Assembly: GCF_013387455.1 (NCBI RefSeq)
Contig: NZ_VWNC01000002.1
Coordinates: 297,001-361,000 of the forward strand
From: Mariprofundus sp. NF
GTDB lineage: Bacteria; Pseudomonadota; Zetaproteobacteria; Mariprofundales; Mariprofundaceae
Length of the DNA stretch: 64,000 bases
Reading direction: 5' to 3'
Shown: positions 1 to 64,000 of the stretch, piece after piece
How the letters are laid out: the number at the start of each line of letters is the position of its first letter
How positions within the stretch are numbered: the stretch's first letter is position 1
Made by a program: the position numbers and the translations under genes
Notes under the pieces: generated by a model
The model's database searches: none
What the model was told of the DNA's origin: nothing
Seen by the model: only the letters and a program-made list of their open reading frames with translations

Positions 1-267
1 ACGGAAGCCATTCTCCAGCTGTGCAAAAACTCAGGACTGCGCGGCGTTTCAGTGCTACGCGGCATTGAAGGTCTGGGTGAACATGGTGTTCGCTCGACCT
101 CATTTCTCGATCTCTCCGCCGATCTTCCCATTCTTGTAGAAGCCATTGATGCAACCGACAGAATCAATCTGGCGTTAGAACAAATGAAATCACATCTGGG
201 GCAGTGCATGGTCGCCACCTGGCCGGTAGCACTGATGCGCTATGGAGAAAACGATGGAAATGATTGA
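1..267 (+). CDS. DUF190 family protein (3' part only)
   Basis: The open frame runs in from the left edge without a start and ends at TGA 265-267, so only the C-terminal 88 residues are present. The text GLRGVSVLRGIEGLGEHG, then a serine-rich turn and SADLPILVEAID, matches the PII-like DUF190 family, small cytosolic ferredoxin-fold proteins often encoded beside the CrcB/Fluc fluoride channel. The biochemical role of the family is not settled. The 3' end overlaps the next gene by 14 bases, which suggests translational coupling to the Crp-type regulator. An internal GTG at 52 is not the real start because conserved family sequence continues upstream of it. Confidence 0.75.
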   Translation, partial: TEAILQLCKNSGLRGVSVLRGIEGLGEHGVRSTSFLDLSADLPILVEAIDATDRINLALEQMKSHLGQCMVATWPVALMRYGENDGND

Positions 268-943
268 GATGTTAAGAAAGGTACCGCTATTTGCCGAGCT
301 CGATGAGAACGAGCTAAGATCGGTCACAGCACTTGCCAACTCTCTTGATATTCCCAAGAAGAACATCGTCTTTCAGGAGTTCGATCTCGGCGACTCGATG
401 TATGTGATTCTCAAGGGTGAAGTGAAAATCTCCACCTACTCTGCCGAAGGGCGTGAAGTGGTTCTGGCACTGCTGGAGAAAGGTTCATTTTTCGGTGAAC
501 TCTCACTGCTCGATGAAGAGCCACGCTCAGCCACAGTCACCACCATGGAGGACTCCAAGTTCGCCCATATCCGCAGACGCGATCTGACCTCTCTGCTGCT
601 GGAGCAGCCTGCCATCACCCTGAAAATCCTTAAGGAGCTTGCATCACGCCTGCGCCGTACCAGCCGCGTACTTGAGCGCATCAGCAGCATGGATGTACCG
701 CATCGCCTCTACGCCTATCTCGTTGATCACTGCAAACGTTTCAGTCAGCCGGAAGAGGATGACTGCTACTCAACCATCCTGCCCACCCACCAACTACTGG
801 CCGATCAGCTCTCCACCAGCCGTGAAACCATCTCGCGTGCCATTAGTCAGCTGAAAAAAGATGGTCTTCTGGTTCAGGGCGAAGGGCGCGGAAAAATGCG
901 TGTTGATGTGGATGCACTGGAAGATCGACTCGACGATTTTTAA
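254..943 (+). CDS. Crp/Fnr family transcriptional regulator
   Basis: Protein of 229 residues with a cyclic-nucleotide-binding jelly roll (about 10-125), a dimer helix and a C-terminal Crp-type winged helix (about 165-220). The phosphate-binding cassette has FFGELSLLDEEPRSATV, including the Glu and Arg that contact cAMP in CRP, so a nucleotide ligand is plausible. The recognition helix lies in STSRETISRAISQLKKDG. There is no N-terminal cysteine cluster, so it is not an oxygen-sensing FNR. ATG 254 is preferred over ATG 242 because GGAG at 244-247 sits 6 bases before it. It overlaps the DUF190 gene. cAMP as ligand is an inference, supported by an adenylate cyclase gene at 21.3 kb. Confidence 0.85.
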   Translation: MEMIEMLRKVPLFAELDENELRSVTALANSLDIPKKNIVFQEFDLGDSMYVILKGEVKISTYSAEGREVVLALLEKGSFFGELSLLDEEPRSATVTTMEDSKFAHIRRRDLTSLLLEQPAITLKILKELASRLRRTSRVLERISSMDVPHRLYAYLVDHCKRFSQPEEDDCYSTILPTHQLLADQLSTSRETISRAISQLKKDGLLVQGEGRGKMRVDVDALEDRLDDF

Positions 944-954
944 AATCTTTTTTT

Positions 955-1091
955 ACCACAAAGGACACGAAGGACGCAGAGAAAGAAACAGAAATATCAC
1001 AGGGTTCCTGAATTTTGTCTGCTCAGCCGTATAAGTGACGGATTGTACTCCTGTTAACTCTTACTTCGTGTACTCTGTGATCTTCGTGGTG
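955..1091. repeat. Inverted-repeat element with 7-base periodicity between convergent genes
   Basis: The left arm (955-982) starts ACCACAAAGGACACGAAGG. The reverse complement of the right arm (1064-1090) starts ACCACGAAGATCACAGAG. The arms differ at a handful of positions and both show a 7-base rhythm of the CACRAAG/RACRCAG type. The element fills the gap between the converging ends of the Crp-type gene and the radical SAM gene. No ordinary terminator is seen there. A related element lies at 37473-37673, also in a convergent gap. Confidence 0.6.
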
Positions 1092-1100
1092 AATGCCTTA

Positions 1101-1946
1101 TCAGAGAGAGAGTTTAACTTTCAGGCCACTGGCTTCGATCCTTGCCGCGACCATTTTCATCCAGCCCGCATCCAGCGGCTTCAGGTGTTTGGCCTCATCC
1201 TGTAGTGATGGACGTGCCAGACCGTAAAGTAGTACCCCGCAAACAGGAATCTCATCGCGCTGCAACTGCGCAAGAAACGCGATATAACTCTGCATCTCTG
1301 TCTCTGCCGGTGGCTGATCATCCCATGCCATCAGGCAGGTCTGAATCCATGTCGGACAGAGAGATGCCACCGCCTCAACCTGTTTGCGCAACCGTGAAGC
1401 ATCAAGTTTGATGCCGTTGATGCGAAGGATCGCCTCACTGCTAACGGCATCCACCTTGATCCACACCTCGCCATGTTTGGCAGCCATCAACGTTAATCCG
1501 CGCTGCACATCTGCTTTATGCAGATAAGAGCCGTTACTGATCAAGCGCAGCGGCACACTGAGAGCGAACTCCGCCATCACGGTGAGGATCACCTCAACCA
1601 CCGAATCAAAAGCCCTGCAGCTGGTCGGCTCACCATTACCTGATATGGCGATATCGCAGAGTTGGCGGCTATCTTCAGCCACACGCTGAACCATAAAATC
1701 ACCATTAAGCATATCATCGAGCAACGCAGAGAGCTCACTGCGCAATAGCTGCAGATCAATCTCGGGTGCTACGCCGCGCGTGAGGTCAGGCACCTGACAG
1801 TAGGCACAGTGCCAGTTACAGGCATTATTGGGATTGAGGTTAATGCCAATAGATACGCCACCAGCCCGGCGTGAGATCACCGGATAGACGTAGCGCATAC
1901 CGACCGCATCGCGATCATGATTGCGACTGTGAAGTTGTTTGCTCAC
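1101..1946 (-). CDS. Radical SAM protein of unknown substrate
   Basis: Protein of about 281 residues. The radical SAM cysteine motif CX3CX2C is seen in NACNWHCAYCQVP near the N terminus, followed by a glycine-rich SAM-binding segment (ISGNGEPT). This fits a [4Fe-4S] enzyme that cleaves S-adenosylmethionine. I recognise the general family (it resembles conserved proteobacterial proteins near COG0731) but cannot name a substrate. No extra C-terminal cysteine cluster is visible, so a SPASM-type second cluster is unlikely. GTG 1946 is chosen because it lies 11 bases past the stop of the upstream small ORF; a longer frame would run through that gene. It is the last gene of the leuS-bioA strand block. 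Confidence 0.75.
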   Translation of the reverse strand: MSKQLHSRNHDRDAVGMRYVYPVISRRAGGVSIGINLNPNNACNWHCAYCQVPDLTRGVAPEIDLQLLRSELSALLDDMLNGDFMVQRVAEDSRQLCDIAISGNGEPTSCRAFDSVVEVILTVMAEFALSVPLRLISNGSYLHKADVQRGLTLMAAKHGEVWIKVDAVSSEAILRINGIKLDASRLRKQVEAVASLCPTWIQTCLMAWDDQPPAETEMQSYIAFLAQLQRDEIPVCGVLLYGLARPSLQDEAKHLKPLDAGWMKMVAARIEASGLKVKLSL

Positions 1947-1956
1947 TGATAAAAAA

Positions 1957-2256
1957 TCAGGCGTAGGTATCCAGCAACAGGCCACCGGCAACAGGCAGGC
2001 GAGCACCACCTTTCTGGTTGTAGGTTAGAGGCTGTTGCTGCTGTTGTTGTTGCTTAAGAAGTTGCATCATATCACCAGCACGGGAGGGCATGCCGCGAAA
2101 CATCTGACCAGAGCGGGTGGTGATGGCAGGCTCTTTCACAGCCTCGACATCGATAACCAGATTGTTATTGAAATGCGCAGGCTGAGACTGCGGTGGAATA
2201 GCAACCGCAGGCGGGGAGGTATCAACCCTGAACATAAGACCTAAGGTAACAGCCAT
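1957..2256 (-). CDS. Hypothetical 99-residue protein with a polyglutamine run
   Basis: I do not recognise this protein. It is Pro/Gln-rich with no cysteines, no signal peptide and no membrane segment. A run of seven glutamines follows MMQLLK, and the C terminus is small and hydrophobic (VAGGLLLDTYA). It starts 22 bases after the bioA stop and ends 11 bases before the radical SAM start, so spacing supports a real operon member. The CAA/CAG run could be length-variable. It might be an accessory protein or substrate of the neighbouring radical SAM enzyme, but only adjacency supports that. Confidence 0.5.
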   Translation of the reverse strand: MAVTLGLMFRVDTSPPAVAIPPQSQPAHFNNNLVIDVEAVKEPAITTRSGQMFRGMPSRAGDMMQLLKQQQQQQQPLTYNQKGGARLPVAGGLLLDTYA

Positions 2257-2278
2257 CGGGGCAGGCTACTCCCGGCCT

Positions 2279-3571
2279 CTATTTTGAGTCAAACAGCGTA
2301 CAGACAGAGCTCATCGCAGCGGTGATACGACTCAGCTGTGCAGATGAGATAATAAAAGGCGGCATGGTATAGATCAGCTTGCCGAAAGGACGCAGCCAGA
2401 CGCCCTGCTCAATCAGCGACTCCTGCACTGCAGTTACATCAACTGCCTCTTTCATCTCGATCACACCGATTGCACCTTTAATGCGCACATCGGCCACAGC
2501 AGGCAGATCACGACAGGCAGCCAGCTCAGTCTCCAATTGTGTCTCAATAGCCGACACACGCTGTTGCCAGGGCGAAGCCAGCAGCAGATCGAGACTGGCA
2601 TTGGCCACGGCACAGGCCAGTGGATTGGCCATAAAGGTTGGCCCGTGCATCAACACGCCGGAGCCATCACTATGAATGCCCTCACACACTTTTGCCGAGC
2701 AGAGCGTAGCTGCCAGACTCATATAACCGCCGGTCAACGCTTTACCGACACACATAATATCGGGATTAATTCCCGCCTGTTCAGAGGCGAACATCGTGCC
2801 GCTGCGTCCGAAACCTGTAGCAATCTCATCGAGGATCAGCAGCAGATCGTACTCATCACAGAGCCTGCGCACCTGCCTTAGAAATTCCGGGGCATAGAAA
2901 CGCATGCCACCAGCCCCCTGCACAATCGGCTCAAGAATCACAGCCGCCAGCTCATGATGATGGGTTCTGATTCTCGACTGCAGTGATGCCAGCTGCGAAG
3001 CGTCCCACTCCTCATCACTGCGGGCTGTGGGTGCCGAAGCAAACAGCTGCTGGGCCAGCACGCCGGAGAAGAGATGATGCATGCCTGACTCTGGATCACA
3101 GACACTCATCGCACCGAAGGTGTCACCATGATAACCGCTGCGAATGGTCAGCAGTCGCTGTTTTTCAGGCGAGCCTTTAGCCTGCCAGAACTGCAGCGCC
3201 ATCTTGATCGCCACCTCTACCGATACAGAACCGGAATCAGCGAAGAATACATGGGCCATATTCTCAGGTGCAATCTCAAGCAACTTGCTGGCCAGATCGG
3301 CGGCAGGTCGGTGGGTCAAACCACCAAACATCACATGCGCCATCTGTTGCAGCTGCTGCTCTACCGCACTATTGAGCTCAGGCACATTATAACCGTGGAT
3401 GGCAGACCACCACGAAGACATACCATCGATGACAGAGCTGCCATCCTCAAACTCCAGTTCAACACCGGCTGCCCGCTTAACCGGATAGACCCGGGCCGGA
3501 TTGATCATCGAGGCGTAGGGGTGCCAGACATGCTGGCGTTCAAATTCCAGCCAGCTCTGTTGCCCGCTCAT
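2279..3571 (-). CDS. bioA: Adenosylmethionine-8-amino-7-oxononanoate aminotransferase
   Basis: Class III PLP aminotransferase of 430 residues that uses S-adenosylmethionine as amino donor to make 7,8-diaminononanoate in biotin synthesis. The start (FERQHVWHPYASM) and the WW pair at 54-55 are typical of BioA, and distinguish it from other class III aminotransferases. LLLILDEIATGFGRSG carries the PLP-binding Asp (249), and CVGKALTGGYM carries the Schiff-base lysine (277). The length matches the family. Its ATG overlaps the holA stop (ATGA, 3568-3571), so it is translationally coupled. No other bio gene is nearby, so the rest of the pathway must be elsewhere. Confidence 0.95.
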   Translation of the reverse strand: MSGQQSWLEFERQHVWHPYASMINPARVYPVKRAAGVELEFEDGSSVIDGMSSWWSAIHGYNVPELNSAVEQQLQQMAHVMFGGLTHRPAADLASKLLEIAPENMAHVFFADSGSVSVEVAIKMALQFWQAKGSPEKQRLLTIRSGYHGDTFGAMSVCDPESGMHHLFSGVLAQQLFASAPTARSDEEWDASQLASLQSRIRTHHHELAAVILEPIVQGAGGMRFYAPEFLRQVRRLCDEYDLLLILDEIATGFGRSGTMFASEQAGINPDIMCVGKALTGGYMSLAATLCSAKVCEGIHSDGSGVLMHGPTFMANPLACAVANASLDLLLASPWQQRVSAIETQLETELAACRDLPAVADVRIKGAIGVIEMKEAVDVTAVQESLIEQGVWLRPFGKLIYTMPPFIISSAQLSRITAAMSSVCTLFDSK

Positions 3572-4557
3572 GGCAGTAGTCGTCCCGGCCCAACCAGATC
3601 AAGGGTCAAGCGCTCAATCACCACAGGACGATCTTCAATGGTAGCACCCTTGACCAGCTTCTCTGCTGTAATAATCCGCTGCATGGCCAGAGCAAGTTCA
3701 CTACCCTTCCAGGCGCGTGACTCATCTGCGACCTTACGACGGGCATCGCCAAACACCTTGGCTGCCTGCAGTGCATTGCGATCACGCTGTGACTGATACC
3801 AGCGGTACATCAGCAACTGCTGCATGCGCGTACCCAACCAGGAGATCATCTGCACTTCAGCCACCTGCTGCTCTTTCAACAGCTGCCGCACCAGACTCAA
3901 GGCATCAGGGCTGCGCATCGCCACCGCATGGCACCACTCCTCCAGTGCCCCCGGCGCACGCTCGCCGAGCAGTTCGGCCACCACATCAAGAGCCAACTCG
4001 TCCCCTGCACCGTTGTCGTACCAGTTCAACCGCTGAATCATCTGCCTTGCCGCCAGACGCATGCCAGAGAGCCGCTCACTCATCCAGACTACCGCATCAG
4101 ACGCCACATTGAGGCCACTCTTTCTGATCTCACTATCAAGCCAGCGCCCGAAGGCCGCCTCATCAGGACGGCTGAATTCACACTCGGCCACAGCCTGTTC
4201 AGCCTTCATCTTCTTATGCAGGGCTTTTTTCCAGTCGATTCCCGCTGCACATATGATCAAGCGGTTATCAGTAGCGACAGAAGCAGCGAGCTTGAGCAGA
4301 TGCTCACTCTGTTTGGGGTTGGCTGACTTGGCATTACGCACCAGTGCGAAACAGATCGAGGGACCAAATAGTCCCTGATTACGAGATTCACTCTCCACCC
4401 GTGCCAGCTCATTGATATCAACGCGGATACGCACTGCGTCCGCAGTCCCTTCAGCCAGCAGTGCTTCAGCCGCTTCAAAGATCGCATCCTCATCCTCACC
4501 ATGCAGGTAGTAGGCGTTAAACTCAGCCGGCAATAGCCGGCCAGGGATCAGGCGCAT
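3568..4557 (-). CDS. holA: DNA polymerase III subunit delta
   Basis: Protein of 329 residues with the layout of HolA: an N-terminal AAA+-like region that begins AYYLHGEDEDAIFEAAEALL, then LFGPSICFALVRNAKSAN, and a C-terminal helical collar domain. Delta is the wrench of the clamp loader and opens the beta ring. Like other delta subunits it lacks a usable Walker A loop. The order leuS-lptE-holA is common in proteobacteria and supports the call. It starts 32 bases after the lptE stop and overlaps bioA by 4 bases at its end. Confidence 0.93.
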   Translation of the reverse strand: MRLIPGRLLPAEFNAYYLHGEDEDAIFEAAEALLAEGTADAVRIRVDINELARVESESRNQGLFGPSICFALVRNAKSANPKQSEHLLKLAASVATDNRLIICAAGIDWKKALHKKMKAEQAVAECEFSRPDEAAFGRWLDSEIRKSGLNVASDAVVWMSERLSGMRLAARQMIQRLNWYDNGAGDELALDVVAELLGERAPGALEEWCHAVAMRSPDALSLVRQLLKEQQVAEVQMISWLGTRMQQLLMYRWYQSQRDRNALQAAKVFGDARRKVADESRAWKGSELALAMQRIITAEKLVKGATIEDRPVVIERLTLDLVGPGRLLP

Positions 4558-4589
4558 GGGAAACTCAACCTTTTATCCCGCACTCTGCT

Positions 4590-5102
4590 TTAGAACCCGG
4601 ATCGCAAACGACCCAGTGCATCCTGCAGCCACTGCTTACGCAGATCCCTGAGCAGCCGCTCGCGTGATGCTTCAATGCTGGTTGGGCCACCGGCCACATA
4701 GACATCACCTTGAGTCTGGATCGGGCCACTCTGCCAGCTATTTTTGCCATCCCGCTCAAGCGTCAGGGAACCGGAGAAGAGCATATGGTACTGGGTTGCC
4801 ACACCGGCCGCATCGTAAGCAGATGGTCTGAAGCTAAGCGGCGCAATGCTCACATTCAGATTGGCATGGCCCTGCTGATCAACCACATCCTTCGGCTCAA
4901 TCAGTGCATACTTATCAGAAGCCAAACGCTGCTTCAGACTGCTGATAAACTGGCGATCACTGGTGCCCCTCAGAATCAACGACACTGTTTTCACATCCGC
5001 AGTGATAGCACCCTCACCCTCACCGTGACCCACCAGATGATAACCACACCCCGATAGCAGTAGCACTGCTGCCATCAGACTGGAAAGCAGCAGCTGCCTC
5101 AT
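4590..5102 (-). CDS. lptE: LPS-assembly lipoprotein LptE
   Basis: Protein of 170 residues with a signal sequence ending in the lipobox LLSGC (Cys about 19) and then GYHLVGHG, the usual start of mature LptE. LptE plugs the LptD barrel and takes part in delivering lipopolysaccharide to the outer leaflet. The middle shows the expected alternation of beta strands and a late helix (SIEASRERLLRDLRKQWLQ). It overlaps the end of leuS by 4 bases, so the two are translationally coupled. Its presence shows that the cell has an LPS-bearing outer membrane. Confidence 0.92.
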   Translation of the reverse strand: MRQLLLSSLMAAVLLLSGCGYHLVGHGEGEGAITADVKTVSLILRGTSDRQFISSLKQRLASDKYALIEPKDVVDQQGHANLNVSIAPLSFRPSAYDAAGVATQYHMLFSGSLTLERDGKNSWQSGPIQTQGDVYVAGGPTSIEASRERLLRDLRKQWLQDALGRLRSGF

Positions 5103-7576
5103 GCCGGTTTCACCACAATGTTCAACATACGTCCCGGCACCAGAATCACTTTAACCACCTGCATATTCTCAAGCCACTTGGCAATGGATGCATCAGCTCT
5201 GGCCGCTGCCATCGCCTCATCCTGACCTGCATCTTTGGCGATGGTAATCTCACCACGCCGTTTACCCTGCACCTGAACAGCGATAGTAATCTCATTCTGC
5301 TCAAGTGCGCTCTCATCCACCACCGGCCACTGGCTGACAATAGCCATCTCACTCATACCGATAGCCTCGCCGATTTCGCAAGCGAAGTGCGGCACAAAGG
5401 GTGCCAGCATCGTAGCCAGAACCTCAATGCCCTCGCGATAGGCGGCGCTGCCACTTGGCCCTTTCGGCTCAAAAGCTTGCAGTGCATTGGAGAGTTCCAT
5501 CTGTGCCGCGATTGCCACATTAAAGGCAAAGCCGTGTTCAAAGGCATGCGTGACTCGCTGGATGGTTGAGTGAATGGTAAAACGCAGTGCTTTCACGGCT
5601 GCGGCATCATCCTCACCCTCCATCGGAGCTTCGAGTTTTTCCAGCAGACGCCAAACCCGTTTAAGGAAGCGGTGGCCACCCTCAACGCCGGCATCATTCC
5701 ACTCCAGCTCCTTCTCAGGCGGCGCAGCAAAAAGCGTGAACAGGCGTGCAGTATCAGCTCCGAAACGTTCAATAATCGACTTGGGATCAACAGTGTTACC
5801 TTTGGACTTGGACATCTTGGTGCCATCTTTGAGCACCATGCCCTGTGTGAGCAGATTCTTAAACGGCTCATCACCGCCCTGCTCAGAACTGAACAGACCG
5901 GCATCACGCATCAATTTATGATAAAAACGGGCATAGAGCAGGTGTAGCACCGCATGCTCCACGCCACCGATATACTGATCCACAGGTGCCCAGCGCTGCA
6001 TCGCACTGCTCTCAACCATGGCTCTGTCACTACGCGGAGATACATACCGGTTCATATACCAGGAGGACTCCATAAAGGTGTCGAAGGTATCCAGCTCGCG
6101 CATAGCAGCCTTGCCGCATTTCGGGCAGTCAGCATGTTTAAAGTCGTGGCAATCCACCAGCGGTGACGCACCGCCGGTAGGTTGCAGATGGGTTGGCAGC
6201 TCAACAGGCAGCTGATCATCCGGCACCGGCACTGCACCACAATCGTCACAGTGAATCACCGGAATCGGTGCACCCCAGTAACGCTGTCGGGAGACAAGCC
6301 AGTCGCGCAGTCGATACTGAACCCGCTCACAACCCTTGCCCTGTTCACTCAGCCACTCGGTAATGCTCTGTTTGGCGGCAACTGAATCGGAGCCATCAAA
6401 CTGCGCCGAGTTGATCAGTTCACCGGCTTCAGTAAAGGCAGCGGCATCAATATCCCACTCACCCTCTACAGGTTTAATTACCTGTTTGATCGGCAGATCG
6501 TATTTCTTCGCAAATGCGTGGTCGCGCTCATCGTGGGCAGGCACGCTCATCACCGCACCGGTGCCGTAACCCATCAATACAAAGTTGGCGACCCAGACAG
6601 GCACCGAAGCGCCGGTTATCGGGTGCACGGCATTAAAGCCGGTTGGCATGCCGCGTTTCTCCATCGTTTCGATATCCGCCTCTTTGGTGGAGATTCTGCT
6701 GCACTCATCAATAAACCTGGCCAGATCCAAACTGCTTTCAGCCGCCTTCTGCGCCAGCGGATGGGCTGCTGCCACAGCCATGTAGGTCACGCCCATCAGG
6801 GTATCAGGACGGGTGGTAAAGATATCCAGTGTCTCATCAGAAGCCTCAAGGCGGAATGAGACCTCAGCCCCACTGGATTTGCCAATCCAGTTGCGCTGCA
6901 TGCCGACAACCTTCTCCGGCCAGCCCCCTCCGTCAGAGCAGACCAGTTTATCGAGATCAGCGAGCAGCTCCTCGGCATAATCGGTGATACGGATAAACCA
7001 CTGTTTGAGATTTTTTTTGATCACCGGTGTATCACAACGCCAGCAGACTCCATCAACCACCTGCTCATTGGCCAGCACGGTATGGCATGGATCACACCAG
7101 TTCACCTCGGCATCGGCCTGATAGGCCAGCCCCTTCTCCATCAACTTGGTAAACAGCCACTGTTCCCAGCGGTAATATTCAGGCCTGCAGGTGGCAATCT
7201 CACGCGACCAGTCGTAGGAGAGGCCGAGCCGTTTAAGCTGCGTGCGCATCTGATCGATATTGGCGTAGGTCCACTCGGCAGGCGGACGATTATGTTTGAT
7301 CGCCGCATTCTCAGCAGGCAGACCGAAAGCATCCCAGCCAATCGGATGCAGCACATTAAACCCGTTCATGCGTTTATAACGAGCCACGGCATCACCCAGA
7401 CAGTAGTTGCGCACATGGCCCATATGCAGATTACCGGAGGGGTAGGGGAACATCACCAGACAGTAGTAACTCTCACGTGAGTCGTCCGGATCATCGCAGG
7501 TGCTATCGATATCTGCATCGATCCATCTCTGCTGCCATTTTGCTTCAATCTGCTCTGCTTCGTAACGCTCTGACAC
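5099..7576 (-). CDS. leuS: Leucyl-tRNA synthetase
   Basis: Class I aminoacyl-tRNA synthetase of 825 residues that charges tRNA-Leu. The HIGH signature appears as HMGH (51-54) within FPYPSGNLHMGHVRNYCLG, and the second signature as KMSKSKGNTVDP near residue 587. The inserted CP1 editing domain is present (TTRPDTLMGVTYMAV with the conserved Thr-rich pocket and the GTGAVMSVPAHDERD loop), so mischarged tRNA can be hydrolysed. Zn-type CXXC pairs are visible near 160 and 470. Translation starts at GTG 7576, with GGAG upstream. It is the first gene of the leuS-lptE-holA-bioA block. Confidence 0.97.
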   Translation of the reverse strand: MSERYEAEQIEAKWQQRWIDADIDSTCDDPDDSRESYYCLVMFPYPSGNLHMGHVRNYCLGDAVARYKRMNGFNVLHPIGWDAFGLPAENAAIKHNRPPAEWTYANIDQMRTQLKRLGLSYDWSREIATCRPEYYRWEQWLFTKLMEKGLAYQADAEVNWCDPCHTVLANEQVVDGVCWRCDTPVIKKNLKQWFIRITDYAEELLADLDKLVCSDGGGWPEKVVGMQRNWIGKSSGAEVSFRLEASDETLDIFTTRPDTLMGVTYMAVAAAHPLAQKAAESSLDLARFIDECSRISTKEADIETMEKRGMPTGFNAVHPITGASVPVWVANFVLMGYGTGAVMSVPAHDERDHAFAKKYDLPIKQVIKPVEGEWDIDAAAFTEAGELINSAQFDGSDSVAAKQSITEWLSEQGKGCERVQYRLRDWLVSRQRYWGAPIPVIHCDDCGAVPVPDDQLPVELPTHLQPTGGASPLVDCHDFKHADCPKCGKAAMRELDTFDTFMESSWYMNRYVSPRSDRAMVESSAMQRWAPVDQYIGGVEHAVLHLLYARFYHKLMRDAGLFSSEQGGDEPFKNLLTQGMVLKDGTKMSKSKGNTVDPKSIIERFGADTARLFTLFAAPPEKELEWNDAGVEGGHRFLKRVWRLLEKLEAPMEGEDDAAAVKALRFTIHSTIQRVTHAFEHGFAFNVAIAAQMELSNALQAFEPKGPSGSAAYREGIEVLATMLAPFVPHFACEIGEAIGMSEMAIVSQWPVVDESALEQNEITIAVQVQGKRRGEITIAKDAGQDEAMAAARADASIAKWLENMQVVKVILVPGRMLNIVVKPA

Positions 7577-7648
7577 CTGCTATCACTCCCAAGGCCTTTC
7601 AGGCCGCAATATAAGAATCCGGATAATGAGGGCATCACCCCATAATGA

Positions 7649-7679
7649 AAAGAGGCAGTCCCATCGGGACTGCCTCTTT
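7649..7679 (-). terminator. Terminator hairpin after rpoH
   Basis: Perfect 14-base arms (7649-7662 and 7666-7679, AAAGAGGCAGTCCC) around a 3-base loop. On the minus strand the stem runs into a short T run. It separates rpoH from leuS, so leuS probably has its own promoter within 7577-7648. Confidence 0.8.
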
Positions 7680-7685
7680 AAATCA

Positions 7686-7731
7686 AAAATGGCCTGATCG
7701 ACGCCATCGAAATTAGTGTGAACAGGCCCTA
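7686..7731. repeat. Single end of a dispersed repeat overlapping the rpoH stop
   Basis: About 46 bases matching the right end of the 24232-24496 element at roughly 40 positions; both contain GCCATCGAAATT and AACAGGCCCTAG. The last bases supply the rpoH TAG stop (7729-7731). Only one end is present here, with no matching inverted arm beside it. Confidence 0.55.
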
Positions 7732-8553
7732 GTTGGCTACAGCCTCTTTCAGTTTTTTCATCGCCCGTGCTTCCAGCTGTCGCACCCGCTCAATAGAGAC
7801 ACCGAAATCTTCAGCAAGATCTTTCAGTGTTGCAGGCTCTTCAGAGATGTGACGACGTTCGACGATCAGGCGATCACGATCAGAGAGCGTGCTCATTGCT
7901 GAGTAGAGCGCACTCTTGCGGTGATCATCCCAGTTGCTTTGCATAGTGATCTCTTCCGGCGTTGCACTATCAGAGGGCAGGCCATGCACCAGCGCATCAC
8001 CCTCATCATACTCAGCATCCAGTGATACATCGCGCTGCAAAAATGCGTTGGCCGCCTCCTGATACTCACCACCGGTAAGTCCGTAATCAGCACCCACCTC
8101 ATCAGCTCTGCTACCACCATCAAGCGCGGCAATGGCATTCTTGGCCTTCTGCAGACCAGCGAAAACGCGGCGCTGCAACTTGTTGGTACCAAGCTTAACA
8201 ATGCTCCATGAGCTGAGGATGTAGTCGTGAATCGAGGCGCGCACCCACCATGATGCGTAGGTCATCAGGCGGAAACCCTTGTCCGGGTCAAAACGTTTCA
8301 CCGCATGCATCAGACCCATCGTACCTTCCTGAATCAGATCCATCTCAGGCAGACCGAAATGCCGGTATTCACGAGCAATAGCAGCCACACCACTTAAATT
8401 GGCAACCACCAACTGGCGTGCTGCATCGCGATCTTCATGCTCATGCCACAACCGTGCAAGACGAATCTCCTCCTCACGATCGAGGCGCTCCACTTTACGC
8501 ATATCACGCGAAAAAAGAGCCAGACTTGTCATCTCTGCTGTTGTTGCTACCAC
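7729..8553 (-). CDS. rpoH: RNA polymerase heat-shock sigma factor (sigma-32)
   Basis: Sigma-70-family factor of about 274 residues that directs transcription of chaperone and protease genes. Region 2 is clear (LIQEGTMGLMHAVKRFDPDKGFRLMTYASWWVRASIHDYIL), with the region 2.4 tryptophan pair. Region 4 ends with a helix-turn-helix (DFGVSIERVRQLEARAMKKL). The short form without region 1.1, with SLALFSRDMRKVERL at the start, is typical of RpoH. GTG 8553 is chosen because GGAGG lies 10 bases upstream; an ATG 21 bases later has a weak site. A CIRCE operator lies 33 bases upstream. The stop codon is embedded in a dispersed repeat. Confidence 0.92.
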   Translation of the reverse strand: MVATTAEMTSLALFSRDMRKVERLDREEEIRLARLWHEHEDRDAARQLVVANLSGVAAIAREYRHFGLPEMDLIQEGTMGLMHAVKRFDPDKGFRLMTYASWWVRASIHDYILSSWSIVKLGTNKLQRRVFAGLQKAKNAIAALDGGSRADEVGADYGLTGGEYQEAANAFLQRDVSLDAEYDEGDALVHGLPSDSATPEEITMQSNWDDHRKSALYSAMSTLSDRDRLIVERRHISEEPATLKDLAEDFGVSIERVRQLEARAMKKLKEAVAN

Positions 8554-8585
8554 CTGAAAATCACCTCCAAATCGATTTGAAACCT

Positions 8586-8612
8586 TTAGCACTCAGATTG
8601 TAAGAGTGCCAA
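8586..8612 (-). promoter_or_regulatory. CIRCE operator (HrcA binding site) in front of rpoH
   Basis: The plus strand reads TTAGCACTC, nine bases, GAGTGCCAA. This matches the CIRCE consensus TTAGCACTC-N9-GAGTGCTAA at 17 of 18 positions with the exact spacing. HrcA binds this element and releases it on heat shock. The site overlaps the edge of the predicted -10 box and lies in the 5' leader of rpoH. Confidence 0.88.
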
Positions 8613-8639
8613 TTTAATAATTAAAACAGTGTTAAGCAA
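8611..8639 (-). promoter_or_regulatory. Predicted promoter of rpoH
   Basis: On the minus strand TTGCTT (8639-8634), a 17-base spacer and TAAATT (8616-8611) form a moderate sigma-70-type promoter. Its -10 box touches the CIRCE arm, so HrcA would block polymerase. Each hexamer matches the consensus at four of six positions. Confidence 0.5.
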
Positions 8640-8641
8640 GC

Positions 8642-11207
<2,566 letters not shown>

Positions 11208-11233
11208 ATTACCCACCTTCTAGCATCCATGTT

Positions 11234-11482
11234 TCAGCCCAATCCTGCCAGTGCTGAGGTCAGGCTATCCTGAGAGACCCGATGTTTAAAGAGCACCTTG
11301 CCATCAAACATCAGAACCGGCACATCCAGCCCGAAGCGAACAAGCAGTGCTTTATCCCGATCGACATCCACCGCCTCCCAGCTGCAGAGGCCACCAGCGG
11401 CACCGGCTTCAAGCACCGCCTTGGCCTCATCGCAAAGGCAGCAGTTACGGCGCGTCATCAGCTGGATATGCGGCAGACTCAT
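11234..11482 (-). CDS. Glutaredoxin-like protein (DUF836 family)
   Basis: Protein of 82 residues with a thioredoxin-like fold and the motif CCLCDEAK near residue 14, followed by VDVDRDKALLVRFGLDVPVLMFDGK. The DVPVL stretch is the cis-proline loop. This matches the small glutaredoxin-like DUF836 family, probable cytosolic thiol-disulfide carriers of unknown partner. It begins 10 bases after the degP stop and ends 26 bases before the TlpA-like start, so it is probably co-transcribed with both. Confidence 0.85.
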   Translation of the reverse strand: MSLPHIQLMTRRNCCLCDEAKAVLEAGAAGGLCSWEAVDVDRDKALLVRFGLDVPVLMFDGKVLFKHRVSQDSLTSALAGLG

Positions 11483-11492
11483 CAGTTAACGA

Positions 11493-12905
11493 TCAATCGC
11501 TCTTTTGCGGCAACTTCACCAGTGCAAAGACCTGATCACCGCGACGATCCATCATCACACGCAGTACTTCACCATGTTTAAAGTTTTTAGCCAGCTTGGC
11601 GAAGGCTTTCATATCAGGCACATCTTTACCGTTAATACGATAGATCACATCACCACGTTGAATGCCTGCATTGGCGGCGGGCAGGCCCTTTTGCACCTGT
11701 TGCACGACAACACCGTTTTTCACGCGTGTACGCAGTCTGGCTGCCATATCGGTGGAGAGATTCTCTACCACCATACCCAGTCGCACCTTCGACTTATCGA
11801 CTTTCTGCTGGCCGTTGCGTGCCACCTGATCATCCGGCATCGCTTCAACGACAACATTGAGCGTTTTCTGTCTGCCATCACGAATGATGCCAACCTTCAC
11901 CTTGTCTCCAGGTGCATGGCGGGCCACGCGGATCGGCAGATCATGGGCTTTAGTGATCAACTCACCATCAATAGAAACAATCACATCACCGGCACGAATA
12001 CCCGCTTTATCGGCTGCTGAACCCGCTTCAACCTGCGGCACCAGGGCGCCGTGGCGATCTTTGAGGCCGAGCGCTTTCATGGTCTCTTTATCGACATCAG
12101 TGATATGTACACCGAGCCTGGCACGGGTCACATGCCCCTTCTCTTTCAGTTCATCAAGGATTGGCTTGGCAAGATTGATCGGGATGGCAAAACCGATACC
12201 GTTATTGCCGCCACTGCGTGAATAGATGGCAGTATTGATACCGACCAGTTCACCTTTGCTGTTAAACAGCGGCCCGCCGGAGTTGCCGGGGTTAATGGCG
12301 GCATCGGTCTGAATGAAATCATCATAGGGGCCGGAGCCGATCACTCGTCCTTTGGCTGAAACAATACCCGCAGTGACAGTCTGGGAGAGACCGAACGGGT
12401 TACCGATGGCAACCACCCAGTCACCCACACGCAGAACATCGGAGTTACCGATCTTCACTGTTTTAAGGTTTTTGCCCTTCACCTTGAGCAGCGCCACATC
12501 CAGTTTGGAGTCGGTACCGATGATCTTGGCCTGTAGTTCAGTGCCATCGCGCATCTTCACGACCACTTCGTCTGCACCGTCAACCACATGGTTGTTGGTC
12601 ACCACATAACCATCAGCAGAGATCACAAAACCTGTTCCCAGTGCATGTTTCTCCTGCTGCTGGCGAGGCATGTTACGGAAGAAATCGTTAAAGAAGTCAT
12701 CAAATGGCGTGCCCTGCGGGCCACCGAATCCAGGTGGAATACCACCTTGCAGTGCCTGTTTGGCATGCTGGGTGGTACTGATATTGACAACGGCATCAGC
12801 CTGCTCGGCAGCCAGATCAGCAAAACTTTCAGGCATAGCCTGTGCAGGCAGGGCCCATGTAACGGCAATCAACAACATCGGAATCAATGGTCTGAAATAG
12901 TGCAA
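11493..12905 (-). CDS. degP: Do/DegP family periplasmic serine protease-chaperone
   Basis: Protein of 470 residues: signal peptide (1-23, cleaved near AQA-MPES), a trypsin-like domain and two PDZ domains (about 260-350 and 375-465). The catalytic triad is His106 (TNNHVVDG), Asp136 (SKLDVALL) and Ser209 (NPGNSGGPL). A Gly/Pro-rich LA loop with FNDFFRN lies between the signal and the protease domain. These proteins refold or degrade damaged envelope proteins. Start is TTG 12905 with AAGGAG 6 bases upstream. It lies downstream of rseC, so a sigma-E link is plausible. DegP versus DegQ cannot be separated here. Confidence 0.93.
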   Translation of the reverse strand: MHYFRPLIPMLLIAVTWALPAQAMPESFADLAAEQADAVVNISTTQHAKQALQGGIPPGFGGPQGTPFDDFFNDFFRNMPRQQQEKHALGTGFVISADGYVVTNNHVVDGADEVVVKMRDGTELQAKIIGTDSKLDVALLKVKGKNLKTVKIGNSDVLRVGDWVVAIGNPFGLSQTVTAGIVSAKGRVIGSGPYDDFIQTDAAINPGNSGGPLFNSKGELVGINTAIYSRSGGNNGIGFAIPINLAKPILDELKEKGHVTRARLGVHITDVDKETMKALGLKDRHGALVPQVEAGSAADKAGIRAGDVIVSIDGELITKAHDLPIRVARHAPGDKVKVGIIRDGRQKTLNVVVEAMPDDQVARNGQQKVDKSKVRLGMVVENLSTDMAARLRTRVKNGVVVQQVQKGLPAANAGIQRGDVIYRINGKDVPDMKAFAKLAKNFKHGEVLRVMMDRRGDQVFALVKLPQKSD

Positions 12906-13027
12906 GTAGTACTCCTTTGATAAATAGTCAGGGCGCTTTTTAAGCTCCCCAGATGAATAAAAGATTAAAACAATACTAATAAGGATGCTCTGACAAACTA
13001 CATGGACGCAGTTTTTTCAGCGTTTCC

Positions 13028-13507
13028 CTACACAGGCTTGATCGGGATATGGCATCCGCCACGATTCACAATACGCAGCATTCGTACATCCAGATCAGTT
13101 TTAGCACTGCTACTGTTACGCAACAGCAGCAGATAGGTCAGCGGCACAGAGCCCAATGCCGCCAGTGCAGCGAGAAGCTCCGGAGCAGGCCAACTCATCT
13201 GCGCGGCAAGCCAGGCCACTGCTGCGCCGGTCAGTACAAACACCAGCATCGGTAGTGCATAGATACGAAATGCCACTTTCAGGAGCAGGCCATCAGGCAC
13301 CTCCAGCAGCACCTCATCACCCGTTTGTGCTCCGATTGTGTTTTTCACATGCAGATCAATCAGCCGCTCCCGCCAGGAGCCCATCGTTGAGCAGGACGCC
13401 TTGCCGGCACAATCACCGCAGGCAGATGCACGACGACCACGCACGGTGGCGTCACGGCCATCTGTCTGAATCACTGTTACCTGCTGCTCCAATAGAACTC
13501 CTGCCAC
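13028..13507 (-). CDS. RseC/MucC-family envelope stress protein
   Basis: Protein of about 155-159 residues with an N-terminal cytosolic part holding the cysteine pattern CGDCAGKASCS, then two membrane segments (about 85-102 and 108-127). This is the architecture of RseC/MucC, linked to sigma-E activity and, in E. coli, to reduction of the SoxR iron-sulfur cluster. The frame opens at GTG 13507, but TTG 13492 has AGGAG 5 bases before it and would give a start closer to that of known RseC. It stands upstream of degP on the same strand with a 122-base gap that may hold a degP promoter. Confidence 0.8.
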   Translation of the reverse strand: MAGVLLEQQVTVIQTDGRDATVRGRRASACGDCAGKASCSTMGSWRERLIDLHVKNTIGAQTGDEVLLEVPDGLLLKVAFRIYALPMLVFVLTGAAVAWLAAQMSWPAPELLAALAALGSVPLTYLLLLRNSSSAKTDLDVRMLRIVNRGGCHIPIKPV

Positions 13508-13661
13508 ATCTGATACGAATCAACCATCAGGGCGGCGTATCTTATACCAATCCATTCAACGATAGCTATCCCCTGCCCGCCGCACAAATTACCCCTGCCA
13601 CAACCGGCCAGATAAACGCTGAATAGTGCATGCGGGAAATTCCGGCGTAGGGTTGGCAACC

Positions 13662-15251
13662 ATGAGCAGTGGCAAAAAACGCCTTAAGGCGGACTACCTG
13701 ATTCTCGGCAGCGGCGCGGCTGGTCTTCTGGCGGCACGCCGTCTGGCTGAGCACGGCAGCGTCATCATCGTCAACAAAGGCTCCTTTGAGGAGTCCAGCA
13801 CCTGGAATGCACAGGGAGGCATCGCCGGCGTACTCTCCGGCAGTGATTCAGTGGCGTCGCATGTCAAAGATACGGTGGCCGCCGGTGGCGGTCTCTGCCA
13901 TCCGGAAGTGGTGCAGTCGGTCATTGAGCGCGGCGCTGAAATTATTGAAGAGCTGATCGCTATCGGCACCCGCTTTGATCGCAGGGATGGTGAACTGCAT
14001 CTCACCCGGGAGGGGGGCCACAGCAGCCGTCGCGTAGCCCATTCGCAAGATGCAACCGGCCGCGCCATAGGTGAAGCACTGCTCTCCAAAGTGGCTCCGC
14101 ATCCTAATGTGCGCAGATTGGAACAGCACACCGCAATTGATCTGATCACCACGCGCCGCATCGGCCACGGTATTGATAACCGCTGTCTGGGTGCATATGT
14201 GCTGGCTCCGGAAGGGCGTGTTGTGACCATTGAAGCGCAACAAACCATCCTTGCCACGGGTGGCGCAGGTAAAGTCTACCTCTACACCTCCAATCCGCAC
14301 GCCTCCTCCGGTGATGGTATTGCCATGGCCTGGCGAGCCGGTTCTCCGGTAATGAACCTTGAATTTATTCAGTTTCATCCCACCTGCCTGTTTCATCGAC
14401 AGGGTTCGAACATGCTGCTCTCCGAGGCGCTGCGCGGAGAAGGTGCCTATCTGGTTGATAGTGAAGGGCGGCGTTTTGTTTTTGATTACGACAAACGCGG
14501 AGAGCTGGCCCCTCGCGATATCGTCGCCCGTGCCATCGATTATGAGATTAAAAAACAGGGTGCCGACTGCATGTATCTCGATGCCCGCCCCATCGGCCGC
14601 ACACAGCTGCTAGACCACTTCCCCAATATTCATGAACGGCTGCTGAAGCTGGGGCTGGATATCACCACGCAACCGATCCCCATCGTCCCCGCTGCACACT
14701 ATATCTGCGGCGGCATCAAGGCCGATATCCACGGTCGAACCGAGATCGATTCACTCTATGCCATCGGTGAAACCGCCTGCACAGGGCTGCATGGCGCCAA
14801 CCGACTGGCCAGCAACTCACTGCTGGAGTGTCTGGTGATGGCTGAGTTTTGCGCTACCGACATTATCAAACGCGAAGCCAAACCACTGCCGCCGATCCCC
14901 ACCTGGGATGATTCCGGCATTGTGCCGGAGACCGAGCGCATCCAGATCAAGCAGAACTGGGATGAGATTCGTGCCACGATGTCTCACTACGTCGGCATTG
15001 TGCGCTCTGATGAGCGCCTGCGCCGCGCCAAGCGCCGCCTCTATCTGATCCGTGAAGAGATCGCCACCTACTACTGGAAACATCCGGTCAGTCAGGATCT
15101 GCTGGAGTTGCGTAATCTCGAGCTGATCGCTGAACTGATTATTACCAGTGCCCAACAGCGCCTTGAGTCGCGTGGCCTGCACTACTCCACCGATCACCCT
15201 GAGACAGATGAACAGGCAAAAGATACCATCCTGTGGCCCAACACCCTCTAA
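13662..15251 (+). CDS. nadB: L-aspartate oxidase
   Basis: Flavoprotein of 529 residues that oxidises L-aspartate to iminoaspartate, the first step of de novo NAD synthesis. The FAD-binding Rossmann loop is at the N terminus (YLILGSGAAGLLAARRLAEHG). The substrate loop appears in LTREGGHSSRRVAHSQDATG, and the NadB hallmark is TGLHGANRLASNSLLECLV. The C-terminal helical domain of the succinate dehydrogenase family is complete. The ATG at 13662 is favoured; the frame also opens at 13626, but the added residues are not family-like. It diverges from rseC across about 150 bases and is followed by acylphosphatase and hemH. Confidence 0.95.
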   Translation: MSSGKKRLKADYLILGSGAAGLLAARRLAEHGSVIIVNKGSFEESSTWNAQGGIAGVLSGSDSVASHVKDTVAAGGGLCHPEVVQSVIERGAEIIEELIAIGTRFDRRDGELHLTREGGHSSRRVAHSQDATGRAIGEALLSKVAPHPNVRRLEQHTAIDLITTRRIGHGIDNRCLGAYVLAPEGRVVTIEAQQTILATGGAGKVYLYTSNPHASSGDGIAMAWRAGSPVMNLEFIQFHPTCLFHRQGSNMLLSEALRGEGAYLVDSEGRRFVFDYDKRGELAPRDIVARAIDYEIKKQGADCMYLDARPIGRTQLLDHFPNIHERLLKLGLDITTQPIPIVPAAHYICGGIKADIHGRTEIDSLYAIGETACTGLHGANRLASNSLLECLVMAEFCATDIIKREAKPLPPIPTWDDSGIVPETERIQIKQNWDEIRATMSHYVGIVRSDERLRRAKRRLYLIREEIATYYWKHPVSQDLLELRNLELIAELIITSAQQRLESRGLHYSTDHPETDEQAKDTILWPNTL

Positions 15252-15526
15252 ACCGAGTCTGTCTGCTGGCCCGCATTCATGGCCGCGTGCAGGGCGTCTG
15301 TTTTCGTCACTACACACAAGTCGAAGCCAATCGCCTTGGCCTGCATGGCTGGGTGCGCAACCTGCCTGATGGTGATGTTGAAGCCTGTATCGCCGGGCCT
15401 GAGCCTCAGATAACCCTGATGAAACAGTGGCTGCATCACGGGCCAACTCATGCCAGTGTTGAGCGCGTCGAATTTTCCCCGTCGACACTGCCGGAGAGCT
15501 GGGAGAGATTTTCCATTCGTTACTAA
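15233..15526 (+). CDS. acyP: Acylphosphatase
   Basis: Small enzyme of about 97 residues that hydrolyses acyl phosphates. The phosphate-binding loop with the catalytic Arg is GRVQGVCFRHYTQVEANRLGL, and the second signature with the catalytic Asn is GWVRNLPDGDVEA. These are the two standard acylphosphatase patterns. The frame begins at GTG 15233, overlapping the nadB end by 19 bases; the true start may lie a few codons in. It stands 19 bases before hemH and is probably part of a nadB-acyP-hemH transcript. Confidence 0.9.
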   Translation: MAQHPLNRVCLLARIHGRVQGVCFRHYTQVEANRLGLHGWVRNLPDGDVEACIAGPEPQITLMKQWLHHGPTHASVERVEFSPSTLPESWERFSIRY

Positions 15527-15545
15527 GATAAAAAAGGATGCGTTA

Positions 15546-16556
15546 ATGCCATACAGTGCCAAACAGTCATTTGAACATAAACAAGAGCCTGCCGTTGGCA
15601 TCCTGCTAACCAATCTCGGCACCCCTGATGCGCCCACCACAGCGGCTGTACGCACCTATCTCAAGGAGTTCCTCTGGGATCCGCGTGTAGTTGAGCAGCC
15701 GCGCTGGCTCTGGTGGCTGATCCTTAACGGCATCATTCTTAATACCCGTCCGGCCAGATCAGCAGCGCTCTACGCCAAGGTGTGGAGTGATGAGGGTTCA
15801 CCTCTGCTGGCCACCGGCAAACGCCAGCGAGAAAAGCTGGAGGCTGCACTGCGCGAGCAGATTGCGCAGCCACTGCATGTTGAGCTGGCCATGCGTTACG
15901 GCAATCCATCAATCCGCAGTGGCCTTGAAGCGCTGCGTGAGAAGAACTGCAGCAGCATCATTGTGCTGCCACTCTACCCGCAATACTCCGCTACCACCTC
16001 CGGCTCCACCTTTGATGCGGTCACTGAAGCCCTGAAAACATGGCGGCGTGTACCGCAACTGCAGTTTATCGATGCCTACCACGATTTCCCTGCCTATATC
16101 GAAGCACTGGCAGAGAGTGCTCGCAACCACTGGCAGGAGCATGGCCAGGCTGAGCGACTTCTACTCTCCTACCACGGTATTCCCGAATCCTACTTTAACA
16201 ACGGCGATCCCTACCCCTGCCACTGTCGCAAAACCACCCGCCTGCTTCGCGAAGCACTGGGGCTGGATGAGACCCAACTGCAGATGTCATTTCAGTCCCG
16301 CTTCGGTAAAGATCCGTGGGTTCAGCCTTACACCGATGAGACACTGGAGCGCTGGGGCAAAGAGGGTGTTGAGGGCGTGGATGTGATCTGTCCCGGCTTC
16401 CCGGCAGATTGTCTGGAGACCATTGAGGAGATCGGCATGGAAAACCGCGACATCTTCCTCGAGGCTGGCGGTAAAACCTACCGCTATATCCCAGCCCTCA
16501 ATGACAGTGATGCCCACATTCAAGCCTTGGCCCAGATTATTTTAACACAAATCTAA
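15546..16556 (+). CDS. hemH: Ferrochelatase
   Basis: Protein of 336 residues that inserts Fe2+ into protoporphyrin IX, the last step of haem synthesis. The start is typical (GILLTNLGTPDAPTTAAVRTYLKEFL). The metal-binding histidine is in LLSYHGIPESY (about residue 209), and the late motif VDVICPGFPADCLETIEEI carries the second active-site acidic residue. ATG 15546 follows AAGGA; the longer frame from 15450 lies in the acylphosphatase gene. Cysteines occur in YPCHC, but no full [2Fe-2S] C-terminal site is seen. Confidence 0.95.
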   Translation: MPYSAKQSFEHKQEPAVGILLTNLGTPDAPTTAAVRTYLKEFLWDPRVVEQPRWLWWLILNGIILNTRPARSAALYAKVWSDEGSPLLATGKRQREKLEAALREQIAQPLHVELAMRYGNPSIRSGLEALREKNCSSIIVLPLYPQYSATTSGSTFDAVTEALKTWRRVPQLQFIDAYHDFPAYIEALAESARNHWQEHGQAERLLLSYHGIPESYFNNGDPYPCHCRKTTRLLREALGLDETQLQMSFQSRFGKDPWVQPYTDETLERWGKEGVEGVDVICPGFPADCLETIEEIGMENRDIFLEAGGKTYRYIPALNDSDAHIQALAQIILTQI

Positions 16557-16659
16557 AAAAAACTGACTGTCGGATTAGTGCTGTGCCCTGACATCCATAA
16601 ACTCCGTCAGAATCAAACGCCATGCATCTTATTCAAAGAGACCGTTAACTTAATTCAGT

Positions 16660-17817
16660 CTATTGATGCTCTTTCTGAATCTCCAGAATTTCATCCAGAC
16701 AGTTAAAAAACGCATCCACAACCTGTGGGTCAAAATGCTCCCCTTTTTCATTTTTTATAAGCGAAAGCGCATCCTGCAATGGCCAGGCGTTTTTATACGG
16801 CCTCTCATTTACCAGGGCATCGAATACATCGGCAACCGCAACGATTCTGGCCGCCAAGGGAATATCCTCTCCCTTCAAACCATCCGGGTAACCGTTCCCA
16901 TTCCACTTCTCATGGTGATGCAAAGCAATCTCTTCGCTCAGTTTGAGTATTTCAGTATCTGAACCTCTAAGTATGGAAGCGCCCTTGTTCGAGTGCGCTT
17001 TCATCTTCACCCACTCGTCATCATCCAGCTTGCCGTTTTTACCTAATATGGCATCAGGAACCCCCACTTTGCCAACATCATGCATGGCGGAAGCATGAAA
17101 TATACTCTCCTGCTCTTCTGTCGAAAAACCAAGCTCCCTGCTAAGGATTTTTGAACTATATCGGATTCTCTGGATGTGTTTAAACGTATCCTCATCCTTA
17201 TACTCTGCAGCATAGCCAAGACGTGCGAGCGTCTCTAAATATGCTTTTCTCAGGGACTCCTGTAGCCTCATATTGATGATACTGACAGCTGACATCACCG
17301 CAAAACTTTTCGCTATGCCCAGATTTAACTCGTGAACAAGCTCCTCTTTTGGATTGATGATTTCTAAAGCACCAATGATCCCTTCTGTCGGGTGTCGCAG
17401 AGGAATCGCTAAAATAGCCTCCGTTTTGAAGCCGCTCAACTTGTCTATGGAGCCATCAAATTTATATGGTACAGATTCAGACACATGATAAGGATCATCA
17501 ACCAGAAGCAGCTCACCGGTCATAGCTACGTGGCCAGCAATACTCCTGTGATTTAGAGGTATTCTCAGATCATCCCCATTTTGATCTCTTGATATGGAAC
17601 TGGTGTCGATTTCATCATTTTGAAACGACAGAAAGTCGAGGGAATCTCCGTCTACAAAAGCGATACTTCCAGCAGGGGCCTCAAAAATCCGCCGGGCATG
17701 TTTAAGGACCTTCTCTACAAATATGGTTTGATCCTTTTCCATCTCAATGTCTACTGCTGCATCAAAAATAAACATCAGCGTCTGTTTAGCTTCTTTACTT
17801 GAAATCTCTTCAAACAC
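16660..17817 (-). CDS. GAF domain HD-GYP phosphodiesterase
   Basis: Protein of 385 residues with an N-terminal GAF domain (about 10-180; IAGHVAMTGELLLVDDPY, EAILAIPLRHPTEGIIGALEIIN) and a C-terminal HD-GYP domain. The HD pair is in ASAMHDVGKVGVPD, then HHHEKWNGNGYPDGLKGEDIPLAARIVAVADVFDAL, so the metal ligands and the GYP triplet are intact. HD-GYP proteins break down c-di-GMP. There is no membrane segment, so it is cytosolic and the GAF part senses a soluble ligand. AGGAGG precedes the start. It stands alone, 200 bases from the divergent FecR-domain gene. Its base composition is lower in GC than its neighbours. Confidence 0.92.
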   Translation of the reverse strand: MFEEISSKEAKQTLMFIFDAAVDIEMEKDQTIFVEKVLKHARRIFEAPAGSIAFVDGDSLDFLSFQNDEIDTSSISRDQNGDDLRIPLNHRSIAGHVAMTGELLLVDDPYHVSESVPYKFDGSIDKLSGFKTEAILAIPLRHPTEGIIGALEIINPKEELVHELNLGIAKSFAVMSAVSIINMRLQESLRKAYLETLARLGYAAEYKDEDTFKHIQRIRYSSKILSRELGFSTEEQESIFHASAMHDVGKVGVPDAILGKNGKLDDDEWVKMKAHSNKGASILRGSDTEILKLSEEIALHHHEKWNGNGYPDGLKGEDIPLAARIVAVADVFDALVNERPYKNAWPLQDALSLIKNEKGEHFDPQVVDAFFNCLDEILEIQKEHQ

Positions 17818-18017
17818 TGCAACCTCCTAAAAATCCACAAACGACTGTATACCCATAAGCTATAGCACACACACAAAGTAAAGTATATGCTTCCTAGCAA
17901 AGATGAATATTGCAGGCCGGTATTGTCAAGCTGGCAATTACAGCCTATAACTTATCCAGTATGGGTGAACTATTTTTAAGTCTTCGTGATAGTTGTTGCA
18001 CATAGGAGGAATGGTTC

Positions 18018-19772
18018 TTGATCTCTTTTTGTAGGCATTCGATTCACAAATTCATCCTGCCTCTGGTCATGGTGGCTACTGTCTCTTGCTGCAGTGCTGT
18101 TCAGGCTGCCGATCAAATTACATTCGTAGATGATGAGCAACTCATCCAGAGAGCACCTGTAGGAGCATTTTCTGCAACCATCAACAAGGTAAATCACCTT
18201 AGAAAAGGAGCAGCCAGCCCCATTGATGCACAGATCGGCAGCGACGTTGAAATTAAGGATCTTGTGACAACGCTGGAGAGGTCTCGAGCTCAAGTAACTT
18301 TCGTAGATAAAACGGAACTTCGAATAGCCTCCTCTTCTCAGGTTGAAATTACAAAGTTCATGTTCGACAACAGCAAATTGAAAGATGGATCTTTAAAGAT
18401 ACTCCGGGGCACGCTTCGCTCCATCGTTCATCATGATATTTCCGAAACACCCCATTTCGAGGTTGTCACCCCCACTGCTGTTGCAGCAGCCCGTGGCACC
18501 GATTTTTTCACGATCGTCAAAGGTCTTTCAACCCGATTTGTCTGCCATGACGGCATGGTGGAGATCAGGAACATCAATGCAGGCGTGGCTGGGACAGAGA
18601 TGTGCGCAGCGGGACAGACTGTTGATGTCACTGAGGGAAACCCACCCACCACCCCGACAGCAACAGATCCCGAAGTTCTTGAACAACTGCTGGAGGCCAC
18701 AGAGATGACGCCAGCCGCCCCGATAGAGTCAGCGCCTGCGCAGGGCGCTGGAGCAGTGGAGGTCGCAGCTGCAGAGGTAACCACCATTAGCGCTACCACG
18801 ACAGCTCTGGGAGCCGCCGCCCTTGGCGCAGTGGCTATTGGTGCCGTCGCTTCCAGCAACACCCCTGCCGGAGCCATTCCTGCCCCTACTGGCACTGTTA
18901 CAGTGGAAGACTCTGTTTATGTCATGCAGCAGTGGAATGTTGCAGCCTCTCCTCTGGGTGCGGCAAGTGGCCCGGATGCCAATCATGTTGTGACTGTTAC
19001 TCGCGATGCTGGCGGCAACATCACCAGCGTTACCATCGCTGGCACCCATAACGTTCCCGGCGGCACCAACAACGGTCCCTTCAGCTACACCTTCAATACA
19101 CCGGTCGCGGCCAATGAGTTTGCTCTAGGTGGCGCCGCCACAGACACCCCTGCCGCTCTAGGTGCAGGCCCTAACTCTGTTATTCTCAATCAGATTGAGG
19201 GGCTACCGATCGTTGCATATCAGTATGTATCTCTATTCCACTGGGGGGTGCAGCTCAATCTGGATGACTGGCTCGCCGGAACCGGCGTCACAGGCACACT
19301 AACACCGCTAGCATCCATTCCAACCGCTGGCACCGGCACCTATACCGGTATAGCTCAGGGCTGGATCTATTCAACGGCCGCTCTGCTCGATCATGACTTC
19401 CGTTTCAACTCGACCTTGAATGTGACAGCCGATTTCGGCACAAATCAGATCACCAACTTTGCAACCACAGGCACCATCACCAACGCCAATCTTGGTGGTG
19501 GTACCTATGGTGCTAATGTGGCCAATCCTAACTATGACCTGAATATGGTGCCTGCAGCCCCGGGAACAATTACCGGCAACACCTTCACTGTTGGTGTTGT
19601 CAATGTTGGCAGTGGCTTTACCGGAACGGCAAATGGTGCTTTCTTCGGCCCTGCCACCAAAGCACCTGCGACAGGCGGAGCCAATGTTCCTGCCAATATA
19701 GGAGGCGCATTTACCGCATCACAAGCCACTGGCCCAGTTGGCCGAATGCATGGCGTGTTTGTTGGCCAGTAA
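18018..19772 (+). CDS. Secreted FecR-domain protein with TbpB-like C-terminal barrel, probable Slam cargo
   Basis: Protein of 584 residues. It has a signal peptide ending near VQA-AD (about residue 31), then a FecR domain (about 50-190) with ITFVDDEQL, TFVDKTELRIASSSQVEI and TPTAVAAARGTDFF. An Ala/Pro/Thr linker with a small Ala/Gly helix spans about 200-290. The C-terminal part is Gly/Thr-rich beta sequence; near its end it reads FTGTANGAFFGPA, GGAFTAS and GVFVGQ, the repeating pattern of TbpB-type barrels. Cys residues in the signal (SCCSA) give a poor lipobox, so lipidation is doubtful. Start is TTG 18018 with AGGAGGA 7 bases upstream. The next gene encodes a Slam-like protein. Confidence 0.72.
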   Translation: MISFCRHSIHKFILPLVMVATVSCCSAVQAADQITFVDDEQLIQRAPVGAFSATINKVNHLRKGAASPIDAQIGSDVEIKDLVTTLERSRAQVTFVDKTELRIASSSQVEITKFMFDNSKLKDGSLKILRGTLRSIVHHDISETPHFEVVTPTAVAAARGTDFFTIVKGLSTRFVCHDGMVEIRNINAGVAGTEMCAAGQTVDVTEGNPPTTPTATDPEVLEQLLEATEMTPAAPIESAPAQGAGAVEVAAAEVTTISATTTALGAAALGAVAIGAVASSNTPAGAIPAPTGTVTVEDSVYVMQQWNVAASPLGAASGPDANHVVTVTRDAGGNITSVTIAGTHNVPGGTNNGPFSYTFNTPVAANEFALGGAATDTPAALGAGPNSVILNQIEGLPIVAYQYVSLFHWGVQLNLDDWLAGTGVTGTLTPLASIPTAGTGTYTGIAQGWIYSTAALLDHDFRFNSTLNVTADFGTNQITNFATTGTITNANLGGGTYGANVANPNYDLNMVPAAPGTITGNTFTVGVVNVGSGFTGTANGAFFGPATKAPATGGANVPANIGGAFTASQATGPVGRMHGVFVGQ

Positions 19773-19812
19773 AGCGTAAGTGGAGCTGAGGGGCGAGCTT
19801 TCAAGGGCATCG

Positions 19813-21153
19813 ATGCTTTTTCGGCTAGTGGTGATCATTGGCTTCTCTCTCACCTCTTTCACCACTGTCGCCGAGACTTCCGGTGCAGACTCACTACCAG
19901 TAGTCACATCATCAGAAAACACTCAGGCAACTCCCGAAGAACTAGCACAGGTAGCGACACAACTGCTGATTGAGAGGAAACCGAACATGGCTGCCCTGAT
20001 CGTAGCAGAGCTACTAAAACAATCCGCGCCACCGATGCAGGCTCTGTTTGTCGCTGGCAAACTGGCTGAATTGCGCGGCGACTGGAATAGCGTGCTCCTT
20101 TTTTACCGGGCTATGCTTGAGCGAGACCCCTCTGTCTTACGGATACGCCTTGATCTGGCACGTGCACTGCTCATAAATGGCGACACCGAAGCTGCGCAGC
20201 ACCATTTTCAGCGGGTACTGGGTGAGCCCGGACTTCCGGAAAATGTGCGTGCCAACGTATTGTTGTTCCTCAATCAGATTGACAGACTGACCTTCAGTCA
20301 AACCCTCTCATTTGAGATTCTTGGTGACAGCAACATCAATCAGGCCACCGCCAGCGAGGTGGTGATCATCGGCGGCCGCCGCTTTATCCTTAGTCCAACT
20401 GCACGCAAGAGAAGCGGCAAAGGCCTCGGCCTTAACTGGCAGGGGCAGTATCGCTTTGGCGATGCACGCCAGTTCAGTGTGCGAGCCGTCCTCCAGCATC
20501 AGAACTACCCCTCGGCCAATCAGTACAACCTGACCTATCTGATGGCATTCGCTGGCTGGACAAAGCAGTGGAGCCCAGCCCATTCGCTCTCTTTCGAAGC
20601 CGGCGGACACGCCTCCTTTTATGGCGGCCACAACCTGTTTGACGGAGCGGCGTTCCGCATATCAGATATTTATCGAACAACATCAGGCTGGACATTCAAC
20701 CCGGCACTGGAGAGCAAACAGTTGCGCTATCCTGACTATCCGCTTCGTAACGGCTGGCAGCAGTGGTTCACAGTTGATATGACCAAAGCAATGCCCAGCG
20801 GTCTGGTCTGGAGCTCTGGCGCAAGCATCGGACGCAACAAGGCGCACGATGAGATTTATGACTTCATCTCATCAGGGGCCAAGCTGGGGTTATCTCTGGA
20901 GCTACCCTTACGGGTAACAGCATCAGTGATGCTGGATTATTTGGAAACCCGCTATGCGGGCATAGACCCGTTTTTCGCAGAGCGCCGAAGGGAGAGAAAG
21001 CAGTCAGTAGAGATCGGTCTGATCCCACTGGCACTGAACATGAAGGGGTTTGCACCACGCATTGTCTTCGGTCATATTAAGAACTGGTCCAATATCGACC
21101 TGTATCAGTTTCAGAGGACATATGGCAAGCTTGCTTTTGTACGCGATTTTTAA
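19813..21153 (+). CDS. TPR plus DUF560 outer-membrane protein (Slam/type XI secretion family)
   Basis: Protein of 446 residues: signal peptide (ending near VAET), an N-terminal TPR region (about 45-150; LFVAGKLAELRGDWNSVLLFYRAML), then a C-terminal barrel of about 280 residues. The barrel shows alternating strands ending in FVRDF, an aromatic C terminus usual for outer-membrane proteins. TPR plus a DUF560 barrel (FEILGDSNINQATAS at the junction) is the layout of Slam, which moves TbpB-like proteins across or onto the outer membrane. ATG 19813 is chosen because it has AAGG upstream and gives a proper signal; the GTG at 19780 does not. It begins 40 bases after the FecR-domain gene, its likely substrate. 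Confidence 0.78.
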   Translation: MLFRLVVIIGFSLTSFTTVAETSGADSLPVVTSSENTQATPEELAQVATQLLIERKPNMAALIVAELLKQSAPPMQALFVAGKLAELRGDWNSVLLFYRAMLERDPSVLRIRLDLARALLINGDTEAAQHHFQRVLGEPGLPENVRANVLLFLNQIDRLTFSQTLSFEILGDSNINQATASEVVIIGGRRFILSPTARKRSGKGLGLNWQGQYRFGDARQFSVRAVLQHQNYPSANQYNLTYLMAFAGWTKQWSPAHSLSFEAGGHASFYGGHNLFDGAAFRISDIYRTTSGWTFNPALESKQLRYPDYPLRNGWQQWFTVDMTKAMPSGLVWSSGASIGRNKAHDEIYDFISSGAKLGLSLELPLRVTASVMLDYLETRYAGIDPFFAERRRERKQSVEIGLIPLALNMKGFAPRIVFGHIKNWSNIDLYQFQRTYGKLAFVRDF

Positions 21154-21266
21154 TGCGTCAAGCAATAAGCGGATGAAGCTTGTCCGCTCCTGAGGTATAT
21201 CGGCATGACCAGAAACAAATGCGATGATAGCTTCTGATCTTCCCGCAATGAGCATGAGGCTACGGA

Positions 21267-23309
21267 ATGCGCGTCGTTAAACATAAAGGCCCCTATTTCC
21301 TACTGGCCTCACTTATAGTTGCCGCTGCCATCTTTGCAACTGTCACACCGCCGATGTTTGTCGACTACCTAGAATCCAAAACTTTCGACATCCGCACGCT
21401 GCTGCGCGGTGAGCGATCCGTCAGGCCGGATATTGTCATTGTCGCTATTGATGATAAGACACTGGAACAGTTCGCACTGAATATCTGGACACGGGAGTAT
21501 ATGGCTGCGCTGATCGACAAGCTCACCTCAATGCAACCAAAAGTGATCGGCATTGACTACCTCTACCAGCTTCCGGAGGTGAGCAAGGGGCTGGAGTCGT
21601 TACGCGAACTTAACAGGTCATACCAAAGCCTGGCATCGGTGGATAAAAACTTTCTTGGTGAACTTCAGGCTATGGAGCAGATCAATAATGTTGATGCCGC
21701 ACTCATTACTGCGGTCAACAAGGCAGGAAATGTTGTACTGGCCTTTGCCCCGCATGTGTTTGAAGCCATGGCATCGATTGATAATAAAGCGAATGTCCAG
21801 CTTCCGGGATATATGCTCTGGCATGCATTCATGCTGAGTAAACCCGGGCCTGCCTACAAGCCTGTGTTGGCACAGACCGCGCTAACGCCATTTGAGGGGC
21901 TGGCAGAGGTGGCTGCATCCATCGGCCATGTCTATTCGCTCTACGATCAGGACGGCGCTATTCGTTGGGAACCTCTTTACGTCAAAATGGGAGCTGACAT
22001 TTATCCTTCCTTTGGACTGGAAATAGCAAGGATGTTTAAAGATCTGAGGCCGCAGGATGTGAAGGTGATCACGGGTGACCGAATCATCATGGGGGATAAG
22101 ATTGATCTACCTACAGACATTTCCGGCCGCATTCTGATCAACTATCCAGGTAAACGCGGAAGATTCACCACCTATTCGGCCATCGATATCCTTGCAGGCA
22201 CTATTCCAGCCACTGAACTACAAGGTAAAATCGTGCTGGTCGGAGCCACGGCTCTTGGCACTGGTGATATCCATGTGACTCCCTTCACTGAACTCGCAGG
22301 TGTAGAGAAACAGGCCACTGTGGTTGAGAACATCCTTAGCCAAAACTACCTGGTGAAAGAGGAGTTAACCACACTGATAGATATAGTCGCCATTATTTGC
22401 TTTGCCTTCATTATGGCACTTGTTGTTCCCTACTTCGGTGCATTTGCAAGCGGCCTGTTTTTCGGTTTTCTGCTTATCGTCTACTTGGGATTAACCCAGT
22501 ACGCCTTTGTCGCCCATGATATCTGGGTACATGTCGTTGTACCTGCACTGACGCTAAGTATTCTCTATACGACATTAACGACATACCGCTTTTTTACTGA
22601 AGAGCGGTTAGCTAGGCAGATTCGCAATACCTTCTCCAAATATACGACCGAGAAGGTGGTCAAAGAATTAATAGATCACCCCGAGATGGCAAAACTGGGC
22701 GGCGCAAGAAAAAACATCACGGTTCTCTTTTCCGATGTGCGCAGCTTCACAACCTTCTCGGAGAACCATGAGCCGGAAGAGGTCGTTGAAGCCCTAAACG
22801 AGTTCCTCTCTGCGATGACCGAGGTGATCATGGCATGGGATGGAACTCTGGATAAGTTTGTTGGCGATGAGATAATGGCTTTCTGGGGGGCTCCGGTCGC
22901 GCAGGAAAATCACGCTGAACTGGCCGTGGGGTGTGCGCTGGCGATGATGAGGCGACTGCATGAGTTGCAAATAAAGTGGCGCGCGGAGGGGCGAGCTGTA
23001 CTCGGCATCGGAATCGGCATCAATACAGGGGATGTGGTTGTCGGCAACATCGGATCTGAAAAAATGAAAATGGACTACACCGTAATTGGTGATGCGGTAA
23101 ACTTGGGGGCACGCGTTGAAGCTCTGACACGCAACTATGATACCGACATAATCATCACTGAATTTACACTCAACCAGATCCGGGAACTGTTATCCAAAAG
23201 TGAAAAACCTGTAATTTTCTCTCATTTACAAGTAACAAAACTGGATGAGGTTAAAGTAAAGGGCAAAGAAAATGCTGTTGTGATCTATGCCCTCTCTGAA
23301 TCTGAATAG
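21267..23309 (+). CDS. CHASE2-domain class III adenylate cyclase
   Basis: Protein of 680 residues: N-terminal membrane helix, periplasmic CHASE2 sensor (about 35-365; DIVIVAIDDKTLEQF), three closely spaced membrane helices (about 370-440) and a cytosolic class III cyclase (about 480-675). Both metal aspartates (FSDVRSFTTF and DKFVGDEIMAFWG) are present. So are the adenine-selecting Lys and Asp (DKFVGD, MDYTVIGD) and the transition-state Asn/Arg (VNLGAR). It should therefore be active and make cAMP. It follows the Slam-like gene by 113 bases on the same strand. CHASE2 cyclases often neighbour FecR-domain proteins, which fits a shared signalling role. Confidence 0.9.
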   Translation: MRVVKHKGPYFLLASLIVAAAIFATVTPPMFVDYLESKTFDIRTLLRGERSVRPDIVIVAIDDKTLEQFALNIWTREYMAALIDKLTSMQPKVIGIDYLYQLPEVSKGLESLRELNRSYQSLASVDKNFLGELQAMEQINNVDAALITAVNKAGNVVLAFAPHVFEAMASIDNKANVQLPGYMLWHAFMLSKPGPAYKPVLAQTALTPFEGLAEVAASIGHVYSLYDQDGAIRWEPLYVKMGADIYPSFGLEIARMFKDLRPQDVKVITGDRIIMGDKIDLPTDISGRILINYPGKRGRFTTYSAIDILAGTIPATELQGKIVLVGATALGTGDIHVTPFTELAGVEKQATVVENILSQNYLVKEELTTLIDIVAIICFAFIMALVVPYFGAFASGLFFGFLLIVYLGLTQYAFVAHDIWVHVVVPALTLSILYTTLTTYRFFTEERLARQIRNTFSKYTTEKVVKELIDHPEMAKLGGARKNITVLFSDVRSFTTFSENHEPEEVVEALNEFLSAMTEVIMAWDGTLDKFVGDEIMAFWGAPVAQENHAELAVGCALAMMRRLHELQIKWRAEGRAVLGIGIGINTGDVVVGNIGSEKMKMDYTVIGDAVNLGARVEALTRNYDTDIIITEFTLNQIRELLSKSEKPVIFSHLQVTKLDEVKVKGKENAVVIYALSESE

Positions 23310-23361
23310 AAGCAAATAGATTCAAGGAATACTTTCGACTAATACAATGTGAAAGAGAGTG

Positions 23362-24198
23362 TTACTTATAGGCTGGATCGAGGACTTTGATGCGAGACTC
23401 TTTTTCAACGCTTTCATACCAGCGGTCTAACTGGTTTTTCTCCAGAATACTGATGATCTCGTGGCGCACTTCATCCAGTGGTTTCTGCATGGCAGAGCGG
23501 CGACCGAGCTGTTCGATCACGTGCCAGCCGAAACGGGTTTTGACCGGCTGGCTGATGCCATTCTCCTTCAGTTCAAAAGCGACATCATCAAAGGCTTTAA
23601 CCATCACACCGCGCTGGAACCAGTTGAGATCACCACCGCGTGATTTGTTGCTGTCATCCAGCGACTCACTGGCAGCCAGTGCTGCGAAATCACCTTTGTT
23701 GCGCAGTTTTTTAATGATGGCCAGCGCCTGCTCCTCTGAGGCAACGAGAATGTGTCGGGCATGCACCTGTTCAGGCACCGCAAACTCGGCAAGATGCTGC
23801 TTGTAATAAGCGGTAACATCACTCTCCTGAATCTTCTCCATATGGGCCAGCTGCCACTGTCTGGCCGCCTCGATAAGAATCTGGCGACTGGCATTTTCGA
23901 TGCGCTGACGTGTAGCAGGGTCGAGATCGAGCCCCATCTCTCTGGCCTTCTGACTAATGGCATGGCGACGGATCAATGAGCGCATAATATGAGCACGGGT
24001 GTGCACATCGTTGCGGTAACGGTTCATCTCATCCGGCAGCAGCGCCAGTTCAAGATCGATGTCCGATTCATGGATGGTGATGCCATTCACCGTTGCCACG
24101 ACAGGGCTGGGGTTGATCGGATCGGCAAGTGTAACCTCATCCTGCTGCTGACAGGCCGACAAAAACAGTAGCAGGCCAAGCATGATTGAAATTCGCAT
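23362..24198 (-). CDS. Lipoprotein peptidyl-prolyl isomerase (parvulin/SurA type)
   Basis: Protein of 278 residues with a lipoprotein signal (LLLFLSACQQQ), a SurA-N-like helical chaperone region (VATVNGITIHESDIDLELALL onward) and a parvulin domain (about 155-250; VHARHILVASEEQALAIIKKL, RGGDLNWFQRGVMVKAFDDVAF, TRFGWHVIEQL). It should help fold proteins in the periplasm while tethered to a membrane. ATG 24198 has GGGGAG 5 bases upstream; the longer frame to 24375 runs into the repeat element and is rejected. It is transcribed away from cstA. It could assist the neighbouring outer-membrane protein, but only proximity suggests that. Confidence 0.88.
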   Translation of the reverse strand: MRISIMLGLLLFLSACQQQDEVTLADPINPSPVVATVNGITIHESDIDLELALLPDEMNRYRNDVHTRAHIMRSLIRRHAISQKAREMGLDLDPATRQRIENASRQILIEAARQWQLAHMEKIQESDVTAYYKQHLAEFAVPEQVHARHILVASEEQALAIIKKLRNKGDFAALAASESLDDSNKSRGGDLNWFQRGVMVKAFDDVAFELKENGISQPVKTRFGWHVIEQLGRRSAMQKPLDEVRHEIISILEKNQLDRWYESVEKESRIKVLDPAYK

Positions 24199-24231
24199 CG
24201 AGACTCCCCTTATCCAATAGTGGCGCCAGGG

Positions 24232-24496
24232 CCTGATAACACAAATTTCGGTGTTGGCGCTGCTGCTCCAAATGTGGCCAATCAAGGCGTAAGGAATGAG
24301 ATTTGGTGATTCCAAATACATTCCGAACAACGCAGAGTGGCCACATTTGGAGCGCAGCCTTTCAGGATAGACCATTTTTCCGGCCTGCTACGTTATCGCA
24401 AGCTTAAGTGCAACAAGCACATGGCGCTTACGATGCCTTGCAGGGCAAAAAAATGGTCGTATCGCCGCCATCGAAATTTATGTTAACAGGCCCTAG
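24232..24496. repeat. MITE-like inverted-repeat element
   Basis: The left end (24232-24263) starts AGGGCCTGATAACACAAATT. The reverse complement of the right end (24465-24496) starts AGGGCCTGTTAACATAAATT. Inside, CTCCAAATGTGGCCA (24268-24282) and its perfect complement (24340-24354) form a second stem. No coding frame is seen. It lies in the 382-base gap between the divergent parvulin and cstA genes. A single related end occurs at 7686-7731. Size, inverted ends and dispersal suggest a small non-autonomous element; no target duplication was established. Confidence 0.65.
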
Positions 24497-24580
24497 AGTA
24501 GCGTCGCACACTGCTGTGACCAAGGATGATCTGACGATTTCAGAATATCTAAGGTACAGTAGCAACAGGGAGGATCACGA

Positions 24581-26272
24581 ATGACACCAGTTGTCATGGC
24601 CATCACAGTACTCTGCCTCTACCTCATCTTTTTCCGCTTTTATGCCAAACGGATTCTGGCTAGAAAAGTGTTTGAGCTGGATGATGCCAACGAGACGCCA
24701 GCGCATGCCATGCGTGATGATGTTGATTATGTTCCTGCCAACAAATATATCCTCTTTGGTCATCACTTCGCCTCCATTGCCGGTCTTGCACCGATGCTCG
24801 GGCCTGCCATTGCGGTAATCTGGGGCTGGGTTCCGGCCCTCTGCTGGGTGGTGTTCGGTACCCTTCTGGTCGGTGCCGTACACGACTTCTCTGCACTGGT
24901 GCTATCGATTCGCCATAAGGGGCAGAGTGTCGGCACCATCGCCCGTGATGTGATCAGCCCGCGCACCCGCCTGCTCTTTCTGCTGGTGATCTTCTTCCTC
25001 GTAGCGCTGGCTATGGGTGTATTTGTACTGGTGATCTCAGGCCTCTTCGCTGCTCCTGATCTCGCCAATATCCCGGCAACTTCGCATCCTGAAGCGATAT
25101 TCCCGACCTACTCGCTGATGCTGATCGCCATGGTGATTGGTTTCCTTGTCTACAAGAAAAACATGCCGCTCTGGCCGATGATTGCCGTCGGTTTTGTCTT
25201 GATGCTTCTAACGACCTATATCGGACTGGATATGCCGATCACCGGTTTCACGGCCAGTGACTGGACATGGGCGCTGTTGGTCTACGCCTTTATCGCCAGT
25301 GTGTTGCCGGTCTGGTTGCTCTTACAGCCGCGTGATTTCCTTAACTCACTACTGCTCTATCTGGCGATCTTCGCCATGCTGGCCGGTTTTTTCGTCCTTG
25401 ATCCTGAGTGGGCTGCACCTGCCATCAATCCCAATCCGGTCGGTGCCCCGCCGCTGCTGCCATTCCTGTTTATTGTCATCGCCTGTGGCGCAGTCTCCGG
25501 CTTCCACGGTCTTGTTGCTTCCGGCACCACCTCCAAGCAGCTGGACAAGGAGAGTGATGCGCCGTTTATCGGTTATGTCGGCATGATCGGTGAATCACTG
25601 CTGGCACTGCTAGCTGTTCTTGCCACCACAGCAGGTGCCTTCTCATCACGCGCTGACTGGGAATCCTTTTACGGCTCATGGGACAAAGCGGTCGGCCTGC
25701 ATCAGAAGCTCGGCATCTTTATTCAGGGTAATGCCAACTTTATCCATCAGCTCGGTGTGCCGCTGGATTATGCTGCGGCATTTATCTCTGTGGTGGTGGT
25801 CGGTTTTGCCATGACCAGTGTCGATACCGGTGCGCGACTACTGCGTTTTAATCTTGAGGAGATCGGTCAGACCATTGGTGTGAAAGCACTCGGCAACCGC
25901 TATCTGGCCACTTTTCTGGCTGTATCTGCCATCGGCTTCTTCGCCTTCTTCAAGGTCGATGGCAAACCTGCAGGCCTCTTCCTCTGGACGCTGTTTGGCA
26001 CCACCAACCAGATCCTTGCCGGACTCACCCTGCTCACCGTCACCATCTATCTCTACCGCAAGAGAAAACCGATTCTCTACACCCTGCTACCGATGCTGCT
26101 GGTGCTCGGCGCCACCATTGCCGGCATGGTGATGGGCATCTTCGGCGCAATTGGCAAAGAGCAGTGGACGGTTGCAGCAGTAGGTCTTGCCATCTTTATG
26201 CTGGCTGGCTGGGTGCTCATCGAAGCAGTGCTGGTGGTCAGAAAGGTGCGACAGGAGAGAACTCCCGGTTAG
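24581..26272 (+). CDS. cstA: CstA-family carbon starvation / peptide transporter
   Basis: Integral membrane protein of 563 residues with about 14-16 hydrophobic segments. The N-terminal block (DDVDYVPANKYILFGHHFASIAGLAPMLGPAIAV, WGWVPALCWVVFGTLLVGAVHDFSAL) is the CstA signature, followed by SGFHGLVASGTTSKQLD. Members import peptides or pyruvate when carbon is scarce. It is shorter than the roughly 700-residue E. coli CstA and resembles the compact form found in many other bacteria. GGGAGGA lies 6 bases before ATG. A MITE-like repeat lies just upstream and may affect its promoter region. Confidence 0.9.
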   Translation: MTPVVMAITVLCLYLIFFRFYAKRILARKVFELDDANETPAHAMRDDVDYVPANKYILFGHHFASIAGLAPMLGPAIAVIWGWVPALCWVVFGTLLVGAVHDFSALVLSIRHKGQSVGTIARDVISPRTRLLFLLVIFFLVALAMGVFVLVISGLFAAPDLANIPATSHPEAIFPTYSLMLIAMVIGFLVYKKNMPLWPMIAVGFVLMLLTTYIGLDMPITGFTASDWTWALLVYAFIASVLPVWLLLQPRDFLNSLLLYLAIFAMLAGFFVLDPEWAAPAINPNPVGAPPLLPFLFIVIACGAVSGFHGLVASGTTSKQLDKESDAPFIGYVGMIGESLLALLAVLATTAGAFSSRADWESFYGSWDKAVGLHQKLGIFIQGNANFIHQLGVPLDYAAAFISVVVVGFAMTSVDTGARLLRFNLEEIGQTIGVKALGNRYLATFLAVSAIGFFAFFKVDGKPAGLFLWTLFGTTNQILAGLTLLTVTIYLYRKRKPILYTLLPMLLVLGATIAGMVMGIFGAIGKEQWTVAAVGLAIFMLAGWVLIEAVLVVRKVRQERTPG

Positions 26273-26342
26273 CAGCCGGGAAAGAGCTCTTCTCCGCAAC
26301 TGGACGGGTGCAAAATCTCCATCGCGTGGCTAAACTCGCGGG

Positions 26343-29300
26343 ATGCGTTTTGCTCCCTTTGTCCATCTTCATAACCACTCCGATTTCTCGCTGCTGGGGG
26401 CAACCACACGTGTAGGTGATATGCTGAAGAAGGTAGCGGAGCTCAAGCAGCCCGCCGTTGCCCTGACCGATTATGGTAACCTGTTCGGGGCGATTGAGTT
26501 CTACTCCAAAGCGATGCAGATGGGCATCAAGCCGATCATGGGCTGTGAAGTATTCCTCTGTGATGATCACACCAAACGTGTTTCGGAGGGGCCGCGCGGC
26601 CCCCGTTTCCCGCAGATGGTACTGCTGGCGCGCAACAATCAGGGCTGGAAGAATCTACTCAAACTGATCTCCATCTCCTATATCGATGGCTTCTACTACA
26701 AACCTCGTGTCGGCAAGCCGATGCTGGATCAGTACAGCGATGGTCTGATTGCCCTCTCCTCCGGATCGAACGGTGAGGTGGAGCAGCTGCTTCAGAAGGG
26801 TGATCGCAAGGGTGCCAAAGCAACCGCCCGCGCCTACAAAGAGATGTTCCACGAGCACTGCTTCTTCCTCGAGATTCAGCGCCACGGCAGCAACGGCCAG
26901 GAGGAGGTGAATCGCCAGGTGATCGAGATTGCTCATGAACTCGATATCCCGTTGGTCGCCAGTAATAACAGCCACTTTCTCGAACGCGATGATTTCAACT
27001 CATTTGAAGCGATTCTGGCTCTGCAACAGAACCGCACACTCAGTGATGATGTCTCCGGCATCTTCACGCCTGAGCACTACATCAAATCCTATGAGGAGAT
27101 GCAGGATCTCTTCTCCGATATTCCCGAAGCCCTTGAGAACAGCATCCATATCGCCAACCGCTGCAATGTCGATCTGCGCTTTGGCAATTATCAGCTACCC
27201 GATTTCCAGCCGCCGGAGGATATGGAACTCAACGCCTATATGCGCCAGCAGTCACGAGAAGGGCTTGATCTGCGCTGGCCAACGATTCTGCATGGTGAGC
27301 CCGAAGCTGATCGCGATGTGTACGATAAACGCCTTGAATTCGAACTCGACATCATTGAGAAGATGGGTTTCCCCGGCTACTTCCTGATCGTATCGGACTT
27401 CATTCTCTGGGCTAAAAACCACGGCATTCCAGTCGGGCCGGGGCGAGGTTCCGGTGCAGGATCGCTGGTCGCCTATGTACTGAAGATCACCGACCTTGAT
27501 CCGATTAAATACGGACTGCTGTTCGAGCGATTCCTCAATCCTGAACGTGTATCGATGCCCGATTTCGATATCGACTTCTGCATGAACCGCCGTGAAGAGG
27601 TGATCCGCTATGTGACCGACAAATATGGCGAAGAGAAAGTTTCGCAGATTATCACCTTCGGCAAGATGAAGGCCAAGGCCGTAGTGCGCGATGTCGGACG
27701 CGTGCTCGCTATGGAGCTCTCCAAGGTAAATCTGATCGCCAAACTGATCCCTGTCGATATGAAGATGACACTGGAGAAAGCACTGATTGAAGAGCCCAAG
27801 CTGGCCAAGATGGTGGATGACGATGATGAGGTAGCTCGCCTGTTTGAACTGGCTCTGCGCCTTGAGGGATGCCACCGCAATGCAGGCAAACATGCCGCAG
27901 GTGTAGTCATTGGACGCCAGGATCTCGATGAAACGGCACCGCTATTTAAGGTGGCCGGTGAAGAGGGCAAGGTTGTTCAGTGGGATATGGGCAGCAGCGA
28001 GAAGATGGGGCTGATCAAGTTCGATTTCCTCGGTCTGAAAACGCTGACAGTGATCGATATCGCCTGCAAACTGATCAAACAGTATGACCCGCGCCCCGAA
28101 GCCCAGGCCTTTGATATAGAAACCATCCCTATGGATGATCCTGCCACATTCAAGCTGATGCAGCGCGGCCAGACCGGCGCGGTATTTCAGGTGGAATCAT
28201 CGGGCATGCGCGACCTCTTAACCCGCCTGCTACCTGACTGCTTTGAAGATATTATCGCACTGGTGGCGCTGTATCGACCCGGCCCGCTGGAGTCGGGCAT
28301 GGTGGACACCTTTATCGAGTGTAAACACGGCCGTCAGGAGATTGTCTATCTGGTGCCGCAGCTGAAGAAGATTCTACAGGAGACCAACGGCGTTATTCTC
28401 TATCAGGAGCAGGTGATGCAGATCGCCCAGGTTCTGGCCGGATATACACTGGGTCAGGCGGATATGCTGCGTCGCGCCATGGGTAAGAAGAAAGCCTCTG
28501 AGATGGCCGAACAGCGCCAGATCTTTATGGATGGTGCCGAGAAACAGAAGGTACCACTGGATCGGGCTGAGCAGATTTTCGATCTGATGGAGAAGTTTGC
28601 CGGTTACGGATTTAATAAATCACACTCCGCCGCTTATGCCCTGATCTCCTATCAGACTGCCTACCTTAAAGCGCACTATCCGCAGGCATTTATGGCCGCC
28701 ACCTTCTCCTGTGATATGGGCAATACTGATAAAGTTGCCACACTGGTGACTGACTGCCGCAACATGGGCATCGAAATCATGCCACCCCATATCAATGAAT
28801 CGGACTGGGAGTTCAGGCCGGAGGGCGAGGCGATTCGCTACGGTCTGGGCGCCATCAAAGGGGTGGGCGAAGCAGCGCTGCGGGAAGTGATAGCCGTACG
28901 CAAAGCCGACGGCAAGTTTGAAAACTTTGAAGATATGATCATGCGCGCACCGACGCGTACGCTGAATAAACGTATTCTTGAGGCGATGATTAAAGCCTCT
29001 GCACTCTCAGGCCTGATTCCCAACCAGCGGGCCGCGCTTGAAGGACTGTCTCAAGTGTTGGAGCAGCTAAGTCGCAAACGCAAAGAGTACGCCTCCAACC
29101 AGTCCACCCTGTTTGAAGTGGCCGAACCGCAAGCCGGTGATGGTGGTTTCCCGCTACTGCCATCGTGGAATGCCGGAGAGCAGCTGCAGGCCGAACGCGA
29201 AGTACTCGGCTTCTATCTTACAGGTCATCCACTTGAGGCCTACCTCGACAGAAGTCAGGGGTTAGGAGACTGCAACCTTGCCGAGCTTGGCCAGCGCCAG

Positions 29301-29834
29301 CATGAGAGCCAGATCGTGGTTCCGGTTGGCATCTCAAGCATCCGCCCCTACAACGGACGCAGTGGCACCATGGCATTTGTGCAGGTTGAAGATCTGCACG
29401 GGCAGGCGGAGATGATTGTCTTCGCCAAGCTCTATGCGGAGGTCTCCGAGCTACTGAGCTCGGACAAACCGCTGCTGATTGCTGCCAAGGTGGACACCGC
29501 CAAAGAGGATCCGGTACTGATTGCCGAGGCGATCACCACAGTCGATGATATTCTGCCGGAACTGGTACATGAGATTCAGATCTCCACAGCCAGTATCGCC
29601 TGGGATGAGATGACGCTGGCTCGACTGAAATCGATGGCCACAGGTGGCAGTGCAAGGCTTGCATTCCATGTACGGCTTGCAGACGCTAGTCTTGCGCAAC
29701 TGATTACCGGTCCGTGCATCAGCTGGAGCGATGCGGTTCGGGATCAACTTGATGCCCGCTTTGGTGCAGAATCGATTCGTGTACGCTGCAGACCATGGCA
29801 GCCGCCACGTAAACAGCAGGCACGCAGAGGATAA
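26343..29834 (+). CDS. dnaE: DNA polymerase III subunit alpha
   Basis: Replicative polymerase of 1163 residues. It begins with the PHP domain ([26 protein letters not shown]). The catalytic palm holds the aspartate triad region [19 protein letters not shown], and [24 protein letters not shown] contacts the incoming nucleotide. The fingers, the helix-hairpin-helix region, the beta-clamp-binding zone and a C-terminal OB fold ([28 protein letters not shown]) follow in order. The length matches DnaE1. It lies upstream of accA as in many proteobacteria, with only 11 bases between them, which supports co-transcription. Confidence 0.97.
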
Positions 29835-29845
29835 GAGAGGATTTT

Positions 29846-30802
29846 ATGGCTAACAGCTATCTTGAATTTGAACGCCCGATTGCAGAACTGACATCTAAGA
29901 TTGAAGATCTCTCAGGCATGGGCAAAGACTCCGGTGTGAATATCGCCGAAGAGGTAGAGCGTCTGAACGCAAAAAAAGATAAGATGGTTGAGCAGATCTA
30001 CAGCAAGGCGACCCGTGCCCAGATCTGTCAGCTCTCCCGCCATCCTGATCGCCCCTACATTCTCGATTATATTCCGCATATGTTTGACGACTTTCAGGAG
30101 CTGCACGGCGACCGCGCCTTCTCCGATGATGGCGCCATTGTCTGTGGTATTGCCAATTTCCGTGGCAAGAGCGTTGTCGTGGTTGGTCATCAGAAAGGGC
30201 GCGACACCAAAGAGAAGATCAAACGCAATTTCGGCATGCCAAGGCCTGAGGGTTACCGCAAAGCACTGCGCATGTTCAAACTGGCGGAACGTTTTGAGAT
30301 TCCAGTACTCACCTTTATCGATACCGCCGGTGCCTGGCCCGGCATTGATGCTGAAGAGCGCGGCCAGAGTGAGGCGATTGCCCGTAACCTGCAGGAACTC
30401 GCGGCACTGAAGGTCCCTGTCGTCTGTACGGTAATCGGTGAAGGCGGCTCAGGCGGCGCACTGGCCATTGGTGTTGGCGACCGCATGTATATGCAGCAGT
30501 TCTCCACCTACTCGGTAATTTCGCCGGAAGGTTGTGCCGCTATTCTCTGGCGCGACAGAGCGCACGCCGATGAAGCGGCAGAAGCACTCAAACCCACCGC
30601 ACTGGATCTGCAATCATTGGGGCTTATTGATGCGATTATCCCTGAACCCAAAGAGGGTGCCCACCGCAACATCAAAGAGGCTGCTGAACTGATGGGTGAT
30701 CTACTGGAGAAGTCACTGGATGAGCTGCTCAACACACCTGTAGAGAAACTACTGAAAGGTCGTGCAGATCGACTAAGAAATATCGGAGCCTTCAGCGGCT
30801 AG
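29846..30802 (+). CDS. accA: Acetyl-CoA carboxylase carboxyltransferase subunit alpha
   Basis: Protein of 318 residues that, with AccD, transfers the carboxyl group from biotin to acetyl-CoA to make malonyl-CoA. It starts with the usual helical segment ([18 protein letters not shown]) and has the crotonase-like core with [45 protein letters not shown], the [26 protein letters not shown] loop and [19 protein letters not shown]. Length and order agree with E. coli AccA. It starts 11 bases after dnaE with GAGAGGA upstream, and is followed 10 bases later by a histidine kinase gene. Confidence 0.97.
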
Positions 30803-30812
30803 GTCTCTCTGA

Positions 30813-32636
30813 ATGTGGTCCAATACTCTGAGCCGAAGTAGCCTGGCCGTAGTTGTTGCGATCATCTTTATCATTGTTGTTGTCCTGTTTCATAATCCTG
30901 ATCGACTGCTATCGGATGAACGGGCACATCTGAACAGTCAGATCACAGCATCGCTTGATGCCATCAAAAATGATCTCGATACCGACCTGCAGCATCTGGC
31001 CTACTCCACGCTGTTTATCGTAGATCAGGCACGGCTGCATAACCCCTTTGGTTCATCTGATGATACCAGCATTTTTGCTGAAGATTTCATCTCACTGCTC
31101 ACGACATCTGCATTTTTTGATCAACTGCGTCTAATTGATAGCCAGGGCATGGAGCGCATTCGTGCCAATTACAATGGTGGCGACCCAAGCCTCTCCGATG
31201 ATGATCAGCTGCAGAACAAAAGCAGCCGCTACTACTTTCAGGATACCATGAAACTGGCTGAACATGAGGTGTTTCTTTCGCCGCTGGATCTGAACATTGA
31301 AAACGGCCGTGTCGAGCAACCCTTTAAACCCACATTAAGAATCGGCATGCCCTCATTCAACTATCGCGGCGAGAAAGAGGGCATTATCATGATCAACGTG
31401 CTGGCCGCAGCGTTGATAAAACACTTCTCCGATCGTGCTAAACTCGTGCCTGCACAACAGGTTTCATGGCTCAATGGAGACGGCTACTGGTTTGCCGGAG
31501 AAGAGGAGTCCAAGCTCTGGGGCTTCATGTATGAGAGCACCAAAAACAACTCTTTCGCAGCACTTCATCCGCAGATATGGAAATCAATAGCCACAGCTGA
31601 ACAGGGTACTATTACGGCAGAGGGGGGTACTTATCTCTATACCACCATCTCCCCGTATGATGCCTTCTCTCACGCCAAAACCATGCACCTGAATACAGCA
31701 CGGCCCTACAAGTGGAAAATCATCGCCTACTATTCCGATGACTTTATTCATCACTATACAGCAGAGAAACGCTTTTCCAGCCAGCTTATCATGCTTCTCT
31801 CAGGCCTGCTGCTCGTTGCCATCTTTCTTCTCTTCGGCTTCTGGTATCGCCAACATCTGATCAAAGTAGAAACAGAGAAGTCTGCCAGCAAAAACGAGCA
31901 GGAACGGTTGCGCATGAAATCAACAGGCATTATTGCCGGCGGCATTGCCCACGAATTTAACAATATTCTCTCAGCCGTGACGGCCAATCTCTACCTGTTG
32001 AGAACCAACAGTGGTGATCCCGAACGTAACATGCGCGCATTAAATAGTATGGATCGCCTTGTTGAGCGGGCAACCCGGCTTGTTAAATATCTACTCACCT
32101 TTTCCCGCCATGGCTTTAGATCCAATGAGCAGATCAATCTATCCAAGCTGGCCGCCACAGTTACCCAACTTGCTATAGAAGAGATGCCAGAGCGATATCA
32201 ATGTGAGATTAATATATCGCCGGATATAGAAATTATCGGAGACAATGAAAAAGTGAGTGCCATGCTTAAAGAGCTGATCAGCAACGCTGACGATGCCATA
32301 AAAAATAGCGCGCAACCGCAACTATCCGTCAAACTTGAGATGATTGAAAAAAACTTTGAAAGTAGCCCGGATCAAAACCAGACCGGCAGCTTTGCCATGA
32401 TTACAGTGAAGGACAATGGCATAGGCATCAGTGAGGAGAACCTGCCACACATCTATGACCCATTCTTCACCACCAAAGAACCCGGCAAGGGCACCGGTCT
32501 TGGCCTCTCTGCAGTGCTGGGCACAGTAAAAGTTCATCATGGTGAGATTGAAATAGAGAGTCGTGAAAATCTGGGTAGCGAGATAAGGGTCTATTTGCCA
32601 CTATCGCCCCAAGAGAGCCCATCCGACGTGGCATAA
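30813..32636 (+). CDS. Membrane sensor histidine kinase
   Basis: Protein of 607 residues: membrane helix 1 (about 10-30), a large periplasmic sensor region (about 31-320) of the kind seen in double-Cache sensors, membrane helix 2 (about 325-346), then the dimerisation domain. The phospho-acceptor His is at about 379 (IIAGGIAHEFNNILSAV). The ATPase domain has an N box (LKELISNADDAI), G1 (VKDNGIGISEENL), F (YDPFFTTKEPGKGTGLGLS) and G2. The H box with EFNNIL is of the NtrB-like class. No receiver domain or partner regulator is adjacent, so its output is unknown. It follows accA by 10 bases. Confidence 0.9.
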   Translation: MWSNTLSRSSLAVVVAIIFIIVVVLFHNPDRLLSDERAHLNSQITASLDAIKNDLDTDLQHLAYSTLFIVDQARLHNPFGSSDDTSIFAEDFISLLTTSAFFDQLRLIDSQGMERIRANYNGGDPSLSDDDQLQNKSSRYYFQDTMKLAEHEVFLSPLDLNIENGRVEQPFKPTLRIGMPSFNYRGEKEGIIMINVLAAALIKHFSDRAKLVPAQQVSWLNGDGYWFAGEEESKLWGFMYESTKNNSFAALHPQIWKSIATAEQGTITAEGGTYLYTTISPYDAFSHAKTMHLNTARPYKWKIIAYYSDDFIHHYTAEKRFSSQLIMLLSGLLLVAIFLLFGFWYRQHLIKVETEKSASKNEQERLRMKSTGIIAGGIAHEFNNILSAVTANLYLLRTNSGDPERNMRALNSMDRLVERATRLVKYLLTFSRHGFRSNEQINLSKLAATVTQLAIEEMPERYQCEINISPDIEIIGDNEKVSAMLKELISNADDAIKNSAQPQLSVKLEMIEKNFESSPDQNQTGSFAMITVKDNGIGISEENLPHIYDPFFTTKEPGKGTGLGLSAVLGTVKVHHGEIEIESRENLGSEIRVYLPLSPQESPSDVA

Positions 32637-32663
32637 AATATCAGCGGATATCTCCCAATATCA

Positions 32664-32927
32664 CTAGAAGTAGGATTCGGAATGGGTGAAAAACTCAAAC
32701 ATGGTCAACAGTGAGATCAGAATCCAGCAGCTCACCCAGAGTGAGGCCACCACCAGAGCAGCACGACGATGACGCAGACTAAATGCTGCAAACCTCCCGG
32801 GTTGATAGCCTCCGGCTCCACTTTGGTACAGATCAGATAACAGAAACCTGATGAATTCGATGCCAAGCAGTATTGCTAGTCCGAAGGCAATTGATGCAAT
32901 AATAATCAGTCCCAAAACCATCTCCAA
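32664..32927 (-). CDS. Hypothetical small membrane protein
   Basis: I do not recognise a family. Protein of 87 residues with two clear membrane segments (about 3-30, MVLGLIIIASIAFGLAILLG; and 58-78, ALVVASLWVSCWILISLLTMF) joined by an arginine-rich loop (FSLRHRRA). The N-in/C-in hairpin topology is predicted from the positive loop residues. It sits just after the cspA terminator on the same strand and converges with the histidine kinase gene, leaving 27 bases between the two stops. Membrane character and a clean frame support a real gene. Confidence 0.55.
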   Translation of the reverse strand: MEMVLGLIIIASIAFGLAILLGIEFIRFLLSDLYQSGAGGYQPGRFAAFSLRHRRAALVVASLWVSCWILISLLTMFEFFTHSESYF

Positions 32928-32931
32928 AAAA

Positions 32932-32957
32932 AAGCACCCCGCCGAGGCGAGGTGCTT
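32932..32957 (-). terminator. Terminator of cspA
   Basis: Arms 32932-32943 and 32946-32957 (AAGCACC then CGCC, with one mismatch) around a tiny loop. On the minus strand the stem is followed by a run of eight T. It lies 34 bases after the cspA stop. Confidence 0.85.
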
Positions 32958-32990
32958 AAATAATTAGTGAAAACTAATTTTTGGTAATTC

Positions 32991-33194
32991 TTACTGAGGG
33001 TAAACGTTACGAGCCTGTGGGCCCTTCTGTCCATCTTCAACTTCGAATTCTACTTTCTGGCCTTCAGCCAAAGATTTGAAGCCATCACCCTGAATTGCTG
33101 AGAAGTGAACGAATACGTCGTCACCGCCGTCATCCTGTGCGATAAAACCAAAACCTTTAGAGTCATTGAACCACTTTACTGTACCTGTTGCCAT
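32991..33194 (-). CDS. cspA: Cold-shock protein (CspA family)
   Basis: Single cold-shock domain of 67 residues, a five-strand OB fold that binds single-stranded RNA and DNA. The two RNA-binding motifs are KGFGFIAQ (RNP1) and VFVHFSAIQ (RNP2), and the start [18 protein letters not shown] is standard. Such proteins melt mRNA structure after cold shock or act constitutively. GAGGA lies upstream of ATG. The leader is about 150 bases long and contains a cold-box-like sequence, so this member is likely cold-inducible. A strong terminator follows. Confidence 0.96.
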
Positions 33195-33332
33195 TTTAAA
33201 AATCCTCGATTAATCTAATTTAAATATTTTGCATAAACGTTTATTTAGATGAGATTTTACTTAAGAGAAATCAAGAAGAAACTTCCGAATCGGCCTAGAA
33301 AAACCACCAAAAACTATGTTCTGCGGAACGCA

Positions 33333-33342
33333 CTGTATGTCA
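33333..33342 (-). promoter_or_regulatory. Cold-box-like element in the cspA leader
   Basis: The minus strand reads TGACATACAG, one change from TGACGTACAG in the E. coli cold box TGACGTACAGA. It lies about 10 bases after the -10 box, the place expected near the 5' end of a cspA mRNA leader, and about 140 bases before the start codon. Confidence 0.6.
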
Positions 33343-33351
33343 GCCTCAACC

Positions 33352-33360
33352 ATTATACCA
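33352..33360 (-). promoter_or_regulatory. Extended -10 promoter of cspA
   Basis: The minus strand reads TGGTATAAT, a perfect -10 hexamer (33357-33352) with the TGN extension. No convincing -35 box is seen at normal spacing, which suits an extended -10 promoter. Transcription would start near 33345. Confidence 0.7.
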
Positions 33361-33403
33361 GAAAAAGATCGCAACTGTGTCGAATCCATGACACTTTCAT
33401 CAC

Positions 33404-34375
33404 CTAATAAGCGGGAGTAAGTCCCATGCTGGCGGCGGCAGGTGCGGCGACTGGCATCAGCTGCGGCTGGTCAATTGTTCCACCAACCACTGCCTCACCG
33501 GAGAGCCCTGGCATTCCTGCAGCCTTCAGTCTGCCACTCAATCTGTAGTTGCCGGTTACCAGCAGATCACCGGTTGCATTGATCAGCGGAGAGAAGGCTT
33601 CAATGCTATTGAGGTGATGATTCATACCCCGTGTCTGCAGGTTAAAGCGAATCAAGTCATATCCAGCGGTGATACCGTTAAACATCACCTTACCCGAACG
33701 CGTGCGCACAGGACCATCAATCTGCAACCCCTGTTGCAGCGCCATAGCAGAAGCACCACTGGCAGTGATATCCAGCTCCGCACTTAACCTGCCACTCAAC
33801 TGATGACGCGAACCGAGATCGGCAAGCAGCGCCTCTATCTGGACGCCATGCACTTTAGTCCGGCCAGTGATTGAAACAGAGCTATTGTTTGCAAGAGCAA
33901 CATCCGCATCCAGATTCACTTCACCGCCATAGAGCTCGGCCTTTAACCCGTTTAGTCTGGCACTGTTGAGATTCAGATGCAGCTGCCCTGTTACCCTGTT
34001 GATGCGCAGAACAGCCTCCTTTGAACCACTGTAGTGAGGAATCTGAATCGCCAATGCTGTGAAATCGATGCCATTAAGCTGCAGCTCACCACTAAGCAGT
34101 GGCATCAGACTAAGGGATGCGCTGCCCGAAGCCGCATGCAGAATCGGAGTTTGATCAGCTGTTTTACCCAGCTGCAGCTCTGCCATGACCACCTGCGCAG
34201 AGGGGAGTAGTCGGATTGAGACCTCTGCAACCTCAACAGGCAGGCCGGTGGCTCTGGATGCCTGCTCCTCAACAACACGCTTGAGTGCATCAGAGGGAAT
34301 CAACATCGGAGCCACAAACAGCAGCACGGCCAGCAGCACAATAAACAGCAGTAGATTACGCAACACTTTCCCCAT
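33404..34375 (-). CDS. AsmA-family protein
   Basis: Protein of 323 residues with one N-terminal membrane anchor (LLLFIVLLAVLLFVAPMLI) and a long periplasmic beta-rich region made of repeated strands (VEVAEVSIRLLPSAQVVMAEL, LSLMPLLSGELQLNGIDF). The pattern is that of the AsmA/AsmA_2 family, bridge-like proteins that carry lipids between membranes or affect outer-membrane assembly. It is short for the family (AsmA is about 600 residues), so it may span only part of the periplasm. ATG 34375 is preferred over the GTG one codon earlier. It lies downstream of the OmpA-like gene but behind a terminator. Confidence 0.8.
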   Translation of the reverse strand: MGKVLRNLLLFIVLLAVLLFVAPMLIPSDALKRVVEEQASRATGLPVEVAEVSIRLLPSAQVVMAELQLGKTADQTPILHAASGSASLSLMPLLSGELQLNGIDFTALAIQIPHYSGSKEAVLRINRVTGQLHLNLNSARLNGLKAELYGGEVNLDADVALANNSSVSITGRTKVHGVQIEALLADLGSRHQLSGRLSAELDITASGASAMALQQGLQIDGPVRTRSGKVMFNGITAGYDLIRFNLQTRGMNHHLNSIEAFSPLINATGDLLVTGNYRLSGRLKAAGMPGLSGEAVVGGTIDQPQLMPVAAPAAASMGLTPAY

Positions 34376-34396
34376 CACTCCCCTTCCCCAAAACAG

Positions 34397-34424
34397 AAAA
34401 GCCCGACCAACTGGCCGGGCTTTT
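34397..34424 (-). terminator. Terminator after the OmpA/glycine-zipper gene
   Basis: Arms AAAAGCCCG (34397-34405) and its complement (34416-34424) with a partly paired middle. A/T runs flank both sides. It lies 15 bases after the stop of the minus-strand OmpA-like gene. Confidence 0.8.
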
Positions 34425-34438
34425 TGTTGCTCAGAAAT

Positions 34439-35119
34439 TTACTGAATATCCGAATCCGGAACGATCAGCATCTCAACACGACGGTTGAGCTGCCTGCCCG
34501 CCTCACTCTCATTGGTCGCCCGTGGCTGCATCTCTCCACGTCCATCGGTAACTACGCGTCTGGAATCAACACCGCGATCAGAGAGATACCATCCAACTGC
34601 CTGCGCACGCTGCACAGAGAGCTGCTGATTGTATTCAGCAGAACCGCGACTGTCGGTATGGCCGGTAATCTTGATGGTGGTGCGTGGATAACGAGTCAAA
34701 ATATCGGCCACCTTATCCAGTGATGAGTGGAATGCAGGTGTCAGCTGCGCAGAGTTATATGCGAATGAAACTTCAGAGTTCATGGTAATCTTCAGGTTCT
34801 CATTCTGCAGTCGTTCAATCTCAATCTGATTGGCGCGGCGCTCTTCTGCCAACACACGTTTGAACTCAGCTTCCTGATTATCCATATAACGACCTGCACC
34901 GGCTCCGATCACACCACCGGCTGCACCACCAATCAGTGCACCGCGCAGTGCACCACCGGAGCGATCCTGCTGATGGCCAATTACAGCACCGGCAATCGCA
35001 CCAATCGCAGCACCCATCGCAGCTTTCTCTTTGGTATGCTTATTTGGATCATCAGGGTTACTTGCACACCCGACCAGGCCAAAACTTACTGCCACCATCA
35101 ACAACATGACTCTTTTCAT
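34439..35119 (-). CDS. OmpA-family lipoprotein with glycine zipper
   Basis: Protein of 226 residues: lipoprotein signal (FGLVGCASN, Cys about 18), a glycine-zipper region (about 35-80; GAAIGAIAGAVIGHQQ, GALIGGAAGGVIGAGAG) likely to insert in a membrane, a coiled segment (AEERRANQIEIERLQNEN) and a C-terminal OmpA peptidoglycan-binding domain. That domain has ITGHTDSRGSAEYNQQLS, with the Asp and Arg that hold diaminopimelate, and NRRVEML. The layout matches YiaD-like proteins that tie the outer membrane to the wall. A 19-base inverted repeat lies about 40 bases upstream. Confidence 0.9.
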   Translation of the reverse strand: MKRVMLLMVAVSFGLVGCASNPDDPNKHTKEKAAMGAAIGAIAGAVIGHQQDRSGGALRGALIGGAAGGVIGAGAGRYMDNQEAEFKRVLAEERRANQIEIERLQNENLKITMNSEVSFAYNSAQLTPAFHSSLDKVADILTRYPRTTIKITGHTDSRGSAEYNQQLSVQRAQAVGWYLSDRGVDSRRVVTDGRGEMQPRATNESEAGRQLNRRVEMLIVPDSDIQ

Positions 35120-35156
35120 CTCTTAATCCTCCGTAAAACGTAACCTGTTTGGTTCA

Positions 35157-35175
35157 TGATACACGCTTTGTATCA
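35157..35175. promoter_or_regulatory. Operator-like inverted repeat upstream of the OmpA/glycine-zipper gene
   Basis: TGATACA, five bases, TGTATCA: perfect 7-base arms with half-sites about one helical turn apart. It lies 38 bases upstream of the minus-strand start, where a repressor site or leader hairpin would act. No matching regulator is identified. Confidence 0.45.
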
Positions 35176-35393
35176 CCCGGAAACACACTAGCTCCCGATT
35201 TTTAACTATATCTCTGCTCGTAAGCTTACCGATTTATCTATCAACGCATAGTAAGCATAGCAGATATTTCAGACTGCCGAACTATAACAGTTAGCCACAG
35301 GTTAGTTTCTATGACAATTATCACCAAGGGGAATTTACACGCCGCAGTGCGTAGTAACCTTGCCACTGTTCTCTTTTCATTCAGACTCCTGCT

Positions 35394-36224
35394 ATGGATG
35401 AACCGACCCTCAGACTCACCGCCTTTATAACCATCTTTGGTTGTATGGCACTGGCTCAGGCTATGGCCCCTCGTCGGCCACTGCGCTTTGGTTATCGCCG
35501 CTGGCCAGCCAATCTCGGCATTATTCTTATTGATATCCTGATCGTGCGCCTGCTCTTTCCAGCCGGTGCTGTCGGTACTGCGCTCTGGGCTGAGGCAAAC
35601 GGGATTGGGCTGTTTAACGCTATCGAGCTGCCTGCCAACGCAGAGATTGCCATCTCAGTCATCCTTCTCGATCTGATCATCTACTGCCAGCATCTCATCT
35701 TCCATGCTGTACCACTGTTGTGGCGACTGCACAGGGTACATCACGCTGATTGTGATATTGATGTCACTACCGGCCTGCGCTTTCACCCGATTGAGATCCT
35801 GTTATCGATGCTGATCAAGCTCTCATTTGTTATCGCGCTCGGCGCCCCTGCCACTGCTGTGGTTATTTTTGAAATTGTTCTCAACGGCATGGCGATGTTC
35901 AACCATGCCAATTTCAAGCTTCCTGAAAAGATGGATGCTCTGATTCGGCTACTGCTGGTCACCCCTGATGTGCATCGTATTCACCACTCGGTCATCCCAA
36001 CAGAGACCGACAGCAACTTCGGTTTCAACCTCAGCATCTGGGACCGCCTGTTCGGCACATGGCAGGAGCAGCCCAGGCTCGGGCATGAGAAGATGAGCAT
36101 CGGGCTGGAGACCCTACAACAGGCTCCCACCCATAATCTGTTCTATATGCTGCGCTTGCCGTTTCAAGGTAAGTTGGGCCAGTATCCGAAACCAGATCAC
36201 CAACAGGAGAAGCGAGATGTGTGA
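35394..36224 (+). CDS. Sterol desaturase / fatty acid hydroxylase family protein
   Basis: Integral membrane protein of 276 residues with several hydrophobic helices and the histidine clusters of the diiron hydroxylase superfamily: HLIFH, HRVHHADCDIDVTTGLRFHP, NHANF and VHRIHHS. These ligate two iron atoms that activate oxygen to hydroxylate or desaturate lipids. Substrate cannot be deduced. The C-terminal DRLFGTW is common in the bacterial branch. Its end overlaps a BFD-like [2Fe-2S] gene by 8 bases, and that protein could feed it electrons. It is about 275 bases from the divergent OmpA-like gene. Confidence 0.88.
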   Translation: MDEPTLRLTAFITIFGCMALAQAMAPRRPLRFGYRRWPANLGIILIDILIVRLLFPAGAVGTALWAEANGIGLFNAIELPANAEIAISVILLDLIIYCQHLIFHAVPLLWRLHRVHHADCDIDVTTGLRFHPIEILLSMLIKLSFVIALGAPATAVVIFEIVLNGMAMFNHANFKLPEKMDALIRLLLVTPDVHRIHHSVIPTETDSNFGFNLSIWDRLFGTWQEQPRLGHEKMSIGLETLQQAPTHNLFYMLRLPFQGKLGQYPKPDHQQEKRDV

Positions 36225-36420
36225 TGAAATGGTCAATCGCTGCGAATGCATCAGCAAAACATTCGAGCAGTTGAAAGGCTTTGAAAACCTTGAAGCCGCG
36301 CAGAAAGCCACCGCATGCGGCGTTGAATGCGAAGGCTGCCTGCCCTATCTGAAACTGATGTTCGCTACCGGTGAAACCGCATTTGACCTTGATGACCCGC
36401 GTCTGGTCGACTATCAATAG
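36217..36420 (+). CDS. BFD-like [2Fe-2S]-binding small protein
   Basis: Protein of 67 residues. Cysteines at 9, 11, 38 and 41 make the pattern CXC-X26-CXXC, in NRCECIS and VECEGCLPYLK, which fits the bacterioferritin-associated ferredoxin fold. Extra cysteines are at 2 and 34. BFD domains hold a [2Fe-2S] cluster and pass electrons to a partner. The 8-base overlap with the diiron hydroxylase gene suggests tight coupling, and the next gene follows after 3 bases. No bacterioferritin gene is nearby. The family call is by motif only. Confidence 0.7.
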   Translation: MCDEMVNRCECISKTFEQLKGFENLEAAQKATACGVECEGCLPYLKLMFATGETAFDLDDPRLVDYQ

Positions 36421-36423
36421 CCT

Positions 36424-37464
36424 ATGGGTTCCCACAACAGCATCAACATCCTGATTCCCGCCGCCGCATTTGTGGTGGTGGTTGCAGGCATGCAGGCGGC
36501 TACCGACATGCTGGTGCCATTCCTGCTTGCCGCTTTTCTCGCCATTATCTGCCTGCCACCACTGAAGTGGCTGACTGATCGTGGCCTCTCGGCAGCCATA
36601 TCGGTGCTGACCATCGCCATGACACTGATCCTGCTCGGAACCCTGCTCGGCATCTTTGTCGGCGCCTCCATTGCCGATTTCTCAACCAACCTTCCCACCT
36701 ATCAGGCTCGCCTGAATGATCAGGTTGCAGCCCTGATCACCTGGCTCTCCGGCTACGGGATCCATCTCAACACACAGATGTTACATGATCGCTTTGATCC
36801 CTCAGTAGCGCTTGGCATGGCGGGCAACCTGCTCTCCGGATTCGGCAACGCGCTGGCCAATACCTTTCTGATTGTACTGACGGTGATCTTCCTGCTTATT
36901 GAAGCGGCGGCCCTGCCACACAAATGGCGCGCGATTGGTGATAAAGCACCATCCACCATCGGCATCGAAAAATTCCTGAGCAGTGTGAACTCCTATCTGG
37001 CTATCAAGAGCTGGGTCAGCATGGCCACCGGCACATGCATCACCCTCTGGCTAACACTGCTGGGTGTGGATCACGCCATTCTCTGGGGACTGGTGGCATT
37101 CCTGTTTAATTTTGTTCCCAATATTGGGTCGATTATTGCCGCTATACCTGCGGTTCTGCTGGCGCTGGTGCAGCTGGGCGTTGGTGACGCGGTGCTGACC
37201 GGACTCGGTTTTATCGTCGTAAATATTGTCATGGGTAACGTCATTGAACCGCGATTCATGGGTAAAGGTGTTGGCCTCTCCACGCTGATCGTCTTTGTTT
37301 CACTGGTCTTCTGGGGCTGGATTCTCGGCCCTGTCGGTATGTTGCTCTCTGTGCCACTGACCATGATTGTGAAGTTGGCACTGGAAGCGAATGAAGATAC
37401 GCAGTGGATCTCCGTCCTGCTCGGCCCTGACATTGAACCTGAAGAGCGCATCGACAAAGAATAG
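36424..37464 (+). CDS. AI-2E family transporter (PerM/TqsA type)
   Basis: Membrane protein of 346 residues with about eight helices. It starts with two close hydrophobic segments (INILIPAAAFVVVVAGMQAATDMLVPFLLAAFLAIICLP) and has the family end motif GNVIEPRFMGKGVGLSTLIVFVSLVFWGWILGPVGMLLSVPL. The middle amphipathic region (about 85-140) is typical. Members export autoinducer-2 or act as Na+/H+ antiporters; which applies here is unknown. It follows the BFD-like gene by 3 bases and ends at the inverted-repeat element. Confidence 0.92.
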   Translation: MGSHNSINILIPAAAFVVVVAGMQAATDMLVPFLLAAFLAIICLPPLKWLTDRGLSAAISVLTIAMTLILLGTLLGIFVGASIADFSTNLPTYQARLNDQVAALITWLSGYGIHLNTQMLHDRFDPSVALGMAGNLLSGFGNALANTFLIVLTVIFLLIEAAALPHKWRAIGDKAPSTIGIEKFLSSVNSYLAIKSWVSMATGTCITLWLTLLGVDHAILWGLVAFLFNFVPNIGSIIAAIPAVLLALVQLGVGDAVLTGLGFIVVNIVMGNVIEPRFMGKGVGLSTLIVFVSLVFWGWILGPVGMLLSVPLTMIVKLALEANEDTQWISVLLGPDIEPEERIDKE

Positions 37465-37472
37465 CCTTTATT

Positions 37473-37673
37473 ACCGCAGAGGACGCAAAGTTGCGCGAAG
37501 ATAAGCAGAGAAAAGTAATCGGGCGGCAAGGTCCATATTGGACTTGGATAGGTTTTCTACTTCGCAGGGTAGAAACATCTATGTACTACAAACTGTACTC
37601 AACCCAACAAACCACTGAATTCCCCCAAAAGATAACTGTTTTATCCTTTGCGAAACTTTGCGTCCTCTGCGGT
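37473..37673. repeat. Inverted-repeat element between convergent genes
   Basis: Perfect 20-base ends: ACCGCAGAGGACGCAAAGTT at 37473-37492, and its reverse complement at 37654-37673. Imperfect pairing continues inward for about 12 bases. The 7-base rhythm (CGCAGAG/GACGCAAAG) resembles the ends of the 955-1091 element. It fills the gap between the AI-2E transporter and yajD, whose stops face each other. No coding frame is seen inside. Confidence 0.7.
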
Positions 37674-37702
37674 TCAATTTTAGCCTTTGACTTATAAGGC
37701 TC

Positions 37703-38005
37703 TTATTCCTTCTCTTTTAACAACGCAGCCAGTCCGGCCAGCCCTTTGAAGCTCGAACCACTGGCCTCATCGCGTTTGATATCACCCTGTGCATCAGCCT
37801 CCATATATCGCTGATGTTCATTATCGTGGCAGTAGATGCAGAGCAGTTCCCAGTTGCTGCCGTCGGGCGGGTTGTTGCTGTGGTTGTGGTCCCGATGGTG
37901 CACGGTCAACTCTTTCAACTGCTTGCCTGCAAAGTCCCGTCCACAACGGCCGCAGACCCATGGGTATAACTTCAGTGCCTGTTCTCGATAACTCTCGTTG
38001 CCCAT
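37703..38005 (-). CDS. yajD: YajD-type HNH nuclease
   Basis: Protein of 100 residues with an HNH nuclease core: CGRCGRDF and a later CIYC as zinc cysteines, LTVHHRDHNHSNNPPDGSNWELLCIYCHDNEHQ as the beta-beta-alpha metal site. This is the YajD family, whose biological role is not known. The C terminus (FKGLAGLAALLKEKE) is the conserved family tail. It begins 3 bases after a small membrane protein gene and is the last gene of the prlC cluster, ending next to an inverted-repeat element. Confidence 0.88.
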   Translation of the reverse strand: MGNESYREQALKLYPWVCGRCGRDFAGKQLKELTVHHRDHNHSNNPPDGSNWELLCIYCHDNEHQRYMEADAQGDIKRDEASGSSFKGLAGLAALLKEKE

Positions 38006-38008
38006 AAC

Positions 38009-38197
38009 TTAAAACTGCTTGGGACCGAAATAGGTCTCAATCGATCCGAAGGTTGCTCCCATCAGGGCAAAGGTGATCGAACCGATAATCGAAAGGATGA
38101 TAAAAGCGGGAACTGAAGCGATCGCCATTTTCACCATAAATACAACCATCGACATAAATGGCATTTTAATATCTGTAATCGTAACCTGATCACTCAT
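38009..38197 (-). CDS. Hypothetical small membrane protein
   Basis: Protein of 62 residues with a long central hydrophobic region (about 12-50; FMSMVVFMVKMAIASVPAFIILSIIGSITFALMG) that would cross the membrane once or twice. I do not recognise a family. It starts 2 bases after the prlC stop, with GGAG in the last prlC codons as its ribosome site, and ends 3 bases before yajD. That tight spacing is the main evidence that it is expressed. Confidence 0.65.
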   Translation of the reverse strand: MSDQVTITDIKMPFMSMVVFMVKMAIASVPAFIILSIIGSITFALMGATFGSIETYFGPKQF

Positions 38198-38199
38198 TT

Positions 38200-40257
38200 C
38201 TATTCTCCTTCATTTCCGGCAAGGCCGGAGTGACGCAGCAGCGCATCCACACTTGGCTTGCGGCCACGGAAGGCCACGAAGGCATCCATGATCTCCTTAC
38301 TGCCGCCAATACTGAGCAGCTCCTTACGCAGACGTCCTGCAGTCTCGGCATTGAGCACACCCTCCTCTTCAAAGGTGGCATAAACATCGGCCGACAGCAC
38401 TTCGGCCCACTTATACGAGTAGTAACCCGCCGCATAACCACCGGCAAAGATATGGCTAAAACTGTTCTGGAAACGGTTGAAGGCGGGCGGTGAAATCACC
38501 GACACCTCACTGCGCACCCGATCCAGAAGTTGCTGCACCGACTCACTGCCTGCCGGATCATACTCACTGTGCAGCAGCACATCGAACAGGGCAAATTCAA
38601 TCTGGCGCAACATAATCATTGCCGACTGGAAATTCTTTGCCGCCAGCATCTTATCAAACAGGGCTTCAGGCAGCGTCTCGCCTGACTCGTAATGTTTAGC
38701 AAAGAGCTCTACCACCTGCCGCTCCCAGCAGAAGTTCTCCATAAACTGACTAGGCAATTCAACGGCATCCCACGGCACGCCACGGATACCGGATACACCC
38801 AGCTCAGAGACCGAGGTCAGCATATGGTGCAGGCCATGGCCGAACTCATGGAACAGCGTGGTCACCTCATCATGGGTCCACAGCGCTGGTCTATCACCAA
38901 CTGGCGCATCGAAGTTGCAGACCAGATAGGCCACCGGCAGCTGCAGGGAGCCATCGGGTTTGCGCCAACGCACAATGCACTCATCCATCCATGCACCACC
39001 ACGTTTATGGGCTCGCGCATAGGGATCGAGATAGAAGGCTGCGATCTGCTCACCACTGCTATCGAACAGTTCGAAGTAGCGAACACTCGCATGCCATTTC
39101 GGCACGTTCTCATTCTCACGGATTGAGATACCGTAGAGCTTCTCCACCAGCCCGAACATACCGTTCACAACACTCTTTTCAGGGAAGTAGGGCTTAAGCT
39201 CCTCCTGTGAAATCGCATAGGTTTTCAGACGCAGCCTCTCAGCAGCATAGGCCACATCCCAGGCCTGCAGATCATCCAGCCCCAGCTCTGCCGCGGCAAA
39301 GGTCTGCAGTTCAGCAAACTCCTGCTCGGCAATCGGTCTGCTTTTGGCTGCCAGTTCACGCAGGAAACCGGTCACCTCATCCACATCTGTCGCCATCTTG
39401 CTGGCCAGCGATGATGCCGCGTAGTGTTCAAAATCGAGCAGAGAAGCAGCCTCCGCACGCAGAGCAAGGATCTCAACAATCACCGGCGTATTGTCCAACT
39501 CACCGCTTGAAGCGCGGGTCACATATTGCCGATACATCGTTTCGCGCAGCTCCCGCTTCTCGGCAAACTGCATAAACGGCACATAGGAGGGGGCATCAAG
39601 GGTAATCAGCCAGCCGCCCTCTCTGTCTGACTGCGCAGCACGCTGCGCCGCAGAGGCGAGAATAGATTCCGGTAGCCCGGCAACATCAGCCGCCTCGGTG
39701 ATGTGCAGTTCAAAAGCCTGCGTGGCATCAAGCACATGCTGACCGAATGCCGTGGTCAACTCAGAGAGTTTCATCTGAATGGCTTTAAATCGCGCTTTGG
39801 CATCACCCTCAAGCTCAGCACCGGAGAGTTTGAAATCACGCAATGCATGTTCAATCACCTGTCGCCGCTCTTGAGACAAGCTTGGAAAATCATCCCGATC
39901 CGCCACCTTGCGGATCGCCGCATAGAGCGCCTCATTCTGCGCCAGCTCACTCGACCACTCGGTCATCTTCGCCACACCCTGCTGGTAGATCGGACGCAGC
40001 TCTTCAGAATCACAGACCGCGTTGAGGTGGCCGACCGGCCCCCAGACACGCCCCAGTGACTCCTCAATCTGCTCAAGCGGCAGCATCAGTGAATCCCAGT
40101 CGGGGTTGGAAATATCGGTCAGTCCGGTAACAACCTGACGTGCACGATCAAGTTCGGCATCAATAGCCGGCAGCACATGTTCAGGTCTGATCTGATCAAA
40201 AAGTGGAAGTTCAGTGGTGATCCCTTTCAGGATCGGGTTGGTAGTAGAGTCATTCAT
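38200..40257 (-). CDS. prlC: Oligopeptidase A (M3 family metallopeptidase)
   Basis: Zinc peptidase of 685 residues that degrades short peptides, including freed signal peptides. The zinc motif HEXXH is in TLFHEFGHGLHHML, with the third ligand Glu in the following helix region. The N-terminal start (NPILKGITTELPLFDQIRPEHVLPAID) and the length match OpdA/PrlC. It has no signal peptide, so it acts in the cytosol. It heads a minus-strand cluster with a small membrane protein and yajD. Confidence 0.95.
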   Translation of the reverse strand: MNDSTTNPILKGITTELPLFDQIRPEHVLPAIDAELDRARQVVTGLTDISNPDWDSLMLPLEQIEESLGRVWGPVGHLNAVCDSEELRPIYQQGVAKMTEWSSELAQNEALYAAIRKVADRDDFPSLSQERRQVIEHALRDFKLSGAELEGDAKARFKAIQMKLSELTTAFGQHVLDATQAFELHITEAADVAGLPESILASAAQRAAQSDREGGWLITLDAPSYVPFMQFAEKRELRETMYRQYVTRASSGELDNTPVIVEILALRAEAASLLDFEHYAASSLASKMATDVDEVTGFLRELAAKSRPIAEQEFAELQTFAAAELGLDDLQAWDVAYAAERLRLKTYAISQEELKPYFPEKSVVNGMFGLVEKLYGISIRENENVPKWHASVRYFELFDSSGEQIAAFYLDPYARAHKRGGAWMDECIVRWRKPDGSLQLPVAYLVCNFDAPVGDRPALWTHDEVTTLFHEFGHGLHHMLTSVSELGVSGIRGVPWDAVELPSQFMENFCWERQVVELFAKHYESGETLPEALFDKMLAAKNFQSAMIMLRQIEFALFDVLLHSEYDPAGSESVQQLLDRVRSEVSVISPPAFNRFQNSFSHIFAGGYAAGYYSYKWAEVLSADVYATFEEEGVLNAETAGRLRKELLSIGGSKEIMDAFVAFRGRKPSVDALLRHSGLAGNEGE

Positions 40258-40333
40258 GTCCTGAACGATAAATCACCCCACCCCGGACGCAAGTCTAACG
40301 ATTTTAGGTGAATAAAAGCAGAGTACAAAAAAA

Positions 40334-40354
40334 GGCCCGACACAAGGTCGGGCC
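40334..40354 (-). terminator. Terminator after the Asp/Ser/Lys-rich peptide gene
   Basis: Arms GGCCCGAC and GTCGGGCC (40334-40341 and 40347-40354) with a 5-base loop. On the minus strand it ends in a seven-T run (40333-40327). Confidence 0.88.
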
Positions 40355-40372
40355 ATTCAGAGCATCTCTTAA

Positions 40373-40555
40373 TTAGTGTTTATCGTCACTCTTGTCATCA
40401 CTCTTATCATCGCTTTTGTCGTCACTTTTATTATCTTTGGATTTACTGTCTGACGCAGACTTGGAGTCATGACCATGATCGCCTGCATAAGAAGCTGGCA
40501 CCACTGCAAATGAAGCTGCGATAAGCAGTGTGAACATAAAAATAAGTTTTTTCAT
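40373..40555 (-). CDS. Secreted Asp/Ser/Lys-repeat peptide
   Basis: Short protein of 60 residues with a signal peptide (MKKLIFMFTLLIAASFAVVPASYA, cleavage near SYA-GDH). The mature part of about 36 residues is composed almost only of Asp, Ser, Lys and His, with four SDDK units near the end. It has no fold that I recognise. The ATG at 40555 has GGGG upstream, and a strong terminator follows the stop, so it looks like a complete single-gene unit. Strongly charged repeats could bind metal ions, mineral surfaces or the cell envelope, but this is conjecture. Confidence 0.6.
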   Translation of the reverse strand: MKKLIFMFTLLIAASFAVVPASYAGDHGHDSKSASDSKSKDNKSDDKSDDKSDDKSDDKH

Positions 40556-40725
40556 TATAATATCCCCGTAAATGTGAATTAAACAGCAGCGCAAAATGGC
40601 AGGTTCACAAAACATTGTCACTAACATTTCACATCAACAAGATGCAGGACCTTGGAAAGCTATCTACACCAACAAACCTGCTGGTTTCGTGACTATGTGA
40701 TGCGCACGGATACACTACGGCGCAC

Positions 40726-41095
40726 GGAGTGGTCTGGACGGTCGCGTTGGGTGCTTGCATCCACCGAGGAAAGTCCGGGCTGCACAGGGCAAGGCGCCGG
40801 TTAACGGCCGGTGAGGGCGACCTCGAGGAAAGTGCCACAGAGACTTAGACCGCCAACCGCCTCTTCGGAGACCGTTGGTAAGGGTGAAAAGGTGCGGTAA
40901 GAGCGCACCGCCCGATCTGGTAACAGGTTGGGGCATGGTAAACCCCGCCTGCAGCAAGGCCAAATAGGGAAGTGCTAAGCGTGGCCCACGTTTACTTCCG
41001 GGTAGGCTGCTTGAGCCTGCTGGCAACAGCAGGCCTAGATGAATGACCGTCTCCTCCCTCGGGAGAGACAGAACCCGGCTTACAGGACCACTCCG
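40726..41095 (+). ncRNA. rnpB: RNase P RNA component (class A)
   Basis: About 370 bases. The ends pair (GGAGTGG at the 5' end with CCACTCC at the 3' end) to form helix P1. The universal core is present: GAGGAAAGTCCGGGCT near 40768 (CR I), the GAGGAAAGTGCCACAG segment (P10-P12 region), GGTAAACCCC (about 40937, the tRNA CCA-binding P15 region), and AGATGAATGACCG with ACAGAACCCGGCTTA at the end (CR V). The RNA removes the 5' leader from tRNA precursors. A TACACT -10-like box lies at 40711-40716, 10 bases before the 5' end. Confidence 0.96.
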
Positions 41096-41143
41096 TATTT
41101 TATCTTTGTTCGATTACCGTTAGCGTTGGGATTGAAGTATACA

Positions 41144-41285
41144 AACATCTGCTTCCATGCAGATGTTCTTAACGCAAAGGGAAAAACGTCGTTTCCCCTT
41201 TGCTTACAAAATCAGGCATCTCCATGCATGATTTTGGCGGCCCTTCCATGGCCCGCAGGCATGCTCTGAACTTTTCAGATCATGC
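41144..41285 (-). ncRNA. Tandem hairpin array; candidate CsrA-binding sRNA or structured leader
   Basis: Five adjacent hairpins fill 142 bases between rnpB and sspB: 41144-41167 (9-base perfect stem), 41174-41203, 41208-41235, about 41237-41256, and 41259-41285. On the minus strand three loops expose ATGGA or GGAG (near 41155, 41221 and 41246), the A-N-GGA type bound by CsrA in CsrB/RsmY sRNAs. On the plus strand the same array would be a 5' leader of sspB. No convincing minus promoter or T-rich terminator is seen, so strand and function are unproved. Confidence 0.4.
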
Positions 41286-41310
41286 TTAGACTGGAGGTAG
41301 AGGAACTGAT

Positions 41311-41859
41311 ATGAGCTTAAGCTTCGCAGATGCCGCCAAAGCCAAACAGCTGCGGGAATATTTCGCCGAACATGGCCGTATCTATATTGTAGTAGATGCC
41401 ACCAGCGATGATGTGGATGTTCCTGATTCACTCAAAGGTGATCCGGCTCTGCGCCTGGTACTTAACTCCCGCATGCCTCAGATCATTCATATCCGGGAAG
41501 ATTCCCTTGAGTCCAACTTCTCTTTTTCCGGTGTCTCCTACCCCTGCAAAATACCGATGTTCAAGATCTGGGCTGCCTATCTTCCTGAGGGTGATCTGGA
41601 GCAGGGCATTATCTGGGACGACTGTGTACCAGAGATGATCAGAGCCATTGTTAAAGCGGTACGCAGCAATATGAGTGATGAAGAGCTTGAGGCCGATGTG
41701 AGTGAAGAGATGCAGGCCTCAGCACCGGAAGCCAACAATGCCGATGCTGCGCCCACCTCAATGATCACAGTGATTGAAGGCGGCGGCTCAAAAGCTGATG
41801 GTCAATCGGATGAGCCTGCAAAAGAGCGTAAAAAAGGTCACCTGAGGATCGTAAAATGA
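41311..41859 (+). CDS. sspB: SspB, ClpXP specificity-enhancing factor
   Basis: Protein of 182 residues. The N-terminal substrate-binding domain (about 8-115) has LREYFAEHGRIYIVVDATSDDVDVP and FSFSGVSYPCKIPMFKIWAAYL, matching SspB, which delivers ssrA-tagged peptides to ClpXP. A flexible acidic Ala/Glu linker follows, and the last residues GHLRIVK form the ClpX-docking tail. It therefore links functionally with smpB at 55.4 kb in trans-translation. Its stop overlaps the next gene by 4 bases. An array of hairpins lies just upstream. Confidence 0.85.
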   Translation: MSLSFADAAKAKQLREYFAEHGRIYIVVDATSDDVDVPDSLKGDPALRLVLNSRMPQIIHIREDSLESNFSFSGVSYPCKIPMFKIWAAYLPEGDLEQGIIWDDCVPEMIRAIVKAVRSNMSDEELEADVSEEMQASAPEANNADAAPTSMITVIEGGGSKADGQSDEPAKERKKGHLRIVK

Positions 41860-42812
41860 TCAGACGACTACTGCCCTTTCTGCTGCTTTTACTGCTTCCA
41901 CACACGGCTCTGGCCGCCAATGATGCCCGCATGCAGATCGAAATCCTTGCCGATGATGAAAAGGGCCAAACGGTGGAGTACCTGCACGGCAACATCCGCA
42001 AAGCCGCCGATCTGGCACTGCCACAACTCTGGCAGCGCATCGTGCTGCAAGCCGATCAGCATAAAATTCCCAACAACGTCAAAGCGGTACTCTTCCTTCA
42101 GCGCGCCACCCCGGTTGAGAACGGTGTCTCCGTCACCTTCAATCAGCGCCGTGTAATATCATTTCTGAAGAAGAATGACATTGCTCATATTCCTGAACAA
42201 CCCAACTGGATTCTCTCTGTTCAACTCTCCAACGCTTCCGGCCGCTCCATGCCTGAATCTGCTGCCATGCTGCAGGAGTATGCCGCAAAAACCGGTTCGG
42301 ACTGGGGTTATGGTCTTGATGGCGGCAGCGAGTCGCTGGTGCTGCACTGGCGCTGGCTCGATAGCAGGCAGATCACCCTCAGTGTGCGCGGCACATCCAA
42401 ACTGGGTGAACTCGCAGAGACCCGCACAGTCAGATCGGGTGACCCTTTCAGACAACTTAAACCATGGCTCTCCGAGATCATGTTGCAGGCACGTGATGCT
42501 TACGCCTCCAATGCAATCCCTGTTGAGGTTGCCCCGACGCTTACCACAGGTGCAACAAAAGAAGCCAGCCCGCAGAAAACGTTCCTGACCCTCAGCATTG
42601 AGCGGCAGGCATCGCTACCTGAACAGGTACTCTTTGAAGAGGAGTTGCGCCGTGATCCGCGTATTCTCGACCTCTCACTCAAGCAGGTGAACCCGGATGG
42701 CCAGCAGTATCGCCTGCAACTTCGCGACGCAGATGATCAGTGGCTGACTCACTGGTTCAAACGCAGAGGTCTAACTCTCTCACCAACCATCGAAGGGTGG
42801 GTGGCACGCTGA
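41856..42812 (+). CDS. DUF2066 periplasmic protein
   Basis: Protein of 318 residues with a signal peptide (MIRRLLPFLLLLLLPHTALA) and a soluble periplasmic body. The sequence after the signal (LPQLWQRIVLQADQHKIPNN, RRVISFLKKNDIAHIPEQPNWILSV) fits DUF2066, a proteobacterial family without an assigned function. Its place just upstream of a CDP-alcohol phosphatidyltransferase and hda is a familiar order and supports the call. It overlaps sspB by 4 bases. Confidence 0.78.
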   Translation: MIRRLLPFLLLLLLPHTALAANDARMQIEILADDEKGQTVEYLHGNIRKAADLALPQLWQRIVLQADQHKIPNNVKAVLFLQRATPVENGVSVTFNQRRVISFLKKNDIAHIPEQPNWILSVQLSNASGRSMPESAAMLQEYAAKTGSDWGYGLDGGSESLVLHWRWLDSRQITLSVRGTSKLGELAETRTVRSGDPFRQLKPWLSEIMLQARDAYASNAIPVEVAPTLTTGATKEASPQKTFLTLSIERQASLPEQVLFEEELRRDPRILDLSLKQVNPDGQQYRLQLRDADDQWLTHWFKRRGLTLSPTIEGWVAR

Positions 42813-42828
42813 TAACAGAGCCAACTTA

Positions 42829-43389
42829 GTGAACGATCGCATCCTCAATATCCCGAACATTCTGACGCTGGCCCGCATCGTCATTACCCCCTTTATTGTC
42901 TTTGCAATTCTGGAGGGCGAGGCTACCTTTGCACTGGTTCTGATGGGTATTGCCGGCATCACCGATATGCTTGATGGCGCCATTGCCCGCCACTTCAACC
43001 AGCGCAGCATTGTCGGCGCATTTATGGATCCACTGGCAGATAAGCTGATGCTGCTGAGCACCATCGTTACTCTCTTTTTCATCAACGAGATCCCTCTGTT
43101 TCTCTTTCTTGCCGTGGTCTTCCGCGATCTGGTGATTATGGTCGGCGCCATCGCTTATGAGGTGGTCACCGGCAAACTGGAGATGCTGCCCACCATGAGC
43201 TCCAAGATCACCACGGTACTACAGATCACACTGGTGCTGACCGTGCTCGCCGATATGGCCTGGCAGTTGCCTGCTGAACTTTTCTCTCAGACCGTCATCT
43301 GGACAACCTTTGCCTTCACCTGCATCTCAGGTGTTCAGTATATGGTGGTATGGATGCGTAAAGCGGTCACCGACGAAGACGCAGCCTGA
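42829..43389 (+). CDS. CDP-alcohol phosphatidyltransferase family protein
   Basis: Membrane enzyme of 186 residues with about five helices and the catalytic pattern DG-X2-AR-X8-G-X3-D-X3-D in MLDGAIARHFNQRSIVGAFMDPLADKL. It moves a phosphatidyl group from CDP-diacylglycerol to an alcohol. PgsA-like phosphatidylglycerophosphate synthase is the closest match (start NIPNILTLARIVITPF), but members near hda are often paralogues, so the alcohol is left open. Start is GTG 42829. The stop and the hda start share one base (TGATG). Confidence 0.88.
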   Translation: MNDRILNIPNILTLARIVITPFIVFAILEGEATFALVLMGIAGITDMLDGAIARHFNQRSIVGAFMDPLADKLMLLSTIVTLFFINEIPLFLFLAVVFRDLVIMVGAIAYEVVTGKLEMLPTMSSKITTVLQITLVLTVLADMAWQLPAELFSQTVIWTTFAFTCISGVQYMVVWMRKAVTDEDAA

Positions 43390-44108
43390 TGGAAAAAAAT
43401 CAACTGCGTCTGCAGCTGCCGCTACCGGTGAGCTATGACTACCACAACTGGTTTCGCCATGATGGCGTCGAGGATGCCTGCAATCGCCTGGCCCTGTGGA
43501 CCGTACATGGTGGCCGCATCTGGTTGAACTCCGAATCAGCGGCAGGCAAAACGCACCTCTTACGCACCATCAGTGAAGACCACCCCAGCGTCGCACTGCT
43601 CACCATCGACGCAACGCAGGCGCTGGATGCAAGCTGGGCGCTGGCGCAACAGTGGGTTAAAAGGCTTGAAGCCAAGAGTCACTGGATGATTGATGTGGAG
43701 GCTGGCGATCTGCCTCAAGCCGCTGCACTGGCCCTATTCCACTGCCTTGAGCGGGCTCGTGACCTGCAACGACCTCTGATTATCGCATGGCGCGGTAATA
43801 TCGAACTGCTGCCACCAGAACTATCATCACGGCTGCTGGCTATGGAGAGCATCACCCTGAGCCCGCCACAGGATGATGCAGGACTACTGCATATCCTCGG
43901 TAATAGCGCTGGCAAACTGCAGTGGGATATCCGCGAGCAGGTACTGCAATCAATGCTCACCTACCTGCCACGCCAGCTCGATATTCTGATTCCTGCACTC
44001 AGAGAGCTGGAGCGGCTCTCCTTTGAGCAGAAACACAAACCCGGCCCCGCCTGGGTAAAACAGCAACTGACCCGTATTGCCGAAGCGTTACATCCCCGTC
44101 TGCTTTAA
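43389..44108 (+). CDS. hda: DnaA-related regulator Hda
   Basis: AAA+ protein of 239 residues related to the DnaA core. The N terminus has the beta-clamp-binding motif (QLRLQLPLP) that Hda uses to sit on the sliding clamp and trigger ATP hydrolysis by DnaA. A weak Walker A (SESAAGKTHLL) follows. Walker B is altered (WMIDVEAGDL), as in other Hda proteins. The text YDYHNWFRHDG is the usual DnaA-like pre-core. Its 3' end overlaps the converging gene on the other strand by 21 bases. Confidence 0.85.
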   Translation: MEKNQLRLQLPLPVSYDYHNWFRHDGVEDACNRLALWTVHGGRIWLNSESAAGKTHLLRTISEDHPSVALLTIDATQALDASWALAQQWVKRLEAKSHWMIDVEAGDLPQAAALALFHCLERARDLQRPLIIAWRGNIELLPPELSSRLLAMESITLSPPQDDAGLLHILGNSAGKLQWDIREQVLQSMLTYLPRQLDILIPALRELERLSFEQKHKPGPAWVKQQLTRIAEALHPRLL

Positions 44109-44903
44109 TAGCTTCTGAGATTCCCTGACATAGGTGGCAAGACGTTTACGCCAGCCGGGTAGCCAGCGCAGTTCATTGCGTTCAGGCGGAGAAAATTCTA
44201 CTCGCCGGGTTAGCATCTGATCTGCCGATTCAGAGAAGGATTTGACAGCACTCACGCCCACATCGTTTCCCTGCATGTTTTCAAGCACCTGCAGCAAGCC
44301 CCAACCTTTATTCTGATAACGCTCTTTGGGATTGCTGCCTTCACCCTTGAAATTGACATAGTCGATCAGGGCATACATGCCCATGGGAGATTTCGCCACA
44401 CGCTCAAACTGCTGCCGAATCTGTTTCTGTTGGGCGCTATTCAGACCTGCCAGAAGGGTGGGTAGAGCCTGCTCAAAGCGCTGCAGCATAAACTGCGTCT
44501 GCAAGGGTTTTGTCTCGATGAGCAGCTGGCGCAATTGAGAGAGGCTTGCGGAATGCGAAGCTGCGATAAAATGCTGTCGATCTGACCACGGATTCGGACG
44601 TGTGGGATCAGCCTCCAGCCAACCGGGCAGCTGAACACCCCGCTGCGCCATAAAGGCAAGCAGCGCCGGAAAACTTTCGCTGAAAGGTTTCTCACTACCT
44701 GCGGGATACCAGATAAAATGACCAATACCGAGGGAGGCGAACGCTTCACCCTCATTCCATGAGGTCAGGCAGCTATCTTTGGCAGCACACTCATTCTGGA
44801 AAACAAGCCCTGCAATCTGCTGCAACTCAGCCTCACCGATATCTCGCGCCTGCGCGGATAGCGGTAGCAGCAATAGCAGCGCTAAGAGGAGGGGTTTAAC
44901 CAT
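44088..44903 (-). CDS. Conserved periplasmic protein of unknown function
   Basis: Protein of 271 residues with a signal peptide ([15 protein letters not shown]). The mature part starts with a recognisable conserved block ([36 protein letters not shown]) containing a cysteine pair and an early Glu, then NFKGEG and [12 protein letters not shown] have the impression of a conserved proteobacterial family with lysozyme-like features, but cannot name it. The 5' end overlaps trmFO by 22 bases, and the 3' end overlaps hda by 21 bases on the other strand. Confidence 0.65.
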
Positions 44904-46225
44904 TCATCCAGTGCGAGCAGTGCAATATCAGAGACCGAACGCCTGCGCTCAGCTCTTGAGAAGCGGCGTTTGCCTTCGCGTTTTTTACCCGGAGGCAACA
45001 GGCCGAAATTGATATTCATCGGCTGAAAGTCTGCGGTTCTGGTCTGGGAAATATGCGCCAGAAGTGCACCGTGCGCGGTGTTCTCCGGTGGTGCTTCGGG
45101 CTCTTCACCCTGAGCAAGGGCAGCAAGGAAACGCCCAGCCATCAAACCCATGGAGGCCGACTCCACATAACCCTCCACACCGGTAATCTGACCGGCGAAG
45201 AGAACGCGCGGATCAGATTTCAGGCGAAGCGTGCCATCAAGCAGGTCGGGCGATTTGATAAAGGTATTGCGATGCAGCGAACCGAGTCGGAAAAACTCGG
45301 CATTCTCTAAGCCCGGAATCATGGTAAAAACGCGCTTCTGCTCCCCGTAGGTCATTTTGGTCTGGAAGCCGACCATATTCAGCAGTGAACCCATACGGTT
45401 ATCACGCCTGAGCTGTACCACGGCGTACGCCTTCTCGCCAGTTTCAGGATGATCCAGCCCGACCGGTTTCATCGGCCCGAAACGCGGCGTGTCTTCACCA
45501 CGCTCGGCCATCTCTTCGATCGGCATGCAACCCTCGAAAAAGGGAATGTCCTCGAAATCTTTAAACGCCACCTTCTCAGCGCTGACCAGCTCGGCGATAA
45601 ACGCCTTGTACTGCTCGGCATTCATCGGACAGTTGAGATAATCACCTGCCTCACCCTCTTCGACATTTTTATCGTAGCGGTTTTTCCAGTAGCAGATATC
45701 CATGTTAATCGATTCAGCATCAAGCACCGGCGCAATCGCATCAAAGAAACAGAGACGATCTATACCCGTCAATTTCTGAATCTCATCATAGAGGCCATCG
45801 GAGGTGAGTGGACCCGAGGCGATCAGCACCAGGCCATCAGCAGGGATCTCTGTGACTTCACCCTCAATAAATTCGATCAGTGGTTCCGCACGCAGCGCTG
45901 CAGTCACCATCTCGGAGAACTGCTCGCGATCCACCGCCAGTGCGGTTCCGGCAGGGATACGCGCTTTGTCACCACAATCCATGATCAGCGAATCCATGCG
46001 CCGCATCTCTTCATGCAGCAGACCTACAGCATTCTCCAGATGATCGGCGCGGAAGGTGTTGGAGCAGACAAGTTCAGCACAGTTGCCGGTATTGTGGGCC
46101 GGTGTCATTTTCACAGGCCGCATCTCATGCAAGCGCACCGGCACGCCACGTTTGGCCAGCTGCCAGGCCGCTTCTGAACCGGCAAGTCCGGCGCCAATAA
46201 TGGTTACAGTTTGTATATTACTCAT
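44882..46225 (-). CDS. trmFO: Folate-dependent tRNA (uracil-54-C5) methyltransferase
   Basis: FAD protein of 447 residues that makes ribothymidine at tRNA position 54 using methylenetetrahydrofolate. The FAD loop is at the N terminus ([21 protein letters not shown]), followed by LHEMRP and the conserved [18 protein letters not shown], which carries a key cysteine. [20 protein letters not shown] and [10 protein letters not shown] near the end are family hallmarks. TrmFO is common in Gram-positives, alpha- and deltaproteobacteria but not in most gammaproteobacteria, which use TrmA. This helps to place the organism. Its stop overlaps the unknown periplasmic gene. Confidence 0.95.
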
Positions 46226-46234
46226 GGCGTAAAC

Positions 46235-47080
46235 CTAACCTTCAGCCAGAGAGTACAACAACTGAATCTCTTCGGGCCAGATGGTCTCATCAATCGTCTC
46301 AAGCACCATCGGGATATCATCAAAGGCTTCGTGATTCATAATGAAACGGAATGCATCCAGCCCCATCTCACCCTGGGTGAGCGAGTGGTGGCGATCCACG
46401 CGTGAGGCAAACTTGGCTTTGGAACCATTGAGATGCATGCCGCGCAGATAGTTATAGCCAACGACGGCATCAAATTCAGCAAAGGTTTTTTCGCAATCTT
46501 CAGGCGTACGCAGATCATAACCGGCAGTAAAGGTGTGGCAGGTATCAAGACAGACACCAACACGCGCCTTATCTTCAACACCATCAATGATCGCAGCCAG
46601 ATGCTCAAAACGAAAACCCATATTACTGCCCTGACCACTGGTATTCTCAATCACCGCTGTCACACCCTCGGTTTGATCCAGCGCCCAGTTGATCGATTCG
46701 GCAATGCGTTTCAGGCAATCCTCTTCAGAGATCTTCTTCAGGTGTGAACCGGGATGAAAGTTGAGTAGTGGTAAGCCCAGCTGCTCACAGCGCTGCAACT
46801 CATCAAGAAAAGCGTGGCGTGATTTCGCCAGAGGCTCCTCTTCAGGATGCCCCAGATTAATCAGGTAGCTGTCATGCGGCAGTACATGTTTAGGCAAAAT
46901 ACCCGCTTTTTCCAGGTTAATTTTGAAGGCAGCAATGCTCTCATCTGTCAGAGGTTTAGCCGCCCACTGGCGCTGATTTTTGGTGAACAGCGCAAAGGCA
47001 CTTGCTCCCATCTCCATAGCTCTTAACGGTGCGTTTTCAACGCCACCTGCTGCACTGGTGTGTGCTCCGACAAATTTCAC
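46235..47080 (-). CDS. nfo: Endonuclease IV
   Basis: AP endonuclease of 281 residues with a TIM barrel and three zinc ions, which cuts DNA 5' to abasic sites. Start [18 protein letters not shown] and metal-ligand motifs [35 protein letters not shown] and [22 protein letters not shown] are all present. Length equals that of E. coli Nfo. It precedes trmFO by 9 bases, so they are probably co-transcribed. An inverted-repeat element lies upstream of its start. Confidence 0.96.
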
Positions 47081-47096
47081 ATCAAACTCCTAGCCT

Positions 47097-47251
47097 GCAT
47101 TATTCACAAACAGTACTGCACCCTTGCTTGTTCCTTCACTCGCAACGAATCCCTTATCAGTCGTTCGTATGCACGGCTACGCACTCTTTCTTCTGAATCC
47201 GTTGCGAGTAAAGCCCCGGCGCAATCATCACAGCGATTTATGAATAATGCA
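47097..47251. repeat. Inverted-repeat element upstream of nfo
   Basis: TGCATTATTCACAAA (47097-47111) pairs with TTTATGAATAATGCA (47237-47251) with one mismatch. Inside, ACTCGCAACG (47138-47147) pairs perfectly with CGTTGCGAGT (47200-47209). The element is non-coding and fills most of the 218-base gap between the PLP deaminase gene and nfo. It looks like a small palindromic insertion or a remnant. The nfo promoter would have to lie within or beside it. Confidence 0.6.
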
Positions 47252-47298
47252 GGGTACAACTTCAATTCGGAGCGCAGACTAGCGAATCCCCACTGCAA

Positions 47299-48174
47299 TC
47301 ACAGACCCTTATGCCGATAGCGATCCAGCATCGTCTCATTACCCATCAGGCCGCCACTATGAACATAGAGAATGGTGCCTTCGATAGTGTCGATGTTTTG
47401 TAGCAACGTATGCCACATATTAGCCCCGTAGATCAGATCAAATTCTATACCCGCCTCTTTCAGCTCCCGGTATATATCGAGAAACTCCGGATAGGGTCTG
47501 GCAAAATGATGCTTCTTTTCATTTTCCAGAATGCGAAGATTCAGAGGCACGGCTCCCAACATGTCCATTTGCTGGATCAGATAATTGCTATCGCCAACGC
47601 AAGCGGTGGTCAGCACATTCACACCAGGAAGAGCCAAAGCAAGATAACAGGCCGTTGTTCCCGTGCCTGAAGGGGTGACCACGTTGAGCTTCTCAATACC
47701 CCGCTCCTGCTGCCACTGGCTTATCTCCCGGGCCAACACATTAATGCCGAGCTCTGCGATTGGGTCGGCACCGCCTTGCGGCACTAACAGTGTAGATGTA
47801 TCAGCTGGCGAGCTGAGTGATGCAATGGCCGCGTCGTACTGTTTATGCTCCACTTCATGCAGCTGCATGCCGAGCTCCAATGCTCTCTTTAAATTGCCGG
47901 TCGGATTGGCCTTAAGACGTTCCGGCAGAAGCTTGCATGTGTAGTGAAAGGCCCACCCTTTCTGCTGGCAGAGTGCGGCAATAGAGAGCATGGCATTGGA
48001 CTGTGTTCCACCGTAGGAGGTAATGCCGCGATAGCGCTCTGCCGGTGTCTGAATCAAACTATAAAGTTTACGATATTTGTTACCGCTGAGCAGTGGATCG
48101 ATAAGTTCATCGCGTTTAACGAAATAGTCCCGGCCACGAAATCTAAAGGACTCCACATCAGAAAGAGGCTGCAT
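47299..48174 (-). CDS. ACC deaminase / D-cysteine desulfhydrase family protein
   Basis: Fold type II PLP enzyme of 291 residues. The lysine site is SGNKYRKLYSLIQ, followed by YGGTQSNAMLSIAALCQQ, the ACC deaminase/D-cysteine desulfhydrase pattern. The phosphate-binding glycine loop is TPSGTGTTACYLAL, and YVHSGGLMGNET ends the active site. Sequence alone cannot choose between ACC deaminase, D-cysteine desulfhydrase and other members; it is shorter than true ACC deaminase (about 335), so the latter seems less likely. The cupin gene ends 3 bases upstream, so they form a pair. Confidence 0.85.
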   Translation of the reverse strand: MQPLSDVESFRFRGRDYFVKRDELIDPLLSGNKYRKLYSLIQTPAERYRGITSYGGTQSNAMLSIAALCQQKGWAFHYTCKLLPERLKANPTGNLKRALELGMQLHEVEHKQYDAAIASLSSPADTSTLLVPQGGADPIAELGINVLAREISQWQQERGIEKLNVVTPSGTGTTACYLALALPGVNVLTTACVGDSNYLIQQMDMLGAVPLNLRILENEKKHHFARPYPEFLDIYRELKEAGIEFDLIYGANMWHTLLQNIDTIEGTILYVHSGGLMGNETMLDRYRHKGL

Positions 48175-48177
48175 CGC

Positions 48178-48672
48178 CTAACGTGTCAGCTTCTTTATTG
48201 CAGTCTGATGTTGCGGGTATTGTGACAACAGATGCTGGCGCGATGGCATCTCAAAATCAGCAAACTCAAAACCCGGTGCCACCGTGCAGCCAACCAGTGC
48301 AAAACCACCACTTGGCACACTTGCCCCGAACCAGTCACCCGCTTCCACCACCTGCTGAAAAAACTCGCCCTTTTCAGGATTTCGCCCCAGCCTCTTTTCC
48401 GAATAGTTACCTGCCGCATCAATGACATGCACAGTTAAGCCATCACCATCATAAAAGTGCCACAGCTCATCCTGTCTGATGCGGTGAAAGGCTGAGAATT
48501 CATCTCCGCTGAGCAGAAAGTAGATGCTGGTGCAGAAAGAGCGGGGCCCATCGAACTGGGCTGGCAGTCCCTGTTGCGGAATCATACTGGCAGAGCGATA
48601 AACCTCTCTGTACCACCCCCCTTCAGGGTGCTTCTGCAATCCTAACGATTCTATCCAGCCATTGGGTTCCAT
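48178..48672 (-). CDS. Cupin_5 (DUF985) family protein
   Basis: Protein of 164 residues with a single cupin barrel. LGLQKHPEGGWYREVYRS opens the domain, and SIYFLLSGDEFSAFHRIRQDELWHFYDGDGLTVHVID is the conserved DUF985 core. GEFFQQVVEAGDWFGA and LVGCTVAPGFEFADFEM follow. Metal-binding His/Glu residues are visible, but the substrate is not known for the family. It precedes the PLP enzyme by 3 bases and is likely co-transcribed with it. Confidence 0.88.
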   Translation of the reverse strand: MEPNGWIESLGLQKHPEGGWYREVYRSASMIPQQGLPAQFDGPRSFCTSIYFLLSGDEFSAFHRIRQDELWHFYDGDGLTVHVIDAAGNYSEKRLGRNPEKGEFFQQVVEAGDWFGASVPSGGFALVGCTVAPGFEFADFEMPSRQHLLSQYPQHQTAIKKLTR

Positions 48673-48852
48673 GCTTCCCCTTTTTGTTCAATTAATCTGG
48701 TGAGACCATATGAAAATCAGGGCACCTATGCAAAAGTGCATTTGACTGCTTTAATAAGCCTGAGTGGATAAAATTAACCTTTTGCCCATTTTTTCCGATA
48801 ATCAGGTTACAGTCTGGTACGGATTCAACTATAACAACAAATGGGGGCGCAG

Positions 48853-49485
48853 ATGATTTCAGTATATCTTGTTGATGATCACACCATGGTGCGCGCCGGA
48901 TTCCGTCGCCTGCTGGAGACCGAAGATGACATTAACATCATCGGTGAAAAGGGCTGCGGTGAAGATGCCTACCCTGAATGTCTGGCTTTACAACCGGATG
49001 TGGTCGTGGCCGATATTGCCATGCCCGGTGAAGGCGGCCTCTCTTTTATCCGCCGACTGCTGAACAAAGATGAGAGTGCCAAAGTACTGGTGATGAGCAT
49101 GCACGATGATGAAACCTTCGTATCCCATGCCATTCAGCTTGGTGCCAGAGGTTATCTCAGCAAGTCGGGAGACCCCAATGAATTGGCACAGGCCGTACGC
49201 TCTGTCGCCAAAGGTGACAGATGGGTCTCTCCGGAGATCGCCCAGCGCATGGTTTACAGTCTCGGTACTGGCAATGAATCACCCGTTGAGATTCTTACCA
49301 CGCGCGAATTTGAGGTGTTTATTCTGCTCAGTGAAGGCAACAGTGTGATTGAGATCGGTAAAATCCTGCATATCAGTCCGAAAACCGTAAATGTGCATCG
49401 GGCCAACCTCATGGAAAAATTGAAGGTGAAAAATACAGTGGAGCTAGCCCATATCGCTATTCGCACGCAGATGATCCAGCCATAA
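48853..49485 (+). CDS. NarL/LuxR-family response regulator (GacA/UvrY-like)
   Basis: Protein of 210 residues: receiver domain with Asp8/Asp9 and phospho-acceptor Asp54 (VVVADIAMPGEGGLSF), then a LuxR-type helix-turn-helix (ILTTREFEVFILLSEGNSVIEIGKILHISPKTVNVHRANLMEKLKV). The start ISVYLVDDHTMVRAGFRRLLE closely resembles GacA/UvrY. GacA-like regulators switch on CsrA-sequestering sRNAs. ATG 48853 has GGGGGCG just upstream and is preferred over ATG 48841. No sensor kinase gene is adjacent. Confidence 0.88.
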   Translation: MISVYLVDDHTMVRAGFRRLLETEDDINIIGEKGCGEDAYPECLALQPDVVVADIAMPGEGGLSFIRRLLNKDESAKVLVMSMHDDETFVSHAIQLGARGYLSKSGDPNELAQAVRSVAKGDRWVSPEIAQRMVYSLGTGNESPVEILTTREFEVFILLSEGNSVIEIGKILHISPKTVNVHRANLMEKLKVKNTVELAHIAIRTQMIQP

Positions 49486-49626
49486 ACAGCTACACTCTTT
49501 TGTACACGCTTCACTAAACATTATCTTTCCGGGACAGGACAAACCTACTTCCTCAGAGTCATGCCGCTACAGGCGCTGCTGAATATTCACCTTGCAGAGT
49601 CTCAGAACCGCTCTCATACTGATCTC

Positions 49627-50349
49627 ATGCGATTCCTACTTACTCTCTCCCTACTGCTCCTGATGCCTCTTCATGCTCAGGCTGAAGCCCCACAGCCTGC
49701 CGGCACACGCATTAATATCTCAGCCACCGCTGAAAGTGAGCTGCCCAATGATGAAGTGGTGATCTCCTTCCGCATTGAAAAAGAGGGCAAAGATGCCAAT
49801 GCCATCCGCCAGCAGGTAAATCGGATCACCAGCCTGATTCAGAAACGGTTAAAAAAAGAGCAAGGTCTGAAGATAAAAACTACCAGTCGAAACATGCAGC
49901 CGGTATGGCACCATCCAAAGAACCAGCCTCGCATCCGCACCGCCTGGCGCATGAGCCAGACGGAACAGATCACCAGCAACAATCTTGAGGCCGTCCCGCA
50001 GTGGCTGGATGCGATTGAAAGCGAAGGCGCACAGCTCTCCAACCTGCAGTTCAAAGTGAGTCGAAAACTCTCGTTGCAAACGCAGGACACACTCCGACTC
50101 CAAGCTATCGAAACATTTCGCAGCAAGGCAGCCACGCTGGCCCAGGGGTTGGATGCCACAAGTTTTCGCATCATTCATCTCAACACCAGCAGTCAAACAC
50201 CTCGCCCCGTTTTGTATCGATCTGAAATGGCGATGATGAGCAAATCAGCCGATGCAGGAGCGCCTGCCCTGTCAGCGGGAGAGGGCACTGTGCGCATCAC
50301 CATCACTGGTGAAATCGAGATTCCGTTCACTGATTTCCCTTTGAAATAA
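49627..50349 (+). CDS. SIMPL-domain (DUF541) periplasmic protein
   Basis: Protein of 240 residues with a signal peptide (MRFLLTLSLLLLMPLHAQA) and a SIMPL/DUF541 domain. It has RINISATAESELPNDEVVISFRIEKEGKD near the start, a repeated alpha-beta pattern (QTEQITSNNLEAVPQWLDAIESEGAQLSNLQFKVS) and VRITITGEIEI near the end. Family members such as YggE and BP26 form periplasmic or surface oligomers with a role in stress tolerance; the exact function is not known. ATG 49627 is chosen because it gives the signal peptide; the frame is open from 49561. Confidence 0.85.
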   Translation: MRFLLTLSLLLLMPLHAQAEAPQPAGTRINISATAESELPNDEVVISFRIEKEGKDANAIRQQVNRITSLIQKRLKKEQGLKIKTTSRNMQPVWHHPKNQPRIRTAWRMSQTEQITSNNLEAVPQWLDAIESEGAQLSNLQFKVSRKLSLQTQDTLRLQAIETFRSKAATLAQGLDATSFRIIHLNTSSQTPRPVLYRSEMAMMSKSADAGAPALSAGEGTVRITITGEIEIPFTDFPLK

Positions 50350-50396
50350 AGCATTTACAGCGACTGGGCTGACAGGGGCCGATGTTTGTGATACCA

Positions 50397-50412
50397 TAGC
50401 TATATATAGCTA
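50397..50412. promoter_or_regulatory. 16-base perfect palindrome before the GGDEF-EAL gene
   Basis: TAGCTATATATAGCTA is a perfect palindrome, 20 bases upstream of the TTG start. It could be an operator or overlap an AT-rich -10 box. No regulator that would bind it is identified. Confidence 0.4.
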
Positions 50413-50432
50413 CGAAACAGGGAGGGGCTGGC

Positions 50433-52574
50433 TTGAATCAATCCAAGATCCTCATCGTTGAAGACCAGACCTCGCTAAGGGGTGCATTTGTCCAGATTCT
50501 GGAGAATGCAGGTTTTCTCACCTGCAGTGCTGAAGGTTATGATCAGGCTGTTGCCCTGCTCGATTCATCTATTGATCTTGCCCTGCTTGATGTTCAGTTA
50601 GAAGGGCGATCAGGACTGGAAATTCTCTCCTATATTCGGCAACACCATCCCGACTGCCCATCGATCATGATGTCCGGTTATGCTGACAAGAAAAACACCA
50701 TCGAAGCACTGCGCCAGGGTGCCGTGGAGTACCTTGAAAAACCGGTCTCAGCGCATGAACTGGTTCATAGTATCAAGCACTGGATCGATTTTCGTGACCT
50801 GAAACAGGAGAACCAGCGCCTGCAGGATTTTCAGGCCATCTATCAACGACTCAAGGCTAATGAGATTCAGATACGCATGGCCAACGAACGACTGAATTTC
50901 CTTCTCACTTCAACCTCAGCAGTCATATATGCATCCGGGGTATCCGACAAATTCCCGACAACCTTTATCAGCGAAAATATTAAACGGCTATGCGGTTATG
51001 AAGCAGAGGAGTTCACCAGCCATCCGGGATTTCGCCTGGAGTGTGTTCATCCTGATGATCTTGAACATGTTCACACGGAGCTGGAGCGTGGGCTCAAACG
51101 CGGCAGCAATCGCTTCGAATATCGTTTCCAGCACAGGGATGGTCACTACTTCTGGGTAGGTGATGAGATTCGGGTTGAACAGGATAGTAATGGCCAGATT
51201 GAGTTTCTGGGTTTCATCGCCGATATCAGCCAGCACAAACAGAGTGAGGAGAAGATCAGGCAGATGGCCTACACCGATCTGCTCACAGGCCTGCCCAACC
51301 GCAGTCTCTATTATGACCGCTTGAAACAGGCCATTGCACAGGCCCACCGTAAGCAGACCAATATGGCCGTTCTATTTATGGATCTGGACTACTTCAAACC
51401 GATCAATGATGAGTTGGGTCATGAGTGGGGTGACAAGGCTCTCATCGAGGTGGGTAACAGACTGCAGGGGTGCATCCGTGAAACCGATACCGTAGCCCGA
51501 ATTGGCGGCGATGAATTCAGCATCATTCTTGGTGAGATCGCCTCTGAGGAGTCCGCCTGCATAATAGCTGAGAAGGTAATCAGTCAAATTCAGAAGCCGA
51601 TGATGCTCAAGGACTCCCACTATGTGCTTGGCGTCAGCATTGGCATCAGTCTGAAATCTGGTGAATCCAGTGATGCGGAAACCATCATGCGACTGGCCGA
51701 TGATGCCATGTATCAGGCCAAGGAGATGGGACGCAACCGCTACTGTATCTATCGGGATTCCGGAGATGGTTTGCCCGATGAGCTGAATAGAGAGCTGAGC
51801 CTTGAAAAAGCACTGCGACAGGCCATCGCCAACAATGAACTGGTGATCTATTACCAGCCCAAGGTGGATCTGAAGGAGGGGGTGATCATCGGCACCCACG
51901 CCCTGCTGCGCTGGAGTCGCGGTGATGAAGGTATGGCGCTGCCCGACCAGTTCCTGCCACTGGCCAATAAAACAGGGCTTATCGTACCTATAGGCGAGTG
52001 GGTACTGCGCCATGCCTGCCTTCAGAACAGAGCCTGGCAGGAGTCAGGACTGCCCATTGTACCGGTATCGGTTAATATCACTGCTGAGCAGCTGCGCCAT
52101 TCCGACTTCAGCAGGCTGGTGGCATCCATTCTTGATGAGAGCAAGCTATCCGCCGAGATGCTACAGCTGGAGATCAGTGAAAATGATCTGATGCAACATG
52201 CCTCTGGCGTCCTGCAGAGCATGAATGAGCTCAATGAACTGGGCGTGAAAATCACCATTGATAATTTTGGTGCTGGCTTCTTCTCGCTGCAGGCGTTGAA
52301 AACCATGCCGGTACACGAGCTGAAGATGAACCGCTCACTAATTAATCAGATTGGAGATAGTGGCGACAGCGGGCAGGTTGCCAATGCAATCATCGCTATG
52401 GGCCACATCCTCAATCATCAGGTGGTCGCTGAAGGCGTGGAGACAACGGAGCAGTTAAACTTTCTACGCGCGCATGACTCTGATGGCATGCTCGGTTACC
52501 TATCCAGTCCGCCGGTGCCAGCTGATGAGATTATTCAACAGCTGAAAAACAGGCGATCGATGCTTAAAGCGTGA
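50433..52574 (+). CDS. Receiver-PAS-GGDEF-EAL protein with degenerate EAL domain
   Basis: Protein of 713 residues: receiver (1-120, acid pocket E10/D11, phospho-acceptor D53), linker helix, PAS domain (about 150-270), GGDEF (about 280-440) and EAL (about 455-710). The cyclase site RIGGDEF is intact, and RETD five residues before it is a complete inhibitory I-site. The EAL domain is damaged: the signature reads THALLRW, loop 6 reads IDNFGAGFFSL where active enzymes have DDFGTG, and LKMNRS replaces LKIDRS. Synthesis without hydrolysis of c-di-GMP is expected, with EAL as a possible sensor. TTG start behind GGGAGGGG. Confidence 0.92.
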   Translation: MNQSKILIVEDQTSLRGAFVQILENAGFLTCSAEGYDQAVALLDSSIDLALLDVQLEGRSGLEILSYIRQHHPDCPSIMMSGYADKKNTIEALRQGAVEYLEKPVSAHELVHSIKHWIDFRDLKQENQRLQDFQAIYQRLKANEIQIRMANERLNFLLTSTSAVIYASGVSDKFPTTFISENIKRLCGYEAEEFTSHPGFRLECVHPDDLEHVHTELERGLKRGSNRFEYRFQHRDGHYFWVGDEIRVEQDSNGQIEFLGFIADISQHKQSEEKIRQMAYTDLLTGLPNRSLYYDRLKQAIAQAHRKQTNMAVLFMDLDYFKPINDELGHEWGDKALIEVGNRLQGCIRETDTVARIGGDEFSIILGEIASEESACIIAEKVISQIQKPMMLKDSHYVLGVSIGISLKSGESSDAETIMRLADDAMYQAKEMGRNRYCIYRDSGDGLPDELNRELSLEKALRQAIANNELVIYYQPKVDLKEGVIIGTHALLRWSRGDEGMALPDQFLPLANKTGLIVPIGEWVLRHACLQNRAWQESGLPIVPVSVNITAEQLRHSDFSRLVASILDESKLSAEMLQLEISENDLMQHASGVLQSMNELNELGVKITIDNFGAGFFSLQALKTMPVHELKMNRSLINQIGDSGDSGQVANAIIAMGHILNHQVVAEGVETTEQLNFLRAHDSDGMLGYLSSPPVPADEIIQQLKNRRSMLKA

Positions 52575-52593
52575 ATCTTCGAGCATAAAAAAA

Positions 52594-52610
52594 GGCGGGG
52601 AAACCCCGCC
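52594..52610. terminator. Bidirectional terminator
   Basis: GGCGGGG, AAA, CCCCGCC, flanked by seven A on the left and six T on the right. It lies between two converging genes (GGDEF-EAL and the small parvulin) and can stop transcription from either side. Confidence 0.92.
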
Positions 52611-52633
52611 TTTTTTATGATAGATCAATACAA

Positions 52634-52912
52634 TTAACTGCGGCTGGTAACTTCCAGAAGGTGATAACCAAACTGGGTCTGAACCGGCCCCTGTACAGTT
52701 CCAACTTCAGCGGAAAAGACCACTTTATCAAATTCAGGAACCATCATGCCCGGACCGAACTCGCCCAGATCACCACCATTGCGGCCGGATGGGCAGCTGG
52801 AATTATCGCGTGCGATATCAGCAAAATCAGCGCCGCCTTCGATAGCTGCTTTCAGCTCATTACACTTCTCTTCGGTATCCACCAGAATATGGCGGGCAGT
52901 TGCTACGATCAT
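52634..52912 (-). CDS. ppiC: PpiC-type parvulin peptidyl-prolyl isomerase
   Basis: Single-domain parvulin of 92 residues, the size of E. coli PpiC. It starts with ATARHILVDTEEKCNELKAAI and has SSCPSGRNGGDLGEFGPGMMVPEFDKVVF and TQFGYHLLEV, including the two active-site histidines and the catalytic Cys/Asp region. With no signal peptide it acts in the cytosol, unlike the lipoprotein parvulin at 23.4 kb. A shared bidirectional terminator follows. Confidence 0.93.
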   Translation of the reverse strand: MIVATARHILVDTEEKCNELKAAIEGGADFADIARDNSSCPSGRNGGDLGEFGPGMMVPEFDKVVFSAEVGTVQGPVQTQFGYHLLEVTSRS

Positions 52913-52951
52913 ATCTACTCCGTTTTTCAGATTTTGCCGGACACTAACAGC

Positions 52952-53380
52952 TTAAAAGCCACGTTCAAATTTGAGCAGTCTCTTCTTCCACTCAAGGCCA
53001 CAAGCGAAACCACCCAAGCCATCAGCTGCAATCACACGATGACAGGGGATAAGAATCGGCAGGGGATTGGCCCCCAGCGCCTGCCCCATAGCCCGCGCTG
53101 ATGTATGAAGTTCTTTGGCAAGCTCGCCATAGGTGCGCACTTCACCGGCGGGAACCTTTACCAACCCTTCACGCATAATCGCCTGGAAATCGCTGGCGGG
53201 CTCAGCCAGCGGCGGTAACGACAGACTCTGGCGACTGAAATAGGCATCAAACCAGTCTGATACCGGATCATTGTTGAGTGCCTTGTCATCTGCACTCTCA
53301 TCCAGCCAGATGTGCAGACAGCGCTCACCATCCCACTCATAAGAGATCGGGCCAAGTGGGGAGTCATAAAAGTAGATCAT
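52952..53380 (-). CDS. ogt: Methylated-DNA-protein-cysteine methyltransferase (Ogt/MGMT)
   Basis: Protein of 142 residues that removes O6-methyl groups from guanine by transfer to its own cysteine. The active site is IPCHRVIAADG, preceded by GANPLPIL, with VPAGEVRTYGELAKELHTSARAMGQALGANP as the DNA-binding helix-turn-helix. The N-terminal part is short, as in stand-alone Ogt. GFACGLEWKKRLLKFE closes the domain. ATG 53380 is taken; a TTG two codons earlier is also open. It lies 39 bases upstream of ppiC on the same strand. Confidence 0.93.
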   Translation of the reverse strand: MIYFYDSPLGPISYEWDGERCLHIWLDESADDKALNNDPVSDWFDAYFSRQSLSLPPLAEPASDFQAIMREGLVKVPAGEVRTYGELAKELHTSARAMGQALGANPLPILIPCHRVIAADGLGGFACGLEWKKRLLKFERGF

Positions 53381-53469
53381 ATTCAAATTCTACGTCGCAT
53401 TGGAGCAGAGAACATCCATTTTCATATTCAGACTATCTCTGCATCTATGCCTGCCGTTAGTCTTAGCGC

Positions 53470-53880
53470 ATGGATTGGCCCCTCTTTTTCTCCGCACTGA
53501 TCTCCTCAACCCTCTTCCCCGGCGGTTCGGAAGTTCTACTGCTCTATCGGCTGAATGAGGGGGGTAATATTGTGGCTCTGGTTTTAATCGCCACCCTCGG
53601 CAATGTGCTCGGCAGTCTAATCACCTACGGTATGGGTCGACTCGGCAATGCGGCCGTGCATAAGAGGTGGCTGAGAATCTCTGAGACACAGACTGAAAGG
53701 GCCGAACAGTGGTTTGAGAAATATGGCAGGCCATCCCTGCTGCTGGCCTGGCTGCCGATTGTTGGCGATCCGCTCTGCCTGGCAGCTGGGCTGATGCGCT
53801 GTCAGCTGATCACATTTCTGGTTCTGGTTTCAATAGGTAAACTGGCCAGATATAGCGTGCTGGCCATTCCGTTTATTTAA
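53470..53880 (+). CDS. YqaA/DedA-family small membrane protein
   Basis: Protein of 136 residues with about four membrane segments. It has the DedA-related pattern FPGGSEVLLLYRL, GNVLGSLITYGMGRLG, then a soluble loop with WFEKYGRPSLLLAWLPIVGDPLCLAAGLMR. This is the short YqaA form of the SNARE-associated/DedA family, linked to lipid transport or membrane homeostasis. The exact substrate is unknown. It diverges from ogt by about 90 bases and converges with the GGCT-like gene. Confidence 0.9.
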   Translation: MDWPLFFSALISSTLFPGGSEVLLLYRLNEGGNIVALVLIATLGNVLGSLITYGMGRLGNAAVHKRWLRISETQTERAEQWFEKYGRPSLLLAWLPIVGDPLCLAAGLMRCQLITFLVLVSIGKLARYSVLAIPFI

Positions 53881-53889
53881 TCTGAAACT

Positions 53890-54333
53890 TTAAATTCCAG
53901 CCTCGAGGCGCAGTTCACTGACATACGCCATCGGCAGTTTATGCTCAATCAAACCATCGATAATAAAGCTGAGGTACTCCGGTGTGGGAGGGTTGGCTGT
54001 CATCAGATTCGACTGATAACTCCATACGCTCCGTTTTTCCCCGGCCTGCTCCACCTCGACTTCAATGCGCTGATAGCCCAACTCCAGCCTATCCAGCTGC
54101 TTCCAGTGCTTTGATTTAATCTCATACAATACGCCGTACACCTGTGCACCGTCCTGACTCATCAGATTGGCTTTGCCGGAGCCATCTTTGCCCAGCTTAT
54201 TACAACACCAGGTAAAACCATCCAATTTGGCAAGGCCAAGCGCTCTGGCTGAGGGCACCCGCGCCAGCAAGCGCCGGCTCGACATATTGGAGCCATATGC
54301 AAAATAGAGATCCCGTTTAGCAGAGAAGATCAT
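53890..54333 (-). CDS. Gamma-glutamylcyclotransferase-fold protein
   Basis: Protein of 147 residues with the GGCT/AIG2 fold. The substrate loop is YFAYGSNMSSRRLLARVPSA, and QVYGVLYEI followed by LDRLELGYQRIEV supplies the acidic catalytic residue position. Such enzymes release 5-oxoproline from gamma-glutamyl compounds, but several subfamilies exist and the substrate is not clear. It overlaps the AEC carrier gene by 4 bases, suggesting translational coupling. Confidence 0.88.
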   Translation of the reverse strand: MIFSAKRDLYFAYGSNMSSRRLLARVPSARALGLAKLDGFTWCCNKLGKDGSGKANLMSQDGAQVYGVLYEIKSKHWKQLDRLELGYQRIEVEVEQAGEKRSVWSYQSNLMTANPPTPEYLSFIIDGLIEHKLPMAYVSELRLEAGI

Positions 54334-55268
54334 GAGACCAGCTGCAGCCAGAACGGCAGCGTTAGCAGTGAGAGCAGCGTTGTCACCGTCACCGCTTCTG
54401 CGTAGAGCGTTGTGTCGAGTTTAAAGCGATCACAGATCACCAGTCCCAGAACCATCGTCGGCATCGCACCCTCAATCACCGCAGGCGCAAGCAGCTTTTC
54501 CGGCATACCAACACCGATCGATGCGCCCCATGCAATCAACGGCATCAGGGCCAGTTGAATCAACACCACAGGAAGAAGTACCGGAACGCGACCAAGCCAG
54601 CCAGCCTGCCAGCGCAATGCCATACCAACAGAGAGCAGCATCAGTGGCACCACGGCCGCACCGAGTATCGACAGTGACCGCTCCAGCCACTCTGGCATGG
54701 GTACCTGAAACATACTCAACAGCAGAGCGCCAATAGCTGCCCACAGAGCAGGCACCTGCAGCAGTGAAGTCAGTGGATGCATGCCTTTTCCGGAAGATCC
54801 GTAGTAACCGGCGACCATAATCCCGACAGTAAACAGAATCGGAGTACTGGCCAGAAGATCAAACTGGATCGCCACCACCTGCGACCATTCACCGAAGGTC
54901 TGCGTCAGTACAGGCAGACCAAGATAGGAGAAGTTACCAAAGGCCGAGGCAAGCAGCAGTGCGCCCACAGCTCTGTTGGGCGAGGCAACTTTCATGAAAC
55001 CTTTGACCAGATGACCGCTGGAGTAGATCAGAAATGCTGCCAGCAGAGAGAGCAGCACACTGATTGCGGAGACCAGTGGCACCCGCACCATATTAATGTC
55101 AACCGGCACCTGCCAGAGCACATGCAACACCAGCGCAGGCAGAAACACCTGATAGACAGCTTTGGCCAGATGAGAGCGGATGCTCTCTGCACTGTCGTTA
55201 CCAAGCACCAGTCGCCAGATGATGCCGGCAATAATGATGACGGCCATGCCGAGAAGAACATTAAACAT
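54330..55268 (-). CDS. AEC-family transporter (auxin efflux carrier-like)
   Basis: Membrane protein of 312 residues with ten predicted helices in two groups of five. The first block has AVIIIAGIIWRLVLG and KAVYQVFLPALVLHVLWQ, and the late block has VIEGAMPTMVLGLVICDRFKLDTTLYAEAVTVTTLLSLLTLPFW, the family signature. Bacterial AEC carriers move organic acids or amino acids such as malate; the substrate cannot be told. It heads a two-gene unit with the GGCT-fold protein, which may hint at glutamyl compounds, but that is weak. Confidence 0.9.
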   Translation of the reverse strand: MFNVLLGMAVIIIAGIIWRLVLGNDSAESIRSHLAKAVYQVFLPALVLHVLWQVPVDINMVRVPLVSAISVLLSLLAAFLIYSSGHLVKGFMKVASPNRAVGALLLASAFGNFSYLGLPVLTQTFGEWSQVVAIQFDLLASTPILFTVGIMVAGYYGSSGKGMHPLTSLLQVPALWAAIGALLLSMFQVPMPEWLERSLSILGAAVVPLMLLSVGMALRWQAGWLGRVPVLLPVVLIQLALMPLIAWGASIGVGMPEKLLAPAVIEGAMPTMVLGLVICDRFKLDTTLYAEAVTVTTLLSLLTLPFWLQLVS

Positions 55269-55366
55269 ATGCCAACCCTACATGCTCAAAGAGCCTGTCA
55301 CTATCCAATCTGGAGAATTGCAAATTTACGGGACTTGGGTTTACCAACAAGGGATAGTCAGCTGAG

Positions 55367-55807
55367 TTATACCTTATACTGGCGTTGCAGATCACGCCTG
55401 ACATCGCGCTCTTTCACATCATGGCGCTTATCGTGCATCTTCTTACCACGCGCCAGTCCGATCTCGAGCTTGGCAAAACCACGCTCGTTAAAATAGAGCT
55501 TTAACGGCACTACCGTCAGACCCTTCTCTTTCAGCTTGCCCAGCAGTCGCTCCACCTCTTTTTTGTGCAGCAGTAACTGCCTGGAGCGGGTGGGATCATG
55601 CGGGTTATTCATTGCCGCAGGCTTGTAGGGACTGATATGACAACCGATCAACAACACACGATCTTTGCGAACAATGCAGTGGGCTTCGGCCAGGTTGGCC
55701 AGACCGTTACGGATAGACTTCACCTCAGGACCGGTCAAAATCATGCCCGTATCATAGGTTTCCAGAATGTGATATTCGTGCCGGGCACGCCGATTTACAA
55801 TAGCCAT
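55367..55807 (-). CDS. smpB: SsrA-binding protein
   Basis: Protein of 146 residues that binds tmRNA and brings it to stalled ribosomes. It has the OB-fold signature NRRARHEYHILETYDTGMILTGPEVKSIRNGLANL and the stretch LLLHKKEVERLLGKLKEKGLTVVPLKLYFNERGFAKLEIGLARGKK. The C-terminal tail (KKMHDKRHDVKERDVRRDL) is the basic tail that enters the mRNA channel. No tmRNA gene was found next to it. SspB at 41.3 kb is the adaptor for the tagged products. Confidence 0.96.
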   Translation of the reverse strand: MAIVNRRARHEYHILETYDTGMILTGPEVKSIRNGLANLAEAHCIVRKDRVLLIGCHISPYKPAAMNNPHDPTRSRQLLLHKKEVERLLGKLKEKGLTVVPLKLYFNERGFAKLEIGLARGKKMHDKRHDVKERDVRRDLQRQYKV

Positions 55808-55858
55808 GTGCGAATGCTAACCCGAATTCCTTAAGTGACCAGTAATGGTGTTTGCAGG

Positions 55859-56488
55859 TTAATAACCACCCCAGCGTTTCTTTTTGCGCAGACGCACATA
55901 TGGCAGCAGCAGCCCAAGCAACACGCCGAGCAAAATCGCCCCGCCGCCGAGCATAAACCAGCGCTGATGTGCACTACTGGTGATATCGTCGGTCTCCTGA
56001 CGGAACTCCTGCAGCTCTTTTTTCGATGCCTCCGCCTCACTTTTAAGCAATTTGTTTTCGGCAATCATCTCTGCTGCTGCAGCAGCAGTTTTCTTCAACA
56101 GTGCCAGTTCCTTCACTAAACTATTGTTTTCAGACTGCAGACGATTTCGTTCCCGCTCAGCCAACACTTTCTGCTTCTTTAGCTCGCCCAGCTGACTTAG
56201 CTCCTTCTCAAACTGCTCCAAACGATCTCTGGCTGCAGGCACCTTCATCAGATAACGGCTTAAAATCCACCCCTCTTTTCCATCTGAGCTCCTGATATGC
56301 GAGTACCCTTCAGCCGACTGACCAAGCAGCTCCACGGCGGCTCCACTGGGCAGCAGGCGAACAATTTTATGGCCGGTACTCTGCCCTGACCGCATCTGAA
56401 ACTTGGCCTGATCAACGATATATCGCGTCTCCGCCTGCGCACTGCCTACAAACACGAACAGTAAAATAAGTACAACTGAAATCCTCAT
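55859..56488 (-). CDS. SH3-domain membrane protein (TIGR04211 type)
   Basis: Protein of 209 residues: signal peptide (MRISVVLILLFVFVGSAQA), a bacterial SH3 domain (about 22-85; KFQMRSGQSTGHKIVRLLPSGAAVELLG, GKEGWILSRYLM), a long coiled coil (about 90-170), one C-terminal membrane helix (about 178-198, WFMLGGGAILLGVLLGLLLPYV) and a basic tail. This is the layout of the YgiM/TIGR04211 family, anchored in the inner membrane with the SH3 part in the periplasm. Its role is not established. It precedes smpB on the same strand. Confidence 0.88.
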   Translation of the reverse strand: MRISVVLILLFVFVGSAQAETRYIVDQAKFQMRSGQSTGHKIVRLLPSGAAVELLGQSAEGYSHIRSSDGKEGWILSRYLMKVPAARDRLEQFEKELSQLGELKKQKVLAERERNRLQSENNSLVKELALLKKTAAAAAEMIAENKLLKSEAEASKKELQEFRQETDDITSSAHQRWFMLGGGAILLGVLLGLLLPYVRLRKKKRWGGY

Positions 56489-56672
56489 AAAGACCTGTCT
56501 CCCACATAGATAATTCGCTGAGTATCATAGTTTTTCAACGGAAAATCCAAGCCTTTAGCAAAGCTGATCCGATTTCCCGGAATCACGCCACTAAAAGAGT
56601 GGAAACGAGGCGCTTGCCGATCTTTAATCCCTTGTCTACACTGCTGCTTCAGGGAAAGGGAGTTTGACTAAC

Positions 56673-57317
56673 ATGAAGTTCAGATTTTTGCTGATTTCTT
56701 TTATACTTTTGCTCTCATCGTGCAGCACGATTGAGGCGATGTTCGGGCCTGAAACCGTCCATTCGACCCGTGGCGATGTGATGACTGAAAACGATCAGCT
56801 GGAGACAGAGATCTCCTCACTGAGGCAGGAACTTAAGCAGCTTGATCAGGAGATCGCGGCTCAGAAGTCCAGCGAAGTTGCGCGCTTGGAGGCCGATGCT
56901 CAGGCAGACATGGCCAGTAGTAGCTTAATCGCCAATGACCGCCTCTGGGTTACCGTATCCTTTCGTTCAGGTTACATGGAGCTAACCAGGCAGTCCCGCA
57001 GCGCGCTCAAACGGCTGGCTGAAAAGTTTCTCTCCAAACCAAGAATACAGTCACTTGATGTGCGTGGTTTCACAGATGATGAGCCTATTGGTGGCTATGC
57101 ACACAATAGACACAATCCACGTCATCCCTACCAGAGTAATCTGGAGCTGAGTCAGGCACGTGCAGATAATGTTGCCTCAGCCCTGGTCAAAGCAGGTATT
57201 CCGCAAGACTCCACCCATGCAGAGGGTTTTGGAGCCACTAACTTTGCAGCGGATAATGCAACAGCTGAAGGGCGCGCTAAAAACCGTCGTGTTGAGATCC
57301 ATCTTGTTAAAAAATAA
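56673..57317 (+). CDS. OmpA-family lipoprotein
   Basis: Protein of 214 residues: lipoprotein signal (LLLSSCSTIEA, Cys about 16), a coiled segment (ENDQLETEISSLRQELKQLDQEI) and a C-terminal OmpA domain (about 90-214). That domain has LDVRGFTDDEPIGGY, LSQARADNVASALV, GFGATNFAADNATAEGRAKNRRVEI. The Asp and Arg that hold peptidoglycan are present. The region between them holds an insertion (HNRHNPRHPYQS), unlike the usual short loop. ATG 56673 has GGGAG 10 bases upstream; TTG 56664 is too close to it. A terminator follows. Confidence 0.88.
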   Translation: MKFRFLLISFILLLSSCSTIEAMFGPETVHSTRGDVMTENDQLETEISSLRQELKQLDQEIAAQKSSEVARLEADAQADMASSSLIANDRLWVTVSFRSGYMELTRQSRSALKRLAEKFLSKPRIQSLDVRGFTDDEPIGGYAHNRHNPRHPYQSNLELSQARADNVASALVKAGIPQDSTHAEGFGATNFAADNATAEGRAKNRRVEIHLVKK

Positions 57318-57335
57318 TTCTCCGGATTGACTGAG

Positions 57336-57364
57336 TAGCCCGGATAAAACCGGGCTATTTTTTT
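57336..57364 (+). terminator. Terminator after the OmpA-family lipoprotein gene
   Basis: TAGCCCGG, six bases, CCGGGCTA, then seven T (57358-57364). It lies 18 bases after the stop. Confidence 0.9.
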
Positions 57365-57400
57365 GCCGGAAACACGCGCTAAAACAGAGGAAATAGAGCC

Positions 57401-58402
57401 ATGGCAGAGCAGAAACAACCGGGTGAAAGCATACGCGATATCGGCTTTCCGATGCTTATTGCCATCACCGCGCTTCTTCTTGTTCTCATCTCCGGCATTG
57501 TAAACTATCGCCAGAACAATCTGGCCACGATCGAAAGCGGTCTCAGAGATACCAGAGATCAGCTGCAGCTGGCCAAAAATGATATTGCAGACATGAAGGT
57601 AAGAACCCTGCAACAGCTGGTGGAGGCCGAGCTCACAATCAGAAACAGAGACAGACTACTGGATGAGAAGGATGAACTGAGCGACAAACTCAGTGATGCC
57701 AATGCCAGAATTAAAGAGCTGGAAGAGCAGGTCAGAGAACTTGACCGCTCTCTGGAGAGCAAGAAAAAACTGCTCGCCAAGGCAGTAAAAAAACCAAAAA
57801 CCACAGCTAAGAAAAAAACTACCGCAAAAGCCAGCACAAAACCTAAACCCAAAGCAACAAGCAAGGCCGCAACAATTGAAAAGGCTAACACTGCTGTAAA
57901 AACAGTAGCAGATAAAAAGCCTCTGGTAGCTGACAAGAACCCGGTTATTGAGAAGGTCAAAGCTGCAGAAGATGCTCCGATTACTGACAAGATCCCTGCA
58001 GCTGAAAAGCAGCTGGCCATCGAGAAAGCGCCTGTCGTTGCAGAGCACCAGCAGATTGAAAAAGCAGTGGCAGCTGAGAAACCACAGTCTGCTTCCACAG
58101 CCAAACCTTCTGAAGCCCTCGCTGATCTGGATATATTTACACTGAACATCGCAACTTCTCTACAACAGAGCATTGGTGAGCAACTCGGAAAATCAGGTTT
58201 CAGGGCCAAGTTCCCTGAAAAACGGCAATCGATGAAGATGACCAAAGAGACCACCGTATTCTACTATGCTAAGAGTTACAAACCTGTGGCAGAACAGCTG
58301 GTTAAAGATCTCACGGATATCACCAAAGGCAAGGTCATCCTCAGAAAAGGGGCCAGCCCATTCAGTATGAATAAGATTATCGCCCACATCATTGCCGAAT
58401 AG
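57401..58402 (+). CDS. Membrane-anchored coiled-coil protein with Lys/Ala-rich linker
   Basis: Protein of 333 residues. One membrane helix near the N terminus (about 16-37, FPMLIAITALLLVLISGIVNY), a coiled coil (about 45-125), a Lys/Ala/Thr-rich low-complexity linker (about 125-240) and a compact C-terminal region (about 245-333; TSLQQSIGEQLGKSGFRAKFPEKRQ, TTVFYYAKSYKPVAEQLVKDL). The end region resembles LytR_C-type domains, but this is a weak impression. I do not recognise a named family. It would reach from the inner membrane through the periplasm. It is followed 18 bases later by the CoA-binding gene. Confidence 0.65.
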   Translation: MAEQKQPGESIRDIGFPMLIAITALLLVLISGIVNYRQNNLATIESGLRDTRDQLQLAKNDIADMKVRTLQQLVEAELTIRNRDRLLDEKDELSDKLSDANARIKELEEQVRELDRSLESKKKLLAKAVKKPKTTAKKKTTAKASTKPKPKATSKAATIEKANTAVKTVADKKPLVADKNPVIEKVKAAEDAPITDKIPAAEKQLAIEKAPVVAEHQQIEKAVAAEKPQSASTAKPSEALADLDIFTLNIATSLQQSIGEQLGKSGFRAKFPEKRQSMKMTKETTVFYYAKSYKPVAEQLVKDLTDITKGKVILRKGASPFSMNKIIAHIIAE

Positions 58403-58420
58403 CATGGCCTTCAATCCTCA

Positions 58421-58840
58421 ATGAGCTGGAAGAACCCGGGCGATAAAACCATATCCCGCATTCTCAGCGAGGCCAAAACAGTCGCTGTTTATGGCTGCTC
58501 CCCAAAAGAGGATCGAACCAGCTATCACATCACCGCATTTCTGATTGAGCAGGGTTACCGCGTCTACCCTGTACACCCAATAGCGGAAACCATTCTCGGT
58601 CAGCAGGTCTACCCGGATCTCGCCTCAATCCCTGAACACGTGGATATTGTTAATGTCTTTCGCAAAGCTGAATTCACGCCTGAAGTGGCACGACAAGCGG
58701 TGGAGATAGGAGCAGGGACATTGTGGCTACAGCTGGGCATCATCAATGCAGAGAGCTGGAAAATTGCTACGGGCGCAGGACTGGGTTGTGTCATGGATCG
58801 CTGCATCGAAGTGCAATATCAGCGACTGGTGAAACAGTAG
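58421..58840 (+). CDS. CoA-binding domain protein (YccU type)
   Basis: Protein of 139 residues with a single Rossmann CoA-binding domain: AKTVAVYGCSPKEDRTSYHITAFLIEQGYRVYPVHP, then VDIVNVFRKAEFTPEVARQAVEIGAGTLWLQLGI and VMDRCIEVQY. This is the stand-alone YccU family, related to the CoA-binding part of succinyl-CoA synthetase. It probably binds CoA or a related nucleotide; no reaction is known. It starts 18 bases after the coiled-coil gene on the same strand. Confidence 0.9.
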   Translation: MSWKNPGDKTISRILSEAKTVAVYGCSPKEDRTSYHITAFLIEQGYRVYPVHPIAETILGQQVYPDLASIPEHVDIVNVFRKAEFTPEVARQAVEIGAGTLWLQLGIINAESWKIATGAGLGCVMDRCIEVQYQRLVKQ

Positions 58841-58961
58841 TCAGCAGTTAAACGCCCCCCCTGTTTTGAAGTTGGCCGCGTGATACAAATCATATCTAAC
58901 CACGACAAACAGACGCAGAGTTTGCTATAGTTACAGTAACGACCTGATAAAGGAGGCCTCT

Positions 58962-59513
58962 ATGAAAGCAGTTACGATTCGATTAAGCGCCCTGTTTCTT
59001 GCGCTTAGCCTGTTCAGCATACCCCTTACTGCCAATGCAGCGAGCAAGACAGAGATCAATGCCAAGGTCAAAGCGACCATGACCACATTCTATTCGCAGG
59101 TAAAATCGGGAAAAGAGCTGGCCAATAAAGCCGTGGCTATTCTCGTGTTTCCTGACGTATTCAAGGCCGGTATCGGTATCGGTGGTGAGTATGGTGAGGG
59201 TGCCATGCTTGAGGCTGGCAAAACCACGGGTTACTACAGTACAGCAGCCGCATCCATCGGTTTTCAGCTCGGCGCGCAGGTGAAATCTCAGGTGATTATG
59301 TTTATGACCCGGCAGGCCTTGCGGGACTTTAAACATAGCGAAGGGTGGAAGGCCGGTGTCGATGGCAGCGTTGCTCTGGTCACGATCGGTGCCGGCGGTG
59401 AAATCGACTCCAACACGGTCAAAGATCCGATCATCGGCTTCATCTTCTCCAACAAGGGGCTGATGTACAATCTCACCTTTGAGGGCGCCAAGATCACCAA
59501 ACTCGACAAATAA
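58962..59513 (+). CDS. YSC84/SYLF-domain lipid-binding protein
   Basis: Protein of 183 residues with a signal peptide (LFLALSLFSIPLTANA) and a SYLF/YSC84 domain. NKAVAILVFPDVFKAGIGIGGEYGEGAMLE, SIGFQLGAQVKSQVIMFMT and GVDGSVALVTIGAGGEIDS are family hallmarks. SYLF domains bind phosphoinositides in eukaryotes; the bacterial secreted forms have unknown ligands. AGGAGG lies 5 bases before ATG, a very strong ribosome site. Genes on both sides face the same way, but gaps of over 100 bases suggest its own promoter. Confidence 0.9.
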   Translation: MKAVTIRLSALFLALSLFSIPLTANAASKTEINAKVKATMTTFYSQVKSGKELANKAVAILVFPDVFKAGIGIGGEYGEGAMLEAGKTTGYYSTAAASIGFQLGAQVKSQVIMFMTRQALRDFKHSEGWKAGVDGSVALVTIGAGGEIDSNTVKDPIIGFIFSNKGLMYNLTFEGAKITKLDK

Positions 59514-59703
59514 CGCGGACTCGTCGGGACGCGTGCGGCTCGCACATGACAGCTGCCGGTCTGATAAGGCATGCTCGCGAAAGTCTATATCCACAAGAGA
59601 AGGAACAGCGCTGATGTAACCGTTCAGAATGGTTCATGGTAAGTTCTATGCGGAACCCTTCCACAAGAATGACATCTATTTAATCGCTGGTTATAATCAA
59701 ACC

Positions 59704-61170
59704 ATGCGCCGCTTTTTCACCACCCTCTTCTCTGGATTATTATTTGCCTCTCAAGCCATTTCAGGCCCCTATGAGGATGGCGGCATCTCGCATTACAACA
59801 ATGAGAGACTTTCTACCTATCTCGCAGAAACAGCCAAGGCGGCTGGTACCGGTGATGCTGTGGCCCAATTTAATCTCGGCTACCTTTACTCCAGAGGTTT
59901 TGGTCTTACCCAAGACCCTATGAAAGCTCTGATGTGGTTTCAGAAATCGGCCGAACAGGGGTTAACCCGGGCACAAAATCATCTTGGTCTGGCATACATT
60001 GAAGCACGCGGCGGGGTTTCTCAAAACTACAAAGAAGCAGCCCAATGGTTCCGTAAATCAGCAGCGCTGGGAGATGCTGAGGGAGCCTATCTGCTTGCAG
60101 GGCTCTACTCGGAAGGGTTGGGGGTATCGCAAAGCCATGCCAATGCCATGAAGTGGCACCTGCAAGCTGCCGAACAGAACCATGCCTATGCCCAGCTCTC
60201 TCTGGGGCTTCACTACAGCAAAGGCCACGGGGTGGAGAAGAACAAAACTCTGGCTCACATGTGGTTTGATCTGGCTTCTCAAAACGGAAGTGACCGTGCT
60301 CGTGAATACGAGCACGAACTAGTCCAAACGATGTCCGGTCAAGAGATCAGAGAAGCTGAGAGGCTACGCAACAAATGGCTCGACGAGCATCAGAGTCTGG
60401 AAGAGGGCTATTTTGCAACACGCGATATGTTCAGCAAAAAGTTTGCAACAGAAGCAGCAGTCGATGAACGGCCAGCGTTAGCGGCGCTGGAAAACCAGAT
60501 AAGAGCCATCGTGGGGGCGGTCAAGATTGAAGGGTTCTCAGGGCAGGGCCATATCAATATAAGGACTCTTAAGGCTGAACCCGGCTACGCCCAGGTTGAT
60601 GGCCTCAGGTTCAAATCCAACCGCGAAGTTCTTTTTGTCACGACGCAAGGCCTGCTTAAGCACTATCTGGCTGAGCACCCGAAACTTCCACAAACAGTGG
60701 AGGAAACTTCAAAGCATGAAGATTTTTACCGGCGCGTTTTTCATGCGGATGCTGGAGTCATGCTCTATACGGAAGTGCCTGCAAATCCTACGAAGGGGCA
60801 ATCATTCGCACAGGCATTTCTGGGTGTCAGTGGACAAGATACTATCCCCTCCATTCCCAATGAACTTTTTGTTTTTGTTGTAATGGAAAAGCAGATTCGC
60901 CTGATTAATGTCCCCTCATCTGCGGAGATATCCGACATCCAACAATGCAAGAGCAAATGGGACATCTCTCGCACTAAGGGAGCTGATGCCCTTGCCAAGT
61001 ATCATGCTTCGCAGAGTCAGGATCAGAAGGCCTATGAGGAGTATCGCCGCCAGGAAGAGGAAGGCGTTGCAGCCTATCGAGACTGTTTTGCCAAAGAGTC
61101 AAAGAATCAGCCTTGGTATAATGCTCTGAAAACTCAGGCCCAATCATTGGTGAACCGCCTGCAGAACTAA
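59704..61170 (+). CDS. Secreted Sel1-repeat protein
   Basis: Protein of 488 residues with a signal peptide (MRRFFTTLFSGLLFASQAIS) and about four Sel1 repeats (about 40-190), each with an A-X-F-N-L-G-Y-L-Y-like helix and WFQKSAEQGLTRAQNHLGLAY-type turns. The C-terminal half (about 230-488) is unlike any family I know, with a globular part (IEGFSGQGHINIRTLKAEPGY, EVLFVTTQGLLKHYL) and a charged helical end. Sel1 repeats bind other proteins. ATG 59704 is chosen for the signal peptide; the frame is open from 59629. It is followed by the large secreted protein. Confidence 0.75.
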   Translation: MRRFFTTLFSGLLFASQAISGPYEDGGISHYNNERLSTYLAETAKAAGTGDAVAQFNLGYLYSRGFGLTQDPMKALMWFQKSAEQGLTRAQNHLGLAYIEARGGVSQNYKEAAQWFRKSAALGDAEGAYLLAGLYSEGLGVSQSHANAMKWHLQAAEQNHAYAQLSLGLHYSKGHGVEKNKTLAHMWFDLASQNGSDRAREYEHELVQTMSGQEIREAERLRNKWLDEHQSLEEGYFATRDMFSKKFATEAAVDERPALAALENQIRAIVGAVKIEGFSGQGHINIRTLKAEPGYAQVDGLRFKSNREVLFVTTQGLLKHYLAEHPKLPQTVEETSKHEDFYRRVFHADAGVMLYTEVPANPTKGQSFAQAFLGVSGQDTIPSIPNELFVFVVMEKQIRLINVPSSAEISDIQQCKSKWDISRTKGADALAKYHASQSQDQKAYEEYRRQEEEGVAAYRDCFAKESKNQPWYNALKTQAQSLVNRLQN

Positions 61171-61362
61171 TCGATTGCCTCATAGCCCTCGATAAACTCT
61201 AAAAAGTCGGTTCAATAGTCTTCGCTCTCTTTGATATCATTAAGGGTTAAAAATCTCCAGAAACCCTGCTAATATAGTTGGACTATGGGAAGCAGTCTTC
61301 GGGCTCATCCTTAAAGCTCGCCTTGCCCAAACTCAGGAGTTCTCTATGGAACGAGAAATATC

Positions 61363-63777
61363 ATGTTAAAACAGCTCCTGTTTTCAGCATGCATCTCTCT
61401 AGCCTGCTTCGCCCTTCCTGCCACTGTTTTCAGTGCATCCACTCAACAACCACCCGATGCCGCCATCTCTCTTCGCCAGATAGAACAGGATCGCACTCGT
61501 CTTCTGAATCATACTCGCCAACTTATCAACACCGTATTAGAAGAGATGCGCCTAGAGGCGATTCGAAAATCAAACGGGCTTAGAAACAAAATTTATAACC
61601 TTGAGAGCCAATATTCCGAATCGCTCTTTCTGGAAATTCAGGACGAAGCACAGTGGGTGGCAATGGCTTTCGGAACCGATGTGAATTCGATGGCGGGCTA
61701 TTACCGACTGGCAAAACTGATTATCGGAAAGGTAGAACCGACGCAAACCCTCCGGGAAAGTTACGGCATTCAATACTCCAGCAAGGTAAAACGGCAAGAG
61801 GATGTTGAAGCGTTCCGCAGAGGATTACGTGACAATGTCGCAGTCTCCTATCTTCGCCACCTGATTAAGGAACCACCGGAAAAGGCGCTGAAGGGCTTCA
61901 GGCAATACACCGAGGCGCTGAGAAAACTTCAGATTGCAGAGCAGTTCAAGGCCGAGGCCGAAGTCATGGAGATTGCGGCAAATCAGGAACTGATGCGCGA
62001 CCTAGCAAGCGGTGTTCCACTGCTAAGCGATGCAGTGGATATCGTTGGGGTGGTGACGGGTGAAAATGCCTTTACCGGAGAACAGCTATCTGGAATGCAG
62101 CGCACCTTTGATGGGCTACTTGTTTTGGTGCCAAATGCTCTGGAAATCTATTTTACAAAATCTCCCCAGTTTGCCGAGGGAGCGAAAAAATTTATTGCAC
62201 GGATCGATGCTGCCGACTCGGCTTCCTTAAATAAAATGGCCAGCGCGATGGGGCGTTCAGTTCACGACATTGGCGCTTTGCAGAAGAAGCTGAAAAAAAC
62301 ACTCGCCGCAGCAGAACACAAATCGAAAAAAGTCATGGGTGACATGTTGGAGAAACTTCATAGTTCCCGACTGACCAAGCAGCAGCAGAAGCTTGATGAT
62401 GAGCTGGATAATATATTTGATTTTCTTGTTAAGACCGATGAGATCGACCCTTCCAGCGTGAGGCTTTGGGAGGCGGCTGAGCGGCAGGGCAAAGCCAGGG
62501 TTGAACAGCTGGATGACGTGTTTAAGGCTAGTGCCGGTCAGGCCGATGACCTTGCACTTCTGGAGGCCTATCAATCCGTCCGGCAGGACAAGCGGGCACT
62601 GACCCAGTTGCAAGGGGATCAATATCTGGAATTGCGAAAACAAATCCAGAATGTCGAAAACAATCTCTTCTCACACGTTGATGGAGCCGGAGCCTTAACC
62701 GTTGGCAAGGTGGATGTTGATGCGATTGCCGATATAAAAAGCGGCTTGCGGAGGCCAATCAACCTGAATGACATTGCAAGGATCAAGGCAAAGGCTGTTG
62801 ATAGCCGCACCGCAGATGAGATTCTAAGGCTGAAAACCGCTCAGGCACGAGAAAGGATAATCAGTGCGGTAAGAAACCATGGTAACAAGAGCGGGGCAGG
62901 GCCAGCCAGCGGTTATCTCGATGAAGCACTCGATTTCGACAATATGGAGATCACCGTCTTTAATGCCACCAACAAACCTCCGGCTCCGGGCAAAGTCGGA
63001 TTCGACCGCGACATCACCTATCAAGTGGTTATTCCGGAGCGTAGCATGATGGTTCGCAACCCTCGAACAGGAGCTATAGAGCGAGTAACGGTTCCGGCAC
63101 AAAAGATTGATGTGCCTGCAGAGTTAGTGGAGGAGCATTATCACACCAGCCTCTATCGCAACCTGAACCCGGGCAAGCCGCTCCCTTCCCGGCGGGACAT
63201 TCTAGCATTTGGCAGCAGGATGGATCATCAGGTGACCGATGCCTTCCATAAGGATGCTTATCATCTGGACCTTGAGAATGTCACAGACTATTTCAAAGAT
63301 CCCACACTGCTCTCCGGACAGGGTGCGAGGGTCGAGGATTTTTCGTCAACAGTGAGCTATAAGTCAGAGCACTGGTTTGATCTGGCTGAGAAAACCAGAA
63401 GCGGCGGCAATGCTATGGGTGCGATGGCTGAGACAGCCGAAGGGATGCGGCAGGCCAGCAAACAGTATGAAAACTACATGACCAAAATCGTGGCCTATAA
63501 CGGACTGAATGCGGTGGATCATCTACCGGTCAAACTCCAGAAAGGTATGCATATCTTCAGACGCGTTGGTGAGGGGAAACTCTCAGTTCCGCAGGCAGAA
63601 GCGGCGCTGAAACATATGGGACTCACCAAGGCCGAGGTTGTTGAACTCTTCGGCCAGCAGTTTGAATCCATTGTCAAACTGGCCAGAAAAAAGGAGTTGC
63701 TCAAAGAGGCCGCGAAAACCGCTGTCCGCGGTGGTGAGACACTAAGCGACTTAAGACAGGGTGATGCCGATGAGTAG
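61363..63777 (+). CDS. Large secreted protein with pretoxin-TG-like motif
   Basis: Protein of 804 residues with a signal peptide (LLFSACISLACFALPATVFS). A helical region follows, then at about 222-260 a stretch reading LLSDAVDIVGVVTGENAFTGEQLSG that resembles the pretoxin-TG motif of polymorphic toxins. Next come a long helical zone (about 290-480) and a C-terminal unknown domain (about 540-720; VGFDRDITYQVVIPE, MDHQVTDAFHKDAYH, VSYKSEHWFDLAE). I cannot name that domain; conserved-looking His, Asp and Glu residues would suit an enzyme. Its stop overlaps the next gene by 8 bases. Confidence 0.65.
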   Translation: MLKQLLFSACISLACFALPATVFSASTQQPPDAAISLRQIEQDRTRLLNHTRQLINTVLEEMRLEAIRKSNGLRNKIYNLESQYSESLFLEIQDEAQWVAMAFGTDVNSMAGYYRLAKLIIGKVEPTQTLRESYGIQYSSKVKRQEDVEAFRRGLRDNVAVSYLRHLIKEPPEKALKGFRQYTEALRKLQIAEQFKAEAEVMEIAANQELMRDLASGVPLLSDAVDIVGVVTGENAFTGEQLSGMQRTFDGLLVLVPNALEIYFTKSPQFAEGAKKFIARIDAADSASLNKMASAMGRSVHDIGALQKKLKKTLAAAEHKSKKVMGDMLEKLHSSRLTKQQQKLDDELDNIFDFLVKTDEIDPSSVRLWEAAERQGKARVEQLDDVFKASAGQADDLALLEAYQSVRQDKRALTQLQGDQYLELRKQIQNVENNLFSHVDGAGALTVGKVDVDAIADIKSGLRRPINLNDIARIKAKAVDSRTADEILRLKTAQARERIISAVRNHGNKSGAGPASGYLDEALDFDNMEITVFNATNKPPAPGKVGFDRDITYQVVIPERSMMVRNPRTGAIERVTVPAQKIDVPAELVEEHYHTSLYRNLNPGKPLPSRRDILAFGSRMDHQVTDAFHKDAYHLDLENVTDYFKDPTLLSGQGARVEDFSSTVSYKSEHWFDLAEKTRSGGNAMGAMAETAEGMRQASKQYENYMTKIVAYNGLNAVDHLPVKLQKGMHIFRRVGEGKLSVPQAEAALKHMGLTKAEVVELFGQQFESIVKLARKKELLKEAAKTAVRGGETLSDLRQGDADE

Positions 63778-64000
63778 AAGCATCCTGCTGATCACCCTGC
63801 TTGTTGGCTCCCTGCTGCCCGAATTTATAATGGCGACAGATAACGTTTCACCCCAGAGTGAAATCAAACGAATGGCTGCGGAGTACAAAGCCTATAAGGA
63901 AGAGGCCCGCCTCATTGTGAAAGGAAAAAAACCGTTGCCCGAATATTTCTCTCTGATTGATAGGCTTGAAGGCCTTGAGGAGGAATTGGAATTGCTTGGC
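63770..64000 (+). CDS. Small secreted protein, cut by the window end
   Basis: ATG 63770 overlaps the end of the 804-residue gene by 8 bases, a sign of coupled translation. The 77 residues seen start with a signal peptide (SRSILLITLLVGSLLPEFIMA), then an acidic-basic helical stretch (SEIKRMAAEYKAYKEEARLIVKG, RLEGLEEELELLG). There is no stop before the edge. No family is recognised. Position right after a toxin-like protein would fit a periplasmic partner or immunity protein, but nothing in the visible sequence proves it. Confidence 0.6.
   Translation, partial: MSRSILLITLLVGSLLPEFIMATDNVSPQSEIKRMAAEYKAYKEEARLIVKGKKPLPEYFSLIDRLEGLEEELELLG

Follow-up and report, generated by a model that had tools for sequence, protein, structure and literature searches.

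The short gap upstream of rpoH in Mariprofundus sp. NF raises the question of whether the gene for sigma-32 is itself placed under the repressor HrcA through a CIRCE operator. The window, meaning the whole 64-kb stretch of DNA that was analyzed, holds the following features around this gap:

7729 to 8553, minus strand: rpoH (sigma-32 subfamily), 274 aa, GTG start, assigned from the open reading frame and profile matches
8561 to 8568, minus strand: ribosome-binding site of rpoH, GGAGGTGA, read from the sequence
8586 to 8612, minus strand: CIRCE, putative HrcA operator of rpoH, 17/18, reading TTGGCACTC-N9-GAGTGCTAA on the strand of the gene
8611 to 8616, minus strand: candidate −10 box of rpoH, TAAATT, weak, overlapping CIRCE by two bases, not above shuffles
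8634 to 8639, minus strand: candidate −35 box of rpoH, TTGCTT, weak, kept in relatives, missed by the promoter scan
8642 to 10720, minus strand: open reading frame upstream of rpoH, which we take from its sequence to be ligA; longest reading frame, true start not fixed

The CIRCE sits in the 88-base gap from the ligA stop at 8642 to the rpoH start at 8553. A 12-base palindrome, CAAATCGATTTG, adjoins the ribosome-binding site (8569 to 8580, minus strand); it is shared with the relative G015 and missing from the remaining relatives shown. A few genes upstream of ligA and rpoH, on the same strand, lies a gene at 11493 to 12905 that presumably encodes an HtrA/Deg-like serine protease.

On the plus strand, positions 8586 to 8612 read TTAGCACTC-N9-GAGTGCCAA. 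Against the CIRCE criterion (TTAGCACTC-N9-GAGTGCTAA, exact spacing, few mismatches), 17 of the 18 arm bases agree and the 9-base spacer is exact. Allowing up to three mismatches, a pattern scan of the window returned this site alone, and shuffled windows gave a mean of 0.01 such matches against the one-mismatch site observed, which bears out the earlier description of the site by a sequence-only reading of this DNA. Throughout the 2.53-Mb genome, two sites with up to three mismatches were found, one before rpoH (one mismatch) and one upstream of groES (three mismatches), and a reversed control pattern also gave one match at this threshold. Chance resemblance was rejected on the expectation for the window. 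That the repeat is either such a resemblance or a functionless relic, for which the weak promoter alone would speak, has next to no probability in our view; its arms are conserved in 14 genomes from several genera, and this reading can be regarded as already refuted at the sequence level.

With regard to the gene itself, RpoH passed NF005143 (NCBIfam, sigma-32 subfamily) with 272 bits at a cut-off of 241 and stayed under the cut-off of 323 for TIGR02392 (the rpoH_proteo equivalog) with 271 bits, as likewise did a zetaproteobacterial relative (L283, 284 bits). The predicted protein was filed as a member of the sigma-32 subfamily, not as a TIGR02392 equivalog. The possibility that a different gene is the better RpoH here was rejected, since the runner-up for TIGR02392 reached 160 bits and RpoH was far ahead. 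Its relatives belong to Mariprofundus and further Zetaproteobacteria; among those with a name, Mariprofundus sp. KV is nearest at 97%.

The candidate promoter, TTGCTT-N17-TAAATT, matches the consensus at 8 of 12 positions. For this genome, the promoter scan of the rpoH upstream region reported no site, and the best sigma-70 score was not above shuffles (p = 0.72). Among the six Mariprofundus genomes with CIRCE, five retain the arrangement, one of them (G007) with TTGATT. Stronger promoters were seen in three relatives: TTGACA-N17-TATAAT in G036 and TTGACT-N16-TATAAT in G024, both with TATAAT within the CIRCE spacer, and TTGACA-N16-TATAAT adjoining CIRCE in G034. Wherever such a strong sigma-70 promoter was seen, CIRCE covers or abuts it. 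The operator thus stays on the promoter though the promoter shifts relative to it, which argues for a repressor site. The proposed overlap with the −10 box is plausible in this genome from the two shared bases, but weak there, and clear in G024 and G036.

The genome also encodes the repressor. A 343-aa open reading frame followed by grpE matched PF01628 with 193.8 bits (cut-off 22.2), and CIRCE was scored at 15/18 before groESL (upstream of groES) and at 13/18 before hrcA (position −55), the rpoH site being the best of the three. The search for hrcA and further CIRCE sites that had been suggested as a check was hence positive. Just downstream of the groESL CIRCE lies a sigma-32-like promoter, GTTGAAA-N14-CCCCAT, and from these motifs groESL is probably driven both ways, by HrcA/CIRCE and by sigma-32. 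Sigma-32-type boxes also precede htpX, htpG, and fxsA in this genome. Another sigma-32-like box lies within the hrcA coding sequence (G000:C3:180846-180872, L171), approximately 400 bases before grpE, and recurs inside hrcA in seven genomes (G000, G003, G007, G011, G015, G017, and G020); it may reflect a conserved protein stretch only, or an internal promoter for grpE-dnaK.

Conservation was followed in 41 zetaproteobacterial genomes (G000 to G040), in 32 of which the upstream region of the main rpoH (rpoH-A) could be read. The others were omitted owing to a contig end (G037), a gene split over contigs (G014), no rpoH found (G004, G008, G019), or the presence of a second rpoH only (G006, G013, G021, G022). 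G019 has hrcA and a groESL CIRCE, and at 92% genome completeness its missing rpoH is probably an assembly gap. A gene for HrcA was detected in 18 of the 41 genomes. CIRCE of at least 15/18 precedes rpoH in 14 of the 32 genomes, spanning several genera, and all remaining upstream regions score 12 or less. Seemingly degenerate CIRCE relics (11 to 12 of 18) in G003, G017, and G018 were dismissed as noise, as other site-less upstream regions also reach 11 to 12.

The operator co-occurs with the repressor: it was found in 14 of 17 genomes with hrcA and in none of the 15 without it (Fisher p = 1.5e-6, not corrected for kinship). The corresponding counts in the named-record set, comprising largely the same genomes, were 10 of 16 and 0 of 26. 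The RpoH tree offers two informative pairs that are independent and placed on supported branches. Both are concordant, but this number cannot reach significance, and a tree-corrected association is not claimed from so few pairs. Among named strains, Mariprofundus micogutta ET2 and strain KV have both hrcA and the operator, and M. ferrooxydans PV-1, M. erugo P3, and strain EBB-1 have neither. The absence of HrcA from the acidophilic zetaproteobacteria examined in PMC10490939, as stated in the accessible part of that paper, agrees with this patchy loss of hrcA. Three of the 17 hrcA-bearing genomes (G003, G017, G031) lack the rpoH site, which shows that a genome encoding HrcA can do without it. 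The question of whether relatives keep the operator can be answered positively, as close and distant ones do so in step with hrcA, and this conservation together with the presence of hrcA supports the earlier proposal that rpoH is under HrcA/CIRCE control.

HrcA could still bind here and matter little, if rpoH mRNA came mostly from ligA read-through and the amount of sigma-32 depended mainly on translation, stability, or chaperone binding, in the manner of Escherichia coli, where its control is classically post-transcriptional. Terminator prediction gave none in the 88-base gap, so that read-through from ligA could bypass or dilute control at the weak rpoH promoter of this genome. However, across the 14 zetaproteobacterial rpoH sites the arms hold 1.89 and 1.81 bits per position, compared with 0.57 for the spacer and 0.49 and 0.30 for the drifting flanks. 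Together with the lack of the site in each of the 15 readable genomes without hrcA, this conservation shows that the site is subject to selection dependent on HrcA. Moreover, CIRCE is still there in genera beyond Mariprofundus that have no ligA in the upstream stretch examined (up to 1.5 kb). We consider it improbable that read-through and post-transcriptional control leave HrcA with so small a role.

The repeat could alternatively act as RNA, as a hairpin, thermometer, or stability element in the rpoH leader instead of a DNA operator. A 9-bp hairpin is possible in its transcript, and some bacteria are known in which a leader CIRCE influences the stability of the mRNA. However, the folding energy is ordinary (z about −0.9) and Rfam gives no credible match. 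Three of the 14 right arms carry a T to C change opposite an unchanged A, which breaks the pair, and seven other left arms carry A to G, substitutions indicating that the sequence is kept and not the pairing. With TATAAT in the spacer (G024, G036), transcription would begin no earlier than the second arm, leaving no hairpin in the RNA, and the site is missing where hrcA is absent. An RNA thermometer or known leader RNA was rejected on the folding, the Rfam result, and the pair-breaking changes, and a role of the repeat as RNA is very unlikely overall.

Taken together, the conserved arms and the co-occurrence of operator and hrcA make it very likely that HrcA represses rpoH via the CIRCE at 8586 to 8612. 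As a whole, the data are best explained by a working HrcA operator on the rpoH promoter within a feed-forward loop with GroE feedback, a reading in which we have considerable confidence. At normal temperature, the GroE chaperonin would keep HrcA active, and the repressor would occupy the promoter and start region and limit rpoH transcription. Under heat or unfolded-protein stress, HrcA activity would drop and rpoH, groESL, and hrcA-grpE would be freed. The sigma-32 holoenzyme would then transcribe htpG, htpX, and fxsA, as well as groESL from the second promoter just downstream of its CIRCE, and newly made GroE would re-arm HrcA. HrcA would thereby act on groESL both directly and through rpoH, a feed-forward loop closed by the GroE feedback. 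We infer the cascade from heat through HrcA inactivation and rpoH induction to the sigma-32 regulon, and it becomes more concrete with the sigma-32-type boxes at htpG, htpX, and fxsA in the same genome. GroE stimulation and heat inactivation of HrcA are carried over from other species, and binding at this site, repression, and the order of events are deduced. In Campylobacter jejuni, DNA binding by HrcA is stimulated by GroE and lost on heating according to the accessible text of PMC8533110.

Comparison with known systems places this wiring in context. HrcA and CIRCE control the groESL and dnaK operons in Bacillus subtilis and many bacteria. The operator, repressor family, and promoter location there, as also in C. 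jejuni in the accessible text of PMC8533110, are the same as here, but the target here is a sigma-factor gene and repression would be relayed to a second regulon. The closest precedent is Geobacter sulfurreducens, for which a CIRCE before rpoH was predicted in 2004 (PMC545781, Table 8), likewise an N9 CIRCE just upstream of the gene (position −51 there). As far as the accessible part of that paper goes, hrcA-grpE-dnaK-dnaJ and groESL of G. sulfurreducens carry CIRCE too, as hrcA and groESL do here, but there all three operons have consensus sites, whereas here the rpoH site is strongest and that of hrcA weak (13/18). The prediction was likewise sequence-based, and a promoter swap of the kind considered below is absent from its description in that part.

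An even draw of 60 Pseudomonadota contained 45 non-zetaproteobacterial genomes, of which 3 had CIRCE before rpoH and 19 had any such CIRCE. In another pseudomonadotal group, around G055, perhaps Burkholderiales judging by the protein, CIRCE with at most one mismatch precedes rpoH in 21 of 25 genomes, and the RpoH of G055 passes TIGR02392 with 378 bits. The wiring is known, recurrent, and lineage-specific, not new, although a search of open-access literature turned up nothing on rpoH being controlled by HrcA in zetaproteobacteria. The surprise implied by treating HrcA and RpoH as alternatives was overstated, given the G. sulfurreducens prediction (PMC545781, accessible part) and the rule in that other group.

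The relatives without the operator add a further aspect. In some proteobacteria, e.g., Caulobacter, rpoH promoters are sigma-32-dependent and autoregulated. Such a promoter is not present at rpoH of this genome, which has CIRCE instead, and resembles the predicted promoter of CIRCE-less Mariprofundus. CIRCE precedes rpoH-A in six Mariprofundus genomes (G000, G007, G011, G015, G016, G020) and is missing in nine (G001, G002, G003, G005, G009, G010, G012, G017, G018), the latter forming one group with moderate support (89/70) in one tree and two groups in the other. With or without CIRCE, rpoH lies behind ligA in 14 of these 15 genomes; for G012, no ligA was found within the stretch examined. Eight of the nine CIRCE-less Mariprofundus, G012 being the exception, carry CTTGAA-N15-C(C/T)(C/T)(C/T)A(C/T) upstream of rpoH, and four more genera (G028, G030, G031, G032) carry CTTGTA-N15-CC(C/T)TAT. 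In total, the box was found in 12 of 18 CIRCE-less and in none of 14 CIRCE-bearing upstream regions, never together with CIRCE, and in all three hrcA-bearing genomes that lack the operator (G003, G017, G031). The box agrees with CTTGAAA-N11/16-CCCCAT, the sigma-32 consensus in the accessible part of PMC545781.

The box pattern was written after some upstream regions had been viewed (W at position 5 after G028 and its relatives; a looser form was used for G017), which makes the shuffle expectation of 0.01 too favorable to the result at rpoH. Its independent support comes from the heat-shock genes matched elsewhere. Genome-wide, 15 genomes gave 94 sites compared with 32 for the reversed control, G000 alone showing no enrichment (4 versus 6). 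Of these sites, 54 precede htpG, fxsA, htpX, rpoH, grpE, dnaK, clpB, hsp20, or lon: 13 for htpG, 11 for fxsA, 9 for htpX, 9 for rpoH (one, L311, assigned by coordinates), 4 for grpE, 3 for dnaK, 2 each for clpB and hsp20, and 1 for lon, where the checked representatives of grpE, clpB, hsp20, and lon fell below NCBIfam cut-offs and those of clpB and lon were fragments. A further 3 precede trxC, 8 have no open reading frame, and 7 are those within hrcA. Among nine zetaproteobacterial genomes inspected upstream of groESL, four (G000, G019, G031, and G034) have a GTTGA variant, and no box was found in the other five (G003, G017, G024, G029, and G033).

A second rpoH, 56 to 61% identical, forms its own clade of 13 rows (loci L138 to L150) and occurs mostly in genomes without hrcA. 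It is an extra gene in G020, G005, G010, G003, G018, G017, G002, G009, and G001 and the only one in G021, G006, G022, and G013. Neither CIRCE nor the sigma-32 box was found in the 12 of its upstream regions long enough to scan.

These motifs suggest that rpoH has moved between repression by HrcA and self-activation by sigma-32. In a single genus, one and the same rpoH gene, with ligA as its neighbor in most cases, would have traded a housekeeping promoter repressed by HrcA for one activated by sigma-32, making repressor control and self-activation interchangeable ways to a heat-inducible rpoH, with the operator lost first and hrcA later in most; we lean slightly towards this view. The order is suggested by G003 and G017, which keep hrcA and already have the sigma-32 box at rpoH. 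Among these genomes, most of which would have lost hrcA, a second rpoH is common, and in some of them grpE also carries a sigma-32 box. Most simply read, self-activation took the place of HrcA repression before most of these genomes lost hrcA, the direction and number of swaps being provisional.

In Mariprofundus sp. NF, an iron-oxidizing marine bacterium, the two classical bacterial heat-shock strategies would accordingly be combined in one hierarchy, the repressor standing over the sigma factor, instead of serving as alternatives. As its cultured relatives vary in hrcA and the operator, induction of rpoH through a repressor and through self-activation can be compared among naturally occurring members of the genus. 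They can also serve to study how HrcA is lost while the heat-shock response is kept.

Follow-up and report, generated by a model that had tools for sequence, protein, structure and literature searches.

CHASE2 sensor domains are widespread, with inputs that are, to our knowledge, mostly unknown, and the cargoes of the type XI secretion system (T11SS) are chiefly known as adhesins and metal or haem binders. Several described systems resemble parts of the locus analyzed here. In the NsrA-CyaK/CyaD1/CyaD2-Clr pathway of S. meliloti, the outer-membrane receptor is NsrA, whose barrel spans residues 600-1200 and which acts with the CHASE2 cyclases CyaK and CyaD1/D2 (PMC7529298, PMC13001267). CyaK is SMb20776, and a separate FecR gene, smc02177, is dispensable for perceiving the known plant signal (PMC5498481). 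Type XI secretion, as described for TbpB, hemophilin and NilC/NilB, combines a Slam (DUF560) barrel with cargo encoded by an adjoining gene, and the main text of the two T11SS surveys names neither FecR nor CHASE2 (PMC8406197, PMC12282271). FecR adjoins a CHASE2 histidine kinase in a Burkholderia biofilm operon, where the FecR protein carries LysM (PMC5192318), and a Campylobacterota cluster comprises a CHASE2 cyclase, FecR, TPR and a phosphodiesterase (PMC9239204); no Slam is described in either of these. In the FecA-FecR-FecI system, a periplasmic FecR domain stands between an outer-membrane protein and an inner-membrane output.

The Mariprofundus locus lies in a stretch of 64,000 nucleotides, hereafter the window. 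It shares an outer-membrane protein and a CHASE2 adenylate cyclase with the NsrA pathway (PMC7529298, PMC5498481) and, if NsrA is the fused protein considered below, a FecR part as well. However, NsrA apparently holds FecR, TPR and barrel in one protein of 1219 aa, whereas in Mariprofundus they are divided between two proteins, the outer-membrane protein being a Slam and the FecR protein bearing the cargo barrel. A Slam barrel, a cargo barrel recognized by profile and adjoining genes are common to the locus and type XI secretion, but the Mariprofundus cargo has FecR as its N-terminal domain, and the conserved unit includes a CHASE2 cyclase. The Burkholderia and Campylobacterota pairs resemble it in having FecR beside a CHASE2 enzyme. 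The likeness to FecA-FecR-FecI is one of analogy, and the output here would be a cyclase. The FecR-cargo/Slam/CHASE2 combination was not found described in the literature searched, and it is a variant of T11SS cargo and of FecR-CHASE2 signalling.

Organization and conservation of the three-gene unit

The original prediction, made from the letters alone, had placed three adjacent same-strand genes at this locus: a FecR protein with a TbpB-type barrel, a Slam and a CHASE2 cyclase with a full catalytic set. It had also taken the first protein to bridge two kinds of neighbourhood and had proposed that signalling could run on to cAMP and a Crp-type regulator. The open reading frames agree with this layout. 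The cargo barrel (by profile), the Slam, the cyclase and the bridging protein all held up, whereas the link to Crp did not. The features are as follows.

18018-19772, +, FecR-domain protein with a T11SS-cargo C-terminus (584 aa)
18261-18563, +, FecR domain (PF04773, residues 82-182, 48.1 bits)
18900-19274, +, putative handle/pedestal domain (residues about 295-419; boundary approximate, the cargo profile aligning from residue 312)
19275-19769, +, TbpB-type cargo barrel (residues about 420-584; hhalign with two cargo profiles, 95.5%, E 1.4e-8 to 1.6e-8)
19780-21153, +, Slam/T11SS outer-membrane protein (PF04575, 66.6 bits, cut-off 22; grouped with cargo-type Slams by tree; probable start 19813)
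19909-20208, +, periplasmic TPR region (residues 44-143; PF24575, TPR_Slam, 31.1 bits, below the cut-off of 35.2)
20305-21144, +, SlipAM outer-membrane barrel (residues 176-455; PF04575)
21267-23309, +, CHASE2-domain class III adenylate cyclase (680 aa; Pfam matches and tree)
21321-22409, +, CHASE2 periplasmic sensor domain (residues 19-381; PF05226, 184.4 bits)
22710-23294, +, class III cyclase catalytic domain (residues 482-676; PF00211, Guanylate_cyc, 91.1 bits)

The FecR and CHASE2 genes are co-directional with the Slam gene lying between them, and all three are on the + strand. The gaps are 8-41 bp between FecR and Slam and 113 bp between Slam and the cyclase. The FecR gene starts with TTG, preceded by AGGAGG, and orthologue comparison indicates that the true start of the Slam gene is likely the ATG at 19813. 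No internal terminator or promoter clearly exceeding chance was found in the unit. The 2.53-Mb genome yielded a single FecR gene and a single SlipAM gene.

The trio is present in four Mariprofundus-type genomes with identical order and strand, in at least two flanking contexts, and the FecR gene adjoins the Slam gene in all four orthologues. One protein does join the FecR/CHASE2 and the Slam/cargo neighbourhoods. The orthologues of the FecR protein are those of loci L062 (95%) and L063 and L064 (57-59%), the nearest named relative being Mariprofundus sp. KV (95%). When contigs were searched, two loci were returned: that of Mariprofundus sp. KV and one in a Deltaproteobacteria MAG, which was alike in the FecR part alone. 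The search of plasmids with the FecR protein gave no match.

The second gene encodes a Slam protein

The score of the barrel against PF04575 and the tree, in which the protein grouped with Slams adjoining ordinary barrel cargo, identify the product of the second gene as a Slam; the exact sister group had moderate support (86/64). Other TPR models, like PF24575, gave weak scores on the N-terminal region, and a sequence search of the PDB with this protein returned essentially TPR proteins only, most of them designed.

The FecR protein ends, by profile homology, in a T11SS cargo barrel

By inspection, the FecR protein has a signal peptide, and a clear lipobox or membrane anchor is not evident. 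Its C-terminal half alone gave no Pfam match. The glycine-rich end (GAFFGPA ... GGAF ... GVFVGQ) is largely kept in the four orthologues. Outside the genus, the closest direct match to the C-terminus was a Slam-adjoining protein in genome G377 (E=2.6e-7), and this protein itself passes PF01298 (TbpB_B_D, 29.7 bits, cut-off 26). A non-iterated profile built from the four Mariprofundus-type sequences detected the G377 cargo at 1.3e-10 and, at about 1e-4, two further cargoes encoded beside Slam; the reversed-sequence control reached 0.08 at best.

Profile-profile comparison was performed with hhalign against two cargo sets from which the window was excluded and whose members match PF01298 above the cut-off. 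The last ~165 residues were matched at 95.5% with E about 1e-8. When control profiles of barrel-less FecR tails or of Slam were compared with the C-terminal half in the same manner, nothing was obtained. A window-seeded cargo profile was subsequently applied to 20 Slam loci, none of which had been used in building it; matches were observed in 10 of them, and nearly all of the matching proteins were immediate Slam neighbours. According to this profile homology, the C-terminus of the FecR protein belongs with the T11SS cargo barrels of the TbpB/hemophilin-type superfamily, as had been predicted, and it is probably preceded by a handle domain. Orthologue conservation, together with the profile match to Slam-adjacent cargo barrels, shows that the glycine-rich end is not a product of chance. 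The f9 FecR proteins (L066, L073, L136), whose tails are barrel-like by eye, failed the profile comparison and were not counted.

Distribution of FecR, cargo barrel, Slam and CHASE2

The combinations were counted, in a sample of Pseudomonadota, at 72 Slam-family places scoring above the PF04575 cut-off, with FecR recorded within 1.5 kb. A FecR gene was found near Slam in 19 of the 72 places, CHASE2 also being near in 10 of these 19, and a barrel cargo was found near Slam in 32 places. Taken together, 27 places had a barrel without FecR, 14 had FecR without a barrel, five had both on one protein and 26 had neither. The five single proteins are those of the four Mariprofundus-type genomes, in which the whole trio recurs, and a protein of 1152 aa in L072. 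At 1.5 kb or less from Slam, FecR genes were several-fold denser than in the more distant parts of these loci (24 near, against 11 far across a much greater length).

Additional FecR-barrel proteins adjoining Slam were recognized by profile comparison in other families (L097, L088); in these two loci, as in L072, CHASE2 is lacking. Within the family to which the window belongs, the FecR-barrel form was found in 4 of 74 genomes, a fifth genome giving a marginal match only (E=8e-4). The possibility had been raised that homologous cargo genes occur without Slam neighbours. This was found for the FecR domain only, which adjoins CHASE2 in many lineages without Slam, but not for the FecR-barrel protein.

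Probable origin of the unit from a Slam-less cassette

In most related Zetaproteobacteria, some of them members of the genus itself, the cassette takes another form, here called form A (L071, L076, L077, L122-L126): the genes for a TPR-barrel outer-membrane protein and a barrel-less FecR protein lie side by side, joined in several loci by that for a CHASE2 cyclase. Eight outer-membrane proteins of form A were scanned, and all fell short of the PF04575 cut-off; an iterated Slam profile also pulls in TPR-barrel proteins below this cut-off, which are therefore named TPR-barrel and not Slam.

The FecR and CHASE2 trees agree with each other, and in both the window proteins nest inside the Zetaproteobacterial cassettes as sister to L122. 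Grouping of the window Slam with form A or with other FecR-linked proteins was rejected (AU p=0.0002 and 0.0004). On these phylogenies, the FecR and CHASE2 genes of the window descend from a form A cassette and the Slam is of different origin. The form A FecR protein usually has a Pro/Thr-rich tail, and these tails match no cargo profile, which suggests that the outer-membrane partner and the FecR tail changed together, a true Slam taking the place of the former and a Slam cargo domain that of the latter, in one clade of four genomes. This apparent coupled swap amounts to a natural domain-swap experiment and points to direct dependence between the partner and the tail.

The CHASE2 cyclase

The Pfam matches to PF05226 and PF00211 were complemented by inspection of the class III residues: the two metal-binding Asp, the Lys and Thr of the purine pocket, the Asn and the Arg are all kept. 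The full catalytic set that had been predicted is thus present, and the enzyme likely makes cAMP. The product of the gene at 242-943 has the look of a genuine regulator of the Crp type (PF00027, 82.3 bits). The genome holds 17 matches to cyclic-nucleotide-binding domains, of which this gene is one, and eight to class III cyclases, so a direct link from the unit to this particular regulator is unspecific and, as a prediction, unsupported.

An apparent fused counterpart in rhizobia

In rhizobia, a single protein of 1219-1256 aa comprises FecR, TPRs and a C-terminal outer-membrane-barrel-like region; the gene for this protein overlaps one that encodes a CHASE2 adenylate cyclase. The S. meliloti 1021 pair is located on pSymB, and its CHASE2 gene is the only one on that replicon. 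The pair is probably the published NsrA/CyaK, the identity of NsrA being deduced. The FecR domain of the Sinorhizobium protein is N-terminal to the TPRs and the barrel, which suggests that it acts on the periplasmic side. The apparent fused protein supports signalling from the outer membrane through FecR and CHASE2 to cAMP. If NsrA is the FecR-TPR-barrel protein, this route has experimental precedent at both ends.

Proposed trans-envelope signalling

We favour, with a probability of roughly 55%, the reading that the three genes form a unit for trans-envelope cAMP signalling, consisting of a FecR client of Slam, the Slam and an inner-membrane CHASE2 adenylate cyclase, in which docking or export of the client sets cAMP. 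The FecR protein would reach the periplasm via Sec, and the TPR region and barrel of Slam would recognize its handle-barrel end. While docked at Slam, or before export, the FecR domain would touch the CHASE2 domain, and docking or export would thereby set the cAMP output. On this reading, the unit is a remodelled version of a broader cassette of TPR-barrel outer-membrane protein, FecR and CHASE2 enzyme, which in Sinorhizobium is apparently found in fused form as FecR-TPR-barrel beside a CHASE2 cyclase. What the sequence shows is the domain make-up, the conservation of the trio, the homology of the cargo barrel and the separate origin of Slam; we infer the contact, the export, the direction of signalling and the cAMP output. 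Once fully exported, the FecR protein would no longer be close to CHASE2, which counts against this reading, as does the dispensability of smc02177 in S. meliloti. Display of the FecR protein at the surface, as originally proposed, is possible but less favoured because signalling needs FecR near CHASE2. It is doubtful that Slam serves as the sensor of the cAMP pathway through export itself, the amount of client left in the periplasm or at Slam switching the CHASE2 cyclase.

The main rival, to which we give a modest chance, is a split NsrA: the FecR barrel would stay bound to Slam, the Slam barrel would sense an outside ligand and the periplasmic FecR domain would switch CHASE2. The rhizobial protein, apparently a single chain that unites FecR, TPR and outer-membrane barrel beside the cyclase, is consistent with such a receptor, as is the position of NsrA upstream of CHASE2 cyclases (PMC7529298). 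However, the known clients of Slam pass through the outer membrane (PMC12282271, PMC8406197), and the missing anchor and lipobox also argue against retention of the FecR protein. It is unlikely that the FecR protein is simply an ordinary, secreted T11SS cargo with an outside binding partner for its FecR domain, and that the cyclase is a neighbour kept for co-regulation without sensing it. The cargo barrel, the adjacency to Slam and the three Slam-adjoining FecR-barrel proteins without CHASE2 would fit, but FecR adjoins CHASE2 in many Slam-less lineages and the two trees agree. A different glycine-rich beta domain in the C-terminal half, resembling cargo through composition or profile drift, is highly improbable: the Pfam result, a PDB sequence search with the FecR protein that returned nothing meaningful and an AlphaFold model of residues 291-584 with pLDDT 31 (from a two-sequence alignment only) would allow it, but the non-iterated profile with its reversed control and the independent hhalign comparison contradict it.

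The trans-envelope signalling reading offers a concrete hypothesis for CHASE2 input, namely a FecR protein that the outer-membrane partner handles, and the rhizobial FecR-TPR-barrel/CHASE2 pair allows this to be tested in an organism amenable to genetics.

Genomic surroundings

No ECF sigma factor or TonB-dependent receptor was found among the neighbours of the unit, which differs in this from FecA-FecR-FecI. The neighbouring genes, as read from their translations, encode an acylphosphatase, a ferrochelatase, a GAF-HD-GYP protein, a peptidyl-prolyl isomerase, a CstA-like protein and DnaE. Mariprofundus is an iron-oxidising bacterium.

Gene neighbours and C-termini of the FecR proteins

Comparison locus L072 / L169 (genome G219) carries a pair of Slam-family genes adjoining three FecR ORFs, one of which encodes a protein of 1152 aa with a C-terminal TbpB-type barrel. 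At the loci listed below, the FecR proteins of form A, the Zetaproteobacterial row with a TPR-barrel outer-membrane protein, end in a short hydrophobic strand (e.g. VNVVILF or VTIQVIF) behind a Pro/Thr-rich linker, and this terminal strand resembles the outer-membrane beta-signal.

Form A FecR proteins with the hydrophobic terminal strand
L077 7880-9019
L122 9150-10367
L123 854-1933
L124 8528-9481
L125 3629-4549
L126 5834-6862

At several comparison loci, the FecR and CHASE2 cyclase genes were separated by a fourth gene, which encodes a large exported protein of 717-1352 aa.

Fourth genes (large exported proteins)
L122 6984-9137
L066 6340-8946
L136 9416-13474
L073 9765-12368, cadherin/Ig-like

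On S. meliloti pSymB, the genes of a FecR-TPR-barrel protein and a CHASE2 cyclase overlap, and the pair is probably NsrA, the published outer-membrane receptor, and CyaK.

L170 4959-10567 (NC_003078.1, about 1567228-1572836), overlapping gene pair

In the window, the divergent neighbour of the trio was read, by inspection of its translation, as a GAF-HD-GYP protein, a type typical of cyclic-di-GMP phosphodiesterases.

16660-17817, (-), GAF-HD-GYP protein
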